Positions 1-64,000 of a stretch of 64,000 nt of DNA are shown here, one piece after another (the stretch's first letter is position 1; each line of letters opens with the position of its first letter). Position numbers and translations under genes: made by a program. The notes under the pieces were generated by a model. That model did not search any database. It was not told the origin of the DNA and saw only the letters and a program-made list of their open reading frames with translations. This DNA is from Streptomyces sp. Ag109_O5-10 (GTDB taxonomy: Bacteria > Actinomycetota > Actinomycetes > Streptomycetales > Streptomycetaceae): assembly GCF_900105755.1 (NCBI RefSeq), contig NZ_FNTQ01000001.1, forward strand, positions 3,100,001 to 3,164,000, given 5' to 3'.

Positions 1-1019
1 CAGGTCTCGTCGAACTCCTTCTCGCCCTGTTCGAGGATCGAGGCGAGGTAGGAGGCGGCGCACTTGGAGGCGGAGTTGGAGCCCTGGCCGGTGATCGGGT
101 CGTTGGCGACGACGACGTCCGCGACGCCGAGGACCAGCCCGCCGCCGGGGAGGCGGCCGATCGGGTTGCGGACGGTGGGGGCGTAGCGGCCGGCGAGGGT
201 GCCGCCGGCGTCGGTCAGTTCGGCCTTGGTGGCCCGCGCGTGCTCCCAGGGCGTGTACCGCTCCATGAGTTCCAGGGTCAGGGAGAGGTGCTCCGAGGGG
301 TCCTTGACGCCGTTGAAGACGTCCAGCGGGCCGCCGGGTATGCCCTCCCAGAAGAGGATGTCGGCGGGTCCCGAGGTGGTCAGGGTCGGCATGACGAAGA
401 GTTCGCCGACGCCGGGGACCAGGTTGCAGCGGACCGCGTAGAAGTCCGGGTGCTCGGGGCGGGGGCCGAGCCCGTGGACGTAGGAGACGGCCAGCGCCCG
501 CTGCGGCTCGCTGTACGGCGAGCGGGAGGCGTCGCGGCCGAACATCTGGACCAGCTCGCCCTTGCCGGCCGAGACCAGCACCAGGTCGTAGGTGCGGGCG
601 AAGTAGTCGAGGTCGCCGACCGCCGCGCCGTGGATGACCAGCTGCCCGCCGCGCTGCGCGAACGTCTCCATCCAGCCGGCCATCTTCACCCGCTGGTCGA
701 CCGACTGCGCGTACCCGTCGAGCCTGCCCACCCAGTCGATGGCGCGGGCCGCGGGACCCTCGCCCCAGGAGCCGGGGGCCGCGACCGAGACGCCGAGTCC
801 TTCGATCTTCGGGGCCTGGGACTCCCAGAAGTTCAGCTGGAGATCGCGCTCGTGCTGCAGTGCCGTGTGGAACATGCACTGCGTCGACATGACCCGGCCG
901 GAGCGGATCTCGTCCGCGGTCCGGTTCGACATCAGGGTGACCTCGTAGCCGTGCGACTGGAGGCCGAGGGCGAGCTGGAGACCGGCCTGGCCGGCCCCCA
1001 CGACGAGTATCTTCCGCAT
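1..1019 (-). CDS. StyA-like FAD-dependent monooxygenase, C-terminus off the window
   Basis: The visible 339 residues begin with a dinucleotide-binding beta-alpha-beta fold (VVGAGQAG, Gly8, Gly10, Gly13) and later carry GGGLVLGVADVV and NDPITGQGSN, the pattern of flavoprotein hydroxylases that bind FAD at both ends. Overall it looks like the StyA group (styrene monooxygenase oxygenase component), which usually works with a separate flavin reductase; no reductase is visible here. The substrate cannot be read from sequence. Start ATG at 1019 follows AGGAG about 10 nt upstream. It lies 41 nt downstream of cvnD on the same strand, so it is probably the last or a later gene of the conservon operon. 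StyA proteins are about 410-420 residues, so roughly 75 are missing at the window edge. Confidence 0.85.
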   Translation of the reverse strand, partial: MRKILVVGAGQAGLQLALGLQSHGYEVTLMSNRTADEIRSGRVMSTQCMFHTALQHERDLQLNFWESQAPKIEGLGVSVAAPGSWGEGPAARAIDWVGRLDGYAQSVDQRVKMAGWMETFAQRGGQLVIHGAAVGDLDYFARTYDLVLVSAGKGELVQMFGRDASRSPYSEPQRALAVSYVHGLGPRPEHPDFYAVRCNLVPGVGELFVMPTLTTSGPADILFWEGIPGGPLDVFNGVKDPSEHLSLTLELMERYTPWEHARATKAELTDAGGTLAGRYAPTVRNPIGRLPGGGLVLGVADVVVANDPITGQGSNSASKCAASYLASILEQGEKEFDET

Positions 1020-1060
1020 GCGGTGGTGGCTCCTAAGGGTTCAGAAGATCTACCCGGGTG

Positions 1061-1696
1061 CTACTCGGGAGTTTCGTCCAGCGCGTGGGCGACCAGGGAC
1101 AGCAGCGTCTCGATGGCCGAGATCCGACGGCGGGCGTCCATGATCATTACAGGTATGTGCGGCGGGATCGTCAACGCCTCCCGCACGTCCTCGGGTTCGA
1201 AGCGCTCGCTGCCGTCGAAGTGGTTGACCGCGACGACGTACGGCAGCCCGCAGCTCTCGAAGTAGTCCAGCGCCGGGAAGCAGTCCTTCAGGCGCCGGGT
1301 GTCCGCGAGGACGACGGCGCCGATCGCGCCGCGCACCAGGTCGTCCCACATGAACCAGAACCGCTGCTGGCCCGGCGTGCCGAACAGGTAGAGCACCAGG
1401 TCGTCGTCGAGCGTGATGCGGCCGAAGTCCATGGCCACGGTGGTGGTCAGCTTGCCGGGCGTGGCGGTGAGGTCGTCGGTCTCCTCGCTCGCCTCGGTCA
1501 TCAGCGCCTCGGTCTGCAGGGGCGTGATCTCCGAGACGGCGGTGACCAGCGTGGTCTTGCCGACGCCGAAGCCGCCCGCCACGACTATCTTCGTCGCGAT
1601 GGGGGCCCGGCTGCGGTCCGTCTGCCAGGACCGCGGCTGCTCCTCCTCGTCGAGGAGCGGGTCGACGCCGGTGGCGTCAGAGACGGCGTAGTCCAC
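1061..1696 (-). CDS. cvnD: Conservon small GTPase-like protein CvnD
   Basis: A 211-residue Ras/MglA-like GTPase. The P-loop GGFGVGKT is at residues 41-48, a switch II-like FGTPGQQRF follows, and NHFD occupies the NKxD base-recognition position. In conservons this protein binds GTP and works with the CvnA-C membrane complex, by analogy with a GPCR-G-protein switch. Start GTG at 1696 has GGAAAGG upstream and overlaps the end of cvnC by 20 bp, so translation is probably coupled. The N-terminal 35 residues are acidic and probably disordered. Numbering of this conservon within the genome cannot be decided from the window. Confidence 0.95.
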   Translation of the reverse strand: MDYAVSDATGVDPLLDEEEQPRSWQTDRSRAPIATKIVVAGGFGVGKTTLVTAVSEITPLQTEALMTEASEETDDLTATPGKLTTTVAMDFGRITLDDDLVLYLFGTPGQQRFWFMWDDLVRGAIGAVVLADTRRLKDCFPALDYFESCGLPYVVAVNHFDGSERFEPEDVREALTIPPHIPVMIMDARRRISAIETLLSLVAHALDETPE

Positions 1697-2099
1697 TCAG
1701 CACCCTTTCCAGCAGAGCGCGGTCCGGGCGGCCGACGCCGTGCCCGGTACCGGTTCCGTACACACGGATCTTTCCCTGGTCCGCGAGGTCGCTGAGCAGG
1801 ACCCGGACCACGCCGAGCGGCATCTTCAGCAGCGCGGCGATCTCGGCCACCGTCCGCATGCGGCGGCACAGTTCGACGATGGCCTGCATCTCGGGCATCA
1901 CCCGGGTGCTGAGGGAACCATTCGTCAGTTCCTTGCGCTCCTCCGGGGCCTCGAGGGCCGCCACGAAGGTCTCCACCAGGAGGACGTGACCGAAGCGGGT
2001 ACGGCCGCCGGTGAGCGAGTAGGGGCGGACGCGGGCGGGTTTGCGGTCGCCGCCGCGTACCGGGAGGTTCTGCCCGCGGTTCTTCGGCGCGCTGCTCAT
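1677..2099 (-). CDS. cvnC: Conservon protein CvnC (DUF742)
   Basis: A 140-residue DUF742 protein with a winged-helix-like C-terminal half: an alpha-helical segment with TVAEIAALLKMPLGVVRVLL is followed by a GKIRVYGTG wing. The basic N-terminus (to about residue 30) is likely disordered. In conservons CvnC associates with CvnB and CvnD near the sensor CvnA. The ATG at 2099 overlaps the cvnB stop as ATGA, so I chose it over longer in-frame extensions into cvnB. The conserved core PYSLTGGRT is typical of the family. The gene is the third cistron of an overlapping operon. Confidence 0.93.
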   Translation of the reverse strand: MSSAPKNRGQNLPVRGGDRKPARVRPYSLTGGRTRFGHVLLVETFVAALEAPEERKELTNGSLSTRVMPEMQAIVELCRRMRTVAEIAALLKMPLGVVRVLLSDLADQGKIRVYGTGTGHGVGRPDRALLERVLSGLRRL

Positions 2100-2599
2100 C
2101 GGCCGCTCCTCGTCGCGTCGGCCTCTAGGGACTTGCGCAGCTCGGTGCGCAGTTCGGGGGTGAGGACGTGGCCGGCGCGGCCGACGAACAGTGCCATGTG
2201 ATACGCCACCACGCTCATGTCGCACTCCGCGCTGCCGTGCACGCCCAGCAGCGAGCCGTCGCTGATCGACATCACGAAGAGGCTGCCCTCGTCCATCGCG
2301 ACCATCGTGTGCTTGACCGGGCCGGAGTCCATCAGCCGGGCGGCGCCGATGGTCAGGCTGCCGATGCCGGAGACGATGGTGGCGAGGTCGGCGGAGGAGC
2401 CGCGGGGACCCTTGCGCTTCCCGCCCTGCGCCTCGCGGGCCTCCTGGTTCCGGCTGGTGTCCGAGGAGAGCAGGAGCAGTCCGTCGGAGGAGACCACGGC
2501 GACCGACTGGATCCCGGGCACCTCCTCGACGAGGTTGCTCAGCAGCCAGTGCAGGTTGCGGGCCTCACTGCTCAGTCCGAAGGTACTGGGCGCGGTCAA
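2096..2599 (-). CDS. cvnB: Conservon roadblock/LC7 protein CvnB
   Basis: A 167-residue roadblock/LC7 protein. The typical start LHWLLSNLVEEVPGIQSVAVV is followed by SSDGLLLLSS and the MVAMDEGSLFVMSISDGSLLGV strand pair. Such proteins dimerise and act as regulators or scaffolds for MglA-like GTPases, here CvnD. The frame starts at a TTG (2599) that overlaps the cvnA stop as TTGA and sits 6 nt after GGAGG, which makes this unusual start credible. A 20-residue stretch rich in basic residues (about 55-70, with KRKGPRG) interrupts the domain and is probably a loop. Confidence 0.93.
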   Translation of the reverse strand: MTAPSTFGLSSEARNLHWLLSNLVEEVPGIQSVAVVSSDGLLLLSSDTSRNQEAREAQGGKRKGPRGSSADLATIVSGIGSLTIGAARLMDSGPVKHTMVAMDEGSLFVMSISDGSLLGVHGSAECDMSVVAYHMALFVGRAGHVLTPELRTELRKSLEADATRSGR

Positions 2600-5500
2600 C
2601 TGCTTGCCTCCTCGGATGTGCCCCCCGTGGCTTCTTCGGATACGGCTGTACCGGGCACGGCCCGTACGGTGCTCGGCACCTGGTTCTGGCCGGTCTGCTC
2701 GGCGATCTCCGCCTCGACGTCACGCCGTCCGGCGTCGGCGCCCCGGCGGAAGCCGCCGAGCCTGCGGCGGAGGGCGTCCGCGTCGACGCCGGTGCTGCGC
2801 TGGCGGGGTGCCGGGGCGGGAGCGGTGATCCTGGGGGTCCGCTTGGGGAGGCCCTTGCTGGTGACCTCGTCCTCGGCGTCAGCGTCGTCGTCGGCCTCGG
2901 CCTCGGCGGTCGCGGGCAGGGGCAGCGGGCGGGAGTGCTCCTCGGCTACGCCGAAGCCGTTCCCACCCGCACCATCCATGCTGGCCAGGTCAGGTGCGGC
3001 CGGCCTCGGCGGGGCGTACTCACCGTCGGCTGCCGCGGGTTGCGGACGCGCGTGGTGCTCGGCGTCCGCGGACTGCGGCTTGGGCCAGTCGTCGTCCTCG
3101 CCCCGCCGACGCCGCGGCCGGTCCTCGTCCTCGGCACTCAGCGACCCGGGCCAGTCGTCACCCTCGGCCCGCCGGCGCCGCGGCCGGATCTCGGCGTCGG
3201 TGGGGTGCGTCCACTCCTCGGCGGCACCGGCCGGCGTCCGCTCCTCGCCGGGAACGGTCCGTGGCCGCGGCTCGGTCTCCCCGGTCGGCCGGAGATCCTG
3301 TTCCGTGAGCGGGACCAGCAGCTCCATCGTGGTCTCGGCCGGCGTCTCCGCCGGTGCCTTCGGCCGCGCGCTGGGCTCGGCGTCCTCGTTCTTCGGCGCC
3401 GGCGCCTGCTCGTGGGCGGGCTGTTCGTCGGCCGCGCGCACCGCGTTCTCCGCCAGCGTCACCAGCGGGTCGCCGGACGCCGAGCGACCGTACAGGACGT
3501 TGGAGTTGACCTCGGCGTCCGCGCCGGGCAGGGAGAAGGCGTGGGCGCCGGCCGAGCTGGTCGCGGGTGCGGGGACCGTGGTCCGCGGGGCCTGGGCCAG
3601 CAGCGGCTGGGGCAGGACCACGACCGCCGCCACCCCGCCCTGCTTCTGCTCGCGCAGCTGGACGCGGACGCCGTGCCGGTGGGCGAGGCGGGCCACCACG
3701 TAGAGGCCGAGGCCGAGACCGCCCTCGCCCTCCTGGTCGTAGGGCGACTCGGGGTCGAACTCGGCGAGGCGGCCGTTGAGGCGGACCATGCGGTCGGCGG
3801 TCATGCCGATGCCCTCGTCCTGGACGGAGAGCATGACCTCGCCGCTCTCCAGCAGCCAGCCGGAGATCTCGACGGGGACGTCGGGCGGGGAGGACGCGGT
3901 GGCGTTCTCCATGAGCTCGGCGAGGAGGTGGGAGAGGTCGTCGGCCGCGAAACCGGCCACGTGCGCGTGCGGGGGCAGGGCGGCGATCCGGACCCGCTCG
4001 TAGCGCTCGATCTCGCTGACCGCCGCCCGGACGACGTCCACCAGCGGGATCGGGCCCGCGTGCTGCTGGACGTGTTCGGTGCCGGCGAGGACCAGGAGGT
4101 TCTCGCTGTGGCGGCGCATGACCGTGGCGAAGTGGTCGAGCTTGAAGAGGGTCGACAGGCGCTCGGGGTCCTGCTCGCGCTCCTCCAGGGTCTCGATCAC
4201 GGCGAGCTGGCGCTCCACCAGGCCGAGCGTGCGCAGCGCCAGGTTGACGAACGTGCCGCCGATGCTGGAGCGCAGCCGCTCCAGCTGGGCGGCGGCGTCG
4301 GTGAGCTCGGCGCGCAGCTCCTCGCGGGCCTCGGCCATCTTCTGGCGCTGGCCGACCAGGTGCTTGCGGTCCGTCTCCAGGGTGGCGATCCGGTCGTAGA
4401 GTCCGGCGGCGTGCGCGTGCAGGGCGTTGACGGAACGGACGACCTGCGCGAACTCGTCGTTGCGGCCGGTGAAGGTGATCGGTTCCTCGGTGCGCGGGTC
4501 CTCGGCCCCGGCGAGGCGGGCCGAGCCCCGGCGGAGCACGGAGAGGGGGCGGGTGAGGGAGCGGGCCATGGCCGTGGCGATGCCGACGGCGACCAGCATC
4601 AGGGCGCCGACCACGGCGACCCGGATCTCCAGCGCGTTGACGTCATCGTCGCGGAGCGCCGCGAGGTCCTTGGTGCGGTGGTCGTAGAGGGCCGACTCCG
4701 CGCCCCGCATCAGGTCGACCCGGGCGGAGAGCGCCGCGTCCAGCTTCTTGGTGCCGGTGGCGAGGTCGCCGTCGGAGAAGGTGGGCCGGTCGGTGAGGGC
4801 GGCCAGGTACTTGTCGGCGTCGTTGACGTCACCGCCGGTGACCGTGGAGTCGTACGAGTCGACCGCCGCCTTGGGCGCGGTGTCGCGGAAGTCGGCGAGG
4901 GCCGCGTCGGCGCGCAGCCTGGCCTGCTGGGCGGCGGCGGTGAGCGCGTCGCGCTGCTTCCTGTCGGCGCCGGAGGTGGTGGTGCTGGTGACGGGCAGGC
5001 CGGTGAGGGGGCTGATCGTGGTCTGGGTGGTGCTGGGGATGTTCAGGGCGGCCAGCAGCAGGCCCCTGGCGGCGGCGGACTGCTGGACGGCGGTGTCGAG
5101 TTCCGCGAGTGCGTAGGCGCCGGAGCCGGCCCTGGGGGGCATCTGCTCGGCCAGTTGTTCGGCGAGCCGGTGCAGTTCGGTGATGGTCGCCGAGTACGCC
5201 TGGTGCGCTTCGAGAGCGGTGCTCTGGCCGGTGAGGGCGGAGCGGCGGACGGCGGCGATGCCGTCGAGGTCGGTGCGCAGCCAGCCGGGGGCGTCGGTGC
5301 TCCCGCGCAGGTCCTCGACCTGGCGGTCGACGCGGGCGCTGCGGTCCTCCGAGGGTGCCTTGGACTTGGGGCGGCCGGCCGCGATGTAGGAGGTGACCTC
5401 GTCGCGCTCGTCGGCGAGCGAGTTGGCGAGGGCCAGCGCGTCCTGGGTGCGGCCGGACAGGGTCACCAGGTCCTGGGAGTCGCTCAGCTGCCCGGAGGCG

Positions 5501-5679
5501 GTGAGCAGGGCGGGTGCTCCGGCGCCCGCGACGGCCGCGGCGACCACGGCCACGGCCACGATCAGCCGGGTGCGGACGTGCTTGGGGCGGCCGGTGCCCA
5601 CGGGAGCCGCGGCGCCCGTTTCGGAGGCCGTCTTCTTGCCTGTGCGCCGAGGCCGCGTCTTCTGCACCGGTGCTCGCAT
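2596..5679 (-). CDS. cvnA: Conservon sensor histidine kinase-like protein CvnA
   Basis: A 1027-residue membrane sensor. A basic N-terminus precedes TM1 (about residues 39-60), a large extracytoplasmic nitrate-sensor-like helical domain (about 62-345) and TM2 (about 348-370). HAMP and coiled coil follow (about 370-470), then a GHKL ATPase with an N-box ELMENAT, DEGIGM and GGLGLGLYVV. No clear phospho-acceptor His box is visible, as is common in CvnA. The last 330 residues are acidic, Arg/Pro-rich and probably disordered, with several near-repeats of a DAEIRPRRRR-type motif. It heads the operon cvnA-B-C-D-monooxygenase. The ATG at 5679 follows GAGG closely, so the precise start is uncertain. 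Confidence 0.93.
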   Translation of the reverse strand: MRAPVQKTRPRRTGKKTASETGAAAPVGTGRPKHVRTRLIVAVAVVAAAVAGAGAPALLTASGQLSDSQDLVTLSGRTQDALALANSLADERDEVTSYIAAGRPKSKAPSEDRSARVDRQVEDLRGSTDAPGWLRTDLDGIAAVRRSALTGQSTALEAHQAYSATITELHRLAEQLAEQMPPRAGSGAYALAELDTAVQQSAAARGLLLAALNIPSTTQTTISPLTGLPVTSTTTSGADRKQRDALTAAAQQARLRADAALADFRDTAPKAAVDSYDSTVTGGDVNDADKYLAALTDRPTFSDGDLATGTKKLDAALSARVDLMRGAESALYDHRTKDLAALRDDDVNALEIRVAVVGALMLVAVGIATAMARSLTRPLSVLRRGSARLAGAEDPRTEEPITFTGRNDEFAQVVRSVNALHAHAAGLYDRIATLETDRKHLVGQRQKMAEAREELRAELTDAAAQLERLRSSIGGTFVNLALRTLGLVERQLAVIETLEEREQDPERLSTLFKLDHFATVMRRHSENLLVLAGTEHVQQHAGPIPLVDVVRAAVSEIERYERVRIAALPPHAHVAGFAADDLSHLLAELMENATASSPPDVPVEISGWLLESGEVMLSVQDEGIGMTADRMVRLNGRLAEFDPESPYDQEGEGGLGLGLYVVARLAHRHGVRVQLREQKQGGVAAVVVLPQPLLAQAPRTTVPAPATSSAGAHAFSLPGADAEVNSNVLYGRSASGDPLVTLAENAVRAADEQPAHEQAPAPKNEDAEPSARPKAPAETPAETTMELLVPLTEQDLRPTGETEPRPRTVPGEERTPAGAAEEWTHPTDAEIRPRRRRAEGDDWPGSLSAEDEDRPRRRRGEDDDWPKPQSADAEHHARPQPAAADGEYAPPRPAAPDLASMDGAGGNGFGVAEEHSRPLPLPATAEAEADDDADAEDEVTSKGLPKRTPRITAPAPAPRQRSTGVDADALRRRLGGFRRGADAGRRDVEAEIAEQTGQNQVPSTVRAVPGTAVSEEATGGTSEEASS

Positions 5680-6064
5680 TCCTCAACTCGTGTACCCAAG
5701 GGGGTTGGGTGTCACCCCGTCATAGTCCCCGGCATTTCGGTGCCAAGTGGTGCCTGCACCCGTTTCGTACGGTCCCCGACCCTCCCAGCGCCGATGGGCA
5801 GTGGTCTCACATCACTCCACCCGCCACCCGAAGGAGTGAACATCGGAGGGGAGTTGGCGGGCAAGTTCCGGCGGACTGTGCGGGGCCCCTTTCCGGCTGG
5901 CCGGTTGGACGCGGACGGCGGGCTTTGACAGGATTCGCCGCCGCAGCTTCCCGGAGTGCGCCATTCCACCCCAAATCAGGCGGCTGACCTGCGATACCGC
6001 ACCAATTCCCGGGTGGTTGCCAGCCTTTGGTGAAGCCTGTGGAGGGGTCGTGCAGACTGGCCGA
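5680..6064. other. Divergent promoter region between cvnA and the PP2C gene
   Basis: No gene is supported in these 385 bases. The interval must hold the conservon promoter (minus) and the phosphatase promoter (plus). A short inverted motif CCCAAGGGGGTTGGG lies just upstream of cvnA (about 5694-5708). I cannot assign convincing -35/-10 pairs. Confidence 0.5.
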
Positions 6065-6853
6065 ATGCGTACTGAAGTCGTTTCGGAACCCGGCGCCCCC
6101 GACCGCCCCAACGAGGACTTCGCCGGTATAGGACTTCCCGCCTCGGGGCAGGGGGGTTGCGCGATCGTCCTGGACGGGGTCACCCCGCCGCGGGACGGCA
6201 CCGGATGTCTGCATTCCGTCCACTGGTTCACCACACGGCTGGGCGGCGCCCTGACCGAACTGACCGTTTCGCGAGGAGATCTGACGCTGCGGGAGATCCT
6301 CGAACAGGCGATCGCACGCACAGCCGTCGCACATGGTGACACCTGTGACCTTTCTCACCCGCGCACCCCTCAGGCGACGGTCGTGCTCGCCCGCTGGTCC
6401 GCGGAGACCGTGGAGTTCCTCGTCCTGTCCGACTCGGCGCTGCTCCTGAGGTCGCCCGACGGCACGGTCACCCCGGTCCTGGACGACCGGCTCGACCGGG
6501 TGCCGCGCGCCTCGCTGGCCTCGGACGCGATCGCCGACGCCACGGTCCGCAACAAGGAGGGCGGCTTCTTCACGGCCGCCGCCGATCCCTCGGTGGCCGC
6601 CCGCGCGGTCACCGGGACGGTGCCCCGCGCCGAGGTCCGGGCGCTGGCCGCGCTCACGGACGGGGCGACCCGCTGGACGGAGAAGTTCCGGGAGGGCGAC
6701 TGGGCGGCCCTCCTCGACGTCGTACGCAAGGAGGGCGCGGGGGCCCTGGTCGGCCGAGTGCGAGAGCTGGAGGCGGCCGACAGGGAGGAACGGGTGTTCC
6801 TGCGGCGGAGCAAGACGCACGACGACGCGACGGTGGTGTACGTCGAACTGTGA
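6065..6853 (+). CDS. PP2C-family protein phosphatase-like protein
   Basis: A 262-residue protein with PP2C landmarks. RPNEDFAG near residue 15 and IVLDGVTP near 38 hold the metal-binding Asp residues, LTDGATR lies near 200, and HDDATVVYVEL is at the C-terminus. It would remove phosphate from Ser/Thr residues in a Mn2+/Mg2+-dependent way. It has no TM segment or extra domain. The ATG at 6065 was chosen because it starts the conserved MRTEVVSEPG segment. It has no strong SD, but a CAGACT hexamer 7 nt upstream could serve a leaderless transcript. It is convergent with the MarR gene and divergent from the conservon. Confidence 0.85.
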   Translation: MRTEVVSEPGAPDRPNEDFAGIGLPASGQGGCAIVLDGVTPPRDGTGCLHSVHWFTTRLGGALTELTVSRGDLTLREILEQAIARTAVAHGDTCDLSHPRTPQATVVLARWSAETVEFLVLSDSALLLRSPDGTVTPVLDDRLDRVPRASLASDAIADATVRNKEGGFFTAAADPSVAARAVTGTVPRAEVRALAALTDGATRWTEKFREGDWAALLDVVRKEGAGALVGRVRELEAADREERVFLRRSKTHDDATVVYVEL

Positions 6854-6900
6854 GGCCCCAGGCGGTCCCGGCGGCCCCGCGGCCCCGGACGGACGGCCCG

Positions 6901-7050
6901 GTGGCGGCGGTCGCGGCCCGGGGGCGGCGGTCACGGCCCGGGGGCGGCGGTCGCTGTCCGGTGGCGGCGGTCGCGGCCCCGGGGGCCGGGGAGCCCGGAA
7001 GCCCGGAAGCCCGGGAGCCCGGGAGGTCCGGGGAGCCCGCAGGCGCGCAG
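6901..7050. repeat. GC-rich tandem repeats (20 bp x4, then 8-9 bp units)
   Basis: Four 20-bp units of the type GTGGCGGCGGTCGCGGCCCG run from 6901 to about 6980. They are followed by about six short units of the type GAAGCCCG up to about 7045. Because 20 is not a multiple of three, the array does not encode a repeated peptide. It lies between the convergent stops of the PP2C and MarR genes. Confidence 0.85.
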
Positions 7051-7078
7051 TTCAGGGGCCCGGAGGCCCGGAGGGGTG

Positions 7079-7570
7079 CTACTTCTCCATGACGCCGTTC
7101 AATTGGCTGAGCAGCCGGGCCAGTTCCGCGACCTCGGTGCGGTCCCAGTGGGCGAGCTGGCGGACGTAGCGGCCCCGGCGGGCCTCGCGGACCGTGCCGA
7201 CGCGGCGTCGGCCCTCGTCGGTGAGGGCGACCAGCCAGGCCCGCCCGTCGGCCGGGTCGGGCTCCCGGGCGATCAGGCCGAGCTCCTCCAGGGCGCGCAG
7301 CTGGCGGGACATGGTGGCCTTGCCGACGCCGACGTAGGCGGCCAGCTCGGTGGCGCGCTGGCCGCCGCACTCGTCGAGCCGTACGAGCAGCCCGTACGCG
7401 GCGGACTCCAGGTTGGGGTGGACCTCCCGGGCCATCTCCCCCTGGCTGGCCCGGGCGCGACGCAGCAGCACCGTCAACTCGCGTTCCAGGGCCAGGAACT
7501 CCTGGTCCGCGCCGCTTGGCGTCAACCCGGTGGCGGCGCGCCGTTCGTCCCGCTTCTCGTCCTCGTGCAC
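7079..7570 (-). CDS. MarR-family transcriptional regulator
   Basis: A 163-residue winged-helix regulator. The core includes the GLLVRLDECGGQRATELA helices, the recognition region VGKATMSRQLRALEELGLIARE, and the wing DPADGRAWLVALTDEGR, which is diagnostic of MarR. It probably represses a nearby or its own promoter in response to a small phenolic or oxidant ligand; the target is unknown. GTG at 7570 (VHEDEKRDE) was chosen because AGGGG lies about 7 nt upstream. An upstream TTG at 7615 is also open. The neighbour on the other side is a divergent muramidase. Confidence 0.9.
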   Translation of the reverse strand: MHEDEKRDERRAATGLTPSGADQEFLALERELTVLLRRARASQGEMAREVHPNLESAAYGLLVRLDECGGQRATELAAYVGVGKATMSRQLRALEELGLIAREPDPADGRAWLVALTDEGRRRVGTVREARRGRYVRQLAHWDRTEVAELARLLSQLNGVMEK

Positions 7571-7847
7571 GTCAGCACCCCTGATCGGTTTCGCAGTCCT
7601 GAAAGTTTCCGTCAAACGCCGTCATCGCCGCAGCTCGCCAAGTATTCCGCAGGCGTAGACCAACGGCAGCCTCCGGACCCCCTTCCCCGGCGGTCCGGAC
7701 GGTGCGTAGCGTCTGGAACCAGGCCATCGCTGGCATGCGCACGCCATTCGGTGGCGTCGTGCCGTGTGACACTGCGTCGTGTCGCGCCGCGCTGACCGAC
7801 CGCCTCTGGCATACCTGGGACCTCACCTCACCCCACGGAGGCACGTC

Positions 7848-8663
7848 ATGCCCGTGCACAGACCCGCCCCCACACTCCTGACCGGCCTACTGGCGCTGCT
7901 GCTCGCCGCGCTCTGCCCGGCCCCCGCCCACGCCGACACGTCCGGCCCGGCCGTCCCGGCCCGCGGCTCGGCGTACATGGGCATCGGCGTTCTGGCCCAC
8001 GACGGCCAGAACGGCACGCCCAGAACCGGCCTCGCCACCCAGACCGAAGGCGTCGACGTCGCCAGCTACCAGGGCGACGTCAACTGGTCGACCCTGCTGA
8101 GCAGCGGGGTCAGATGGGCGTACTCCAAGGCGACGGAAGGCACGTACTACACGAACCCCTCCTTCGCCCAGCAGTACAACGGCTCCTACGACGTCGGCAT
8201 GATCCGCGGCGCCTACCACTTCGCGACCCCGGACACCGCGGGCGGCGCCGCCCAGGCCGACTACTTCGTCGACCACGGCGGCGGCTGGTCGAAGGACGGC
8301 CGGACCCTTCCCGGCGTCCTCGACATCGAGTGGAACCCGTACGGCGCGGCCTGCTACGGCAAGTCCAAGAGCGGGATGGTCACCTGGATCACCGACTTCC
8401 TGAACCGGTACAAGGCCCGCACCGGCCGGGCCGCCGTCATCTACACGGCGACCAGCTGGTGGACCGACTGCACCGGCAACTACGGCGGCTTCGCCTCCGC
8501 CAACCCGCTGTGGATCGCCCGCTACGCCTCGGAGGTCGGCACGCTGCCGGCCGGCTGGTCGGCGTACACGATGTGGCAGTACACGTCGACCGGACCGACG
8601 GTCGGGGACCACGACAAGTTCAACGGGGCCGTCGACCGGGTGGTGGCGCTGGCCAACGGCTAG
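7848..8663 (+). CDS. Secreted GH25 muramidase (lysozyme)
   Basis: A 271-residue protein with a Sec signal peptide (about residues 1-29, cleavage after AHA). The GH25 domain starts at GVDVASYQGDVNW (Asp70) and contains GVLDIEWNP (Asp159, Glu161), the catalytic acid pair of Chalaropsis-type lysozymes. It cleaves the beta-1,4 MurNAc-GlcNAc bond of peptidoglycan, outside the cell. No separate wall-binding domain follows. Start ATG has GGAGG 7 nt upstream. The gene is monocistronic and followed by a hairpin shared with the convergent lon gene. Confidence 0.95.
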   Translation: MPVHRPAPTLLTGLLALLLAALCPAPAHADTSGPAVPARGSAYMGIGVLAHDGQNGTPRTGLATQTEGVDVASYQGDVNWSTLLSSGVRWAYSKATEGTYYTNPSFAQQYNGSYDVGMIRGAYHFATPDTAGGAAQADYFVDHGGGWSKDGRTLPGVLDIEWNPYGAACYGKSKSGMVTWITDFLNRYKARTGRAAVIYTATSWWTDCTGNYGGFASANPLWIARYASEVGTLPAGWSAYTMWQYTSTGPTVGDHDKFNGAVDRVVALANG

Positions 8664-8672
8664 GCGGTTCTG

Positions 8673-8746
8673 CAGCGCCCCTGGAGGGACGCTGGGGGCA
8701 CCCCCGGCCGAAGACTTCAGGAGGAACTGCGCGACCAGCCACGACA
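8673..8746 (+). repeat. Dispersed intergenic repeat, long form
   Basis: A copy of the window-wide repeat. GCGCCCCTGGAGGGACGC is followed by the insert GGGGGCACCCCCGGCCGAAG and the shared tail GGAACTGCGCGACCAGCCAC. It begins 10 nt after the muramidase stop. Confidence 0.8.
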
Positions 8747-8785
8747 GCGCCGCGGACGAACGCGGACGAACAATGGCACAGCACG

Positions 8786-8820
8786 AAGGCCCGGGCCCCC
8801 TCGCGGGGACCCGGGCCCTC
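8786..8820. terminator. Bidirectional hairpin between the muramidase gene and lon
   Basis: AGGCCCGGGCCC pairs with a facing GGACCCGGGCCCT around a short loop, in the 178-bp gap between two convergent genes. It has no long T-run, which is usual for streptomycete terminators. Confidence 0.7.
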
Positions 8821-8841
8821 TTCTGCATCCGGCAGCGTCCG

Positions 8842-11262
8842 TCACGCCGCTACCGGAACCTCCGGCGCCGCGCCGTTCACGGCGGGCGCGAGCGCCAGCT
8901 CCAGGACCTGGCGGACGTCGGTCACGGCGTGGACGTCGAGCTTGTCCAGCACCTCGGCCGGGACGTCGTCCAGGTCGGCCTCGTTGCGCTTCGGGATGAT
9001 GACGGTCGTCACCCCCGCGCGCTGGGCGGCGAGCAGCTTCTGCTTCACGCCGCCGATGGGCAGCACCCGGCCGGTCAGCGAGACCTCGCCGGTCATCGCC
9101 ACGTCCGTGCGGACCAGCCGCCCGGAGAGCAGCGACGCGAGGGCCGTCGTCATCGTGACGCCGGCGCTCGGACCGTCCTTCGGCACCGCCCCCGCCGGGA
9201 AGTGGATGTGCACGCCCCGGTCCTTCAGGTCGCCGACCGGGAGTTCCAGTTCGGCGCCGTGCGAGCGGAGGAAGGACAGGGCGATCTGCGCGCTCTCCTT
9301 CATCACGTCACCCAGCTGGCCGGTGAGGGTCAGACCCGCCGCGCCGGTCTCCGGATCGGCGAGGGACGCCTCGACGAAGAGGACGTCGCCGCCGGCGCCG
9401 GTGACCGCGAGGCCCGTCGCCACACCCGGTACCGCGGTGCGGCGCTCGGCCGGGTCCTGGGCGGACTCGGGCACGTGGTGCGGCCGGCCGATCAGGGCGC
9501 GCAGGTCCTCGTCCCGGATCGTGAACGGCAGCTTCCGCGCGCCCAGTTCGTGCTGGGCCGCGACCTTGCGGAGCAGCCGGGCGATCGACCGCTCCAGGGT
9601 GCGCACGCCCGCCTCACGGGTGTACTCGCCGGCGAGCTTGCGCAGCGCGCTCTCGTCGAGGGTCACCTCGTCCTCGGCCAGTCCCGCCCGCTCCAGCTGG
9701 CGCGGGAGCAGGTGGTCCCGGGCGATGACGACCTTCTCGTCCTCGGTGTAGCCGTCCAGGCGGACCAGCTCCATGCGGTCGAGCAGGGCCTCCGGGATCG
9801 CCTCCAGGACGTTGGCGGTGGCGAGGAAGACGACGTCGGACAGGTCGAGTTCGACCTCCAGGTAGTGGTCGCGGAAGGTGTGGTTCTGCGCCGGGTCCAG
9901 GACTTCGAGCAGGGCCGCGGCCGGGTCGCCGCGGAAGTCGGAGCCCACCTTGTCGATCTCGTCGAGCAGGACGACCGGGTTCATCGAACCGGCCTCCTTG
10001 ATCGCCCGCACGATCCGGCCGGGCAGCGCGCCGACGTACGTACGGCGGTGGCCGCGGATCTCCGCCTCGTCCCGGACGCCGCCGAGGGCGACCCGGACGA
10101 ACTTGCGGCCCATCGCGTGGGCGACGGACTCACCCAGGCTGGTCTTGCCGACACCGGGCGGACCGACGAGCGCCAGCACGGCACCGCCACGGCGGCCGCC
10201 GATGACGCCGAGCCCCCGGTCGCTGCGGCGCTTGCGCACCGCCAGGTACTCGGTGATCCGCTCCTTCACGTCCTCCAGACCGGCGTGCTCGGCGTCCAGG
10301 ACCGCCTTGGCGCCCTGGATGTCGTACGCGTCCTCGGTCCGCTCGTTCCACGGCAGTTCGAGGACGGTGTCCAGCCAGGTGCGGATCCACGAGCCCTCGG
10401 GCGACTGGTCGCTGGACCGCTCCAGCTTGTCGACCTCCTTGAGGGCGGCCTCCCGGACCTTCTCCGGCAGGTCGGCGGCCTCCACCCGGGCGCGGTAGTC
10501 GTCGGACTCCTCGCCGTCCTTGGCGGCGTCGCCGTTCAGCTCACGCAGCTCCTTGCGGACCGCCTCCAGCTGGCGGCGGAGCAGGAACTCGCGCTGCTGC
10601 TTGTCGACGCCCTCCTGGACGTCCTTGGCGATGGTCTCGGCCACGTCCTGCTCGGCGAGGTGGTCGCGCAGCTGCTGGGTGGCCACCTTCAGGCGGGCGA
10701 CCGCGTCGACGGTCTCCAGGAGCTCGATCTTCTGTTCGGTGGTCAGGAAGGGCGAGTAACCGGAGTTGTCGGCGAGCTGGGAGACGTCGTCGATGGCCTG
10801 CACCCGGTCCACGACCTGCCAGGCGCCGCGCTTGCGCAGCCACGCGGTGGCGAGGGCCTTGTACTCCTTGATCAGTTCGGTGACATGACCGGGCACCGGA
10901 TCCGGGACGTTCTCGTCGACGCGGGTGCCCTCGACCCACAGGGCGGCACCCGGGCCGGTGGTGCCGGCGCCGATGCGCACCCGGTAGCGGCCGCGGATCA
11001 GCGCGCCCGGGTCGCCGTCGGCCAGGCGGCCGACCTGCTCCACGGTCCCGAGCACACCGGTGCCCGGGTAGGTGCCGTCCACCCGCGGCACCAGCAGCAC
11101 CCTGGGCTTGCCCGCCTCGGTACGGGCGGCAGCCTGCGCGGCCTCCACGGCGGCGCGTACATCGGGGTCCTTCAGGTCCAGCGGGACCACCATCCCGGGC
11201 AGCACGACCTCGCCGTCGAGAGGCAGCACAGGGAGGGTGAGTGATGCGGACGTCGAAGCCAT
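8842..11262 (-). CDS. lon: ATP-dependent Lon protease
   Basis: An 806-residue Lon. The N-terminal substrate-recognition domain starts TLPVLPLDGEVVLPGM. The AAA+ module has Walker A GPPGVGKTSL and Walker B VVLLDEIDK. The S16 protease domain has catalytic Ser699 (PKDGPSAG) and Lys742 (GGVKQKLL). It degrades misfolded and regulatory proteins in the cytosol. Start ATG at 11262 has GGGGAG 4 nt upstream. A near-perfect HAIR operator lies 22 bp upstream of the start, so HspR control is expected, as described for lon in Streptomyces. The gene is monocistronic. Confidence 0.98.
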   Translation of the reverse strand: MASTSASLTLPVLPLDGEVVLPGMVVPLDLKDPDVRAAVEAAQAAARTEAGKPRVLLVPRVDGTYPGTGVLGTVEQVGRLADGDPGALIRGRYRVRIGAGTTGPGAALWVEGTRVDENVPDPVPGHVTELIKEYKALATAWLRKRGAWQVVDRVQAIDDVSQLADNSGYSPFLTTEQKIELLETVDAVARLKVATQQLRDHLAEQDVAETIAKDVQEGVDKQQREFLLRRQLEAVRKELRELNGDAAKDGEESDDYRARVEAADLPEKVREAALKEVDKLERSSDQSPEGSWIRTWLDTVLELPWNERTEDAYDIQGAKAVLDAEHAGLEDVKERITEYLAVRKRRSDRGLGVIGGRRGGAVLALVGPPGVGKTSLGESVAHAMGRKFVRVALGGVRDEAEIRGHRRTYVGALPGRIVRAIKEAGSMNPVVLLDEIDKVGSDFRGDPAAALLEVLDPAQNHTFRDHYLEVELDLSDVVFLATANVLEAIPEALLDRMELVRLDGYTEDEKVVIARDHLLPRQLERAGLAEDEVTLDESALRKLAGEYTREAGVRTLERSIARLLRKVAAQHELGARKLPFTIRDEDLRALIGRPHHVPESAQDPAERRTAVPGVATGLAVTGAGGDVLFVEASLADPETGAAGLTLTGQLGDVMKESAQIALSFLRSHGAELELPVGDLKDRGVHIHFPAGAVPKDGPSAGVTMTTALASLLSGRLVRTDVAMTGEVSLTGRVLPIGGVKQKLLAAQRAGVTTVIIPKRNEADLDDVPAEVLDKLDVHAVTDVRQVLELALAPAVNGAAPEVPVAA

Positions 11263-11283
11263 GATCTCCCCTTCGGCAGTCAA

Positions 11284-11304
11284 CTTGAGTTATGCCGACT
11301 CAAT
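11284..11304 (-). promoter_or_regulatory. HAIR element (HspR operator) upstream of lon
   Basis: CTTGAGT at 11284-11290, a 7-nt spacer, then ACTCAAT at 11298-11304. The HspR consensus is CTTGAGT-N7-ACTCAAG, so only the last base differs. Position just upstream of lon fits heat-shock derepression. Confidence 0.88.
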
Positions 11305-11408
11305 GCATGTGAGCCACCGAATGTTCCCAGGGGTGCGTTCGCTGTCAGCGATCGGCTGCTGACCTGGCGGTACGGGCGTACGGACGGAGCCCTGTGTGCG
11401 GAAAACAG

Positions 11409-11439
11409 TTGCTCGGCGCGCACTCATTCCCCGTACGGT
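11409..11439 (+). promoter_or_regulatory. Probable leaderless promoter of the GNAT gene
   Basis: TTGCTC (11409-11414) and TACGGT (11434-11439) with a 19-bp spacer. The -10 hexamer ends 6 nt before the ATG, so transcription would start at or next to the start codon; no SD is present. Confidence 0.6.
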
Positions 11440-11445
11440 CGCCCG

Positions 11446-12249
11446 ATGACCGACACCGACCTCAGCGCGGCCCTGCTGGCCGCCTACGACGCCCAGATGC
11501 GCGCCGTCCAGCCCGACCCCGCGCCCGGGATCAGCTACGAGCACGACGGTCCGGTCCTGCGAGTGGTGGGCCAGCACCGCGGCTTCGTGACCGGACCGCG
11601 CGACTGGGGCGGTGTGCGCGGCCGCGAACTGGACGCGCTGATCGCCCGGCAGCGGGACTTCTTCGCGGCGCGCGGCGAGGCCGTGGAGTGGAAGACGCGC
11701 GGGCACGACGACCCGGCGGACCTCCCCGACCGGTTGCGCGCGGCGGGCTTCGTGCCCGAGCCGCGGGAGACGGTGGTGATCGCCCCGATCGGCGAGTCGA
11801 CCGCAGAGGCGGCCGCCCTGCCGCCGGGCGTGACCCTGCGCCGGGTCACCGCCGACGCGGACCTGGACCGGATCGCCGCACTGGAGACCGCGGTGTGGGG
11901 CGAGGACATGTCGTGGCTCGCCGGCTACCTGAGGGGCCGGCTCACGGTCGCCCCCCACGACAACGAGGTGTTCGTGGCCGAGGCCGCCGGGGAGGTCGTC
12001 TCGGCCGCCTGGGTGGCCTTCCGCCCCGGCACGGACTTCGCGATGCTGCTGGGCGGCTCCACCCTGGCCGAGTGGCGCGGCAAGGGCATCTACCGCGCGC
12101 TGGTCGCCCTGCGAGCGACCCGGGCGGCAGCCAGGAACGTCCCCTACCTCCTCGTGGAGGCCTCGTCCGACAGCGCCCCGATCCTGAAGCGCCTGGGCTT
12201 CAGGACGCTGACGACGACAACCCCGTACGTCTGGACCCCGGCCCACTGA
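11446..12249 (+). CDS. GNAT-family N-acetyltransferase
   Basis: A 267-residue protein. The C-terminal half (about 125-265) is a GNAT fold: AWVAFRPGTDFAMLLGGST forms strands 4-5, and EWRGKGIYRALVA is the acetyl-CoA pyrophosphate-binding motif (Q/RxxGxG/A). VEASSDSAPILKRLGF is the final helix-strand. The N-terminal 120 residues look like a degenerate second domain. The substrate is unknown. No SD precedes the ATG, but a good -10 hexamer does, suggesting a leaderless mRNA. A 350-bp tandem repeat array follows the stop immediately. Confidence 0.88.
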   Translation: MTDTDLSAALLAAYDAQMRAVQPDPAPGISYEHDGPVLRVVGQHRGFVTGPRDWGGVRGRELDALIARQRDFFAARGEAVEWKTRGHDDPADLPDRLRAAGFVPEPRETVVIAPIGESTAEAAALPPGVTLRRVTADADLDRIAALETAVWGEDMSWLAGYLRGRLTVAPHDNEVFVAEAAGEVVSAAWVAFRPGTDFAMLLGGSTLAEWRGKGIYRALVALRATRAAARNVPYLLVEASSDSAPILKRLGFRTLTTTTPYVWTPAH

Positions 12250-12597
12250 GCCGCCCCGTATCGGGCGCGGCAAACTCCGCGACCACCCACGACGCCCCCG
12301 CCCCTCCCCCGCGTCGAACCCCGGCCCACCGGACCGCCCCATAAGGGACGCGGGGAACCACGCGACCAGCCACAACACACCCGCACCCGACCCCCGACCG
12401 CCCCTCCCCCGCGTCGAACCCCGGCCCACAGAACCGCCCCATAAGGGACGCGGGGAACCACGCGACCAGCCACAACACACCCGCACCCGACCCCCGACCA
12501 TCCCTCCCCGGCATCGAACCCCCGGCCCACAGAACCGCCCCATAAGGGGCGCGGGGAACTGCGCGACCAGCCACGACGCACCCGCACCCGGCAGCCG
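12250..12597 (+). repeat. Tandem array of the dispersed intergenic repeat (4 copies)
   Basis: Four direct copies begin near 12250, 12333, 12433 and 12534 (periods 83, 100 and 101). Each starts CCGCCCCATAAGGG or close, continues CGCGGGGAAC and GCGACCAGCCAC, and the first three end in a linker with GCGTCGAACCCCGGCCCAC or close. Copies 2 and 3 are nearly identical, implying recent duplication. Confidence 0.9.
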
Positions 12598-13012
12598 GCC
12601 GCCTGCCACAGCGGCGCAACGCCCCCGGCCGGTCCGGCACCGCCGAACAACGCCGTCGTGGCTGCCCGCCGCCGCGGCGGCGGGCAAGAGGAACGGCCGA
12701 CATCCGCCCGCCTCAAAAGAATGCAACCGCCACGGCTCCGCGAGATCGTCGCTACACCCTCACGACGCAGCCACAGGAGTCGGGCCGAGACTGACATCGG
12801 ATTCACGGTGAACGGCGACGGCGGCACACAGCCGATTACGCGCACGCAGGATTACGTGCACGCGCGTGCCGGAGTTGCCCGGCCGGCCCTCCGTGTACGA
12901 GGGCGACAAGAGCGACGAGTCGCCGTTCCCGCGGAAGGCGAGGCACACGCACGGGCGCTCGGGATACCGGAGTCGGCGAAGCCGCCGGCGGCGGCGCGGG
13001 GCGGCTGAGCGC
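12598..13012. other. Gene-free stretch with a 24-bp palindrome
   Basis: I see no supported gene here; open frames crossing it lack family features and credible starts. A perfect palindrome, TGCCCGCCGCCG and its complement (12663-12686), could terminate transcription from either side. Near 12836-12862 there are short repeats of the type GATTACGcGCACG. Confidence 0.5.
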
Positions 13013-13831
13013 TCAGGGGGCCACGGGGACGGCCACGGGGACAACGGTGTGGGCCAGTGCCTGGACGCGCTCCCGCCGCCAGCGCCGGACCACCGGCCAG
13101 AGCCCGGTGCCGATGGCCAGCGAGATCAGGTGGCCCCAGTTGGTCATCGGGTCCTGGAAGGCGATGAGGTCGGAGACGAGGCTGTAGCCGACCAGGGCGA
13201 GCAGCGACCAGCGCGCCCAGGGGGCCAGGAGGCCGGAGAGCGCGCCGGTGCTGGCGGCCACACCGAAGCTGATGCCGTAGTCGAGGCGGTGCAGCGAGGT
13301 GTCGGGGAGGTGGCCGACCAGGACCGCGAGGCCGACCGGGATCTCGGTCGCGAGGGTGGCGAGGACATGGCCGACCAGGAAGACGAGGATCGCGCGGGCA
13401 CCGCCTATCCGCCGCTCGAGCGCGGTCAGGACGAGCACGAAGGCCAGCGCGTACGGCGACAGCAGCCCGCCGGCGATCCACAGCGCGCTGGCCAGCAGGA
13501 CGAAGACCGGGGTGCGCAGCAGGTGGGCGACGTCGGTGCTGGAGTCCTGGTAGACCGCGTACATGAGGCCGGGGCCGGCCCAGCTCGCGAAGAGCGAGGT
13601 GAGGGCCAGGACCGCCGTGTAGGTGAAGGTGACGGGGGTGCCGGTGGGGGTGGGGAGGAGCCGCCGGGGCAGCACGGCCCAGGAGGGCGCGGGGAGGGCG
13701 GTGCGCGGGGACCTCGGGACGGGAGCCGCGGCCGGACCGCGCTGGCGGGGCACGCCGTCGAGGAGGGCGGCGACGTCCCCGGGAAGGGGCTCGGGCGTGG
13801 GCGTCGATGCGGCCCTCGCGGTCCGTTCCAC
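13013..13831 (-). CDS. Rhomboid-like polytopic membrane protein
   Basis: A 272-residue protein: a Pro/Arg-rich cytoplasmic N-terminus (to about 65), then about six TM helices. YGISFGVAASTGALSG resembles the rhomboid GxSG helix, and NWGHLISLAIGTGL resembles the His-containing TM6. The canonical GxSG reads GISF, so Ser and His positions are kept but the following Gly is Phe. It may be an active, divergent protease or an inactive rhomboid-like protein. GTG start has AAGGAG about 9 nt upstream. It is divergent from the spermidine-synthase-like gene. Confidence 0.8.
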   Translation of the reverse strand: MERTARAASTPTPEPLPGDVAALLDGVPRQRGPAAAPVPRSPRTALPAPSWAVLPRRLLPTPTGTPVTFTYTAVLALTSLFASWAGPGLMYAVYQDSSTDVAHLLRTPVFVLLASALWIAGGLLSPYALAFVLVLTALERRIGGARAILVFLVGHVLATLATEIPVGLAVLVGHLPDTSLHRLDYGISFGVAASTGALSGLLAPWARWSLLALVGYSLVSDLIAFQDPMTNWGHLISLAIGTGLWPVVRRWRRERVQALAHTVVPVAVPVAP

Positions 13832-14084
13832 GGTGAGGCGCTCCTTCCGTTTCGCCCCACCTTTCGTCGTCCCACGAACCGCTGTCTATGACCGAGGCCA
13901 CCCACGGAACGATTCAAAGGATTTTCTGAAGAACCAAGAGGGGTCAAGAGGAACCATACGAGCCGCTTTCCGTCACCCGCGGGCGCGAAGCGCCGGGCGG
14001 CCCCTCGAACGGGTGACACCCGGGCGGCTGCCCTCACCCGTAATTCGGGTGGCCGCAAAGCCCTGTTGGGGCAGGATGGCCGCC

Positions 14085-14774
14085 ATGACGACCTCGGCCT
14101 CCGCACCCGACAGCCGCCCGGTGGTCCTGGACCGGCGCGACGGACCGTACGGCGAGGTGGTGCTGCGCAGACACGGCGGACTCCTGCAGATCATCGCCAA
14201 CGGCTGCTTCCTGATGGACACCTCCGACGGCCGCTCGGAACGGCTGCTGGTGGACGCCGCGCTCCGGGCACTGGACGGACGGAGCGAGCCGGCGGTGCTG
14301 ATCGGCGGGCTGGGCGTCGGGTTCTCGCTCGTCCGAGCCGCGCAGGAACCACGCTGGGGGCGGATCACGGTCGTGGAGCGGGAGGCGGCGGTCGTCGGCT
14401 GGCACCGGGACGGTCCGCTCTCCGCGGTCTCCGGCCGCGCCTTGGCCGATCCGCGCACGGTGATCGTCGAGAGCGATCTCGTCACTTACGTCAATGAGAC
14501 ATCGGACACGTTCGACGCCCTGTGCCTGGACATCGACAACGGCCCCGGCTGGACCGTCGACGAAGGCAACGAAGGGCTCTACTCACCGGCCGGACTCGCA
14601 AGCTGCGCAAGGGTGTTGAGGCCCGGCGGAGTGCTTGCCGTATGGTCGGCACAACCCTCAGCGGAATTCGAGGGAACCTTGTGGAATGCCGGTTTCCAAC
14701 GGGTGCGTACCGAAGAGATCCCCGTTGCCCGGGGCGTTCCGGACGTCGTCCACCTTGCCGTCCGCCCTGGATAG
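14085..14774 (+). CDS. Spermidine-synthase-like methyltransferase-fold protein
   Basis: A 229-residue Rossmann protein of the spermidine/spermine synthase superfamily. GGLGVGF (74-80) is the nucleoside-binding glycine loop and VERE (97-100) the ribose-binding acidic strand end. LCLDIDNGPGW supplies the next acidic motif and LRPGGVLAVWSAQPS the later strand. It lacks the N-terminal beta-hairpin domain of true spermidine synthases, so polyamine synthesis is not assured. An ATG without good SD follows CAGGAT by 7 nt. Transcription runs toward the two-component pair, 110 bp downstream. Confidence 0.82.
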   Translation: MTTSASAPDSRPVVLDRRDGPYGEVVLRRHGGLLQIIANGCFLMDTSDGRSERLLVDAALRALDGRSEPAVLIGGLGVGFSLVRAAQEPRWGRITVVEREAAVVGWHRDGPLSAVSGRALADPRTVIVESDLVTYVNETSDTFDALCLDIDNGPGWTVDEGNEGLYSPAGLASCARVLRPGGVLAVWSAQPSAEFEGTLWNAGFQRVRTEEIPVARGVPDVVHLAVRPG

Positions 14775-14884
14775 CGAGTGCGGCTCGTGTCCCCGTAATG
14801 TGCATCCCTGACGCGGATCATTCAAGCGTCAATCGCAGTCATGGGATCACCCCACTGGTTCCGGAAAGCACACAGGGGCGGGCG

Positions 14885-15625
14885 ATGGAGCAGACACACA
14901 CCTCCCACAACGGCACGGCGACGGCCACCCAGGGCGCCCAGCGCCGGGTTCTGGTCGTCGAGGACGATCCGACGATCGTCGACGCCATCGCGGCCCGCCT
15001 GCGCGCCGAGGGGTTCCTCGTGCAAACAGCGGGCGACGGTCCGGCGGCCGTCGACACCGCCGAGGCCTGGCAGCCCGACCTGCTGATCCTCGACATCATG
15101 CTGCCCGGCTTCGACGGTCTGGAGGTCTGCCGGCGTGTGCAGGCCGCCCGGCCGGTGCCGGTGCTCATGCTCACCGCGCGGGACGACGAGACCGACATGC
15201 TGGTCGGCCTCGGGGTCGGCGCCGACGACTACATGACCAAGCCGTTCTCCATGCGGGAGCTGGCGGCACGCGTGCACGTGCTGCTGCGGCGGGTGGAGCG
15301 GGCGGCCATCGCGGCCTCCACGCCCCGCTCCGGCATCCTGCGTCTCGGTGAACTGGAGATCGACCACGCGCAGCGCCGGGTCCGGGTGCGCAGCGAGGAC
15401 GTGCACCTGACCCCCACCGAGTTCGACCTCCTGGTGTGCCTGGCGAACACCCCGCGCGCGGTGCTCTCCCGTGAGCAGCTGCTCGCCGAGGTGTGGGACT
15501 GGGCGGACGCCTCCGGCACCCGCACGGTCGACAGCCACATCAAGGCGCTGCGCCGGAAGATCGGCGCCGAGCGGATCCGCACCGTGCACGGTGTGGGCTA
15601 CGCGCTGGAGACCCCGACGCCATGA
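14885..15625 (+). CDS. OmpR-family response regulator
   Basis: A 246-residue regulator. The receiver domain has the acidic pocket Glu26-Asp27-Asp28, phospho-acceptor Asp70 (LILDIMLPG), Thr97 and Lys119. The C-terminal OmpR winged helix (about 150-246) has LTPTEFDLLVCLA, the recognition helix TVDSHIKALRRKIG and the wing VHGVGYALE. Start ATG is preceded by AGGGGCGGGCG. The stop overlaps the kinase start as ATGA, so the two form a coupled cognate pair. Target genes are not evident; sucA lies directly downstream of the pair. Confidence 0.95.
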   Translation: MEQTHTSHNGTATATQGAQRRVLVVEDDPTIVDAIAARLRAEGFLVQTAGDGPAAVDTAEAWQPDLLILDIMLPGFDGLEVCRRVQAARPVPVLMLTARDDETDMLVGLGVGADDYMTKPFSMRELAARVHVLLRRVERAAIAASTPRSGILRLGELEIDHAQRRVRVRSEDVHLTPTEFDLLVCLANTPRAVLSREQLLAEVWDWADASGTRTVDSHIKALRRKIGAERIRTVHGVGYALETPTP

Positions 15626-16758
15626 GCGCCGGGCCGGCCGGACCAAGAGGCCCCGGGGGTCCCGGGCGCCCGGGGGGCTCCGCGGAGGAGCCCTGGGGTG
15701 GTGTACGTCCGTTCTCGATCAAGACCAAGCTGGGCGCGCTGGTCGTCGTCTCGGTCCTGATCACCACCGGTCTGTCGATCGTCGCGGTGCACACCAAGAC
15801 GGAGCTGCGCTTCATCACGGTCTTCTCGATGATCGCCACACTGCTGATAACCCAGTTCGTGGCGCATTCGCTCACCGCGCCGCTGGACGACATGAACGCG
15901 GTGGCCCGGTCGATATCGCAGGGTGACTACACGCGCCGGGTGCGCGAGAACCGCCGGGACGAGCTGGGCGACCTGGCCGAGACGATCAACGTCATGGCCG
16001 ACGAGCTGGAGGCCCAGGACCGCCACCGCAAGGAGCTGGTCGCGAACGTCTCGCACGAGCTGCGCACGCCCATCGCGGGGCTGCGGGCCGTCCTGGAGAA
16101 CGTCGTCGACGGGATCGCGGAGCCGGACACCGAGACCATGCGCACGGCCCTGAAGCAGACCGAGCGCCTCGGACGGCTCGTGGAGACCCTTCTCGACCTG
16201 TCCCGGCTCGACAACGGCGTGGTCCCCCTGCGCCAGCGCCGCTTCGAGGTGTGGCCGTACCTCTCGGGCGTGCTCAAGGAGGCCAACATGGTCGCCGGGG
16301 CGCGCGGGGGCATGGCCTCGGGCTCGGGGAACCACACGCGTACGGACGTCCACCTGCATCTCGACGTCTCGCCGCCCGAGCTGACCGCGCACGCCGACCC
16401 GGAGCGCATCCACCAGGTCGTGGCGAACCTCATCGACAACGCGGTCAAGCACAGCCCGGCGCACGGCAGGGTGACCGTCAGGGCGCGGCGCGGGCCGCAG
16501 CCGGAGTCGCTGGAGCTGGAGGTCCTGGACGAGGGACCCGGCATTCCGCGCTCGGAGTGGCACCGCGTCTTCGAGCGCTTCAACCGCGGCTCGGTACGGC
16601 GGCCGCACGGTCCGGGCAGCGACGGCGGCACCGGGCTGGGGCTGGCGATCGCCCGGTGGGCGGTGGATCTGCACGGCGGCCGGATCGGCGTGGCCGAATC
16701 CGACCGGGGCTGCAGGATTATCGTCACCCTCCCAGGGCTTTCATCCGTTCCAAGTTGA
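15622..16758 (+). CDS. Sensor histidine kinase
   Basis: A 378-residue kinase. After a Gly/Pro-rich N-terminus come two TM helices (about 37-57 and 64-84) with almost no extracytoplasmic loop, so it probably senses within the membrane or cytoplasm. HAMP follows, then the HisKA box ANVSHELRTP with His145, and an HATPase_c with NLIDNAVKHSP, DEGPGI and GGTGLGLAIARW. It phosphorylates the regulator encoded just upstream. The start overlaps the regulator stop (ATGA). A poorly conserved Gly-rich loop lies near residues 230-240. Confidence 0.95.
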   Translation: MSAGPAGPRGPGGPGRPGGSAEEPWGGVRPFSIKTKLGALVVVSVLITTGLSIVAVHTKTELRFITVFSMIATLLITQFVAHSLTAPLDDMNAVARSISQGDYTRRVRENRRDELGDLAETINVMADELEAQDRHRKELVANVSHELRTPIAGLRAVLENVVDGIAEPDTETMRTALKQTERLGRLVETLLDLSRLDNGVVPLRQRRFEVWPYLSGVLKEANMVAGARGGMASGSGNHTRTDVHLHLDVSPPELTAHADPERIHQVVANLIDNAVKHSPAHGRVTVRARRGPQPESLELEVLDEGPGIPRSEWHRVFERFNRGSVRRPHGPGSDGGTGLGLAIARWAVDLHGGRIGVAESDRGCRIIVTLPGLSSVPS

Positions 16759-17085
16759 CGTAAAGTTCGAACCGGAGCCTCAAGATCCATCTGTGCTCGG
16801 CACGGCCGTCCGCGCGGCCGGACACGTGTGATCAGGGGCGGTCCCCGCGCAGGTCGCACGGGGGTGCCGGCGTGAGGTGATCGCCGACCCGGCGGAGCCA
16901 TGCCCGGTTCAGTCCCCTTGCAGCGCAACCACGCTTGTTTCCCGCCACATCAAGCCCCGAAACACAGTTTTCGATGTGACTTACACGACGATGAACCTGC
17001 CCGACCTGACCTTCGCGGTCTTGGAGGCGTAGCCTTTATTCCCGCTGTCCATAACCTTGTGAAGCGGAAGAGGGCGGTTGCCGCC
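16759..17085 (+). other. sucA leader region, no gene seen
   Basis: These 327 bases should hold the sucA promoter. A TTGACG overlaps the end of the kinase gene (16755-16760) but has no clear -10 partner. GC-rich inverted sequence occurs around 16800-16830. The frame of sucA is open backward through this region, but without a credible earlier start. Confidence 0.45.
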
Positions 17086-20000
17086 GTGTCGCCACAGTCC
17101 CCCAGTAACTCGAGCATCTCGACCGACGCAGACCAAGCGGGCAAGAACCCCGCGGCCGCGTTCGGACCGAACGAGTGGCTCGTCGACGAGATCTATCAGC
17201 AGTACCTCCAGGACCCGAATTCGGTAGACCGAGCCTGGTGGGACTTCTTCGCTGACTACAAGCCGGGGGCGCCCGCCGCCTCGGCTCCGGCTGGTACCGC
17301 GGCCGCGGGGGCCGCGGGCACCACCTCCACGACACCCGCGCCGGCCCAGCCGGCGGCTCCTGCGCCCGCCGCGGCCGCTCCCGCCGCCCAGGCGCCCGCT
17401 CCGGCCGCCCCGGCCGCGCCTGCCGCCCCGAAGGCCGCGGCGCCCGCCCCGGCGCCCGCGAAGCCCGCAGCCGCGCCGGCCGCCGCGAAGCCGGCCGCCG
17501 CCAAGGCCGCGGCGCCCGCCGCGGAGGCCCCGGAGGGCCCCGAACTGGTCACGCTGCGTGGTCCCGCCGCGGCCGTCGCGAAGAACATGAACGCCTCGCT
17601 GGAGCTGCCGACGGCCACCTCGGTCCGCGCGGTCCCGGTGAAGCTGCTCTTCGACAACCGGATCGTCATCAACAACCACCTGAAGCGCGCCCGGGGCGGG
17701 AAGATCTCCTTCACGCACCTGATCGGCTTCGCGATGGTCCAGGCCATCAAGGCCATGCCGTCGATGAACCACTCGTTCGGCGAGAAGGACGGCAAGCCGA
17801 CCCTGGTCAAGCCGGCCCACATCAACCTGGGCCTGGCCATCGACCTGGTCAAGCCCAACGGTGACCGCCAGCTGGTCGTCGCGGCCATCAAGAAGGCCGA
17901 GACGCTGAACTTCTTCGAGTTCTGGCAGGCCTACGAGGACATCGTCCGTCGCGCCCGCGACAACAAGCTGACGATGGACGACTTCACCGGCGTCACGGTC
18001 TCCCTGACCAACCCCGGCGGCCTCGGCACCGTCCACTCGGTCCCGCGTCTGATGCCCGGCCAGTCGGTCATCATGGGCGTCGGCTCGATGGACTACCCGG
18101 CGGAGTTCCAGGGCACCAGCCAGGACACCCTGAACAAGCTCGGCATCTCGAAGGTCATGACGCTCACGTCGACCTACGACCACCGGGTCATCCAGGGCGC
18201 CGCCTCCGGCGAGTTCCTGCGCCAGGTCGCCAACCTGCTCCTCGGCGAGAACGGCTTCTACGACGACATCTTCGAGGCCCTGCGCATCCCCTACGAGCCG
18301 GTCCGCTGGCTCCGGGACATCGACGCCTCGCACGACGACGACGTCACCAAGGCCGCCCGGGTCTTCGAGCTCATCCACTCCTACCGGGTCCGCGGCCACG
18401 TCATGGCCGACACCGACCCGCTGGAGTACAAGCAGCGCAAGCACCCCGACCTGGACATCGTCGAGCACGGCCTCACCCTGTGGGACCTGGAGCGCGACTT
18501 CGCCGTCGGCGGCTTCGCCGGCAAGTCGATGATGAAGCTGCGCGACATCCTCGGCGTGCTGCGCGACTCGTACTGCCGCACCACCGGCATCGAGTTCATG
18601 CACATCCAGGACCCCAAGCAGCGCAAGTGGATCCAGGACCGCGTGGAGCGCCCGCACTCCAAGATGGAGCGCGAGGAGCAGCTGCGGATCCTGCGCCGCC
18701 TGAACGCCGCGGAGGCCTTCGAGACCTTCCTGCAGACGAAGTACGTCGGCCAGAAGCGCTTCTCCCTGGAGGGCGGCGAGTCCGTCATCCCGCTGCTCGA
18801 CGCGGTGCTGGACTCGGCCGCCGAGTCCCGCCTGGACGAGATCATCATCGGCATGGCCCACCGCGGCCGGCTGAACGTGCTCGCCAACATCGTCGGCAAG
18901 TCGTACGCGCAGATCTTCCGCGAGTTCGAGGGCAACCTCGACCCGAAGTCGATGCACGGCTCCGGCGACGTGAAGTACCACCTGGGCGCCAACGGCACCT
19001 TCACCGGCCTGGACGGCGAGCAGATCAAGGTCTCGCTGGCCGCCAACCCGTCCCACCTGGAGACGGTCGACCCGATCATCGAGGGCATCGCCCGCGCCAA
19101 GCAGGACGTCATCAACAAGGGCGGCACGGACTTCACGGTGCTGCCGGTGGCGATCCACGGCGACGCGGCCTTCGCGGGCCAGGGCGTGGTGGCCGAGACC
19201 CTGAACATGTCGCAGCTGCGCGGCTACCGCACCGGCGGCACGGTCCACGTCGTCATCAACAACCAGGTCGGCTTCACCGCCGCCCCGGAGTCCTCGCGCT
19301 CCTCGATGTACGCCACCGACGTGGCCCGCATGATCGAGGCCCCGATCTTCCACGTGAACGGCGACGACCCGGAGGCGGTCGTGCGCGTCGCGCGCCTGGC
19401 CTTCGAGTTCCGCCAGGCGTTCAACAAGGACGTGGTGATCGACCTCATCTGCTACCGCCGCCGCGGTCACAACGAGTCGGACAACCCGGCCTTCACCCAG
19501 CCGCTGATGTACGACCTGATCGACAAGAAGCGCTCGGTGCGCAAGCTCTACACCGAGTCCCTGATCGGTCGCGGCGACATCACCCTGGAAGAGGCCGAGC
19601 AGGCACTGCAGGACTACCAGGGCCAGCTGGAGAAGGTCTTCACGGAGGTCCGCGAGGCCACCGCGCAGCCGGCCGCCGCGCCCTCCCAGGAGCCGCAGGA
19701 CGGCTTCCCGGTCGCCGTGCCGACCGCGATCTCCACGGAGGTCGTCAAGCGCATCGCCGAGTCCCAGGTCAACATCCCGGACTACTTCACCGTCCACCCG
19801 CGTCTGCTGCCCCAGCTGCAGCGCCGGGCGGCGATGATCGAGGACGGCACGATCGACTGGGGCATGGGCGAGACCCTGGCCATCGGCTCGCTGCTGATGG
19901 AGGGCACCCCGGTGCGGCTGTCCGGCCAGGACTCCCAGCGCGGCACCTTCGGCCAGCGCCACGCGGTCCTCATCGACCGGGAGACGGGCGCGGACTACAC

Positions 20001-20901
20001 CCCGCTCCTCTACCTGTCCGAGGACCAGGCCCGCTACAACGTCTACAACTCGCTGCTCTCCGAGTACGCGGTGATGGGCTTCGAGTACGGCTACTCGCTC
20101 GCCCGTCCGGACGCGCTGGTGATGTGGGAGGCGCAGTTCGGTGACTTCACCAACGGCGCCCAGTCGGTCATCGACGAGTACATCTCGGCGGCCGAGCAGA
20201 AGTGGGGCCAGACCAGTGGCGTCACCCTCCTCCTCCCGCACGGCTACGAGGGCCAGGGCCCGGACCACTCCTCGGCCCGCATCGAGCGCTTCCTGCAGCT
20301 GTGCGCGCAGAACAACATGACGGTCGCGATGCCGACCCTCCCGTCGAACTACTTCCACCTCCTGCGGTGGCAGGTGCACAACCCGCACCACAAGCCGCTG
20401 GTCGTCTTCACGCCGAAGTCGATGCTGCGCCTCAAGGCGGCGGCCTCGAAGGCGGAGGAGTTCACGAGCGGGCAGTTCCGCCCCGTCATCGGCGACGCGT
20501 CGGTCGACCCGGCCGCGGTCCGCAAGGTCGTCTTCTGCACCGGCAAGGTCTACTACGACCTGGAGGCCGAGCGGCAGAAGCGCGGCGTCACGGACACCGC
20601 GATCATCCGCCTCGAGCGCCTGTACCCGCTGCCGGGTGCGGAGCTCCAGGCCGAGGTCAACAAGTACCCGAACGCCGAGAAGTACCTGTGGGCCCAGGAG
20701 GAGCCGGCGAACCAGGGTGCCTGGCCGTTCATCGCGCTCAACCTGATCGACCACCTGGACCTGGCGGTCGGCGCGGACATCCCGGCGGGCGAGCGCCTGC
20801 GCCGCATCTCGCGCCCGCACTCCTCGTCCCCGGCGGTGGGTTCGGCCAAGCGCCACCAGGCCGAGCAGGAGCAGCTGGTGCGTGAGGTCTTCGAGGCGTA
20901 G
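17086..20901 (+). CDS. sucA: Multifunctional 2-oxoglutarate dehydrogenase E2-E1 fusion (SucA/KGD)
   Basis: A 1271-residue fusion enzyme of actinobacterial type. It has an E1-like N-terminal segment ([16 protein letters not shown]), an Ala/Pro-rich linker (about 60-145), a succinyltransferase E2 catalytic domain with DHR...G (His366), and a full thiamine-diphosphate E1 domain with the GDAAFAGQG motif from about 692. It oxidises 2-oxoglutarate in the TCA cycle with a separate E2/E3 system. It has no lipoyl domain of its own. GTG at 17086 gives the family length; AGAGG lies rather far upstream. In mycobacteria the homologue is inhibited by an FHA protein; no such gene is visible here. A strong terminator follows. 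Confidence 0.97.
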
Positions 20902-20913
20902 CCCTCACCAGTG

Positions 20914-20958
20914 CGCCGAAGGGCCCGGTTCCCGCCTCGGGGGCCGGGCCCTTCGGCG
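20914..20958 (+). terminator. sucA terminator
   Basis: A perfect 15-bp stem, CGCCGAAGGGCCCGG with its complement at 20944-20958, and a 15-nt loop, beginning 13 nt after the sucA stop. Confidence 0.88.
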
Positions 20959-21023
20959 TTCCGCCTAGGCTGGTAGACGCCCACACCGGGCACCCACACA
21001 GGCAGGCAGCAGGAGAGCAACCC

Positions 21024-21203
21024 ATGTACTTCACCGACCGGGGCATCGAGGAACTGGAGAAGCGGCGCGGCGAGGAAGAGGTCACCTTCGAGTGGCTCGC
21101 GGAACAGCTCCGCACCTTCGTCGACCTGAACCCCGACTTCGAGGTCCCGGTGGAGCGCCTGGCCACCTGGCTGGCCCGGCTGGACGACGAGGACGAGGAG
21201 TAG
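21024..21203 (+). CDS. Small conserved protein (DUF6104 type)
   Basis: A 59-residue acidic protein starting MYFTDRGIEELEKRR and ending LARLDDEDEE, with no TM segment, Cys or known catalytic motif. AGGAG lies 8 nt before the ATG. From memory it belongs to a short Streptomyces family (DUF6104) commonly found just after sucA; its role is unknown. It is predicted helical, with WLAEQLRTFVDLNPDFEVPV resembling a compact helix-turn-helix-sized unit, but DNA binding cannot be claimed. Confidence 0.85.
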   Translation: MYFTDRGIEELEKRRGEEEVTFEWLAEQLRTFVDLNPDFEVPVERLATWLARLDDEDEE

Positions 21204-21208
21204 GCGAG

Positions 21209-21270
21209 CGCCCCGTGACGGGCGCGGGGAACCGCGCGGGCGGCCCCCACCGGCCCGCACCCGACGCGCC
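21209..21270 (+). repeat. Dispersed intergenic repeat, short form
   Basis: GCGCCCCGTGACGGGCGCGG continues as GGAACCGCGCGGGCGGCCC. It begins 6 nt after the stop of the small DUF6104 gene. Confidence 0.8.
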
Positions 21271-21283
21271 CTGAAACCGTCGG

Positions 21284-21508
21284 TCAGTCCCGCGGAAACA
21301 CCGTCTCGTACGACAGCTCCAGCACCCCGTGCGCCGTCAGCACCGCTCCCACGGCCGCCCATCCCACGCTGCGCCGCCGCATCCCCCACGCGGCGGCCGG
21401 CAGCCCCACCGCCACCTCGGCCAGGGCCAGCCGGTGGGCCCGCGGCACGCATTCCGCGCTCTGCGCTTCCGGCGGCCGGGAGATGGCCCTGGACTCATCC
21501 GTCGACAT
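21284..21508 (-). CDS. Small predicted membrane protein
   Basis: A 74-residue protein (from ATG 21508) with two hydrophobic stretches, ALAEVAVGLPAAAWGM and VGWAAVGAVLTAHGVLEL, and a charged C-terminus. TACCGT ends 6 nt before the ATG, suggesting a leaderless message; GTG at 21514 is an alternative. No family is recognised. It is divergent from the DUF4097 operon and convergent with the DUF6104 gene. Confidence 0.5.
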   Translation of the reverse strand: MSTDESRAISRPPEAQSAECVPRAHRLALAEVAVGLPAAAWGMRRRSVGWAAVGAVLTAHGVLELSYETVFPRD

Positions 21509-21579
21509 GCTCACACGGTAAGCAATTCATCCGCTTGCCGCCCGATATGCCACTCCCCTCAACCCCCGTCGTCGCCTCT

Positions 21580-21631
21580 CGATGTCCGTCGATGCCCGTC
21601 GATGGGCATCGACGGGCATCGACGGACATCG
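21580..21631. repeat. Perfect 24-bp inverted repeat built of 10-bp units
   Basis: Arm 21580-21603, loop GGGC, arm 21608-21631, with no mismatch. The arms are made of 10-bp direct units (GATGTCCGTC, GATGCCCGTC, then GATGGGCATC, GACGGGCATC, GACGGACATC). It lies about 40 bp upstream of the -35 of the DUF4097-PadR operon. Confidence 0.93.
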
Positions 21632-21671
21632 ACGTCAACATCGCACCCAACCGGCCACACCCGCGGGTGTC

Positions 21672-21720
21672 TTGACTTCCCGCGTCCGCGATATATCGTG
21701 TTTCATGGAAGACGCGATAT
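21672..21720 (+). promoter_or_regulatory. Promoter and probable PadR operator of the DUF4097-PadR operon
   Basis: TTGACT (21672-21677) and TATCGT (21694-21699) have a 16-bp spacer. Overlapping them is CGCGATATATCG, and a second CGCGATAT sits at 21713-21720. AT-rich palindromes of this kind are typical PadR-family sites, so autorepression by the downstream PadR is likely. Confidence 0.7.
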
Positions 21721-21770
21721 GGCGCGAGCCGTGCGATCGCGTTCGCGTCCGGCCCGAGGAGGTCCGCACC

Positions 21771-22721
21771 ATGCCCAAGTCCGAGTGGTCCGTCGCCGAG
21801 CCCGAGAAGCTCGACTTCGACACCCCCGTCAGCGACCTGCACGTCCGCATCGTCAACGGAACAGTCAACGTCGTGGGCACCGACGAGGGCTCCACCCGAC
21901 TGGAGGTCTCCCAGATCGAGGGACCGCCCCTGGTCGTCACACACGAGGGCGGCACCCTCACCGTGGCCTACGAGGACCTGCCCTGGAAGGGCTTCCTCAA
22001 GTGGCTCGACCGCAAGGGCTGGCGGCGCAGCGCGGTGGTCTCCCTCGCCGTCCCGGCGGACACCCGCGTGGAGGTGGGCGTGGTGGGCGCGGCCGCCGTC
22101 GTCTCCGGGATCACCGGCACCTCGGTGGTCAAGGGCGTCACCGGCGACACCACCCTGGTCGGCCTCTCCGGCGAGGTCCGCGCGGACACGGTCTCCGGGA
22201 ACCTGGAGGCCCAGGCCGTCACCGGCAACCTGCGGTTCAACTCCGTCTCCGGCGACCTGACCGTCGTCGAGGGCTCGGGCCCCGCCGTGCGCGCCGACTC
22301 GGTCAGCGGCTCCATGATCGTCGACCTGGACCCGGACGGCCCGACCGACGTCCGGCTGACCAGCGTCTCCGGCGAGATCGCCATCCGGCTGCCGCACCCG
22401 GCCGACGCCGAGGTCGAGGCCAACACCGCGAGCGGCACGATCTCCAACGCCTTCGACGGACTGCGCGTGCACGGACAGTGGGGCGCCCACAAGATCACCG
22501 GGCGCCTCGGCGCCGGTACCGGCAAGCTCCGCGCCACCACGGTCTCCGGCTCCATCGCCCTGCTGCGCCGCCCGCCCAAGGAGGACGACGACGAGCGGAC
22601 GGCCTGGGCGGCCGAGCCACCCACGGGCCCGGCAGAACCGGCCGCCGCCCCGGCCGACGGCACGCCCCAGGGCCCGACCGGCGACCCGACCGGCGACCCG
22701 ACCGACAAGAAGGTGCTCTGA
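21771..22721 (+). CDS. DUF4097-family beta-repeat protein
   Basis: A 316-residue protein. From about residue 100 to 270 it is built of short repeated strands with VSGxL/VTGDT-type turns, the beta-solenoid pattern of DUF4097 (DUF4098) adhesin-like proteins. No signal peptide or TM helix is visible, so a cytoplasmic location is expected. The last 45 residues are Pro/Gly/Asp-rich and disordered. AGGAGG lies 7 nt before the ATG. It is followed after 1 nt by the PadR regulator, a pairing common in actinobacteria, so the two very likely act together. Function is not established. Confidence 0.88.
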   Translation: MPKSEWSVAEPEKLDFDTPVSDLHVRIVNGTVNVVGTDEGSTRLEVSQIEGPPLVVTHEGGTLTVAYEDLPWKGFLKWLDRKGWRRSAVVSLAVPADTRVEVGVVGAAAVVSGITGTSVVKGVTGDTTLVGLSGEVRADTVSGNLEAQAVTGNLRFNSVSGDLTVVEGSGPAVRADSVSGSMIVDLDPDGPTDVRLTSVSGEIAIRLPHPADAEVEANTASGTISNAFDGLRVHGQWGAHKITGRLGAGTGKLRATTVSGSIALLRRPPKEDDDERTAWAAEPPTGPAEPAAAPADGTPQGPTGDPTGDPTDKKVL

Positions 22722-22722
22722 C

Positions 22723-23820
22723 ATGCCTCCCGTCTTCGCCCACGGCCGTCTCCGCCTCTACCTCCTCAAGCTGCTGGACGAGGCCCCGCGCCACGGCTAC
22801 GAGGTGATCCGGCTGCTGGAAGAGCGCTTCCAGGGCCTCTACGCCCCGTCGGCGGGCACCGTCTACCCCCGTCTCGCCAAGCTGGAGGCCGAGGGGCTGG
22901 TCACGCACACCACCGAGGGCGGCCGCAAGGTCTACGCCATCACGGACGTCGGCCGCGCCGAACTGGCGGACCGCAGTGGCGAGCTGGCCGATCTGGAGCT
23001 GGAGATCCGGGAGTCGGTGGCCGAACTGGCCGCCGAGATAAGGGCGGATGTGCGCGGAGCCGCCGGTGACCTGCGCCGCGAGGTGCGCGCGGCCGCCTCC
23101 GAGGCCCGGCACGGCGCGGGCACGGGGGCCGGGGAGCACGGCGACCCCGGCGACCCCGGCGACCTCGGCGACCTCGGCGACCTCGGCGACAAGGAGTCGT
23201 GGCGGGCCGCCAAGGAGGAGATGCGCCGGGTCAAGCAGGAGTGGAAGGAGCAGGCTCGCCGCGCCAAGGACGAGAGCCGCCGCGCCCGTGACGAGGCCCA
23301 GCGGGCCCGTCGGCAGGCCCAGGAGGCCCAGGCCCGGGCGCGTGCCCAGGCCCAGGAGGAGATGCAGCGCATCGCCCGCCGGGTGCAGGAGCACGTCCAG
23401 GACCACTTCGCGCGCGGCGACTGGCCGACCGGCGTCCGCGAGGGCATCACCGAACTCGCCAAGGAGTTCGGCGACTTCGGCAAGGAGTTCGGCAGGAACT
23501 TCGGCGGCCGCACCGACCCGGATCCCGGCACCGGCCCGAACCTGCGCAAGCCGGCACCGTCGTCCGCGCCGGGCCCGGAGTATGCACAGACTCCGGAGGA
23601 CTTCCCGGCGCAGTACGTGCCCGCGTGGGCGCACGACGACGAGACCGGCAGCGGCGACGCGGCCCGTGACCTCGACCGGCTCCTGGACCGCTTCCGCGAC
23701 GACATCCGCGACGCGGCCCGCGACCACGGCGTCACCACGGACCAGCTCCGCGAGGCCCGCCGCCACCTCTCGACGGCGGCGGCCCACATAGGAGCGCTGC
23801 TGCGCACCCCGAAACCCTGA
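22723..23820 (+). CDS. PadR-family regulator with long coiled-coil extension
   Basis: A 365-residue protein. Residues 5-85 form the PadR winged helix (LYLLKLLDEAPRHGYEVI, then APSAGTVYPRLAKLEAEGLV and the wing EGGRKVYAITDVGR). PadR proteins usually end near 180. Here a long charged helical region (about 85-240), rich in Arg/Glu/Ala heptads, follows. It is interrupted by a GDPGDPGDLGDLGDLGD stretch encoded by 9-bp repeats (near 23139-23190). A helical C-terminal segment ends LREARRHLSTAAAHIGALL. It is translated 1 nt after the DUF4097 stop. It probably represses its own operon at the AT-rich palindrome near 21690. Confidence 0.88.
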   Translation: MPPVFAHGRLRLYLLKLLDEAPRHGYEVIRLLEERFQGLYAPSAGTVYPRLAKLEAEGLVTHTTEGGRKVYAITDVGRAELADRSGELADLELEIRESVAELAAEIRADVRGAAGDLRREVRAAASEARHGAGTGAGEHGDPGDPGDLGDLGDLGDKESWRAAKEEMRRVKQEWKEQARRAKDESRRARDEAQRARRQAQEAQARARAQAQEEMQRIARRVQEHVQDHFARGDWPTGVREGITELAKEFGDFGKEFGRNFGGRTDPDPGTGPNLRKPAPSSAPGPEYAQTPEDFPAQYVPAWAHDDETGSGDAARDLDRLLDRFRDDIRDAARDHGVTTDQLREARRHLSTAAAHIGALLRTPKP

Positions 23821-23845
23821 GGACAGACCGTACGCGCTGAGCCCC

Positions 23846-24811
23846 TCAGGAATTGGTCAGCACGATCTTCCCGAACTGGTCGCCCGACTCCAGCCGTTCG
23901 AATCCCTCGCGGGCACGGTCGAGCGGGAGCAGTTCGTCGATGACGGGACGTACCCCGGTGGCGGCGCAGAAGGCGAGCAGATCCTCCAGCTCGTCCTTGG
24001 TGCCCATGGTCGAGCCCACGACCTTCAGCTCCAGGAAGAAGATGCGGGTCAGCTCGGCGTGCGAGGGACGGTCGCCGCTGGTGGCACCGGAGATGACGAT
24101 GGTGCCACCGGGGCGCAGCGACTTCACGGAATGGGACCAGGTGGCGGCGCCGACGGTCTCGATGACGGCGTCCACGCGCTGCGGCAGCCGGGCTCCCGGC
24201 TCCACCGCCTCGACGGCACCGAGTTCCAGGGCCCGCTTCCGCTTGGCCTCGTCGCGGCTGGTGGCGAAGACCCGCAGTCCGGCGGCCTTGCCGAGCACGA
24301 TCGCGGCCGTGGCGACACCGCCGCCCGCGCCCTGCACGAGGACCGAGTCGCCGGGCCGTACGCCCGCGTTGGTGAAGAGCATCCGATAGGCCGTCAGCCA
24401 GGCGGTCGGCAGGCAGGCGGCCTCGGCGAACGACAGTTCCCTGGGCTTGGGCAGGATGTTCCAGGTGGGCACGGCGACCTGCTCGGCGAAGGTGCCCTGG
24501 TAGCGCTCGGTGAGGATGGACCGGGGCTCGTGGGGCCCGACCCCGTGGCCGCTCTGCCCGATCACGGAGTGCAGGACGACCTCGTTGCCGTCCTCGTCGA
24601 CGCCGGCGGCGTCACAGCCGAGGATCATCGGCAGCCGGTCCTCGGGGAGACCGACGCCGCGCAGGGACCAGAGATCGTGATGGTTGAGGGAGGCGGCCCG
24701 AACGTCGACGGTGCTCCAGCCGGGCCGGGCCACGGGGGCGGGGCGCTCCCCCAACTCAAGGCCGGAGAGCGGCTGGTCGCGGTCGATTCGGGCGGCGTAG
24801 ACGGCGAACAT
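23846..24811 (-). CDS. Zinc-type medium-chain dehydrogenase/quinone oxidoreductase
   Basis: A 321-residue MDR-superfamily protein. The GroES-like N-terminal domain contains AASLNHHDLWSLRGVG and GCDAAGVDEDGNEV. The Rossmann domain has VLVQGAGGGVATAAIVLGK and ATSRDEAKRKRALELGAVEAV. It would carry out NAD(P)H-dependent reduction or oxidation of a carbonyl or quinone. The cysteine cluster of the structural zinc site is absent, as in quinone oxidoreductases. ATG at 24811 lacks an SD but has TATCGT ending 7 nt upstream. It is convergent with padR. Confidence 0.88.
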   Translation of the reverse strand: MFAVYAARIDRDQPLSGLELGERPAPVARPGWSTVDVRAASLNHHDLWSLRGVGLPEDRLPMILGCDAAGVDEDGNEVVLHSVIGQSGHGVGPHEPRSILTERYQGTFAEQVAVPTWNILPKPRELSFAEAACLPTAWLTAYRMLFTNAGVRPGDSVLVQGAGGGVATAAIVLGKAAGLRVFATSRDEAKRKRALELGAVEAVEPGARLPQRVDAVIETVGAATWSHSVKSLRPGGTIVISGATSGDRPSHAELTRIFFLELKVVGSTMGTKDELEDLLAFCAATGVRPVIDELLPLDRAREGFERLESGDQFGKIVLTNS

Positions 24812-24876
24812 AGGGCCGACGATAGGTTCCCGGGGCCGCGGGCGAAACCGGGGGCCGCTGTGACACATACCCTCTT

Positions 24877-24930
24877 GCGCCCCCGTAGGGCACGGGGAAC
24901 TGCGCGAGAAGACCCACCGACCGGCACCCG
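24877..24930 (+). repeat. Dispersed intergenic repeat, short form
   Basis: GCGCCCCCGTAGGGCACGGG followed by GAACTGCGCGAGAAGACCCA. It lies on the strand opposite to both flanking genes. Confidence 0.75.
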
Positions 24931-25034
24931 CCGTCGGCCGCCCCCCTACCCCGATCGCGGGGCTATGGGGTTCGGCAGCCCCCAGCACGAGGGTCACCTC
25001 GTAGCACCCGATCGGGTGGGCCGGGGGCAAAGAA

Positions 25035-25061
25035 TGGCCTCGCCCCAACAGGGCGAGGCCA
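25035..25061 (-). terminator. Malic enzyme terminator
   Basis: A perfect 11-bp stem (TGGCCTCGCCC with its complement), a 5-nt loop, and TTCTTT following on the minus strand, beginning 7 nt past the malic enzyme stop. Confidence 0.9.
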
Positions 25062-25068
25062 CTCGGGG

Positions 25069-26301
25069 TCAGCGGCGAGCAACTCCCTCCGCGCGCGCCG
25101 CCGCGGCCACCGCCGCGGTCACCGCGGGAGCGACCCGCTCGTCGAAGGGCGACGGAATGACGTAGTCGGCGGCGAGATCGTCGCCGACGACCGCCGCCAG
25201 CGCCTCCGCCGCCGCGATCTTCATCCCCTCGGTGATCCGGGAGGCCCGCACCTGCAGCGCGCCCGCGAAGATGCCGGGGAAAGCCAGCACGTTGTTGATC
25301 TGGTTCGGGAAGTCCGACCGTCCGGTCGCCACGACCGCCGCGTACTTGTGGGCGACGTCGGGGTGCACCTCGGGGTTCGGGTTGGCCATGGCGAACACGA
25401 ACGCGCCGTCGGCCATCGAGGCGACGGCCTCCTCCGGGACCGTACCGCCGGAGACGCCGATGAAGACGTCGGCGCCGGCCAGCGCGTCCTCCAGGGTGCC
25501 CTTGAGCCCGGCCTTGTTGGTGAAGCCGGCGACCTCGCGCTTGACGGTGGTGAGGTCGTCGCGGTCGGCCGAGATGATGCCCTTGCGGTCGGCGAGGGCG
25601 ACGTCCCCGATACCGGCCTCGACCAGCATCTTCGCGATGGCGACCCCGGCCGCGCCGGCGCCGGAGATGACCGCCCGGAGCTGTCCGATCTCCCGCCGGC
25701 TGAGCCGCGCGGCGTTCCGCAGGGCCGCCAGGGTGACGACGGCGGTGCCGTGCTGGTCGTCGTGGAAGACCGGGATGTCGACCCGCTCCTGGAGCTTGCG
25801 CTCGATCTCGAAGCACCGCGGCGCCGAGATGTCCTCCAGGTTGATCCCGCCGAAGGAGGGAGCCAGCCGGACGACGGTCTCCACGATCTCGTCGACGTCG
25901 GTGCAGGCCAGGGCGATGGGGACCGCGTCCACGCCGCCGAACTGCTTGAAGAGGATCGCCTTGCCCTCCATCACGGGGAGGGAGGCCTCGGGACCGATGT
26001 CCCCGAGGCCGAGCACGGCCGTGCCGTCGGTGACGACGGCGACGACGGACGACTTCCACGTGTAGTCGTTGACCAGCTCGGGCTGTTCCGCGATCGCGGT
26101 GCACACGCGCGCGACTCCGGGCGTGTACGCGAGGGAAAGGTCGTCCTTGTCACGGAGCGGCACGGTGGCCTGCACGGCCATCTTGCCGCCGCGGTGCAGC
26201 GCGAACGCCGGATCGAAGGAATCGAGGGGCTCGGCCCCGCCGTCCTGGTCCGCACTGCCCGACGCGCTGTCGCTGCGAGGATTGACGATCTCCGCTGCCA
26301 C
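25069..26301 (-). CDS. NADP-dependent malic enzyme
   Basis: A 410-residue malic enzyme. The N-terminal domain contains [11 protein letters not shown] (catalytic Tyr59), [11 protein letters not shown] (Lys114) and [10 protein letters not shown] with the metal ligands. The NAD(P)-binding domain has [12 protein letters not shown]. It converts malate to pyruvate and CO2 with reduction of NAD(P)+, supplying NADPH and pyruvate. The cofactor is assigned NADP from memory of the syntenic Streptomyces enzyme; the sequence alone does not settle it. GTG start has AAGGGG about 8 nt upstream. A long promoter region precedes it, shared with the divergent ABC importer. Confidence 0.93.
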
Positions 26302-26885
26302 TTGTCTTACCCCTTAGGTATGCATGGTTTTGAGGGTCGGCCGCTCCCGGTGAGGGAACGGGCGGGCACCGCGCAGGGCCCGATCACTGATACGTACGAG
26401 TGGCACGTACGAGCACCTGCGCGACGGGCGCGCCGCACACGCGCCCTGAGCCCCGGATGAGGGGTGTAAAGAACCTTCTTACCGGACGGACAGCGCTCAC
26501 GACGAGTCGAATAGGCGCAAGGTCACATCACGGATGTCGTAGAGGGCCGACAGATGAGCGGCCCGGTGACCGGCAGAAGATCACGCTGCGCAGCACGGGG
26601 TGAACCGGTGGTGAACCGAAGATCTTCCGGCCAGAAGGTCGGATCCCCGCAGATGCGCGGGGTGGCGGGTCGGGGAAGGACCGGCCTGACGCGTCACGGG
26701 GGTCACCCGTTATCCGATTTTGACATGGTGACACGTCTGCTTGGAGCAATCCCAATGGCAGGATGCCGTAAACCCACGAGGTCGCGACACCCGAAGGTGT
26801 GTGTTTCCGTCGACCCATCGGCATATCGACATATCAGGCATATCGGTATATCGGCTTGTCCTACCCACTGCCGGAGGAACCCACC
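26302..26885. other. Divergent regulatory region, malic enzyme / ABC importer
   Basis: No gene is supported in 584 bases. Visible structure: ACGTACGAG twice (26392-26412), GTGAACCG twice (26610-26627), AGAAGATC/GATCTTCC as separated inverted halves (26576-26583 and 26630-26637), and a TTGACA at 26720-26725 without a clear -10. A cluster of CATATC motifs follows at 26822-26852. Confidence 0.5.
26822..26852 (+). promoter_or_regulatory. Cluster of four CATATC/TATATC hexamers
   Basis: CATATC at 26822, 26830 and 26839 and TATATC at 26847, spaced 8, 9 and 8 bp, ending 33 bp before the importer start codon. The regular spacing and AT content in a GC-rich genome suggest an operator or a promoter core. 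No known regulator is assigned. Confidence 0.5.
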
Positions 26886-27845
26886 ATGACCGCAGGCTCC
26901 ACCCGTCGTACCACCGCCTCGCGCTCCCAGATTGCCGCGTTCGGTGCGATCGCGGTCGCAGGCGCCCTGATCCTCACCGGCTGCGGTGACCAGACGGACA
27001 AGGGCGGCGACGGCGGCTCCTCCTCGACGGCCTCGGCCCCGCTGGCGAGCAAGCTGCCGGCCGACATCCGCAAGGCCGGCGTGATCAAGGTGGGCTCGGA
27101 CATCGCCTACCCGCCGGTCGAGTACATGGAGAACGGCAAGGCCGTCGGTGTCGACCCGGACATCGCGGACGCGCTGGGCAAGCAGCTGGGCGTGAAGTTC
27201 GAGTTCCAGAACGGCAAGTTCGACAACCTGATCGTGGGCCTGCAGGCCAACCGCTTCAACGTGATCATGTCGGCGATGAACGACACCAAGGACCGCCAGA
27301 ACGGCATCGACTCCGACACCGGCAAGAAGGTCGGCAGCGGCGTCGACTTCGTCGACTACTTCACCGCCGGCACCTCGATCCTGGTCCAGAAGGGCAACCC
27401 GAAGGGCATCAAGTCCCTGGACGACCTGTGCGGCAAGGTCGTGGCCCTGCAGAAGGGCACCACGTCCGAGGGCATCGCCAAGGCACAGAGCGAGAAGTGC
27501 AAGAAGGACGGCAACAAGGCCATCGACCTCCAGACCTTCGACACCGACCCCGAGGCGCTGCTCCGGCTGAAGCAGGGCGCCTCCGTGGCCGACCTGAACG
27601 ACTTCCCGGTGGCCGCGTACAACGCCAAGACGTCGGGCGGCGGCAAGGACTTCGAGGTCGTGGGCGAGCAGATCGAGGCCGGCCCGTACGGCATAGCGGT
27701 CAGCAAGCAGAACACCCAGCTGCGCGACGCGCTCCAGGCCGCGATGGCCGCCATCATCAAGAGCGGCGATTACCAGAAGATCCTGGAGAAGTGGAACGTC
27801 ACGCAGGGCGCGGTGACCGAGGCCAAGATCAACGGCGGCTCCTGA
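26886..27845 (+). CDS. Amino-acid ABC transporter substrate-binding lipoprotein
   Basis: A 319-residue family 3 solute-binding protein. The lipobox LTGC places the lipidated Cys at residue 33, so the mature protein is anchored outside the membrane. IKVGSDIAYPPVEYMENGKAVGVDPDIADALGKQL (residues about 66-100) is the typical family start for polar amino acids, glutamate/glutamine type. GGAGG lies 8 nt before the ATG. It is the first gene of a three-gene importer. The exact amino acid cannot be told from sequence. Confidence 0.93.
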   Translation: MTAGSTRRTTASRSQIAAFGAIAVAGALILTGCGDQTDKGGDGGSSSTASAPLASKLPADIRKAGVIKVGSDIAYPPVEYMENGKAVGVDPDIADALGKQLGVKFEFQNGKFDNLIVGLQANRFNVIMSAMNDTKDRQNGIDSDTGKKVGSGVDFVDYFTAGTSILVQKGNPKGIKSLDDLCGKVVALQKGTTSEGIAKAQSEKCKKDGNKAIDLQTFDTDPEALLRLKQGASVADLNDFPVAAYNAKTSGGGKDFEVVGEQIEAGPYGIAVSKQNTQLRDALQAAMAAIIKSGDYQKILEKWNVTQGAVTEAKINGGS

Positions 27846-27876
27846 AACGCCCGGGCACGACTGAAGGGCCGTCACT

Positions 27877-28806
27877 GTGACTGACACGGTCGACAAGACT
27901 CCGGCGGCGTCCGTGCCGCCGGAGCAGATCAAGGCCATCCCGGTGCGCCACTACGGGCGTTGGGTGTCCGGCGTGGTGGTCGTCGCGCTCCTGGTGCTGA
28001 TCGGGATCGCCTTCTCCAACGCGAAGATCAACTACAGCGTCATCCCCGACTACCTCTTCGACCAGGGCATCGTCTCCGGTGCCTGGACCACGCTCTACAT
28101 CTCGGTGCTGGCCATGGTGCTCGGCGTCGCGCTCGGCGTGATCCTCGCCGTGATGCGGCTGTCGTCGAACCCGGTCACCAGCACGGTGTCCTGGTTCTAC
28201 ATCTGGTTCTTCCGCGGCACCCCGGTCCTGGTGCAGCTGCTGCTCTGGTACAACATCGCCCTCGTCTTCCCCATCCTCAACCTGGGGTTCTACAAGGACG
28301 AGATGAACCAGGTGATGACGCCCGTCCTCACCGCGCTGCTGGGCCTCGGCCTGAACGAGGCCGCGTACATGTCGGAGATCGTCCGCGCCGGCATCCAGTC
28401 GGTCGACGAGGGCCAGACCGAGGCCTCGCACGCGCTGGGCATGACCCAGGGCCAGACGCTGCGCCGGGTGATCCTCCCGCAGGCCATGCGCGTCATCATC
28501 CCGCCGACCGGCAACGAGTTCATCAACATGCTGAAGACCTCGTCGCTGGCCTACGCGGTCCAGCTCCCCGAGCTGATCAAGAAGGCCACGGACATCTCCA
28601 GCACCTCGCTGGCGGTCGTCGAGATGTACTTCGTCGCCTGCATCTGGTACCTGTTCCTGACCACGATCTTCAGCATCGTCCAGTACTACATCGAACGCCG
28701 TTACGCCCGCGGCTCCTCGCGCAACCTCCCGCCCACCCCGCTGCAGCGGCTGCGGAAGAATCTGGCCCAGTGGGGTTCGTTCCGTCGCCCGGAGGTGGCC
28801 CGATGA
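27877..28806 (+). CDS. Amino-acid ABC transporter permease
   Basis: A 309-residue His/Glu/Gln/Arg-type permease. After a cytoplasmic N-terminus there is one TM (about 30-48), then the core TM bundle. The EAA loop reads [25 protein letters not shown] and contacts the ATPase. GTG start has GAAGGG about 9 nt upstream. The stop overlaps the ATPase start (ATGA). Only one permease gene is present, so the transporter probably uses a homodimer. Confidence 0.93.
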
Positions 28807-29603
28807 GCTCTCTCGTCAAGGACATCACCCCGCCGAACAGCGGCGCCCCGATGGTCAAGGCCGAGGGCGTGCACAAGTCGTTCGGGCTGTCGCACATCCT
28901 CAAGGGCATCGACCTGGAGGTGCTGCCGCGCGAGGTGTTCTGCCTGATCGGCCCGTCCGGTTCCGGCAAGTCCACGTTCCTGCGGTGCATCAACCACCTC
29001 GAGAAGATCAGTGCCGGGCGGCTGTACGTCGACGGCAGGCTGGTCGGCTACCGCCAGCACGGCGACAAGCTCTACGAGCTGAAGGAGAAGGAGGTCGCGG
29101 CGCAGCGACGGGACATCGGCATGGTGTTCCAGCGCTTCAACCTCTTCCCGCACATGACGGCGCTGGAGAACGTGATGGAGGCGCCGGTCCAGGTCAAGCG
29201 CGAGTCGAAGGCGTCGGCCCGGGAGCGGGCAGAGCGTCTCCTCGACCGGGTCGGCCTCGGCGACCGTACCGGGCACTACCCGGCGCAGCTCTCCGGCGGC
29301 CAGCAGCAGCGCGTCGCGATCGCCCGCGCGCTCGCCATGCAGCCGAAGCTGATGCTGTTCGACGAGCCGACCTCCGCGCTCGACCCGGAGCTGGTCGGCG
29401 AGGTCCTGGACGTGATGCGGGACCTGGCCGAGGACGGCATGACGATGATCGTCGTCACGCACGAGATGGGCTTCGCCCGCGAGGTCGGCGACAGCCTGGT
29501 CTTCATGGACGACGGCGTGGTGGTCGAGTCCGGCCACCCGCGCGACGTCCTGACCAACCCCCAGCACGACCGGACGAAGTCGTTCCTGTCGAAGGTGCTG
29601 TAG
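28803..29603 (+). CDS. Amino-acid ABC transporter ATP-binding protein
   Basis: A 266-residue ATPase: Walker [10 protein letters not shown] (50-58), signature [15 protein letters not shown], Walker [13 protein letters not shown] and switch His in VVTHEMGFA. The D-loop and Q-loop ([13 protein letters not shown]) are intact. The segment after Walker A (about 75-100) has a Lys/Glu-rich insertion typical of the GlnQ/HisP group. It powers uptake through the permease encoded just upstream, with which it overlaps by 4 bp. A strong terminator follows. Confidence 0.95.
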
Positions 29604-29617
29604 CGGTACGACACGAA

Positions 29618-29651
29618 AGGGGCGGTACGAGATTGCTCGTACCGCCCCTTC
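29618..29651 (+). terminator. ABC importer operon terminator
   Basis: A perfect 15-bp stem (AAGGGGCGGTACGAG with its complement) and ATTG loop, 15 nt after the ATPase stop. It also faces the convergent methyltransferase gene. Confidence 0.9.
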
Positions 29652-29668
29652 GTTCCGTCTGCCCGGGG

Positions 29669-30439
29669 CTACTTGAGGGCGAGCAGCAGCGTGTCCGACG
29701 GCGAGCACCAGACCGCCCGCGCCTCGCCGAACCCCTTCTCGCGCAGCACGCGCGCGTGCCAGGCGGGCGAGGGCATGTCGCCCTCCGCGTGCTCCCCGTA
29801 GATCTCGAACCGCCGGGCGGTGGGTCCGGCGAGCACCGGGTCCTGCGCCGCCAGCTGCCACCAGTCGGCCCAGTCCAGCGCCCCCGCCGCCTTGGCCTGA
29901 TCCATACCCCGGTGCCGCCGCGCCCGTTCCGCGGCGTTGATCCGGGGCGTGCTGTCGTCGATCATGTGGTCCGCGTTCATGAAGACACCGCCGTCGCGGA
30001 CGAGCTCCGCGACCTGACCGTAGAGGGCCGCGAGGGGTTCGCTGTGCAGCCAGTGCAGGGCCGTGGCGGTCAGGACGGCGTCGTACGAGTCGTACGGCAG
30101 CCGCGCGGTCCACTCCGGGTCCTTGAGGTCGGCGGTGACGAGCGTGACCCGGTCGTCGCCCGCGAATGTCCCCTCGGCGATGGCGAGGAGGGCCGGGTCG
30201 AGGTCGACCCCGGTGCTGACCGCGTCCGGGAAGCGGGCGAGCAGCCGGGCGGTGATGCTGCCGGTGCCGCACGCGAGGTCGAGGACCCGGGGCGCCGTAC
30301 CGACCAGCGCCTCCACCATGTCGAGCATGATCCGGAACCGCTCCTCGCGGTCCGGCATGTACCACTCCTGCTGCCGGTCCCAGCTCTCCTGCCAGGCACC
30401 CCAGTCGGCCTCGGTCGTGGTCGTCGGCGCGTCCGTCAT
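29669..30439 (-). CDS. SAM-dependent class I methyltransferase
   Basis: A 256-residue methyltransferase. Motif I VLDLACGTGSIT is at 52-63, the acidic end of strand 2 lies in TGVDLDPALLAIAEG, and TADLKDPEW and AVLTATALHWL follow. It resembles the trans-aconitate/ubiquinone methyltransferase-like group, but the substrate is not evident. GGAGGG lies 6 nt before the ATG. It is divergent from the CGNR regulator and ends 18 nt beyond the importer terminator. Confidence 0.88.
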   Translation of the reverse strand: MTDAPTTTTEADWGAWQESWDRQQEWYMPDREERFRIMLDMVEALVGTAPRVLDLACGTGSITARLLARFPDAVSTGVDLDPALLAIAEGTFAGDDRVTLVTADLKDPEWTARLPYDSYDAVLTATALHWLHSEPLAALYGQVAELVRDGGVFMNADHMIDDSTPRINAAERARRHRGMDQAKAAGALDWADWWQLAAQDPVLAGPTARRFEIYGEHAEGDMPSPAWHARVLREKGFGEARAVWCSPSDTLLLALK

Positions 30440-30539
30440 GGCAACCCTCCACCGCACAAGTCCCGTAATACCCTGGATGCACGACCGGCTGTTACCCGAC
30501 CGCACGACCGACCCTAGAGTGCCCGCGTAAGGACTACAA

Positions 30540-31187
30540 GTGGAACTGGCCTATTACTCGGATTACGCCGTCCGGCTCGTCAACAGCGAGGAACCGGCCC
30601 GGGGCAAGGACTCCCTGACCTCGGTCGAGGCCGTCCGCGACCTGTTCGGCGGCAACCAGCAGGCGGCCCGGCGCGCCACCGAGGCCGACCTCACCCGGTT
30701 CCGCTCGGTCCGGGCCCGGCTGCGCGCGGTCTTCGAGGCGGCCGACAAGGGCGAGGAGACCCTCGCGGTGGACCTGCTGAACTCGCTCCTGCTGGAGTTC
30801 CCGGTCAGCCCGCAGATCTCCGGGCACGACTTCCGGGACGAGGACGGCCGCCCGCTGTGGCACATGCACCTGGCCGACCACCCCTCCAACGCCACCGCCG
30901 GCTACACCGCGATCGCGGCGATGGGCCTGGCCTTCCACCTCACCGAGTACGGCGTCGACCGGCTCGGCCTGTGCGAGGCCGTGCCGTGCCGCAACGCCTA
31001 CCTCGACACCTCGACCAACCGCTCCCGGCGCTACTGCTCGGACCGCTGCGCGACCCGCGCCAACGTGGCCGCCTACCGCGCCCGCAAACGCCTGGAGGCG
31101 GAGCGCCCCGACCGGCCGGTGCGGTCGGGCAGCACCGGCCTGGCGGCCGAGACGGCCCAGCGCACGAGCGCCAGCGGCGAACGCTGA
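30540..31187 (+). CDS. CGNR zinc-finger regulator (ABATE domain)
   Basis: A 215-residue protein. The N-terminal ABATE-type domain (to about 135) starts with DYAVRLVNSEEP. The C-terminal zinc finger reads CEAVPCRNAYLDTSTNRSRRYCSDRC in pattern (four Cys, CxxxxxC and CxxxC), followed by ANVAAYRARKR, as in CGNR regulators. It probably binds DNA with the zinc-ribbon end. GTG start has AAGGA about 7 nt upstream. Its 3' end overlaps the convergent sodX gene by 115 bp. Confidence 0.87.
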   Translation: MELAYYSDYAVRLVNSEEPARGKDSLTSVEAVRDLFGGNQQAARRATEADLTRFRSVRARLRAVFEAADKGEETLAVDLLNSLLLEFPVSPQISGHDFRDEDGRPLWHMHLADHPSNATAGYTAIAAMGLAFHLTEYGVDRLGLCEAVPCRNAYLDTSTNRSRRYCSDRCATRANVAAYRARKRLEAERPDRPVRSGSTGLAAETAQRTSASGER

Positions 31188-31525
31188 CCCGCCTTGCGCG
31201 GCCGCCAGCGGAACAGGGCCCGGCCGAGGATCAGCTCCTCCGGCACGGTCCCGTAGTCCGTGCTGTCCCCGCCCGCGTACGCGTTGTCCCCGAGCACCCA
31301 CCAGCCGCCCTCGCGCGGCTCCGCGGCCCGCTTGACGACCAGCAGGTCCTGCTGGAACGGATGACGCAGGACCACGACGTCTCCGGCCCGCACTCGGGCC
31401 CCGTACCACACCAGGAGCTGATCCCCCTGGTAGAGCGTGGGCACCATGGACGGGCCTGTCACCTCGGCCAGTCCGAAGAGCGCGGCGCCCCTCCCCCGCT
31501 CGGTCTCCTGCGACAGCTCCGGCAT
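31073..31525 (-). CDS. sodX: SodN maturation peptidase SodX (S26 family)
   Basis: A 150-residue S26 signal-peptidase-like protein with catalytic Ser26 (TGPSMVPTL) and Lys65 (LVVKRA), and the late motif GDNAYAGGDSTDYG. In Streptomyces SodX removes the 14-residue leader of nickel superoxide dismutase so the N-terminal His can bind Ni. There is no obvious TM anchor, fitting a cytoplasmic maturase. ATG at 31525 was chosen for GGGGAGG upstream; an ATG at 31594 is also open. It is divergent from sodN and its last 38 codons overlap the convergent CGNR gene. Confidence 0.9.
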   Translation of the reverse strand: MPELSQETERGRGAALFGLAEVTGPSMVPTLYQGDQLLVWYGARVRAGDVVVLRHPFQQDLLVVKRAAEPREGGWWVLGDNAYAGGDSTDYGTVPEELILGRALFRWRPRKAGQRSPLALVRWAVSAARPVLPDRTGRSGRSASRRLRAR

Positions 31526-31670
31526 CCCCGGCACCTCCCCGGTCCGTTCCTCCACCAGTCTCAGTCTGACCCTGGACTTTTGTCCTAAGCCCATGGGGGC
31601 ACTCGCGAAATCAGGCTTCCCAGGGAGTAATGTCCCACCTGAGAAGACGATCACGAGGAAGGAATGCTCC

Positions 31671-32066
31671 ATGCTTTCCCGCCTGTTTGCCCCCAAGGTC
31701 AAGGTCAGCGCGCACTGCGACCTGCCCTGCGGTGTGTACGACCCGGCCCAGGCCCGCATCGAGGCGGAGTCGGTGAAGGCCGTGCAGGAGAAGATGGCCG
31801 CCAACGACGACCCGCACTTCCAGGCGCGCGCCACCGTCATCAAGGAGCAGCGTGCCGAGCTCGCGAAGCACCACGTCTCGGTGCTCTGGAGCGACTACTT
31901 CAAGCCCCCGCACTTCGAGAAGTACCCCCAGCTGCACCAGCTGGTCAACGACACCCTGAAGGCCCTGTCCGCCGCCAAGGCGTCCACGGACCCGAAGACC
32001 GGCGAGAAGGCCCTGGAGCTCATCGCCGAGATCGACAAGATCTTCTGGGAGACCAAGAAGGCCTGA
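31671..32066 (+). CDS. sodN: Nickel superoxide dismutase precursor SodN
   Basis: A 131-residue precursor. The 14-residue leader ends KVSA; the mature protein starts HCDLPCGVYD, the nickel hook, whose His1, Cys2 and Cys6 bind Ni. The remaining four-helix protein (117 residues) forms the hexameric enzyme that dismutates superoxide in the cytosol. GAGGAAGGA lies upstream of the ATG. In Streptomyces SodN production depends on nickel and SodX; the adjacent divergent sodX fits that. A GGACTTTTGTCC palindrome lies in the intergenic region near 31574. Confidence 0.98.
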   Translation: MLSRLFAPKVKVSAHCDLPCGVYDPAQARIEAESVKAVQEKMAANDDPHFQARATVIKEQRAELAKHHVSVLWSDYFKPPHFEKYPQLHQLVNDTLKALSAAKASTDPKTGEKALELIAEIDKIFWETKKA

Positions 32067-32073
32067 TCTTTGG

Positions 32074-32327
32074 CTAGGCCGTCTGACCTGCGATTACGCG
32101 GGTCACATCGCCTACCTGTCCGCACCCGGTCCGCAGGCCGCCGAGCACGGCGTCCATGACGGACCGGGTGCGGTCTTCTTCGCCCGGCCACAGGTGCGCG
32201 TAGCTCCGCAGCGTGACGACGGCGGACGCGGGGCCGAGGACCAGCTGGACCTGCTCTGCGCTCGCTCCGCCGGCGATGAGGGCGGAGGCGTGGGAGTGGC
32301 ACAGGTCGTGGGTCACCATGTGCTGCA
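32074..32327 (-). pseudogene. Tyrosine-recombinase (integrase) C-terminal remnant
   Basis: About 84 codons match the C-terminal catalytic end of actinobacterial phage-type integrases: VTHDLCHSHASALIAGG, then VQLVLGPASAVVTLRSYAHLWPG. The usual HxLRH reads HDLCH (the second Arg is Cys) and the usual LGH reads LGP (His lost), while the Tyr nucleophile remains. No N-terminal half is present: the region upstream runs into the NUDIX gene. It is a decayed leftover beginning 8 nt after sodN; no attachment site or tRNA is visible nearby. Confidence 0.85.
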
Positions 32328-32429
32328 GTTCGACGGATGTGCGGCCCTCGCGCTCGGCCGCCTCGTTCTCCGCCGCCTGGAGCACCCTGCGGGCACAGTC
32401 ACCGTCCGTCCGACGAAGGGACACAAGCC

Positions 32430-32930
32430 GTGGCTCAGCGGACAACCGACGACCAGGCCGAAGCCCTGCCGCCCGCCCTCGAATCCATGACCCTGCTGGT
32501 CGCCGCCGTCATCGTCCACGACAAGGCCACCAACCGCGTCGTCCTCCTCCGCCGCAGCCAGAACGCCAAGTTCGCCCAGGGCATGTGGGACCTCCCCGTC
32601 GGCAAGAGCGAACCCGGTGAGCCGATCACGGAAACGGCCGTGCGCGAGCTGTACGAGGAGACCGGCCTGACCGTGAGGCAGGAGTCCCTGAAACTCGCTC
32701 ACATCATCCACGGCGCCTCGGGCGTCGAAGCCCCCAACGGCTTCCTCACCGTCGTCTTCGCCGCCCACGAATGGACCGGCGAACCCGAGAACCGCGAACC
32801 CCGCAAACACGCCCAGGTCCGGTGGGTCGACGCCGACACGATCCCTGAGAACTTCGTGGACACCACCTCAAGCGCCCTCCGCCGGTACCTCGCAGGAGGC
32901 CCGGAGGTCTCCCTCGGCGGCTGGCAGTAG
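32430..32930 (+). CDS. NUDIX hydrolase
   Basis: A 166-residue NUDIX protein. The Nudix box runs GKSEPGEPITETAVREL and continues YEETGL, matching Gx5Ex7REUXEExGU. It cleaves a nucleoside diphosphate linked to another group, probably a housecleaning nucleotide; the substrate is unknown. VVLLRRSQNAKFAQGMWDLP before the box is typical of 8-oxo-dGTPase/ADP-ribose-like members. GTG at 32430 has AAGGGA about 9 nt upstream; a later ATG (MTLLVAAV) is possible. Its upstream border coincides with the integrase remnant. Confidence 0.9.
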   Translation: MAQRTTDDQAEALPPALESMTLLVAAVIVHDKATNRVVLLRRSQNAKFAQGMWDLPVGKSEPGEPITETAVRELYEETGLTVRQESLKLAHIIHGASGVEAPNGFLTVVFAAHEWTGEPENREPRKHAQVRWVDADTIPENFVDTTSSALRRYLAGGPEVSLGGWQ

Positions 32931-33260
32931 CGGTGCCGGCCGCGGCCCGATCAGTAGCCGCCGGCGTGCCCTTCGCCACTCATGCGCGGCAACCGAGATC
33001 GGTCTGACGAAGACGGCACCAGTCACTGGGAACGCTCCCGCTCATGGCCGGCACCACAGCCCCGCGGGCCAGTGGGACGGTGCCGATCAACTGGCTCAGC
33101 AGCCAGCGGTCCGCACACAGTTCAGCGCCCCGCAGGCAAGATCCCCGCACGTCATCGATCAACGGACCGCACCCGGCCCGACGGACCGCCGTTCGCGGTG
33201 TTCCGGGGGGTCGGGTGCGGTCTGTTTCCGGGTGCGGTCCTCTTCCTCGCGGACGGCGGT
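32931..33260. other. Gene-free stretch after the NUDIX gene
   Basis: No credible gene in 330 bases. An imperfect inverted repeat is present: CGGCACCAGTCACTGG at 33014-33029 and CCAGTGGGACGGTGCCG at 33069-33085. Open frames on both strands cross it but none resembles a known family. Confidence 0.4.
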
Positions 33261-33740
33261 CTATGAGGCGGCGGCCAGTTCCTTGAGCGGATCGCCGGTC
33301 AGGCGGCAGATGCGCCACTCGTCCAGGAACTCCGCGCCGAGCGACCGGTAGAGGCCGATCGCCGGTTCGTTCCAGGCCAGCACCCACCACTCGAAGCGCT
33401 CGAAGCCGCTGCGCAGGCAGAACGCGGCCAGGGCGGCGAGCAGGGCCCGGCCGTGGCCGCCGCCACGGGCGTGCGGGCGTACGTAGAGGTCCTCCAGGTG
33501 CATGCCCCGGGTTCCGGTCCAGGTCGAGAAGGTGGGGAACCACAGGGCGTAGCCAGCGAGTTCGCCCGTGGCCTCGTCCTCGGCGACCAGCGCGCCGGCC
33601 GCCGGGTGGGGTCCGAACAGGGCCGCGCGGAGCTGCTCCTCGGTGGCCCGGGCCTGCTCCTCGGCCCGTTCGTAGGCGGCGAGTTCGCGGATCATGGCGC
33701 GGATCTCGGGGACGTCGTTCTCGGTGGCGGCGCGGATCAT
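33261..33740 (-). CDS. GNAT acetyltransferase, diamine acetyltransferase type
   Basis: A 159-residue GNAT. It starts MIRAATENDVPEIRAMIREL, as in spermidine/diamine acetyltransferases. LEDLYVRPHARGGGHGRALLAALA is the acetyl-CoA motif, and FEWWVLAWNEPAIGLYRSLGA ends the fold. It may acetylate a polyamine or related amine, but that is inferred only from the resemblance. ATG at 33740 lacks an SD; an in-frame ATG at 33752 is an alternative. It precedes, and is convergent with, nothing closer than the NUDIX gene. Confidence 0.85.
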   Translation of the reverse strand: MIRAATENDVPEIRAMIRELAAYERAEEQARATEEQLRAALFGPHPAAGALVAEDEATGELAGYALWFPTFSTWTGTRGMHLEDLYVRPHARGGGHGRALLAALAAFCLRSGFERFEWWVLAWNEPAIGLYRSLGAEFLDEWRICRLTGDPLKELAAAS

Positions 33741-33874
33741 GCAAGGGATCATCGGCCACCGGGCGGAACCGTGTCCATCCGGTCCCCCCGGCCCGCGGCA
33801 CGGCGCCCTGTGCGGTCGTTCGCGAACGCAATCCCGATCACCAGGTCCGCCTCGGGCGGGGGGCACGAGAAAGG

Positions 33875-33896
33875 GCCTGCCGGATGCCCGGCGGGC
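33875..33896 (-). terminator. Probable ppk2 terminator
   Basis: GCCTGCCGG-ATGC-CCGGCGGGC, a 9-bp stem with one mismatch, followed on the minus strand by CCTTTCT, 20 nt beyond the ppk2 stop. Confidence 0.55.
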
Positions 33897-33915
33897 GCCT
33901 GTCGGGCGGCGGGTG

Positions 33916-34827
33916 CTACTGCCCGCCGTGGTCGTCCTCGCCCGCCTCCAGCAGGCCGGCCGCCGCACCCACGATCCGCGGGTCCGGGCTGCCGACGACC
34001 TCCTCGTCCTTGTCGGCGTAGTCGAAGCGGGCGAGCACGCTGCGCATGGCCTCGACCCGGGCCCGCTTCTTGTCGTTGCTCTTCACCACGGTCCAGGGCG
34101 CGTACTCGGTGTCCGTCTCGCGGAACATCGCGACCTTCGCGGCCGTGTAGTCGTCCCAGCGGTCCAGCGAGGCCAGGTCCATCGGGCTCAGCTTCCACTG
34201 CCGTACCGGGTCGACCTGGCGGATGGTGAACCGGGTCCGCTGCTCGCCCCGCGAGACCGAGAACCAGAACTTCACCAGGTCCACCCCGTCGTCCACCAGC
34301 ATCCGCTCGAAGAGCGGGGCCTGGCGCATGAAGCGCCGGTACTGGTCGTCCGAGCAGAAGCCCATGACCCGCTCGACGCCGGCCCGGTTGTACCAGGAGC
34401 GGTCGAACATCACGATCTCACCGGCGGTCGGCAGATGTTCGACGTACCGCTGGAAGTACCACTGCCCGCTCTCGCGCTCGGTGGGCTTCTCCAGGGCCAC
34501 CACACGCGCGCCACGGGGGTTCAGGTGCTCCGTGAAGCGCTTGATGGTGCCGCCCTTGCCGGCCGCGTCCCGGCCCTCGAAGACGATGACTATCCGGCGT
34601 CCCGTCTCCTTGACCCAGGTCTGCAGCTTCAGCAGCTCGATCTGCTGGAGCCGCTTGTGCCACTCGTACTCCTTGCGCTCCATGCGCTGCGGGTACGGGT
34701 AGTTCTCCCGCCAGGTCTCGATGGGGGATCCGTCCGGGCGGATGAGCACGGGGTCGTCGGGGTCGCTGTAGTCGACCTTCAGATGGGCCAGGTCGGCCAG
34801 GTCGGACAGCAGGTCCGGCGTCGTCAT
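33916..34827 (-). CDS. ppk2: Polyphosphate kinase 2 family protein
   Basis: A 303-residue PPK2. The Walker A is EGRDAAGKGG (84-93), Walker B FDRSWYNRAG (Asp142), and the lid and C-terminal helices follow. ENYPYPQRMERKEYEWHKR before the P-loop is characteristic of class I PPK2, which phosphorylates nucleoside diphosphates with polyphosphate. The exact nucleotide preference is not readable. AGGAGG lies 5 nt before the ATG. A small membrane protein gene ends 28 nt upstream on the same strand, so the two are probably co-transcribed. Confidence 0.93.
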   Translation of the reverse strand: MTTPDLLSDLADLAHLKVDYSDPDDPVLIRPDGSPIETWRENYPYPQRMERKEYEWHKRLQQIELLKLQTWVKETGRRIVIVFEGRDAAGKGGTIKRFTEHLNPRGARVVALEKPTERESGQWYFQRYVEHLPTAGEIVMFDRSWYNRAGVERVMGFCSDDQYRRFMRQAPLFERMLVDDGVDLVKFWFSVSRGEQRTRFTIRQVDPVRQWKLSPMDLASLDRWDDYTAAKVAMFRETDTEYAPWTVVKSNDKKRARVEAMRSVLARFDYADKDEEVVGSPDPRIVGAAAGLLEAGEDDHGGQ

Positions 34828-34855
34828 CCAGTCCTCCTCAGCGGCTCGGTGTGCC

Positions 34856-35095
34856 TCAGTGGAACCGCGGCACGATCAGGTGGATGCCGTACGCCACCAC
34901 CGCCACGCAGGCGAGGAGGCACAGCCCTGCCCGGGCGACGCCGACGGCGCCGGTGCCGCCCTGGTCGTCGGCTCCCTCATAGCGGGCGAGCCCGAGGACG
35001 CCGAAGGCGAGGACGACCACCACAGCGAATGTAACTCCGATGCTCACCGCGGTGACCTGGCCGAGTGCGGTCCAGTCGAGCCCGCGCCGACCCAC
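34856..35095 (-). CDS. Small two-TM membrane protein
   Basis: A 79-residue protein with two TM helices, VTAVSIGVTFAVVVVLAFGVL and GLCLLACVAVVAYGIHLIV, joined by a charged Gly-rich loop. The N-terminal cytoplasmic segment is short. GTG at 35095 follows a GGAG. It precedes ppk2 by 28 nt and is probably its operon partner. The family is common in Streptomyces as a hypothetical membrane protein; no function is known to me. Confidence 0.75.
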   Translation of the reverse strand: MGRRGLDWTALGQVTAVSIGVTFAVVVVLAFGVLGLARYEGADDQGGTGAVGVARAGLCLLACVAVVAYGIHLIVPRFH

Positions 35096-35312
35096 ACGGC
35101 TCCGATCAGCCCTCCGAACAGCGCGTGCGGATCATCGCTGGAGTCACCTTGGCGTCGTTCACCACGCAGTGACGATCACGACCGCCAAGGAACGTGATGT
35201 GGCCCGTTCCTTTGTGCAAACAGGCGCGGGCCGATCGCGCGAGAATCAGGGGCAGACGCACGTCCGAAAACAATCCGCGTCGTGTGTGCGATGCGCATGC
35301 CATGCTGGGCGG

Positions 35313-35714
35313 GTGACCCCCCTGGAGGACCTGAGGCGGCTGCGCCGGGCGCGCGACCGCATGGACCGCGAGTACGCGGAGCCGCTCGACATGGCCGAGC
35401 TCGCCCGTACCGCCCTGATGTCCCCCGGTCACTTCCAGCGCAGCTTCCGCAAGGCCTTCGGGGAGACGCCGTACAGCTATCTCATGACCCGGCGGGTCGA
35501 GCGGGCCAAGGCGCTGCTGCGCCGCGGCGACCTCACGGTGACCGAGGTGTGCATGGCGGTCGGCTGTACGTCGCTGGGGTCCTTCAGTTCGCGGTTCACC
35601 GAGCTGGTCGGGGAGACCCCGAGCGCGTACCGGGCGCGGGACCACGAGGAGAGCACGGTCATCCCGTCCTGCGTGGCCCGGACGTTCACCCGGCCGCGCC
35701 GCCGGCCGTACTGA
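35313..35714 (+). CDS. AraC-type regulator, DNA-binding domain only
   Basis: A 133-residue protein made almost entirely of the two helix-turn-helix motifs of AraC/XylS: MAELARTALMSPGHFQRSFRK and VCMAVGCTSLGSFSSRFTEL, each with its conserved glycine and Phe/Arg contacts. No ligand-binding domain is present. The C-terminal tail is Arg-rich. GTG at 35313 has CATGCT ending 6 nt before it, suggesting a leaderless message. It is followed by a 43-bp repeat array and a VOC protein on the same strand, an arrangement seen with regulators of glyoxalase-like genes. Confidence 0.85.
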   Translation: MTPLEDLRRLRRARDRMDREYAEPLDMAELARTALMSPGHFQRSFRKAFGETPYSYLMTRRVERAKALLRRGDLTVTEVCMAVGCTSLGSFSSRFTELVGETPSAYRARDHEESTVIPSCVARTFTRPRRRPY

Positions 35715-35892
35715 CCGCACGGGACCGGCCCGCACGCGACCAGCCTCACGCTTCCGACCGCACGGGACCGGCCCGCACGCGACCAGCCTCACGCTTCCGA
35801 CCGCACGGGACCGGCCCGCACGCGACCAGCCTCACGCTTCCGACCGCACGGGACCGGCCCGCACGCGACCAGCCTCGCGCTTCGGACCGCAC
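35713..35892 (+). repeat. 43-bp tandem repeat array (4 copies plus partial)
   Basis: Units start at 35713, 35756, 35799 and 35842, with a partial fifth at 35885. The unit begins GACCGCACGGGACCGGCCCG and contains CACGCGACCAGCCTCACGCT. Copies are identical apart from changes at the end of the fourth. The first overlaps the AraC-type stop codon. Confidence 0.95.
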
Positions 35893-35925
35893 GCACGGCC
35901 GGGCGTTTGCTCCTAGCCTGACCTC

Positions 35926-36345
35926 ATGGACGTAAAACTCGCGCAGTGTTTCATCGCCGTCGACGACCACGACAAGGCGCTGGCCTTCTACCGGGACGTG
36001 CTCGGCCTGGAGGTCCACAACGACGTGGAGTTCGAGGGGATGCGGTGGGTGACCGTCGGGTCGCCGCAGCAGCCGGGCGTGGAGATCGTGCTGGAGCCGC
36101 CGGGCGCCAACCCGGACGCCTCGCCCGCCGACCGGCAGGCCATGGCCGAACTGCTCGCCAAGGGCATGCTACGCGGGGTGATCTTCTCCACCACCGACTG
36201 CGACGCGCTGTACGAGCGGGTGCGGGAGTACGGCGGTGACGTGATCCAGGAGCCGATGGACCAGCACTGGGGCGTGCGGGACTGCGCCTTCCGGGACCCG
36301 GCGGGGAACCTGCTGCGCTTCACGGAACGCCGGGCGGCCGATTAG
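35926..36345 (+). CDS. VOC-family (glyoxalase-like) protein
   Basis: A 139-residue single-domain vicinal-oxygen-chelate protein. DDHDKALAFYRDVLGLEV opens the fold, VEIVLEPPG and VIFSTTDCDALYERVREYGG are the middle strands, and FRDPAGNLLRFTE ends it. Members include dioxygenases, glyoxalases and resistance proteins; this one resembles PhnB/glyoxalase-like homologues of unknown substrate. TAGCCT ends 6 nt before the ATG, suggesting a leaderless mRNA. It lies downstream of the AraC-type gene across the 43-bp array. Confidence 0.9.
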   Translation: MDVKLAQCFIAVDDHDKALAFYRDVLGLEVHNDVEFEGMRWVTVGSPQQPGVEIVLEPPGANPDASPADRQAMAELLAKGMLRGVIFSTTDCDALYERVREYGGDVIQEPMDQHWGVRDCAFRDPAGNLLRFTERRAAD

Positions 36346-36363
36346 CGCACTTACGATCACCGT

Positions 36364-37152
36364 ATGAGCATCCGCTGGACGTACGCCTTCGCCGACCGCC
36401 CCGCCGCGCATCTCGCCGCCGCCCAGGCGTTCTGGACAGCCGTCACCGGCACCTTCCTGTCCGCGCCGCGAGGCGAGAACGACGAGTTCGTGACGCTGCT
36501 GCCGGCCTCCGGCGTCGACGCCTGCGTCAAGCTCCAGGGCGTCGACACGGGCCCCGGCGGAGCCCACCTCGACCTCTGTGCCGAGGACGTGCCGGGCCTG
36601 GTGAAGCGGGCCCGGGAACTCGGCGCCGAGACGGTCACCGAGCACGACGGGTGGACCGTCCTGCGGTCGCCGGCCGGGCAGTTGTGGTGCGCGGTGCCCT
36701 GGCACGGGGAGTCGGTACGGCCGCCGGTCGTGGCGGGCAGCCGGCTGGACCAGGTCAGCCTCGACATCCCGCCGTCCGCGTACGAGGCGGAGACGGCGTT
36801 CTGGGCGGAGCTGACCGGCTGGGAGCCGCTGACCGGCGCGCTGCCGGAGTTCCGGGTGCTCAGGCCGCCGGCCGGGCTGCCGGTGCGCATCCTGCTCCAG
36901 CGGCTCGACGACGAGCAGCCCGCCGCCGCCCATCTCGACCTGGCCTGCGCGGACATCCCGGCGACCCGCGCCCGGCACGAGGAACTCGGCGCCGTGCACG
37001 TGGCCGACGGCCGCCACTGGACGGTGATGCGCGACCCGGCGGGCGGCGTCTACTGCCTCACCGGCCGCGACCCGGAGACCGGCGGCCTGCCGAGCCGGGA
37101 TCAGGAGCCGGAGGAAGGGGACCAGGCGGTTTCGTTCGGATCACCTGGCTGA
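36364..37152 (+). CDS. Two-domain VOC-family protein
   Basis: A 262-residue protein with two VOC repeats, about residues 5-115 (AHLDLCAEDVPGLVKRARELG) and 125-235 (AHLDLACADIPATRARHEELG). The two halves align well, including the closing DWTV/HWTVMRDPAGG strand. Function is unknown; many such pairs are resistance or dioxygenase-like proteins. TACGAT ends 6 nt before the ATG. The last dozen residues (after about 37110) run into the IS5-type remnant on the opposite strand, so the native C-terminus may have been altered. Confidence 0.88.
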   Translation: MSIRWTYAFADRPAAHLAAAQAFWTAVTGTFLSAPRGENDEFVTLLPASGVDACVKLQGVDTGPGGAHLDLCAEDVPGLVKRARELGAETVTEHDGWTVLRSPAGQLWCAVPWHGESVRPPVVAGSRLDQVSLDIPPSAYEAETAFWAELTGWEPLTGALPEFRVLRPPAGLPVRILLQRLDDEQPAAAHLDLACADIPATRARHEELGAVHVADGRHWTVMRDPAGGVYCLTGRDPETGGLPSRDQEPEEGDQAVSFGSPG

Positions 37153-37450
37153 CCAGAGGCAGACGCTCGCACCGTGGAGTCCGGCCAGGTGGACGGCGGC
37201 TGTCTTGTCGTAGCGGGGGGCGATGCCTCGCCATCTGGTGCAAGCGGTTGACGCAGCGTTCGACCGTGTTGCGGTGCTTGGAGGTCTCGCGGCCGAAGGC
37301 GGGTGGCCCGCCACCCCGGCTGCCGCGTCGCAGACGGTGGCCGCGTTGGTCGGCCGGCACGGGGACGACGGCCCGGATGCCGCGCCGCCTGAGGTGCTCA
37401 CGGATGACCCGCGACGAATACGCCTTGTCCGCGACGACACCAGTGATGAC
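37141..37450 (-). pseudogene. IS5-family transposase 3' remnant, frameshifted
   Basis: The minus strand encodes VVADKAYSSRVIREHLRRRG and, further on, RNTVERCVNRLHQ in one frame, then WRGIAPRYDKTAAVHLAGLH in another. This is the C-terminal DDE region (with the Glu in VERCVN) of IS5/IS1647-like transposases. A frameshift near 37232 separates the two parts, and the N-terminal half is missing. It lies between the VOC gene and the response regulator. Inverted-repeat ends were not identified. Confidence 0.88.
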
Positions 37451-37610
37451 CAGCCCCCATGCCATGGCCCTTGGCCCTGCGCCCGACGGCCACCGCCTTC
37501 GGCACCCAGCGCGGCAAGCCCGGCGGAGAGCACCTGTCCGAAGGCGCCGCACGCCCCGCCAAGTGCTGCTCGGCACCGGTGTCGACTGGGCGTGGGGGCG
37601 TGCTCGCGCA

Positions 37611-38261
37611 CTATGCGGTCGCAACGCCCAGGAAGCGCAGCACCGCCAGGACGCGGCGGTGGTCGGCGTCGGCCTTGGGCAGGTCGAGCTTGGTGAAGAT
37701 GCTGTTGATGTGCTTGGCGACCGCGCTCTCGCTCACGACCAGTTCGGCGGCGACGCCGGAGTTGGACCGGCCGCCCGCCATCAGCTCCAGCACCTCCCGC
37801 TCGCGCGGTGTCAGCCGGTCGAGCGGATCGCTGTGCCGGCGCACCAGCAGCTGCGCGACGACCTGCGGGTCGAGCGCGGTGCCGCCGGCCGCCACCCGGC
37901 GTACCGCCTCGGCGAACTCCTCGACGTCGGCGACCCGTTGCTTGAGCAGATAGCCGACGCCCGAGATGTCGGCGGCGAGCAGATCGGCGGCGTACCGCTC
38001 CTCCACGTACTGCGACAGCAGGAGCACGGCGGTACGCGGGTACTGGCGGCGGATCACCAGCGCGGCGCGCACTCCCTCGTCGGTGAAGCCGGGCGGCATG
38101 CGCACGTCGACCACGGCGATGTCGGGCCGGTGCTCCTCGACGGCTGCCAGCAGCCCTTCCGCGTCGGCGACTTGCGCGCACATCTCGAAGCCGGCCGCCT
38201 CCAGCACCTTGACCACGCCGATGCGCAGCAGGAGGGAATCCTCGGCGATCACGGCGCGCAC
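37611..38261 (-). CDS. NarL/LuxR-type response regulator
   Basis: A 216-residue regulator: receiver with Asp7-type acidic pocket, phospho-acceptor Asp52 (AVVDVRMPPG), and Lys near 106 (LLKQRV), then a LuxR/NarL helix-turn-helix beginning LTPREREVLELMAGGRSNSGVA. It is the cognate partner of the kinase encoded just upstream, whose 3' end its GTG start overlaps by 13 bp. The target genes are unknown. The 3' end lies close to the IS5-type remnant but is intact. Confidence 0.93.
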   Translation of the reverse strand: MRAVIAEDSLLLRIGVVKVLEAAGFEMCAQVADAEGLLAAVEEHRPDIAVVDVRMPPGFTDEGVRAALVIRRQYPRTAVLLLSQYVEERYAADLLAADISGVGYLLKQRVADVEEFAEAVRRVAAGGTALDPQVVAQLLVRRHSDPLDRLTPREREVLELMAGGRSNSGVAAELVVSESAVAKHINSIFTKLDLPKADADHRRVLAVLRFLGVATA

Positions 38262-39505
38262 GGCAGCTCCACGGTGATGACGGTCGGGCCCCCGGCGGGG
38301 CTGCGGCAGGAGAACGTGCCGTCGACGGACGCGACGCGCTTGGCGAGCCCGGCGAGCCCGGTGCCACCGCCGGCCGCCGCGAGATCCGCGCCGCCCGCGC
38401 CGTCGTCCACGACGACCACCAGCAGTGTCTCCCCGATCCGCGTCACGGTCACGTCCGCCCGGGTCGCCTGGGCGTGTTTGACCACGTTCGTCAGGGCCTC
38501 GGAGACCACGAAGTACGCGACGGCCTCGACCGTGGGTGAGGGGCGCTGCGGCAGGTCCACCGCCACGCGCACCGGGATCGGGAGGCGGGCGGCGACCCCG
38601 GACAGCGCGGCGTCGAGGCCGCGGTCCTCGAGGACGGCCGGATGCAGGCCGCGCACCAGGTTGTTCAGCTCGGCGATCGCCTCCTTCGCCTCGCGGTGCG
38701 CCTCGTCGATCACCTTGCGGGCATCCTCCGGCAGGTCGCCGAGGGTGGACCTGGCCAGGCCCAGGTTGACGGCGAGTGAGACGAGGCGCTGCTGTACGCC
38801 GTCGTGCAGGTCGCGCTCGATCCGCCGCCGCTCGGCGTCGGCGGCGTCGAGCACGCCGGCCCGGCTCTCGGCGAGGTCGGCTACCCGGCGGGCCAGCTTC
38901 TCCGTGCGGCTGGGGCCGAGCAGGACCTCGGCCGCCCGGGTGTCCAGCCGCACCAGAGCGCCGGTCAGCCGGGGCCCGAGGAACAGCAGGGCGAGGCCAC
39001 CGGCGGTGATGTACACGGCCTGTGTGGTGTACCCGAGGTCGGTGACCCGCCATTGCGGGGGCAGCGCCCAGATCCACACGTAGAGGGAGGCGGCCACGAG
39101 AGCGGCGGCCCAGACGGCGAGGACGGCGATGTCCAGGAGGGCGAGCAGCGGACCCGCCACGGCGTGGTAGCAGACCTGCCGCCACAAGGCCCGCGTGGTG
39201 AGCCGGCGCACCGCCGACCTCCAGTTGCGTCCCGGCCCGGGTGCGGCGGGGCGCGCGAGGTCCTTTCCGACGAGCGCCCGGTAGCGCCGCCGCTGCCCGG
39301 CGGTCAGCGGGGGTGTCACCCAGAGCGTGAGCAGCACGGGCAGCGGAATCACGGCCGGTGCCCCCGCCATCGCGGCGGCCAGCCAGAACCACAGGGGCAC
39401 CACGGCGAGGTGGAGCGGCAGGCCGGCGGCGACGAGCGCGGTCCGGTGTCCCGCCCTGTGGAACGTCCGGCCCGGCACCGGCCGCAGCCACGTGGTGAGT
39501 TGCAT
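38249..39505 (-). CDS. NarL-type sensor histidine kinase
   Basis: A 418-residue HisKA_3 kinase. Four hydrophobic segments precede the kinase core (about 24-45, 50-65, 115-145 and 165-178), consistent with a membrane sensor domain. The phospho-acceptor is His234 in ERDLHDGVQQRLVSLAVNLG. The ATPase has SEALTNVVKHAQAT and DDGAGG...GGTGLAGLAKRV. It phosphorylates the overlapping downstream regulator. ATG at 39505 lacks an SD; TACCGT ends 7 nt upstream, so a leaderless transcript is likely. Confidence 0.93.
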   Translation of the reverse strand: MQLTTWLRPVPGRTFHRAGHRTALVAAGLPLHLAVVPLWFWLAAAMAGAPAVIPLPVLLTLWVTPPLTAGQRRRYRALVGKDLARPAAPGPGRNWRSAVRRLTTRALWRQVCYHAVAGPLLALLDIAVLAVWAAALVAASLYVWIWALPPQWRVTDLGYTTQAVYITAGGLALLFLGPRLTGALVRLDTRAAEVLLGPSRTEKLARRVADLAESRAGVLDAADAERRRIERDLHDGVQQRLVSLAVNLGLARSTLGDLPEDARKVIDEAHREAKEAIAELNNLVRGLHPAVLEDRGLDAALSGVAARLPIPVRVAVDLPQRPSPTVEAVAYFVVSEALTNVVKHAQATRADVTVTRIGETLLVVVVDDGAGGADLAAAGGGTGLAGLAKRVASVDGTFSCRSPAGGPTVITVELPCAP

Positions 39506-39676
39506 GCGTCAAACGGTAAAGCCGCAGGCCATCCCCGTGCCATGACGCTCCCACCCGGTTCGGGGCTGCACTTTTCTCCACCCCGGGTCGGAACCCTGCG
39601 TGACTGACGGCGCCCCTGTGTGCGGCGGAGGGTGGAGCACGTGAAGGGGAGAGCCGACGGGGAGCGGGGGAAGACG

Positions 39677-40156
39677 ATGCGTCACCTGGTGTTGGGCGAT
39701 GACGAATGGGCCGGTGCCGAGGGCTTCGGCCGCGCCGAGGTCATCCCGCTCCACGAAGAGGCGGAGGAGCCCCGCCCTGCGCGGGGCACGCGGCGGGCCG
39801 GGGGGCTGCTGGTCGCCTGCGGGCTCGCCCTGCTGCCGTGGCTGTACGTGCTGGCCACCGGCCTGCCGGCCACCGCGACCGCGGCGCACTGGCCGCTCGC
39901 CTGGGTCGGGCTCGACGCGCCGGAGGCGCTCGGCCTGATCGCCACCGGCCTCCTTGCCGCCCGCGGCGACCGGCGGCACGCCCTGACAGCCGCCGCGACC
40001 GCGACGCTGCTCGTGGTGGACGCCTGGTTCGACACCACGACCGCGGCCCCGGGCGGCGACTTCGCCACCGCGGTCGCCATGGCGCTCGGCGCCGAGCTGC
40101 CGCTCGCCGCGCTGTGCGGCCGGCTGGCGCTGCGGGCGCTGCGCCGGCACGCGTGA
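39677..40156 (+). CDS. Conserved membrane protein, about four TM helices
   Basis: A 159-residue protein. A hydrophilic N-terminus (RHLVLGDDEWAGAEGFGRAE) precedes four TM helices (about 43-62, 72-92, 97-115 and 125-148). The C-terminus is Arg-rich. It is a common hypothetical membrane protein of Streptomyces; no catalytic motif is visible. ATG at 39677 follows a GGGGGAAG stretch. An earlier GTG frame start (39632) is possible. It is divergent from the NarL kinase, so regulation by that pair is conceivable but untested. Confidence 0.75.
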   Translation: MRHLVLGDDEWAGAEGFGRAEVIPLHEEAEEPRPARGTRRAGGLLVACGLALLPWLYVLATGLPATATAAHWPLAWVGLDAPEALGLIATGLLAARGDRRHALTAAATATLLVVDAWFDTTTAAPGGDFATAVAMALGAELPLAALCGRLALRALRRHA

Positions 40157-40226
40157 CGCCGACCGCCCGGCCCCATGCCACGGATCAGATCGATCAACCG
40201 AGAACACCACGCACCGCGCACAGGGC

Positions 40227-40574
40227 CTAGCCGGCCGGGTGCGGGGGCCAGGGCTCCACGTCGACCACGGCCGTGACCGGTATCGGTCCGTACACGTGCG
40301 GGAACTCCTCACCGCCCGGCTCCGGCGCCTCCCACTTCACCGGGGCGCCGACCCGGGCCGGATCCACGACCAGCACCACCAGTTCGTCCGGGCCGTCGTA
40401 GGCGCCGTACAGGAAGGCCGCGATACGCGGGAGCTGGTCGCGGGTGGAGCAGTGGATGAAGCCCTCCTCCTGGAGGGTGCGGCCGCGGGTGGACATCTCG
40501 TAGCCGCCCCGCGCGCGGGCCTCCTCCCACAGGGAGCGTTCGGTCAGGTGCAGGATGTTCGGAAGTCCGGTCAT
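40227..40574 (-). CDS. DUF952-family protein
   Basis: A 115-residue protein starting NILHLTERSLWEEARARGGY, with GFIHCSTRDQLPRIA and a later VVDPARVGAPVKWEAP, the DUF952 signature. Members are small cytosolic proteins structurally related to ADP-ribosyltransferase folds, without established function. No TM helix or signal peptide. It starts at the ATG at 40574 and lies 9 nt downstream of the zinc-ribbon gene stop, probably in one operon. Confidence 0.9.
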   Translation of the reverse strand: MTGLPNILHLTERSLWEEARARGGYEMSTRGRTLQEEGFIHCSTRDQLPRIAAFLYGAYDGPDELVVLVVDPARVGAPVKWEAPEPGGEEFPHVYGPIPVTAVVDVEPWPPHPAG

Positions 40575-40583
40575 GCGGACACG

Positions 40584-40796
40584 CTACGGTGTGGGCCGGC
40601 CGGCGGATTCGGGCGGGGAGGGCGGCGGCGGGGGCACCTCCCGCGTGCGCGCCGGTCCCGGGTACTGGGCGCAGTCGGGATTGCGGCAGGGGCCGGGTCC
40701 CCAGACGGGAACCCAGGCACCCAGCGTCTTGTGCCGCCGCACCACACGTTCGACGGACTGTCCGCAGGCCGGACAGACCTGGTCCTGGCTGTCCAT
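40584..40796 (-). CDS. Small zinc-ribbon protein
   Basis: A 70-residue protein. CPAC (residues 8-11) and CRNPDC form the two halves of a zinc ribbon; a Pro-rich tail follows. TACGCT ends 6 nt before the ATG, indicating a leaderless transcript. Function unknown. It lies 9 nt upstream of the DUF952 gene on the same strand. Confidence 0.75.
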   Translation of the reverse strand: MDSQDQVCPACGQSVERVVRRHKTLGAWVPVWGPGPCRNPDCAQYPGPARTREVPPPPPSPPESAGRPTP

Positions 40797-40908
40797 GCCC
40801 CCAGCGTAGGCCGGGCCCGGCAGCCGCGCCCGCCGCGGCGGGAGACGCTCCGGCGGGAATCGGCGGGCCCCGCACACCGTGGGGATGCGCGGGACCCGTC
40901 GGGCCGGA

Positions 40909-40955
40909 GCCCCCGGGGAGCCGTGCGGGGTCAGGAGCCGCACGGTCCCGGGGGC
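40909..40955 (-). terminator. Polyprenyl synthase operon terminator
   Basis: GCCCCCGGG/CCCGGGGGC and CCGTGCGG/CCGCACGG form a bulged stem of 9 plus 8 bp, 10 nt after the polyprenyl synthase stop on the minus strand. Confidence 0.75.
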
Positions 40956-40965
40956 ACCGGGGTCT

Positions 40966-42066
40966 TCACCTGCTGCGCCGGGTCACGAACTCGGCGAGCG
41001 CGAGCAGGCCGCCGGCCGCCTCCGGGCCGGGCACGGCGCGGGCGAGCTCCTGCATCGCCAGGGCCATCCGGTCGGCCGCCTCGGACTGCGCCCAGTCCCG
41101 GCCGCCCGCCCGCTCCACGGCCTGTGCGGTCCGCGTGATCTCCTCGGCGTCGGACCGCACGTGCGGCTTGGCGTACAGCTCGGCGAGGTCGGCGGCGGCC
41201 GGGGTGCCGGAGGTGAGGGCCGCGACGACCGGCAGGGACTTCTTGCGGGCCGCCAGGTCCGCACCGGCCGGCTTGCCGGTGCGCCCGGGGTCGCCCCATA
41301 TCCCGATGACGTCGTCGATCAGCTGGAAGGCGAGCCCGGCCTGGCGGCCGAAGCCGTCGAGCGCCGCCACCTCCGCCGCTCCCGCCCCCGCGTACAGCGC
41401 GCCCAGGGCGCAGGCGCAGCCGAGCAGCGCCCCGGTCTTGGCCTCGGCCATGGCGAGCGCCTCGTCGAGGGTGACCTCCTCGGGCGCCCGGTCCTCCAGG
41501 GCCGTGTCCGCGTGTTGTCCCGCGCACAGTTCGAGGACGCAGTCCGCGAGCCGGACGGCCGCGGCCGCGGACGCCGGGTGCGGGTCCTCGGCGAGCAGCC
41601 GGAGGCCCAGCGCCTGGAGGGCGTCCCCGGCGAGGATCGCGTCCGCGTCGCCGAACACGGTCCACGCGGTGGGCCGGTGCCTGCGGGAGGTGTCCCGGTC
41701 CATGACGTCGTCGTGCAGGAGGGTGAAGTTGTGCACCAGCTCCACGGCGGCCGCGGCCCGTACGGCGGCCGCGCGGGCCGCCGGTCCGCCGAGCGCGTCG
41801 GCGGCGGCGAGGACCAGCGCGGGCCGGATGGCCTTGCCCGCGTTGCCGTCCGCCGGGGTGCCGTCCGCGTGCTCCCAGCCGAAGTGGTAGCGCGCGACGC
41901 GCCGCATCGAACCGGGCAACGACGCCACGGCGGTGCGCAGTTCGGGGTCGACGGACGCCCGGACCCGCTCCAGGATCCCCGCCGCCTCGGCCCCGTCGAG
42001 CGGCTCCGGCCTCCCCTGCGGCAGCTTTGTGGCACGCAGCTGCCGTTCCGTCACGAACTCGGCCAT
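40966..42066 (-). CDS. Polyprenyl diphosphate synthase, probable encapsulin cargo
   Basis: A 366-residue trans-prenyltransferase. The first Asp motif is DDVMD (119-123); the second reads DDVIG...D (251-259), so the third Asp of DDxxD is replaced. It condenses isopentenyl diphosphate with allylic diphosphates; product length cannot be read. ATG at 42066 follows GAGGGGGAGG. The frame is open back to a GTG at 42189 that overlaps the encapsulin stop and would add 41 mostly disordered residues, of interest because family 2 encapsulin cargos carry disordered N-terminal targeting segments. It is the second gene after the encapsulin. Confidence 0.92.
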   Translation of the reverse strand: MAEFVTERQLRATKLPQGRPEPLDGAEAAGILERVRASVDPELRTAVASLPGSMRRVARYHFGWEHADGTPADGNAGKAIRPALVLAAADALGGPAARAAAVRAAAAVELVHNFTLLHDDVMDRDTSRRHRPTAWTVFGDADAILAGDALQALGLRLLAEDPHPASAAAAVRLADCVLELCAGQHADTALEDRAPEEVTLDEALAMAEAKTGALLGCACALGALYAGAGAAEVAALDGFGRQAGLAFQLIDDVIGIWGDPGRTGKPAGADLAARKKSLPVVAALTSGTPAAADLAELYAKPHVRSDAEEITRTAQAVERAGGRDWAQSEAADRMALAMQELARAVPGPEAAGGLLALAEFVTRRSR

Positions 42067-42179
42067 GGCCTCCCCCTCGCGGAGCGCGCGTACGGTGGCG
42101 TCTCCGCCCCGCCTCGGCACGTACCCCGAGGGTGTACCCGCCCCGGAGGGCGGGGACACGGCCACCAAGTGCGGAAACG

Positions 42180-43586
42180 TCACCTCCACCGGCCGATCTC
42201 GACGTTCTCCAGCACACCGAGGGCGTCCGGGACCAGCACGGCGGCCGAGTAGTAGGCCGTGACCAGGTAACTGATGATCGCCTGCTCGTTGATGCCCATG
42301 AAGCGGACCGAGAGGCTCGGCTCGATCTCGTCGGGGATTCCGGACTGCCGCAGTCCGATGACGCCCTGGTTGTCCTCACCCGTACGCATGGCGATGATCG
42401 AGGTGGTCCGGGCCTCGGTGACCGGGATCTTGTTGCAGGGGTAGATCGGTACCCCGCGCCAGGTCGGGATGCGGTTGCCGCCGATCTCCACGGTCTCCGG
42501 GACCAGTCCGCGCTTGTTGAGCTCACGGCCGAAGGCGGCGATGGCGCGCGGGTGGGCGAGGAAGAGCTTGGTGCCACGCCGGCGGCTGAGCAGCTCGTCC
42601 ATGTCGTCCGGGCTGGGCACGCCGTCGTGCGGCTGCAGCCGCTGGTCGTACTGGCAGTTGCTGAGCAAGCCGAACTCCCGGTTGTTGATGAGCTCGTGCT
42701 CCTGGCGCTCCTTCAGCGCCTCGACGGTGAGCCGCAACTGGTGCTCGGTCTGGTTCATCGGCTGGTTGTAGAGGTCGGCCACGCGGGTGTGGATGCGCAG
42801 CACGGTCTGGGCGATGCTCAGCTCGTACTCGCGCGGCCGGGCCTCGTAGTCGACGAAGGTGTGCGGGATGTCGGGCTCGCCGCTGTGGCCGGCCGCGAGG
42901 GCGACCTCCTTCTCGCCGTACTTGTTGGTGCGCTGCTCGGGGATCGCGCGCAGCTGCTGCAGGTGCTCGCGCAAGGAGTCGGCCCGCTCGGCGACCTGCT
43001 CGAAGTCCTGCCGGGACAGGGTCAGCACGGTGCAGGCCGTGTCCGCGCGGGCGGTGTACTCCCAGATGGCGTCCGGGTCGATCAGGCCCTGCTCGCCGAA
43101 GTACGAGCCGTCGCCGAGGACGCCGAGCACCGCGTCGTCGCCGTAGGGACCGGTGCCGATCTTCTCGACGCGGCCGTGGGCCAGCAGGTGGACCTCGTCC
43201 GCCCCGTTGCCGAACGAGGCGATGACCTCGCCGGCGGCGAAGTCGCGCTGCCGGCAGCGCTGGGCCAGCTCGGCCAGCACCTCCTCGTCGTCGTACGACC
43301 GCAGGATGGGCAGCTCGCCCAGCTCCGCGGGGATGACCTCGACACGGTCGCCGGTCTTCAGGAAGGTGATACGGCCGTCGCCGACCGTGTAGGTGAGCCG
43401 CCGGTTCACCCGGTACGTGCCGCCCTGGACGTCGACCCAGGGCAGTGTGCGCAGCAGCCAGCGGGAGCTGATCTCCTGCATCTGGGGCGCGGACTTGGTC
43501 GTGGTGGCCAGGTTCCGCGCTGCCGCCGTGTCCAGAGACTGCTGCGGCTTGCCCTGATCCGTGCGGACCTCTTCGCCTACCGACAT
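42180..43586 (-). CDS. Family 2B encapsulin shell protein (EshA-like)
   Basis: A 468-residue protein of the EshA/SrpI group. An N-terminal arm (to about 90) is followed by an inserted cyclic-nucleotide-binding domain (about 92-205, phosphate cassette region [19 protein letters not shown]) and the HK97-like shell domain (about 250-468). It should assemble into a protein nanocompartment around the adjacent polyprenyl synthase. At the positions of CAP Arg82-Ser83 it has Trp175-Glu176. GGGAGGG lies about 9 nt before the ATG; an in-frame ATG at 43604 is an alternative. It is divergent from an amidase gene. Confidence 0.93.
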
Positions 43587-43886
43587 AAGGAAATGCCCTC
43601 CCATACCTGCGCGGGCGCCGAACTGCCCACGCATCGGTCTCACGGGCCACCCTGTCATCACGGAGCGTGTCGGGACCATTACCCGAAAGAGCGGGAATAG
43701 ATCATCGCACTGCTGGGCATGCCGACATATCCGCTCATCCCCCACTCGTCCATGCGCCGTCTTGTCCCGATTGACTCGCACAAGATCCGAACAAGTTCGA
43801 ACGAGGATGGACCGGTAAGCCCGACTTCTGTAGAAAGCCCAGAAGATCTGGAAGATCCGAATAATTCAGATGCGAAGGAGGCGGTC
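43587..43886. other. Encapsulin/amidase divergent promoter region
   Basis: About 300 bases without a gene. The right part (43790-43886) is unusually AT-rich for this genome, with repeated AGATC/AGATCC motifs (near 43844-43859) and AATAATTC. Promoters for both genes must lie here; exact hexamers are unclear. Confidence 0.5.
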
Positions 43887-44477
43887 ATGGCCCCACCCAT
43901 GTCCGCGGACGCTTTCCTCGACGCGCTGCGGGACGAGGGCGCCACCGTCGTCGAGGTCGGCGGCTGGAGGGACCACAACCGGAACCACAAGGGCCCCTGG
44001 GGACCCGTCCACGGCGTGATGATCCACCACACGGCGACCCGGGGCGCCGAGACCACGGTCCGGATCTGCCGCGACGGCCGCCCCGACCTCCCCGGCCCGC
44101 TGTGCCACGGCGTCATCACCAAGGACGGCACGGTCCACCTGGTCGGCTACGGCCGCGCCAACCACGCGGGCCCGGGCGACGACGACGTGCTGCGCGCGGT
44201 GATCGCCGAGAAGACCCTGCCCCCGGACAACGAGGCGAACACCGACGGCAACCGGCACTTCTACGGCTTCGAGTGCGAGAACCTGGGCGACGGCGAGGAC
44301 CCCTGGCCCGAGGCCCAGCTGGACGCGATCGAGAGGGTGGCCGCGGCGGTGTGCCGGCGGCACGGCTGGTCGGAGCGGTCGGTGATCGGGCACCTGGAGT
44401 GGCAGCCGGGCAAGGTGGACCCGCGCGGCTTCTCGATGGCCTGGCTGCGCGACCGCGTCGGGGAGCGGCTGAAGTGA
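43887..44477 (+). CDS. N-acetylmuramoyl-L-alanine amidase (amidase_2/PGRP type)
   Basis: A 196-residue T7-lysozyme-like amidase. The zinc ligands are in MIHHTAT (His near 46-47) and IGHLEWQPGKVDPRGF, which also supplies the catalytic Lys/Asp region; HFYGFECENLG is the central strand. It hydrolyses the MurNAc-L-Ala bond of peptidoglycan. No signal peptide or wall-binding domain is visible, so it looks like a phage endolysin or an intracellular enzyme needing another exit route. GGAGG lies 6 nt before the ATG. It is divergent from the encapsulin gene. Confidence 0.9.
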   Translation: MAPPMSADAFLDALRDEGATVVEVGGWRDHNRNHKGPWGPVHGVMIHHTATRGAETTVRICRDGRPDLPGPLCHGVITKDGTVHLVGYGRANHAGPGDDDVLRAVIAEKTLPPDNEANTDGNRHFYGFECENLGDGEDPWPEAQLDAIERVAAAVCRRHGWSERSVIGHLEWQPGKVDPRGFSMAWLRDRVGERLK

Positions 44478-44510
44478 GCCCGCACCGGCGCCCCGGGCGA
44501 CAATGACGAC

Positions 44511-45392
44511 GTGACCAGCGCCGACATACTCGCCCCCCGGCTCCCCTCCCCGCTCGAGGAGGTGGCCGACGACCGTTTCGCCCGGCACGGCGTCCGTCTC
44601 CTCCTCAAGCGGGACGACCTGATCCACCCGGAGCTGATCGGCAACAAGTGGCGCAAACTGGTCCCGAACATCCAGGCGGCGGCCGGCCGCCCGGTCCTCA
44701 CCTTCGGTGGCGCGTACTCCAACCACCTGCGCGCGACGGCCGCCGCGGGCCGCCTCCTGGGCTTTCCGACGGTGGGCGTGGTGCGGGGCGAGGAGCTGGC
44801 CGCCCGGCCGCTGAACCCGTCGCTGGCCCGGTGCAGGGCCGACGGGATGCGGCTGCACTTCGTCGACAGGCCGACGTACCGGCGCAAGGCGGAGCCGGAG
44901 GTGCTGGCCGGTCTGCTGCGGGCCGCGGCGGCCGAGAACGCCTACGTGGTGCCGGAGGGCGGCAGCAACGCGGCCGCGGTACGCGGCTGCCGGGCCCTCG
45001 GCGCGGAGCTGCGCGGGCGGGCCGACGTGGTGGCGATCGCCTGCGGCACCGGGGGCACGCTGGCCGGGCTGGCCGCCGGACTGGGCCCGGCGCAGCGGGC
45101 GTTGGGGGTACCGGTGCTGCGGGGCGGGTTCCTGGCGGGCGAGATACGGCGGCTACAGGCGGAGGCGTTCGGCGGACGGCGCGGGCAGTGGTCGCTCGAC
45201 GAGCGGTTCCACTTCGGCGGGTACGGGCGTACGACGCCCGAACTCGATGCCTTCGCGGACGACTTCGAGGAGCGGCACGGGGTGCGGGTGGAGCGGCTGT
45301 ATGTCGCCAAGTTGCTGTACGGACTTGTCGAGCTGGCGCGGGAGGGCGGCCTGGGGCGGGACGTGGCCGTGGCGGCGGTGCTGACGGCCTGA
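44511..45392 (+). CDS. PLP-dependent deaminase/desulfhydrase (ACC deaminase family)
   Basis: A 293-residue fold-type II PLP enzyme. KRDDLIHPELIGNKWRKL carries the PLP lysine in GNKWRK, FGGAYSNHLRATAAAG the phosphate-side Asn, and CGTGGTLAGLAAGL the phosphate-binding glycines. It groups with 1-aminocyclopropane-1-carboxylate deaminase and D-cysteine desulfhydrase; the two cannot be separated by eye, though the short length favours the desulfhydrase-like branch. GACAAT ends 6 nt before the GTG, suggesting a leaderless message. Confidence 0.87.
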   Translation: MTSADILAPRLPSPLEEVADDRFARHGVRLLLKRDDLIHPELIGNKWRKLVPNIQAAAGRPVLTFGGAYSNHLRATAAAGRLLGFPTVGVVRGEELAARPLNPSLARCRADGMRLHFVDRPTYRRKAEPEVLAGLLRAAAAENAYVVPEGGSNAAAVRGCRALGAELRGRADVVAIACGTGGTLAGLAAGLGPAQRALGVPVLRGGFLAGEIRRLQAEAFGGRRGQWSLDERFHFGGYGRTTPELDAFADDFEERHGVRVERLYVAKLLYGLVELAREGGLGRDVAVAAVLTA

Positions 45393-45446
45393 CCGGCGGG
45401 CGGGCGCCCGGACCGCGTCCCGGTCACGCCCTGCCGTGTCCGCTGC

Positions 45447-47042
45447 TCACTCGGCCTCCCGGTACGCCGCCGCCTCCTCCAGGTCCAGCCGGCGCAGCAG
45501 GGTGCGCAGCATCTCGTCGTCGATGTAGCGGTGGTCGCGGAGGCGGACGAAGACCGCGCGCTCGGCGCTGATCATCTCGCGGGACAGCCGGCGGTAGGTG
45601 TCGTCGACCGACTCGCCGGTGACCGGGTTGGTCTGGCCGAGGCGCTCCCAGACGGCGTTGCGGCGGCGCTCCAGGACCGTGCGCAGGCCGTCGGCGAGCG
45701 GTGGCGGGAGGGCGTTGCGGTCGTCCGCGAGGAGTTCGTCGAGGCGGGCCTCGGCCGCACGGGAGGCCTGGGCCTGGGCGTTCGCCTCGGCGAGGGTCTC
45801 GGCCTGGGCGTCCCGGGCCGGGAACTTCATCAGGCGGATCAGCGGGGCCAGGGTGAGGCCCTGCACCACGAGGGTGCCGATGACCGTGGTGAAGGTCAGG
45901 AACAGGATCAGGTTGCGCTGCGGGAAGGGGGCGCCGCCGTGCACGGTGAGCGGGATCGAGAAGGCGATGGCCAGCGAGACCACGCCCCGCATGGCGGCCC
46001 AGGCGGTGACCGTCGGGCTCCGCCAGGTGGGGTTGTCCTCCCGCTCGCGGATCCGCCGGGACAACAGCCGCGGCAGGAAGGCCGCCGGGTACATCCAGAC
46101 GAACCGGGCCGCCACCACGACCAGGAAGAGGGCGAACGCGTACCAGGCGGCGTCGATGCCCTCGTACGCGCCGAGGCCCTTGAGGACGACCGGCAGCTGC
46201 AGTCCGATCAGCGCGAAGACCGCCGACTCCAGCAGGAACGCCACCATGCGCCAGACGGCCTCCTCCTGGAGGCGGGTGGCGAAGTCGACCTCCCAGGCGC
46301 GATGGCCGAGGTAGAGGGCGACCACGACGACCGCCAGCACGCCGGAGGCGTGGAACTGCTCGGCGACGCTGTACGCGACGAACGGGATCAGCAGCGACAG
46401 CGTGTTCTGGAGCAGCGGCTCCTTCAGATGCGTGCGCAGCCAGTGGATCGGCACCATGAGCAGTACACCGACGATCACACCGCCGAACGCGGCCAGCAGG
46501 AACTCGGCGATGCCGTGGGTCCAGGAGGCGCCCTCGCCGACGGCGGCCGCGACGGCCACCCGGTAGGCGGTGATCGCGGTCGCGTCGTTCAGCAGGGACT
46601 CGCCCTGGAGGATCGTGGTGAGCCGGGACGGCAGGCCGACCCGGCGGGCGATCGCGGCGGCCGCGACCGCGTCCGTGGGCGCCACGACCGCACCCAGCGC
46701 GAGCGCCGCGGGCAGCGGCAGCCCGGGCACGATCAGATACGCGGCCCAGCCGACGGCGAAGGTCGCGAAGAGCACGTACCCGACCGAGAGCAGCGCCACC
46801 GGCCGGATGTTCGCCCGCAGGTCGAGGTACGAGCTCTCGGTGCCCTCCTTGTACAGCAGCGGGGGCAGCACCAGCGGCAGCACGATCTCCGGGTCGAGGG
46901 TGTAGTCGGGGACCCCGGGCACGTACGACACCATCAGGCCGACCGCGACCAGCAGCAGCGGCGCGGGCACCGGAGTGCGCCGGGCCGCTCCGGCGATCGC
47001 GGCGCTCCCCGCCACCAGCAACAGCAGTGGCATCACGTCCAT
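45447..47042 (-). CDS. CPA1-type Na+/H+ antiporter
   Basis: A 531-residue protein with about 12 TM helices (to about 415) and a soluble C-terminal helical domain of about 115 residues. LQGESLLNDATAITAYR contains the Asn-Asp pair of CPA1 exchangers, and AAMRGVVSLAIAFSIPL the later conserved Arg. It exchanges Na+ (or K+) for H+ across the membrane and supports pH/salt tolerance. ATG follows GAGGACC. It is divergent from a UBP zinc-finger gene, a common pairing in Streptomyces. Confidence 0.93.
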   Translation of the reverse strand: MDVMPLLLLVAGSAAIAGAARRTPVPAPLLLVAVGLMVSYVPGVPDYTLDPEIVLPLVLPPLLYKEGTESSYLDLRANIRPVALLSVGYVLFATFAVGWAAYLIVPGLPLPAALALGAVVAPTDAVAAAAIARRVGLPSRLTTILQGESLLNDATAITAYRVAVAAAVGEGASWTHGIAEFLLAAFGGVIVGVLLMVPIHWLRTHLKEPLLQNTLSLLIPFVAYSVAEQFHASGVLAVVVVALYLGHRAWEVDFATRLQEEAVWRMVAFLLESAVFALIGLQLPVVLKGLGAYEGIDAAWYAFALFLVVVAARFVWMYPAAFLPRLLSRRIREREDNPTWRSPTVTAWAAMRGVVSLAIAFSIPLTVHGGAPFPQRNLILFLTFTTVIGTLVVQGLTLAPLIRLMKFPARDAQAETLAEANAQAQASRAAEARLDELLADDRNALPPPLADGLRTVLERRRNAVWERLGQTNPVTGESVDDTYRRLSREMISAERAVFVRLRDHRYIDDEMLRTLLRRLDLEEAAAYREAE

Positions 47043-47103
47043 GGTCCTCGCCCGCCCTCTTTTTCCGCGCGGCCACCCGCACACCCGTCGTAATCTGGCA
47101 ATC

Positions 47104-47364
47104 ATGAAACAGTGCACGCACCGCGACGCGCTGCCGCTCCCGGAACCCGAGCCGCAGAACGAGACCTGCCCGGAGTGTCTCGCCAAGGGCTGGCACCCGG
47201 TGCAGCTGCGGATCTGTCTGACCTGTGGCCACGTCGCCTGCTGCGACTCGTCGCCGGGAAGACACGCGACAGGCCACCACGAGACCTCCGGTCACCCGAT
47301 AATGCGGACGTTCGAGCCCGGCGAGGACTGGCGCTGGTGCTTCGTCGACCACGTCCTCGTGTGA
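47104..47364 (+). CDS. UBP-type zinc-finger protein
   Basis: An 86-residue protein that is essentially one UBP zinc finger: CTHRD, CPECLAKGWHPVQLRICLTCGHVACCD, then HATGHHETSGHPI. In eukaryotes such fingers bind the ubiquitin C-terminus; the bacterial role is unknown, and here it is paired with a Na+/H+ antiporter. TAATCT ends 7 nt before the ATG, suggesting a leaderless mRNA. Confidence 0.9.
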   Translation: MKQCTHRDALPLPEPEPQNETCPECLAKGWHPVQLRICLTCGHVACCDSSPGRHATGHHETSGHPIMRTFEPGEDWRWCFVDHVLV

Positions 47365-47400
47365 CACTGCACTACGGCTGCTGAAGACGACAGCGGCGAC

Positions 47401-47426
47401 GGTTCGACGGTTCGACGCCGGGGTAC
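47401..47426 (+). promoter_or_regulatory. SigB/SigH-type promoter upstream of ushX-sigH
   Basis: GGTT (47401-47404), a 16-nt spacer and GGGTAC (47421-47426) match the stress-sigma consensus GNNT-N14-16-GGGTAY. It fits autoregulation or cross-regulation by SigB-family factors. Confidence 0.7.
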
Positions 47427-47636
47427 GTCAACCCGGCGCGCGCTCTTCCCAATTGAGCAAGACAGACCTCTAGACACGGAGCGTATCCACAGGTTTACTG
47501 TGAGTGACGCCAGGGGGTTGGGGTCCCGGGGACAGAGAAGTTCGGAGCGCGGTAGCGTCACCGCTGAACCACGTAGTGCGTTACCCCGGGGGGCGACCCT
47601 CGGCCCCGAAAAGCTTGTACCACCATGGAGGTGAGG

Positions 47637-48050
47637 GTGTCCCAGATCGCAGGCGAGCCCGCGACCCAGGACTTCGTGGAAGTCCGGCTGCCGGCTGCGG
47701 GTGCCTACCTGTCGGTGCTGCGCACGGCCACGGCCGGCCTCGCCGCCCGCTTGGACTTCACCCTGGACGAGATCGAGGATCTGCGCATCGCGGTCGACGA
47801 GGCCTGCGCGATCCTGCTCCAGCAGGCCGTTCCCGGCTCGGTGCTCAGCTGTGTCTTCCGCCTCGTCGACGACTCGCTGGAGGTCACGGTCTCCGCTCCG
47901 ACCACGGACGGCCACGCCCCCTCGCGCGACACTTTCGCCTGGACCGTGCTCTCGGCCCTGGCGGGCAAGGTCTCGTCGGCCGTCGACGAGGACAAGACCG
48001 TGTCGATCAGCCTCTACAAACAGCGCGGCGCGGGACCCGGGCCGGCGTGA
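47637..48050 (+). CDS. ushX: Anti-sigma factor UshX (PrsH), RsbW-like
   Basis: A 137-residue GHKL-type serine kinase/anti-sigma factor. DEIEDLRIAVDEACAILL is the N-box-bearing helix with the conserved Glu/Asp-Asn-like face, and the final strand is TVSISLYK. It binds and inhibits SigH, encoded next. GTG at 47637 was chosen because GGAGGTGA ends 2 nt before it; an ATG at 47625 lies inside that SD. The stop overlaps the sigH start as GTGA. In S. coelicolor the pair governs an osmotic and heat stress response. Confidence 0.9.
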   Translation: MSQIAGEPATQDFVEVRLPAAGAYLSVLRTATAGLAARLDFTLDEIEDLRIAVDEACAILLQQAVPGSVLSCVFRLVDDSLEVTVSAPTTDGHAPSRDTFAWTVLSALAGKVSSAVDEDKTVSISLYKQRGAGPGPA

Positions 48051-49159
48051 GGAACGGGGACGGGCCGGTGCGGGACGAAGAGCGCGGCACACGGGAGCTG
48101 CCGGCCGGGGGCGAAGGCCCCGAGGCCGGCTCCCGCCGCATGGCTGACGGCATCGACGGCATCCCGGAACAGGCCAGGCCGCACCCGGAGGACCCCTCCG
48201 CGCCGGCCGGTCTGGAGGGTGCCGTGCAGAGCGCGCCCCCGGAAGGGCGGAACGGGGTCGCGGCCCCGCACCGAGCCGGGGCGAAGGCTCGCGGAAGGGC
48301 GACGGGCGGGACGATGAGCGAGCACGAGCGATACGCCGAGGACCAGGCGCTGGCCGCGGAGGTGGTGCAGGCGACCCAGCACGAGCCTCAGAACCGCGCC
48401 GAACCTCAGGACCGCAGCGGCGCCCGCGCCCTGTTCGTCGAGTTGCGCGGGCTGAAGGAGGGCAGCGCCGAGTACGCGGAGCTGCGCAATCGGCTGGTCC
48501 GCATGCATCTGCCGCTCGTGGAGCACCTCGCGCGCCGGTTCCGCAACCGCGGCGAGCCGCTCGACGACCTCACCCAGGTCGCCACCATCGGCCTGATCAA
48601 GTCGGTCGACCGGTTCGACCCGGACCGGGGCGTGGAGTTCTCGACGTACGCCACTCCGACCGTGGTCGGCGAGATCAAGCGCCACTTCCGCGACAAAGGC
48701 TGGGCCGTCCGCGTTCCGCGCCGTCTCCAGGAGCTGCGCCTCGCCCTCACCACCGCCACGGCGGAGCTGTCCCAGCAGCACGGCCGCTCCCCCACGGTGC
48801 ACGAGCTGGCCGAGAAGCTCGCGATCTCGGAGGAGGAGGTCCTGGAGGGCCTGGAGTCGGCCAACGCCTACTCCACGCTGTCCCTGGACGTCCCCGACAC
48901 CGACGACGAGTCGCCCGCGGTCGCCGACACCCTGGGCGCCGAGGACGAGGCCCTGGAGGGCGTCGAGTACCGCGAGTCCCTCAAGCCCCTCCTGGAGGAT
49001 CTCCCGCCCCGCGAGAAGCGCATCCTTCTCCTGCGCTTCTTCGGCAACATGACCCAGTCCCAGATCGCCCAGGAGGTCGGCATCAGCCAGATGCACGTCT
49101 CCCGCCTGCTGGCGAGGACCCTGGCTCAGCTGCGGGAGAAGCTGCTGGTGGAGGAGTAG
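48047..49159 (+). CDS. sigH: Stress-response sigma factor SigH
   Basis: A 370-residue SigB-family sigma factor. A long acidic/Pro-rich N-terminus (about 1-115) precedes region 2 (LPLVEHLARRFRNRGEPLDDL, VATIGLIKSVDRFDP) and FSTYATPTVVGEIKRHFRDK, then region 3 and region 4 with the helix-turn-helix MTQSQIAQEVGISQMHVSRL. GTG at 48047 overlaps ushX (GTGA). An internal ATG at 48314 (MSEHERYAED) could give a shorter form. The frame is also open upstream through ushX, matching reports of several SigH forms in S. coelicolor. Confidence 0.93.
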   Translation: MRNGDGPVRDEERGTRELPAGGEGPEAGSRRMADGIDGIPEQARPHPEDPSAPAGLEGAVQSAPPEGRNGVAAPHRAGAKARGRATGGTMSEHERYAEDQALAAEVVQATQHEPQNRAEPQDRSGARALFVELRGLKEGSAEYAELRNRLVRMHLPLVEHLARRFRNRGEPLDDLTQVATIGLIKSVDRFDPDRGVEFSTYATPTVVGEIKRHFRDKGWAVRVPRRLQELRLALTTATAELSQQHGRSPTVHELAEKLAISEEEVLEGLESANAYSTLSLDVPDTDDESPAVADTLGAEDEALEGVEYRESLKPLLEDLPPREKRILLLRFFGNMTQSQIAQEVGISQMHVSRLLARTLAQLREKLLVEE

Positions 49160-49191
49160 GTCCCGCCGCTCTTCGCGGCGTCCGGACCGAA

Positions 49192-49270
49192 GCGCCCCGC
49201 AGGGGACGCCGGGGGTACCCCCGGCCGAAGGCTGGGAGAGGAACGGCGCGACCGGCCCCCGCCCACCCGC
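49192..49270 (+). repeat. Dispersed intergenic repeat, long form
   Basis: GCGCCCCGCAGGGGACGCCG, the insert GGGGGTACCCCCGGCCGAAG, then GGAACGGCGCGACCGGCCCC, 32 nt after the sigH stop. Confidence 0.8.
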
Positions 49271-49274
49271 TGAT

Positions 49275-49715
49275 TCAGCTGCTGCGCCCGGGCCCCTTGA
49301 TCCCCAGGGCCTGGGTGGTGGCGGAGTTGACCAGCAACACCAGCGAGGCGACCGCCACGACCGCCAGCACGATCCCCACCGGAATCGCCACGCTGTCGGC
49401 CTGCAGCAGGTTGTACGCCACCGGCAATGCCATGATCTGCGTGATCACCGCCGGCCCCCGGCTCCAGCTCCTGCGCAGCAGCAGCCCGCGCGCGGCGAGG
49501 AGCGGCAGCAGCGCCAGCAGGATGACGGTGACGCCTCCGGTGATCGCCTGTCCCCGGTCGTCCGGGTCCCCGGTCACCCCGAGCACCGCCAGCCACACCC
49601 CACCGGCCAGCAGGGCGAGCCCTTCCAGCCCGACCAGCGCGGCGGCGTACGTCAGCCGCCGCGGACGGGACTCCTCGATTCCGCCGGTCTTCTCGGCCGT
49701 AGGTGCTTCACTCAC
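49275..49715 (-). CDS. Conserved four-TM membrane protein
   Basis: A 146-residue protein: a hydrophilic N-terminus (to about 22) and four TM helices (about 24-46, 58-76, 88-105 and 110-130), ending QALGIKGPGRSS. It is a frequent hypothetical membrane protein beside sigH in Streptomyces. TACCCT ends 6 nt before the GTG, suggesting a leaderless transcript. It converges on sigH; the repeat lies between them. Function unknown. Confidence 0.8.
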   Translation of the reverse strand: MSEAPTAEKTGGIEESRPRRLTYAAALVGLEGLALLAGGVWLAVLGVTGDPDDRGQAITGGVTVILLALLPLLAARGLLLRRSWSRGPAVITQIMALPVAYNLLQADSVAIPVGIVLAVVAVASLVLLVNSATTQALGIKGPGRSS

Positions 49716-49830
49716 CCCAGAAGGGTAGCCCTCGGCCGGCACCCGTAAGTGTTGAGGCTCACGCCCTGTCTCTTACCCGATCCCTAACTCGGTCTGGGAT
49801 CGGTACTTTCCAGTAGGTACGCTGCAATCC

Positions 49831-50799
49831 ATGCGTGCACTCCTCGTGGTCAATCCGGCGGCAACCACCACAAGCGCACGTAGGCGTGACGTCCTCATCC
49901 ACGCGCTCGCGAGCGAAGTGAAGCTGGAGGCGGTCACCACCGAGTACCGCGGCCACGCCCGTGACCTGGCGCGGCTCGCGGCGGAGAGCGACGACGTCGA
50001 CCTCGTCGTGGCACTCGGCGGCGACGGCACGGTCAACGAGGTGGTCAACGGACTCCTCCACAACGGACCCGCCCCGGACCGGCTGCCCGGCCTCGCCGTG
50101 GTCCCCGGCGGCTCCACCAACGTCTTCGCCCGCGCCCTGGGCCTGCCCAACGACCCGGTCGAGGCCACCGGCGACCTGCTGGACGCGCTGCGCGAGAAAC
50201 GCCAGCGCTTCGTCGGCCTCGGCCTGACCGCCGGCACGCCCGGCACCGAGGACGAGGCGGTCCCGGCCCGCTGGTTCACCTTCAACGCGGGACTCGGCTT
50301 CGACGCGGGCGTCGTCGGCCGGGTCGAGCAGCAGCGCGAACTCGGTAAGAAATCCACACACGCGCTGTACGTTCGTCAGGTCGTCAGGCAATTCCTCGGC
50401 GAGCAGCACCGCCGGCACGGAACGATCACACTGGAGCGGGCCGGCGCCGACCCGGTCACGGATCTTGTCGTGGCGATAGTCTGCAACACCTCGCCGTGGA
50501 CGTATCTCGGCAATCGTCCGATGTACACGTCACCTAAAGCCTCGTTCGATAAGGGCATCGACGTACTCGGTCTCAGCCGGCTGTCGACGGCCGCGGCTGC
50601 CCGGTATGGCACGCAGTTGCTCACTTCGTCCCCCGAGAAGGGACCGCACGGCAAGCACGCCGTGTCCCTGCACGATCTGGACCAGTTCACCTTGCATTCG
50701 AAGGTGCCGCTCCCTCTCCAGATGGACGGCGACCACCTAGGACTGCGTACGAGCGTGACGTTCACAGGCGTACGCCGCGCACTGCGTGTGATTGTGTGA
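49831..50799 (+). CDS. Diacylglycerol kinase-like lipid kinase
   Basis: A 322-residue DagK-catalytic-domain protein. It begins RALLVVNPAATTTSARRRD and has the ATP loop GGDGTVNEV (63-71) and VPGGSTNVFAR. NTSPWTYLGNRPMYTSP lies near the substrate site. It phosphorylates diacylglycerol or another lipid alcohol, recycling phospholipid or glycolipid precursors. TACGCT ends 7 nt before the ATG, suggesting a leaderless message. It is the last gene before the wblE leader. Confidence 0.9.
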   Translation: MRALLVVNPAATTTSARRRDVLIHALASEVKLEAVTTEYRGHARDLARLAAESDDVDLVVALGGDGTVNEVVNGLLHNGPAPDRLPGLAVVPGGSTNVFARALGLPNDPVEATGDLLDALREKRQRFVGLGLTAGTPGTEDEAVPARWFTFNAGLGFDAGVVGRVEQQRELGKKSTHALYVRQVVRQFLGEQHRRHGTITLERAGADPVTDLVVAIVCNTSPWTYLGNRPMYTSPKASFDKGIDVLGLSRLSTAAAARYGTQLLTSSPEKGPHGKHAVSLHDLDQFTLHSKVPLPLQMDGDHLGLRTSVTFTGVRRALRVIV

Positions 50800-51119
50800 G
50801 CGGAAGGGGCCAAAGTCCTTTCACTCGAACGTTTAGGCCAGGATCCACCCCATGGAAGTACGGCTGTGACCCAGTCGACACCGAGGAATCAAAAAAAACT
50901 TTCCGGAAGGGGTTGTATCCGTCGCTGAGGTTTGCGAGGCTCTACGTGGCGGTCGGGACAGCCCGCAACACCGGCGTCCGCTGATCACCGGAATCCCCCT
51001 TCAACTCACAGGACCCCTGCCAGGGAACCTGGCGGTCGGCCCTTCACTTGTTGAGGGATTCGTGAAAGCGTTCACATTCACAAGCAACGTGCATGTAATA
51101 CCAAGGAGAGGTAGCAGCC
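50800..51119 (+). other. wblE upstream region
   Basis: 320 bases with no convincing gene. There is an A-tract (AAAAAAAA at about 50891), GTGAA-AGCG-TTCAC at 51062-51075, and AGGAGAGG before the wblE start. Promoter hexamers are uncertain; spacings of GGAA...GTT pairs near 50905-50932 only loosely resemble SigR sites. Confidence 0.5.
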
Positions 51120-51377
51120 ATGGACTGGCGTCACAACGCCGTTTGCCGCGAGGAAGACCCCGAGCTCTTCTTCCCCATCGGCAACACCGGTCCTGCGCTG
51201 CTGCAGATCGAGGAAGCCAAGGCCGTCTGCCGGCGCTGCCCCGTTATGGATCAGTGTCTGCAGTGGGCGCTCGAGTCCGGTCAGGACTCGGGCGTCTGGG
51301 GTGGTCTCAGCGAGGACGAGCGTCGCGCGATGAAGCGCCGTGCCGCCCGCAACCGGGCCCGTCAGGCCACCGCCTGA
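51120..51377 (+). CDS. wblE: WhiB-like iron-sulfur regulator WblE
   Basis: An 85-residue WhiB-like protein. The cluster Cys residues are Cys9, Cys37, Cys40 and Cys46 (C...CxxC...C), followed by GVWGG (58-62) and an Arg/Lys-rich C-terminus. It binds a [4Fe-4S] cluster and acts with the principal sigma factor, in the WhiB1/WblE subgroup by its length and sequence. AGGAGAGG lies 8 nt before the ATG. It is divergent from nothing nearby; the following kinase is on the other strand. Confidence 0.95.
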   Translation: MDWRHNAVCREEDPELFFPIGNTGPALLQIEEAKAVCRRCPVMDQCLQWALESGQDSGVWGGLSEDERRAMKRRAARNRARQATA

Positions 51378-51501
51378 CAGTCCCACCCCTGGTGACAGCC
51401 TGAGCTTGGCGGCGCGTACAGCGAGTACGCATCTCCCGCCCCCGAGCCGCAGCGCGCAGTACCCCCGATGCGCTTAGCAGTTGGAGCAGCAACGAGCGAG
51501 C

Positions 51502-51528
51502 AGCCCCGGACCCACCAGGTCCGGGGCT
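51502..51528. terminator. Bidirectional terminator between wblE and the PdtaS-like gene
   Basis: AGCCCCGGACC pairs with its complement around a CACCA loop, a perfect 11-bp stem; TCTTTGC follows on the plus strand. Confidence 0.85.
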
Positions 51529-51558
51529 CTTTGCTGCCCAGGAGCCGCCCCCGGAGGC

Positions 51559-53034
51559 TCACTTCTGCGGGCGCACCGGCACGTCCAGGATCACCCGGGT
51601 CCCGCGCCCGGACGCCGGCACCATGTCGAACGTGCCGCCCAACTCGCCCTCCACCAGCGTCCGTACGATCTGCAGGCCGAGGTTGCCGGAGCGGTGCGGG
51701 TCGAAGCCCTCGGGCAGGCCGACGCCGTCGTCCTGGACGGTGACGAGGAGCCGGGCCTCCTTGGTGGTGCCGCCGCGGACCGCCGAGACCTCGACGGTGC
51801 CGGTGTCCCCCTCGCGGAAGCCGTGTTCGAGGGCGTTCTGCAGGACTTCGGTGAGCACCATCGACAGCGGCGTGGCCACCTCGGCGTCGAGTATCCCGAA
51901 GCGGCCGGTGCGCCGGCCGGTGACCTTGCCGGGCGAGATCTCGGCGACCATCGCGAGCACCCGGTCCGCGATCTCGTCGAACTCGACGCGCTCGTCCAGG
52001 TTCTGGGACAGAGTCTCGTGCACGATGGCGATCGAGCCGACCCGCCGCACGGCCTCCTCCAGAGCCTCCCGGCCGCGTTCCGAGTCGATGCGGCGGGCCT
52101 GCAGGCGCAGCAGCGCGGCGACCGTCTGGAGGTTGTTCTTCACCCGGTGGTGGATCTCCCGGATGGTCGCGTCCTTGGTGATCAACTCCCGCTCGCGGCG
52201 TCGCAGTTCGGTGACGTCCCGGAGCAGCACCAGGGACCCGATGCGGGTGCCCTTGGGCTTGAGCGGGATCGCCCGGAACTGGATGACGCCGTCCTCGGAC
52301 TCGATCTCGAACTCGCGCGGTGCCCAGCCGCTGGCGAGTTTGGCGAGCGCCTCGTCCACCGGCCCCTTGGAGGGGGCGAGTTCGGCCGTGGTCTGGCCCA
52401 GGTGGTGGCCGAGCAGGTCGGCGGCGAGGCCGAGGCGGTGGTAGGCGGAGAGGGCGTTCGGGGAGGCGTACTGGACGATGCCGTCGCCGTCCACCCGGAT
52501 CAGGCCGTCGCCGACGCGCGGCGAGGCGTCCATGTCGACCTGCTGGTTCGGGAAGGGAAACGATCCGGCAGCGATCATCTGCGCCAGGTCGGAAGCGCTC
52601 TGGAGGTAGGTGAGCTCCAGGCGGCTCGGGGTGCGCACGGTCAGCAGGTTGGTGTTGCGGGCGATGACCCCGAGGACCCGGCCCTCGCGCCGCACCGGGA
52701 TGGACTCGACCCGTACGGGGACCTCTTCGCGCCACTCCGGGTCGCCCTCGCGGACGATCCGGCCCTCGTCCAGGGCGATGTCCAGCATGGGCCGGCGGCC
52801 GCGCGGCACCAGGTGGCCGACCATGTCGTCCTGGTAGGAGGTGGGGCCGGTGTTGGGGCGCATCTGCGCCACCGAGACGTACCGGGTGCCGTCCCGGGTG
52901 GGGACCCACAGGACCAGGTCGGCGAAGGAGAGGTCGGAGAGCAGCTGCCACTCCGAGACCAGCAGATGGAGCCACTCGAGGTCGGAGTCGTCGAGGGCGG
53001 TGTGCTGGCGGACCAGTTCGTTCATGGAGGGCAC
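51559..53034 (-). CDS. PdtaS-like sensor histidine kinase
   Basis: A 491-residue soluble kinase. The N-terminal GAF-like sensor domain (about 5-150) is followed by a PAS domain (about 160-270), then HisKA_2 with the phospho-acceptor His295/His296 in IREIHHRVKNNLQTV, and an HATPase with LTEVLQNALEHGF and NLGLQIVRTLV. This matches the PdtaS family, which phosphorylates an ANTAR regulator (PdtaR) encoded elsewhere. GTG at 53034 is preceded by TACGCT ending 7 nt before it; ATG at 53025 is an alternative. Confidence 0.93.
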   Translation of the reverse strand: MPSMNELVRQHTALDDSDLEWLHLLVSEWQLLSDLSFADLVLWVPTRDGTRYVSVAQMRPNTGPTSYQDDMVGHLVPRGRRPMLDIALDEGRIVREGDPEWREEVPVRVESIPVRREGRVLGVIARNTNLLTVRTPSRLELTYLQSASDLAQMIAAGSFPFPNQQVDMDASPRVGDGLIRVDGDGIVQYASPNALSAYHRLGLAADLLGHHLGQTTAELAPSKGPVDEALAKLASGWAPREFEIESEDGVIQFRAIPLKPKGTRIGSLVLLRDVTELRRRERELITKDATIREIHHRVKNNLQTVAALLRLQARRIDSERGREALEEAVRRVGSIAIVHETLSQNLDERVEFDEIADRVLAMVAEISPGKVTGRRTGRFGILDAEVATPLSMVLTEVLQNALEHGFREGDTGTVEVSAVRGGTTKEARLLVTVQDDGVGLPEGFDPHRSGNLGLQIVRTLVEGELGGTFDMVPASGRGTRVILDVPVRPQK

Positions 53035-53335
53035 GTCTGTGAGCGTACCTGGCGGTATGTGGATGGCCGAAAACGCGCGACCGCGACGGAAGGGACGGCC
53101 CCGGAGACACCCGCGGGCCGCGGCGCCTGAGAGGGACCCTCAACCCTCCCGGCACCGCAGCCCGGAGCAGCAACGGCCGTGGGGTGTGCGGTCCCAGGTC
53201 GGCCGAAGGTGAGGAGCCGGGGCAGTCAGGGCAGAGAGCTCCGGTTCCTCGGTCCGCCTTCCTGTGCGGGGAAGACGGAAGAGTGTGACTGTGCCGTACG
53301 GCTGACGCCGTACTCGTTCAGCCCTCGTACGCAAT

Positions 53336-53351
53336 TGTGGACTAGACCACG
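53336..53351 (+). promoter_or_regulatory. DasR-site (dre) candidate far upstream of nagB
   Basis: TGTGGACTAGACCACG matches ACTGGTCTAGACCAGT at 11 of 16 positions, with 11 of 12 in the core TGGTCTAGACCA. Confidence 0.6.
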
Positions 53352-53595
53352 GTGTGTGTCCATGCGTTGGAGACTGTTCACAGTTGATGCGATCGCAGCG
53401 TAGCCCGCCGGGGGCGGCCGTGGGGGCGGATGTCCGGGGCAATTTTCGACGGCTCGGGCGAGGCACGGCCTCCCGTTGCGGAAATTTTCCCCAATTAACC
53501 CCATCTGACGTAGTCACGTAACCTCGCACTTGTCCCCTTTCTCTCCGCCCGGCCTCCGGCGACAGGGGTCGGTTCTGTTAGATTGGTCCCATCAG

Positions 53596-53611
53596 ATTGG
53601 TCTAAACCACA
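53596..53611 (+). promoter_or_regulatory. DasR-site (dre) candidate upstream of nagB
   Basis: ATTGGTCTAAACCACA matches the consensus ACTGGTCTAGACCAGT at 12 of 16 positions, 47 bp before the nagB start. Confidence 0.7.
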
Positions 53612-53657
53612 TAGACCTTCCAGACCCTCCAGCCCTCTTCAGAACGGCAGGCCCAGC

Positions 53658-54443
53658 GTGGAAGTTGTCATCGTTCCGGACGCCGCCGCGGGTGGCGAGC
53701 TGATCGCCGAGGCCATGGCTCAGCTGCTCAGGCACAAGCCGGCCGCGCTGCTCGGGGTGGCCACGGGCTCGACCCCGCTCCCCATCTACCAGGCGCTCAC
53801 CGCGAAGGTCCGCGCCGGAGCGGTGGACGCCTCACGGGCACGCATAGCCCAGCTCGACGAGTACGTGGGACTGCCGGCCGACCACCCGGAGTCCTACCGG
53901 TCGGTGCTGCGGCGCGAGGTGCTGGAGCCGCTCGGGATCGGGATGGACGCGTTCCTCGGCCCCGACGGTACGGCCGAGGACGTGCAGGCCGCCTGCGAGG
54001 CGTACGACGCGGAGCTGGCGATGGCGGGCGGGGTGGACCTGCAACTGCTCGGGATCGGGACCGACGGGCACATCGGGTTCAACGAGCCCTGCTCGTCGCT
54101 GGCCTCGCGGACCCGGATCAAGACGCTGACCGAGCAGACGCGGGTCGACAACGCGCGGTTCTTCGACGGGGACATCACGCAGGTGCCGCACCACGTCATC
54201 ACCCAGGGGATCGGGACGATCCTGGAGGCGCGGCACCTGGTGCTGCTGGCCACGGGTGAGGGCAAGGCCGACGCGATCGCGGCGACGGTGGAAGGGCCGG
54301 TCGCGGCGGTGTGCCCGGCGTCGGCCCTGCAGTTGCACCGGCACGCCACCGTGGTGGTCGACGACGCCGCCGCGTCGAAGCTGAAGCTCGCGGAGTACTT
54401 CCGGTACACCTTTGCCAACAAGCCGGAGTGGCAGGGGATTTGA
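53658..54443 (+). CDS. nagB: Glucosamine-6-phosphate deaminase
   Basis: A 261-residue NagB. ATGSTPLPIYQAL binds phosphate, LDEYVG carries the catalytic Asp67, and GTDGHIGFNEP supplies His138 and Glu143. It converts glucosamine-6-phosphate to fructose-6-phosphate and ammonia, the last step of amino-sugar entry into glycolysis. GTG at 53658 has only a weak SD-like GGCAGG upstream. In Streptomyces DasR controls nagB; the dre candidates upstream agree. Confidence 0.96.
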   Translation: MEVVIVPDAAAGGELIAEAMAQLLRHKPAALLGVATGSTPLPIYQALTAKVRAGAVDASRARIAQLDEYVGLPADHPESYRSVLRREVLEPLGIGMDAFLGPDGTAEDVQAACEAYDAELAMAGGVDLQLLGIGTDGHIGFNEPCSSLASRTRIKTLTEQTRVDNARFFDGDITQVPHHVITQGIGTILEARHLVLLATGEGKADAIAATVEGPVAAVCPASALQLHRHATVVVDDAAASKLKLAEYFRYTFANKPEWQGI

Positions 54444-54496
54444 CGGTTCCGCCTGCCGCGTTCGGTGCGATTCGGACGTTCGGTGGGCGGCGGGTT

Positions 54497-54560
54497 GCTC
54501 GCGTGGTTCCTCCCCCCAGCCTTCGGCCGGGGGGACCCCCGGCACCCCTTACGGGGCACT
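54497..54560 (-). repeat. Dispersed intergenic repeat, long form, reverse orientation
   Basis: On the minus strand it reads GTGCCCCGTAAGGGGTGCCG, then GGGGGTCCCCCCGGCCGAAG and GGAGGAACCACGC. It lies between nagB and the GNAT gene. Confidence 0.75.
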
Positions 54561-54572
54561 ACATTGCCCGGC

Positions 54573-55109
54573 ATGACTGTGTTGGGAACCGATGTCTGGC
54601 CGCCCGCCCCGATCCGGACCGAGCGGCTCGTGCTCCGTGAGGCCGAGGCGCGGGACCGTGCGGCGGTCATCGAGATCAACGCCTCGCCGGAGGTGGGCAC
54701 CTACGTCGGTGGGCCTCGGCCGCGTGCCGAGCTCGAACGCGTGGTCCCCGAGGTCCCCGGCCGGCGCCCCGGGTTCTTCGTGGCCGAGCTCGACGGAGCG
54801 GCGATCGGCACCGTCGAGCTCAACGCGCAGAGTCCCGACTCACCCGCCGAACGCCTGGCGGCCGGGGACACCCACCTCGGCTACCTGTTCCTGCCGGAGG
54901 CATGGGGGCACGGATACGCCGGCGAAGCGTGCGCGGCGGCGCTCGACTGGTTCTCCGGCGCGCGCCCCGGTGAGCCGGTGGTGCTCTACACCCAGACCGC
55001 CAACGTCCGCTCGATGCGCCTCGCGGCCAAGCTCGGCTTCACCGAGCGGGAGCGGTTCGAGGCGTACGGCGCCGAGCAGTGGTTCGGGGTGCGGTCACCC
55101 AACCGGTGA
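54573..55109 (+). CDS. GNAT acetyltransferase, RimJ/RimL type
   Basis: A 178-residue protein. It begins TERLVLREAEARDRAAVIE, the typical RimJ/RimL-like start, and has LGYLFLPEAWGHGYAGEACAA, the acetyl-CoA loop, then NVRSMRLAAKLGFTERERF. It may acetylate ribosomal or other N-termini, but the target is unknown. TACATT ends 7 nt before the ATG, suggesting a leaderless transcript. It converges on dasD. Confidence 0.88.
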   Translation: MTVLGTDVWPPAPIRTERLVLREAEARDRAAVIEINASPEVGTYVGGPRPRAELERVVPEVPGRRPGFFVAELDGAAIGTVELNAQSPDSPAERLAAGDTHLGYLFLPEAWGHGYAGEACAAALDWFSGARPGEPVVLYTQTANVRSMRLAAKLGFTERERFEAYGAEQWFGVRSPNR

Positions 55110-55129
55110 CCGCACCCCGCCGGGATCCG

Positions 55130-56620
55130 CTACGCGGTCACGCCCGCGATGACCTCGGCCGCCGCCACTCCGCAGACCCGGGCCGCGCCGTGCGTCGCGA
55201 CGTACAGGGCGCCCCGGGGCGTGGCCTGCGGTACGCCCATCTCCACCACGACGGTGTCGGGGCGGGCCTTGAGCAGGATGTCCAGGGCCGCGGTCATCCA
55301 GGGGTGCCGGTGTTCGTCCCGGACCACGGCGACGATCCGGCGGTCCCCCGCCGCCACGATCGCCGCGTGTCCCGCGTCCTCGCCGGCGAAGCTGCCGGTC
55401 TCGGTGCCGGGCACCAGCCGGGTCAGTTCGGCGGAGACGCCCCACGGGGTCTCCGTGCCCACGGCGATGTTGGTCTCGGGCGTGAGGGAGGCGACGAAGA
55501 GCGGCCCGGCCGGGGGCGTGTAGGGGTCGACGCGCGTCACACGGAGCGCGCGGCGGGCTGCGCGGAGGCCGATGTCCGTGAGGGCCGGGTCCGGCTGGGC
55601 CACCTCCGTCGTGGCCGTCCAGGTCGCCAGTGCCCGCACCCGCTGCGCCGCGTCGGCCAGGCGTTCCTCCGGGAGTTCCCCGGAGCGGACCGCCGCGACC
55701 AGGGCGTCGCGCAGCCGTCGTACCGTCTCGTCGTCCGAGAGGCCGCCGCCCACGCAGATCGCGTCGGCGCCGGCGGCGAGGGCCAGGACGGTGCCGTGTT
55801 CGATGCCGTAGGTCCCGGCGATGGCCTGCATCTCGATGCCGTCGGTGACGATCAGGCCGTCGTAGCCGAGTTCGCCGCGCAGGAGCTCGGTCAGGACGCG
55901 GTGGGACAGCGTGCCGGGCCGGGCCGGGTCCAGGGCGGGGACCAGGATGTGCGCGCTCATCACGGCGCGGCTGCCGGCGGCGATGGCGGCGCGGAAGGGC
56001 ACCAGTTCGCGGGCGTGCAGGACCTCGGCGCCCACGTCGATGCGGGGCATGGCGAGGTGGGAGTCGACGGCGGTGTCGCCGTGGCCCGGGAAGTGCTTGG
56101 TGCAGGCCGCCACCCCGGCCGCCTGGAGACCGGTGACGTAGGCCGCCGTGTGCCGGGCGACCAGGTCCTGGTCGGCGCCGAAGGAGCGGACGCCGATGAC
56201 CGGGTTGGCGGAGTTGGAGTTCACGTCGGCGACCGGGGCCCAGCTGAAGTTGACCCCGCAGGCGGCGAGGCGGCGGCCCAGTTCGAGGGCGACCTGCCGG
56301 GTGAGCTCCGGGTCGTCGACGGCGCCCAGGGCGTGGTTGCCGGGGAAGGAGGAGCCGGTGCGCACCTCCAGGCGGGTGACGTCACCGCCCTCCTCGTCGA
56401 TCGCCACCAGGACGTCGTCCCGCTCGGCGCGCAGCTGGGCGGTGAGGGCCGAGAGCTGCTCGGCCGAGATGATGTTGCGGCCGAACACGCCCACCGAGGC
56501 GAGGCCCTCGCCGAGCCGGCGCAGCAGCCAGTCGGGGGCGGTGGTGCCGGTGAAGCCCGGCTGGAGGACCGTCAGCGCGTCGCGCGTGAGTGTGTCCGTA
56601 CCGCTGGCGAATGTCGTCAT
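55130..56620 (-). CDS. dasD: GH3 beta-N-acetylglucosaminidase DasD
   Basis: A 496-residue GH3 enzyme. IDEEGGDV (about 74-81) binds substrate, KHFPGHGDT (175-183) is the N-acetylglucosaminidase signature with the catalytic His/Asp dyad, and the nucleophile is Asp260 (GLIVTDGIEM). There is no signal peptide, so it acts in the cytosol, splitting imported chitobiose to GlcNAc. ATG at 56620 begins 9 nt after dasC. It is the last gene of dasBCD. Confidence 0.93.
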   Translation of the reverse strand: MTTFASGTDTLTRDALTVLQPGFTGTTAPDWLLRRLGEGLASVGVFGRNIISAEQLSALTAQLRAERDDVLVAIDEEGGDVTRLEVRTGSSFPGNHALGAVDDPELTRQVALELGRRLAACGVNFSWAPVADVNSNSANPVIGVRSFGADQDLVARHTAAYVTGLQAAGVAACTKHFPGHGDTAVDSHLAMPRIDVGAEVLHARELVPFRAAIAAGSRAVMSAHILVPALDPARPGTLSHRVLTELLRGELGYDGLIVTDGIEMQAIAGTYGIEHGTVLALAAGADAICVGGGLSDDETVRRLRDALVAAVRSGELPEERLADAAQRVRALATWTATTEVAQPDPALTDIGLRAARRALRVTRVDPYTPPAGPLFVASLTPETNIAVGTETPWGVSAELTRLVPGTETGSFAGEDAGHAAIVAAGDRRIVAVVRDEHRHPWMTAALDILLKARPDTVVVEMGVPQATPRGALYVATHGAARVCGVAAAEVIAGVTA

Positions 56621-56629
56621 CGGATGGGG

Positions 56630-57472
56630 TTATCCCTTCACGGCGCCCGCGGTGAGACCCGCGGCCATCTTGCGCTGGACGAGGAGGAACAGGACGACGA
56701 TCGGCACGGCGAGCATGGTGGCGCCGGCCATCATCGGGGCGTATTCGGTGCCGTGCTGCGTGGTGAAGTTGGCCAGCCAGACGGTCGCCGTCTGGTGGTC
56801 CTGGCTGAGCAGCATCAGGGCGTAGAGGTACTCGTTCCAGGCCTGGATGAAGCCGTAGACCGAGGTGGCGACCAGGCCGGGGGCGAGCAGCGGGAAGACC
56901 ACCCGGACGAAGGCGCCGGTGCGGGAGCAGCCGTCGACCATGGCGGCCTCCTCCAGCTCCTTCGGGATGTTGACGATGAAACCGCGCAGGGTCCACACCG
57001 TGAACGGCAGGATGAAGGTCAGGTAGGTGATGATCAGGCCGCTGAGCTTGTCGTACTGGTCCAGGTCGTTGAGGAGCAGGAAGACCGGGATGATCATGGC
57101 GACCAGCGGGATCATCTGGACCGCGAGGATGCCGACGATCACGATCTTGCGGCCGCGGAAGGCGAATCGGGAGATGGCCAGGGCGGCCAGCAGTCCGACG
57201 GCCATGCCGATCACCACGACGGAGAGGGACACGATCAGGCTGCGGCCGACCGGGCCCCAGAAGTCGGCGATGTCCAGTGCGCGGCTGAAGTTGGACAGGG
57301 TGATGCCGGTGGGCAGCAGGCTCGGGTCCGGGTCGATGGCGTCCTTCGCCGGCTTGAACGCCGTGTTCAGCATCCAGTAGACGGGGAAGCCCGCGATGAC
57401 GAAGACGAGGAGGCCGAGGAGGTTCCAGCCGGCCTTCGCCCTCCTGCGGGCGGGGGTGACGACGGTGCTCAT
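56630..57472 (-). CDS. dasC: Chitobiose ABC transporter permease DasC
   Basis: A 280-residue sugar permease of the MalG type with six TM helices. The EAA loop is ELEEAAMVDGCSRTGAFVRVVFP, near residues 185-207. It pairs with DasB to form the membrane channel for N,N'-diacetylchitobiose. The ATG overlaps the dasB stop (ATGA). The ATPase is not in the cluster; MsiK, a shared ATPase, serves Das in Streptomyces. Confidence 0.95.
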   Translation of the reverse strand: MSTVVTPARRRAKAGWNLLGLLVFVIAGFPVYWMLNTAFKPAKDAIDPDPSLLPTGITLSNFSRALDIADFWGPVGRSLIVSLSVVVIGMAVGLLAALAISRFAFRGRKIVIVGILAVQMIPLVAMIIPVFLLLNDLDQYDKLSGLIITYLTFILPFTVWTLRGFIVNIPKELEEAAMVDGCSRTGAFVRVVFPLLAPGLVATSVYGFIQAWNEYLYALMLLSQDHQTATVWLANFTTQHGTEYAPMMAGATMLAVPIVVLFLLVQRKMAAGLTAGAVKG

Positions 57473-58443
57473 TCGACCTCTCCGATCTTCAGCATCTGGC
57501 GCATGTACACGGCGACGACGCCGAGCAGGAGGAGCACGGTGAGCAGGGCGATCGCGGAGCCCTGCCCGTAGTCGTTGACGACGAAGGCGCGGTCGTAGGA
57601 CCAGGTGGTGAGCAGCTGGAACTCGGCCTCGGGGTGGCCGCCGCGCATCACGAAGACCTGCGGGAAGACGCCCATGTCCCAGATGACCGAGAGCGTCGTG
57701 AGCATCACGATGACCGGCTTGAGGATGGGCAGCGTGACGTAGCGGAAGACGCCCCAGGGGCCGGCGCCGTCGAGGCGGGCGGCCTCCTCCAGCTCCTTGG
57801 GGACCTGGGTGAGTCCGGCGCTGAGCGTGATGACCACGAAGGGGACCGCTCCCCAGACCACCAGGAGCATGATCACCGCGAGCCCCTCGGGCCCGCTGGC
57901 GAACCAGTTGTGGCCGACCATGTCGACCCCGGGGAGCTTGCTGAGCAGGGCGTTGAGGATGCCGTAGTCGGAGTCGAAGAGCCACTTGAAGACCGTGGTG
58001 GCGACGATGACCGGCATGCCCCAGCTGGCCACCAGCGCGATGTTGACCAGCGTCTTCACCCAGCCGGAGACGCGTTGCAGCAGCAGCGCGATGAGCATGC
58101 CGACGACCATGGTGAAGACGACGGAGCCACCCGCGAAGACGATCGTGCGCAGCACGACCTGCCAGAACTCGCTGTCGCCGAGCACCTTGGAGAAGTTCCC
58201 GAACCCGACCCAGTCGGCCGGCTTGAACCCCCACAGCTGGGACTGCCCGAACTCCTGGAAGGAGAGGGTGACCAGCCGGTAGAGGGGGTAGCCGAGGACG
58301 AGCGCCAGGATCAGCAGGCAGGGGGCGAGCAGCAGCCAGGGAACGGCGGGCCCGCCCGAGCCCCGGTTCGCACGTGGTCTTTGCGGGGAGTCCGGTGGAG
58401 GTGCCGGCACCTTGGCGGGTGTGGTCGTATCAACGGCACTCAT
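57469..58443 (-). CDS. dasB: Chitobiose ABC transporter permease DasB
   Basis: A 324-residue MalF-type permease. A Pro-rich cytoplasmic N-terminus precedes six TM helices; the EAA loop is ELEEAARLDGAGPWGVFRYVTLP. Working with DasC, it imports chitobiose delivered by DasA. GAGGAG lies 7 nt before the ATG. It is separated from dasA by 208 bp that contain a copy of the dispersed repeat. Confidence 0.95.
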   Translation of the reverse strand: MSAVDTTTPAKVPAPPPDSPQRPRANRGSGGPAVPWLLLAPCLLILALVLGYPLYRLVTLSFQEFGQSQLWGFKPADWVGFGNFSKVLGDSEFWQVVLRTIVFAGGSVVFTMVVGMLIALLLQRVSGWVKTLVNIALVASWGMPVIVATTVFKWLFDSDYGILNALLSKLPGVDMVGHNWFASGPEGLAVIMLLVVWGAVPFVVITLSAGLTQVPKELEEAARLDGAGPWGVFRYVTLPILKPVIVMLTTLSVIWDMGVFPQVFVMRGGHPEAEFQLLTTWSYDRAFVVNDYGQGSAIALLTVLLLLGVVAVYMRQMLKIGEVE

Positions 58444-58481
58444 CGTGCGCTCCTCAAACAGATCGTGAGAGGCCGCCAGCG

Positions 58482-58570
58482 GCCCCGCGTCCCGTCAGGG
58501 GCGCGGGGACTACCCCCGGCCGAGGGCTGGGGGAGGAACTGCGCGACCAGCCACGACGAACCGGCACAAC
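58482..58570 (+). repeat. Dispersed intergenic repeat, long form, in the dasA-dasB gap
   Basis: GGCCCCGCGTCCCGTCAGGG, GCGCGGGGACTACCCCCGGC, then GGAACTGCGCGACCAGCCAC. It is oriented opposite to the das genes. Confidence 0.8.
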
Positions 58571-58651
58571 CCACCAACCCATCGCGGCACCTTCTGACAT
58601 CACCTGCCGGCCGGACCTGACCCCCCGTCGGTCAGGCCCGGCCGCAGACCA

Positions 58652-59938
58652 TTACGGGGTGTTGATGACCTTGTCGATCGCCGCGTCGGCCTCCTTGGCC
58701 GCCGCCTCGACGCTCTCCTTGCCGGTGCCGATGTTCTGCAGCATCGTCTGGAGCACCTGGGCCTTCTCGACCTGGCCCCAGCCCGGCGCCATCGGCACGA
58801 ACCAGTTGGACGCGGCCGCCTCGGCCGGCACCGCGGTCGCCGGGTCGTTCTTCAGCGTGGCGAGGTCGGTCTTGTTGTTCGGCAGGTTGCCCTTGGCCAT
58901 CAGGCCCTTCTGGCCGGAGGGACCGGTGAACGCGTTGATCCACTCGGCGGCGACGCCCTGCGCCTTCGACTTCACCGGGATGGCGAGGTCGGAGCCGCCC
59001 AGGAAGACCGGCATGTTCTTGCCGGACGGGCCCGGCATCACGAAGTTGACGAGGTTGTCCTTCAGCTTGCCGCCGGTCTTGTCGTTCTTCGGGTCGGCCG
59101 CGGTCGCGCCCTCCCAGGCGGCACCGAAGATCATGGCCGACTTGCCCTGGCCGTAGACGATGTAGCGGTCCGACTCGTCCTTGGTCTTGTCACCGTGCAT
59201 GTACTTGTCGATGACGTTCTTGAACTCGGTGAGGCCCTTGACGGACTCGGCCGAGGAGAGGTTGCCCTGCCACTTGCCGCCGTTCTCGACGGCGATGGAG
59301 CCACCGGCGTCGTAGACGAAGGACATGGCCGCGTACCAGTCACGGGTGGGCTGGTACCAGGCGCTGAACTTGTCGCCTTCCTTCTTCTGGATCTTGTCCA
59401 GGTCGGCGGTCAGCTCGGTGTAGGTCTTCGGCGTGGTCTTGATGCCGGCCGAGGCGGCGATGTCCTTGCGCCAGTTGGCGACGCGGCCACCGGCGTAGTA
59501 CGGCACGCCGTAGGTCTTGTCCTGGTAGGTGACGGAGGCCTTGAGGCCGTCGAGCCACTGGTCGGAGTTGGTGAACTGGGAGGCGTCGACGGGGGCGAAG
59601 GCGCCCTTGACCATGTAGCTGAGCATCTCGGTGTTGCCCATCTCGACCACGTCGGGGGCCTTGTCCGTGGCGAGGACGGCGTCCAGCTTGGTGTTCTTGT
59701 CCGGCCAGCCGTAGTACTCGTGCTTGATCTTGATGCCGGGGTGCTTCTTCTGCACGGCGGCGTCGGCGGCCTTGACCAGGTCGGGCCAGTTGTTCTGCGC
59801 GTCCACCGTGAGCCAGACGGTCAGCTCCTTGGCGTCCGAGCCCTGGGACTTGTTGTCGTCCTTGTTGTCACTGCCACACGCCGCGACCGAGAAGACCATG
59901 CCCGCGATACCAATCGCGGCTATCAGCTTGCGCTTCAC
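58652..59938 (-). CDS. dasA: Chitobiose-binding lipoprotein DasA
   Basis: A 428-residue family 1 solute-binding lipoprotein. The lipobox VAAC puts the lipid on Cys21; SDNKDDNKSQGSDAKELTVW follows as the linker and first strand. It binds chitin-derived chitobiose outside the cell and hands it to DasBC. GTG at 59938 has GAGGAGG about 7 nt upstream. A strong dre lies 70 bp upstream, so DasR repression is expected. Confidence 0.95.
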   Translation of the reverse strand: MKRKLIAAIGIAGMVFSVAACGSDNKDDNKSQGSDAKELTVWLTVDAQNNWPDLVKAADAAVQKKHPGIKIKHEYYGWPDKNTKLDAVLATDKAPDVVEMGNTEMLSYMVKGAFAPVDASQFTNSDQWLDGLKASVTYQDKTYGVPYYAGGRVANWRKDIAASAGIKTTPKTYTELTADLDKIQKKEGDKFSAWYQPTRDWYAAMSFVYDAGGSIAVENGGKWQGNLSSAESVKGLTEFKNVIDKYMHGDKTKDESDRYIVYGQGKSAMIFGAAWEGATAADPKNDKTGGKLKDNLVNFVMPGPSGKNMPVFLGGSDLAIPVKSKAQGVAAEWINAFTGPSGQKGLMAKGNLPNNKTDLATLKNDPATAVPAEAAASNWFVPMAPGWGQVEKAQVLQTMLQNIGTGKESVEAAAKEADAAIDKVINTP

Positions 59939-60007
59939 GCCACCCTCCTCAGGGATGCCACAAACCCCCCTGCCTCCCCGCACGAGCGTTGGGCCGGGAC
60001 CTGGACC

Positions 60008-60023
60008 AATGGTGTAGACCAGT
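60008..60023. promoter_or_regulatory. DasR-site (dre) of the dasA promoter
   Basis: AATGGTGTAGACCAGT matches the 16-bp dre consensus ACTGGTCTAGACCAGT at 14 positions, the best site in the window. Confidence 0.9.
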
Positions 60024-60176
60024 GCGGGAAGCTTGGCCCAGACCACCAGGCCTGTCAAGGGTGGCCGAATAGGCTCCGACCAGCCGTTATGCGACCTACA
60101 TATGCAGGAACCTTTAAGTAAGAACCCCTCGAAAACCCGAGGCGCGGACGAGACAATTCCGGTAGACCACTCACTC

Positions 60177-61062
<886 letters not shown>

Positions 61063-61234
61063 CCCGTTCGCACCGCCGACCCCTGACGGTACGTCACCCT
61101 TCTCCACCGAATCGACATACCGATATGCGGATGAGGTCTTCCGCTGACCTTTCGCGTTCGCCATGATTGCCTGCGCATTACACAGGTGAACAACGGTGAT
61201 CGCCGTGCGGTCAGTGAGGGGACGGAGCCGCAAG

Positions 61235-61516
61235 ATGTCAGATGCCTCCGATGTGACCAAAGCGGCGGTGGTGACGCCCATACGCGTCGCCATCGCCGTC
61301 TGTCTTATAGCGCCCTTCGTGGCGATGCTCTGGGTGGACTCGTACGCCAAGACGGACCCGGCGTTCATCGGGATCCCGTTCTTCTACTGGTACCAGATGC
61401 TCTGGGTGCTGCTCTCCACCGCGCTCACCATGACCGCGTACCAGTTGTGGCAGCGTGACCAGCGCACCCGCAAGGCCGGGGCCGCGACGGACACGGACGG
61501 GGGTGCGCAGCGGTGA
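61235..61516 (+). CDS. DUF3311 small membrane protein
   Basis: A 93-residue protein with two TM helices (about 20-37 and 53-74), the second including WYQMLWVLLSTALTMTAYQL. DUF3311 proteins are accessory small subunits encoded next to SSS-family symporters; here it overlaps the symporter gene (GTGA). GGAG lies upstream of the ATG. The likely job is assembly or stabilisation of the symporter. Confidence 0.9.
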   Translation: MSDASDVTKAAVVTPIRVAIAVCLIAPFVAMLWVDSYAKTDPAFIGIPFFYWYQMLWVLLSTALTMTAYQLWQRDQRTRKAGAATDTDGGAQR

Positions 61517-63117
61517 AGGACGGTGTGAACGGCGTCGCGCTCGGCGTCTTCATCTTCTTCTTCCTGGCCGTCACGGTCATGGGCTTCCTGGCCGCGCGCT
61601 GGCGCAAGGCCGAGAACGAGCACTCCCTCGACGAATGGGGGCTCGGCGGCCGGTCGTTCGGCACCTGGGTCACCTGGTTCCTGCTCGGCGGTGACCTGTA
61701 CACGGCGTACACCTTCGTCGCCGTACCGGCGGCGATCTACGCGGCGGGCGCGGCCGGCTTCTTCGCGGTGCCGTACACGATCCTGGTGTACCCGCTGATC
61801 TTCACGTTCCTGCCGCGTCTGTGGTCGGTCTCGCACAAGCACGGCTACGTGACGACCTCGGACTTCGTGCGCGGCCGTTTCGGCTCCAAGGGCCTCTCGC
61901 TCGCCGTCGCGCTGACCGGCATCCTGGCGACGATGCCGTACATCGCACTGCAACTCGTCGGCATCCAGGCGGTGCTGGACGTGATGGGCGTCGGCGGCAG
62001 CGACGGCACCAACTGGTTCGTGAAGGACCTCCCGCTGCTCATCGCCTTCGGCGTGCTCGCGGCCTACACCTACTCCTCGGGCCTGCGCGCCCCCGCCCTG
62101 ATCGCGTTCGTGAAGGACGCGCTGATCTACATCGTCATCGCGGTGGCGATCATCTACATCCCGATCAAGCTGGGCGGCTTCGACGACATCTTCGCCAAGG
62201 CGGGCGACAAGTTCACGGCGGCGGGAGCGGGCGGCCTCGTCCCGCCCGCGGCCGGCCAGTGGACGTACGCCACCCTGGCGCTGGGCTCCGCGCTGGCCCT
62301 GTTCATGTACCCGCACTCGATCACCGCGACGCTCTCCTCCCGGAGCCGTGACGTGATCCGCCGCAACACCACGATCCTGCCGCTGTACTCCCTGATGCTG
62401 GGCCTGCTCGCCCTGCTCGGCTTCATGGCCATCGCGGCCGGCGTCAAGGTCACCAACGGTCAGCTGGCCATCCCGCAGCTGTTCGAGAACATGTTCCCGG
62501 ACTGGTTCGCGGGCGTGGCCTTCGCGGCGATCGGGATCGGTGCCCTGGTCCCCGCGGCGATCATGTCCATCGCGGCCGCGAACCTCTTCACCCGCAACAT
62601 CTACCGGGACTTCATCAAGCCGGACGCCACGCCGAAACAGGAGGCCCAGGTCTCCAAGCTGGTCTCGCTGCTGGTGAAGGTGGGCGCGCTGATCTTCGTG
62701 CTCACCATGGACAAGACGGTCGCCATCAACTTCCAGCTGCTCGGCGGCATCTGGATCCTGCAGACCTTCCCGGCCCTGGTCGGCGGCCTGTTCACCCGCT
62801 GGTTCCACCGCTGGGCCCTGCTGGCGGGCTGGGCGGTCGGCATGGTCTACGGCACCGTCGCCGCCTACGGCGTGGCCTCCCCGACCCAGGCGCACTTCGG
62901 CGGCTCGTCCAAGGACATCCCCGGCCTCGGCCAGATCGGCTACATCGGCCTGACGGCGTTCGTGACGAACGTGGTCGTCACGGTGGTCCTGACCTTCGCC
63001 CTGAAGGCCTTCAAGGCCCCCGAGGGCATCGACGAGACCAGCCCCCAGGACTACACGGCGGACGCGGGCGACCCGGGCGTCGAGGCGGAACTGCCCCCGG
63101 CGGTAGCGCCCCTCTAG
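61513..63117 (+). CDS. Sodium:solute symporter (SSS family)
   Basis: A 534-residue transporter with about 13 TM helices. GLGGRSFGTWVTWFLLGGD, in the first helices, is typical of SSS members. It imports a substrate with Na+ (carboxylate-type symporters with DUF3311 partners transport monocarboxylates; that use is inferred). The C-terminal tail is short and acidic. The GTG start overlaps the DUF3311 stop. The dispersed repeat begins in its last codons. Confidence 0.92.
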   Translation: MKDGVNGVALGVFIFFFLAVTVMGFLAARWRKAENEHSLDEWGLGGRSFGTWVTWFLLGGDLYTAYTFVAVPAAIYAAGAAGFFAVPYTILVYPLIFTFLPRLWSVSHKHGYVTTSDFVRGRFGSKGLSLAVALTGILATMPYIALQLVGIQAVLDVMGVGGSDGTNWFVKDLPLLIAFGVLAAYTYSSGLRAPALIAFVKDALIYIVIAVAIIYIPIKLGGFDDIFAKAGDKFTAAGAGGLVPPAAGQWTYATLALGSALALFMYPHSITATLSSRSRDVIRRNTTILPLYSLMLGLLALLGFMAIAAGVKVTNGQLAIPQLFENMFPDWFAGVAFAAIGIGALVPAAIMSIAAANLFTRNIYRDFIKPDATPKQEAQVSKLVSLLVKVGALIFVLTMDKTVAINFQLLGGIWILQTFPALVGGLFTRWFHRWALLAGWAVGMVYGTVAAYGVASPTQAHFGGSSKDIPGLGQIGYIGLTAFVTNVVVTVVLTFALKAFKAPEGIDETSPQDYTADAGDPGVEAELPPAVAPL

Positions 63118-63146
63118 GGGCGCGGGGAACTGCGCGACCAGCCACA
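63111..63146 (+). repeat. Dispersed intergenic repeat, short form
   Basis: CTCTAGGGGCGCGGGGAACT then GCGCGACCAGCCACAC; it overlaps the symporter stop codon. Confidence 0.8.
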
Positions 63147-63157
63147 CATGACCCCCA

Positions 63158-63193
63158 GCGGGCCGCCGGGAAATTCCACCCCCGGCGGCCCGC
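63158..63193 (+). terminator. Symporter operon terminator
   Basis: A perfect 13-bp stem, GCGGGCCGCCGGG with its complement, around a 10-nt AT-rich loop. Confidence 0.8.
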
Positions 63194-63213
63194 CGTCGTC
63201 CACACTCACCCGC

Positions 63214-63720
63214 ATGGACATCGTCATCCGGGAAGTGAGACCCACCGAGTACGACGCTCTCGGCGCCATGACCGCCCAGGCCTACCTCCAGGACGGCCTC
63301 CTGGACTTCGGCGAGAGCGACTCGTATCTCACCGAACTCAAGGACGTCGCGAAGCGGGCAGCCGCGGCCACCGTCCTCGTCGCGACGGCCGGCGACACCC
63401 TCCTGGGCGGTGTCACCTTCGTCCCCGGCCCCGGCCCGATGGCCGACGTCGCCGCCCCCTCGGAGGCCGAGATCAGGATGCTCGCCGTCACCCGGGCCGC
63501 CCGCGGCCGCGGCGCCGGCGAGGCCCTCGTACGGGCCTGCGTCGATCGCGCACGGGCCGTGCCGGGCTGCACGGCCGTCGTGCTGTCCACCCAGCCGACC
63601 ATGCACACCGCCCACCGGCTCTACGAACGCCTCGGCTTCGTCCGCACCCCGGACCGGGACTGGAATCCCCTGCCAGAGCCGGCAGACATCACTCTCCTCA
63701 CCTACGAGTTGACGCTCTGA
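63214..63720 (+). CDS. GNAT-family acetyltransferase
   Basis: A 168-residue GNAT: VIREVRPTEYDALGAMTAQAY opens the fold, EIRMLAVTRAARGRGAGEALV is the acetyl-CoA loop, and TMHTAHRLYERLGFVRTPD ends it. Target unknown. CACACT ends 7 nt before the ATG and no SD is present, so the mRNA is probably leaderless. Confidence 0.9.
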   Translation: MDIVIREVRPTEYDALGAMTAQAYLQDGLLDFGESDSYLTELKDVAKRAAAATVLVATAGDTLLGGVTFVPGPGPMADVAAPSEAEIRMLAVTRAARGRGAGEALVRACVDRARAVPGCTAVVLSTQPTMHTAHRLYERLGFVRTPDRDWNPLPEPADITLLTYELTL

Positions 63721-63730
63721 CACCGCCACG

Positions 63731-63777
63731 ACACAACATCTGGGGGTGATGTGACAGCCCGGCACTAGATGTATGCT
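63731..63777 (+). promoter_or_regulatory. Two NrdR-type boxes
   Basis: ACACAACATCTGGGGG (63731-63746) and GCACTAGATGTATGCT (63762-63777) both fit the NrdR box acaCWAtATaTWGtgt with a few changes. Their starts are 31 bp apart, about three helical turns, as in known NrdR-controlled promoters. Confidence 0.75.
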
Positions 63778-63784
63778 CATGCTC

Positions 63785-63886
63785 GCTGTCGCCGCAGGGG
63801 AATCCGGTGCGAATCCGGAACTGTCCCGCAACGGTGTACTTGTGCATGTTCGTGCACAGGAGTCAGTCCGAGGACCTGCCGACAGC
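63785..63886 (+). ncRNA. Cobalamin riboswitch
   Basis: The core B12-box elements are present: GCAGGGGAATCCGGTGCGAA, then CCGGAACTGTCCCGCAACGG, and the closing AGTCAGTCCGAGGACCTGCC-GACAG. It is oriented toward the right edge. In S. coelicolor such a riboswitch precedes nrdABS (class Ia ribonucleotide reductase), and the preceding NrdR boxes agree with that. Binding of adenosylcobalamin represses the downstream gene. Confidence 0.96.
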
Positions 63887-64000
63887 ACGCCCGGCCACCC
63901 GGTCAGGGCGTTCTGACGTCCGGGCCTCGTGGAGTGGGCCAGGGTCTCGACGCGTGCCCGCGCGCGCTCGTGCTGCACCCTGCCCTCCGCCAGGCCCCGT
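63887..64000 (+). other. Leader downstream of the riboswitch
   Basis: CGTCCGGGC-type inverted sequence near 63885-63925 could belong to the expression platform. No start codon with an SD is visible before the edge, so the controlled gene (expected nrdA) lies outside. Confidence 0.5.

Follow-up and report, generated by a model that had tools for sequence, protein, structure and literature searches.

NrdR boxes and a cobalamin riboswitch in the promoter and leader of the nrdABS operon of Streptomyces sp. Ag109_O5-10

Described systems and the genes of the locus

The closest described system is the nrdABS operon of Streptomyces coelicolor (SCO5226–5224; PMC3293853). According to Borovok 2006 (cited in PMC4991794), adenosylcobalamin (AdoCbl) regulates the transcription of nrdABS in Streptomyces via a riboswitch, and it was suggested that NrdAB may serve when NrdJ has no AdoCbl available (PMC4991794, citing Borovok 2006). 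It was also reported that the S. coelicolor NrdR protein binds nrdAB with dATP and ATP, that this binding is somewhat less tight than the binding to nrdRJ, and that the core of an NrdR box contains a conserved C and a conserved G located ten bases apart, counted inclusively (PMC9110341). The spacer optimum measured for this NrdR was 15–17 bp (PMC12051234). The transcripts of the nrdABS region of S. coelicolor respond to arginine supplementation and to SenS–SenR, with ArgR and SenR as the inputs (PMC3293853, PMC4991794). For nrdAB of Propionibacterium acnes, an nrd-box and a cobalamin riboswitch were described, with termination ahead of the gene (PMC3848588).

The window analyzed here (64,000 nucleotides of the Streptomyces sp. 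Ag109_O5-10 contig NZ_FNTQ01000001.1) ends within the leader, and the next gene to the right of it encodes NrdA, with a GTG start codon at 64023 (TIGR02506, 742 bits; cut-off 341). The first-pass annotation, made from the letters of the window, had presumed exactly this gene. Next to nrdA, genes encoding NrdB (best NCBIfam match 262 bits, which is below the own cut-off of that model) and an AraC-type protein with a DJ-1/PfpI-like domain were found. Judging by the gene order nrdA–nrdB–AraC-type regulator, the downstream genes are nrdABS, and we interpret the locus as the promoter, with the 5' leader, of this Streptomyces operon for class Ia ribonucleotide reductase. The features of the locus are listed in Table 1.

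The genome contains a single nrdR gene (TIGR00244, 151.2 bits; cut-off 124.65), which adjoins the gene encoding the class II B12-dependent reductase NrdJ (NF005122, 1646.8 bits), the only NrdJ in the genome. The residues R12, D15, R17 and RRRR 26–29, named as DNA contacts of NrdR in PMC9110341, are all present in the NrdR translation of this genome.

Table 1. Features of the nrdABS promoter and leader (positions in the window)
Feature	Position	Strand	Remarks
GNAT-type acetyltransferase ORF	63148–63720	+	Upstream; stops 10 bp short of box 1; outside the system
NrdR box 1	63731–63746	+	ACACAACATCTGGGGG; core C and G both present
NrdR box 2	63762–63777	+	GCACTAGATGTATGCT; start 31 bp after that of box 1; overlaps the −10-like TATGCT; T for the second core G
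Putative −10-like hexamer TATGCT	63772–63777	+	Inside box 2; assigned from position and conservation
Cobalamin riboswitch aptamer	63785–63886	+	P1 63785–63791/63880–63886 (GCTGTCG/CGACAGC)
Post-aptamer leader (expression platform)	63887–64000	+	Continues to the start codon at 64023

The cobalamin riboswitch and the leader

The Rfam model RF00174 matched the locus at positions 63763–63920 with 38.8 bits (gathering score 31.5). The posterior values were low in the middle of the alignment and, by our own reading, its 3' half was stretched beyond the classical 3' core. The limits of the aptamer were therefore set by the ends of P1; those shown in Table 1 follow from the P1 pairing together with the classical 3' core, AGTCCGAGGACCTG. 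The 3' end obtained in this way is the one given in the first-pass annotation, whose description of a complete B12 riboswitch is borne out.

Four RF00174 matches were found in the genome, and only the match in the nrdA leader adjoins an nrd gene. The other three are located near the genes for CobD/CbiB, CbtA and a terpene-cyclase-like repeat protein. The last of these matches (L011, 5445–5586; G000:C1:6618444–6618585, minus strand) overlaps the start of the ORF of the repeat protein, and a likely transporter gene lies further on. Two other RNA families were matched in the window, namely the Streptomyces sRNA scr5239 (53123–53281, minus strand, 166 bits) and the Saccharopolyspora antisense RNA Sernc350 (43048–43547, plus strand, 129.5 bits); the latter match might reflect nothing more than a conserved coding region.

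The conservation within the genus was evaluated using 81 loci, namely this genome and the 80 top loci, all from Streptomyces, out of 593 confirmed in a single-protein search. Three core motifs of the aptamer occurred together in 81 of 81 leaders of this set (best 80 of 593 plus this genome). These counts depend on how the motifs are written: a strict expression for the 3' core matched 28/81 leaders and a looser one 81/81, and one expression for the 5' core matched only 77/81. P1 was paired at 79–81 of the 81 loci, as were the pairs of a hairpin located further in the leader at about 63917–63952 (best 80 of 593 plus this genome in both cases). Compensating changes in the aptamer stems were few and the Streptomyces stems hardly vary, which makes covariation of little use here. 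The minimum-energy fold of the whole leader was only moderately better than that of shuffled sequences (z −2.06) and did not reproduce the textbook aptamer.

No T-tailed intrinsic terminator was found in the leader. This leaves room for a reading in which the dual control is real and the riboswitch masks the ribosome site, acting on translation instead of ending transcription early. Read by eye, the leader contains a conserved CCTCG that could pair with CGAGG of the ribosome-binding region, which agrees with such a mechanism. However, the title of Borovok 2006 states that transcription is controlled, and RNA-seq of P. acnes indicated that much transcription ends before nrdA (PMC3848588). Since termination in P. 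acnes occurs before the first gene, early termination in the leader is favoured, and we consider action on translation unlikely.

NrdR boxes, the promoter and their conservation

For the first box scans, and for locating the boxes upstream of nrdR, we used what we take to be the core motif of NrdR boxes. A position weight matrix (PWM) was then built solely from the upstream regions of Streptomyces nrdR (nrdR–nrdJ) and contained no nrdA sequence; 28 of 30 nrdR loci were used, and L137 and L152, in which the script did not locate the NrdR start, were left out. With this matrix, the pair starting at 63731 and 63762 ranked first on the given strand of the window with 30.0 bits. The second-ranked pair (25.3 bits) shares box 1, and pairs that include neither of the two boxes scored 6.0 bits at best. 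Box 1 was the top single 16-mer among 63985 scored on the given strand and box 2 was the third. In the rest of the window, the best pair reached at most 12.0 bits over 100 stretches (50 segments, both strands), compared with 30.6 bits at the locus; the latter value differs from 30.0 bits as it was obtained with a rebuilt matrix with the spacing fixed at 31 and another pseudocount and background. A looser IUPAC pattern of both cores had a single occurrence in the window and none in 100 shuffles, which is weak evidence, the pattern having been written after the site was seen.

Read directly from the sequence, the boxes are 31 bp apart from start to start, as first described, and the 15 bp spacer between the two 16-mers, which places them about three helix turns apart, is within the published 15–17 bp optimum. 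The gap between boxes and riboswitch, previously given as 8 bp, is 7 bp from box 2 to P1; the figure depends on where the box is taken to end. A third box-like 16-mer (63699–63714), which starts 32 bp upstream of box 1 and gives a pair score of 25.3, was considered as a part of the operator. It was set aside because it falls within the last part of the GNAT coding frame and only 21/81 Streptomyces loci score at least 7 of 10 there.

The layout of two boxes and an aptamer and the anchor ATGTATGCT were both found at 81/81 Streptomyces loci (best 80 of 593 plus this genome); the start-to-start distance between the boxes in this set was 31 bp at 51 loci and 32 bp at 30. Over the 81 loci, the information content climbs from near zero ahead of box 1 to higher values within it, drops in the spacer and comes close to its maximum from box 2 onwards into the aptamer. 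The core C and G of box 1 are both present at 81/81 of these loci, and the hexamer TATGCT inside box 2 is likewise invariant (81/81). In box 2, the C is kept and the second conserved G is replaced by T, again at 81/81 loci (best 80 of 593 plus this genome in all three cases). Because a scan for consensus sigma-70 promoters returned 0 sites, the assignment of TATGCT as a −10-like element was made from position and conservation.

NrdR binding here may be weak, as box 2 is without one conserved core G in every Streptomyces examined. Together with the less tight binding at nrdAB than at nrdRJ in S. coelicolor (PMC9110341), the replacement at 81/81 loci (best 80 of 593 plus this genome) could mean that the boxes are relics, bound too weakly in vivo, and that the riboswitch is the sole working control. 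We regard this as quite improbable: both boxes are conserved while the flanking bases vary, the spacing is 31 or 32 bp throughout the same 81 loci, and the binding of NrdR at nrdAB was measured in S. coelicolor (PMC9110341).

For a comparison outside the genus, upstream DNA of 53 nrdA genes was collected (10 from the same order and 43 from the rest of the class), and 52 loci were scored after one with 69 bases up to the contig end (L195) was left out. Boxes were counted as present above 12.0, which is the maximum of the 100 window stretches. A box pair and an RF00174 match above the gathering score were found at 44 of the 52 loci, boxes only at 6, a riboswitch only at 1 and neither at 1; two of the six loci with boxes only contain RF00174 matches below the gathering score (L229 and L230, 26.1 and 30.2 bits). 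L020, another locus of the class, also has the boxes and the riboswitch. Among loci assigned only to the same phylum, L031 contains boxes and a riboswitch, L024, L027 and L028 contain a riboswitch and no box pair above the cut-off, and L032 and L033 contain boxes and no riboswitch match. At the 50 loci outside Streptomyces with boxes, G occupies the altered position of box 2 in 49, the C and G cores of both boxes are intact in 45, and TAGGAT is common at the place of TATGCT. That the boxes are a chance likeness, their conserved bases being merely promoter elements, is scarcely credible: the overlap with the −10 region gives part of the conservation of box 2 another cause, but a matrix from an independent promoter gives the pair a clear lead over all others, box 1 has no such overlap and the cores of both boxes are kept in those 45 of 50 loci.

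Four loci (L189, L228, L234 and L237) have NrdR boxes upstream of nrdA and no detected cobalamin aptamer, and all four genomes contain a class II gene; in L189, the boxes are close to the likely start codon. The class II model matched in 53/53 genomes searched, including those with no detected aptamer, and the match was above the cut-off in 52/53, the exception (G260) being truncated by a contig end. Loss of the class II reductase was considered as an explanation of riboswitch loss; a match in every one of the 53 genomes searched leaves no contrast for this comparison. In three genomes (G299, G403 and G450), the class II match of nrdJ is split at model position about 158–161 by roughly 1 kb in open frame, which resembles an intein.

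Proposed control and comparison with known systems

All these characteristics lead us to conclude, with a probability of about 0.94, that the nrdABS leader is under dual control by NrdR and an AdoCbl riboswitch. The present analysis directly shows the parts of this system, how they are ordered and conserved, which genes are regulated, and which protein is NrdR. At high dATP, NrdR carrying dATP and ATP would bind both boxes as a tetramer, cover the −10 region and block initiation; the mechanism of the repressor loaded with dATP and ATP follows PMC9110341. At low dATP, transcription would begin just before the aptamer, at a start site that we infer, and the cobalamin aptamer would lie no more than about 10 nt from the 5' end of the nascent transcript. 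Binding of adenosylcobalamin to the aptamer would then refold the leader and turn nrdABS down, and we propose that this happens because the B12-dependent NrdJ can then supply dNTPs. NrdR binding, AdoCbl-dependent control and early termination are carried over by analogy from the S. coelicolor and P. acnes papers, and we infer the same behaviour for Streptomyces sp. Ag109_O5-10.

The sequence of this genome and the published work on S. coelicolor thus both support the suggestion of the first-pass annotation that NrdR and the riboswitch control the same gene. Its further claim, that cells produce the class I enzyme only if the class II enzyme is without its cofactor, is too strong in the word "only", as there are also the ArgR and SenR inputs. 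In dual control of this kind, one layer responds to the product (dNTPs) and the other to the cofactor that the alternative enzyme needs.

The T-for-G change in box 2, found throughout the Streptomyces loci examined at the overlap with the −10-like element, is a possible reason for the less tight binding of S. coelicolor NrdR at nrdAB than at nrdRJ, and it is a simple and testable one. A more extended reading can be put forward tentatively, and as a whole we hold it to be rather doubtful. Box 2 would double as the −10 element, the aptamer would start within about 10 nt of the transcription start, and this unit would be fixed in a large part of the class Actinomycetes; the Streptomyces operator would have been weakened by the invariant T to fit TATGCT. 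The B12 layer would then dominate at nrdABS and NrdR would only fine-tune it, and relatives with an intact box 2 would lean more on NrdR, some having lost the aptamer. In our literature searches, which were not aimed at either point, we came across no paper describing the altered box 2 or boxes that lack an aptamer, and no novelty is claimed for them.

The nrdR–nrdJ promoter of Streptomyces likewise has two NrdR boxes with a distance of 31 bp; however, none of the four cobalamin riboswitches of the genome is located there. The P. acnes nrdAB genes resemble the locus, as their promoter contains an nrd-box and their leader a cobalamin riboswitch (PMC3848588). The difference is that one nrd-box is reported there and two are present here, and that in P. 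acnes a riboswitch also accompanies nrdDG (PMC3848588). The similarity is greatest with S. coelicolor nrdABS, including the order nrdA–nrdB–AraC regulator, the cobalamin riboswitch before nrdA, the nrdAB promoter, which is bound by NrdR in S. coelicolor, and the companion nrdRJ operon. No substantive difference from that system was found in a comparison made by description rather than base by base. By its sequence, this genome keeps the published two-layer control of the class I reductase, which is common in actinomycetes; the locus is an orthologue of a known element, and both control layers of Streptomyces nrdABS have already been published.
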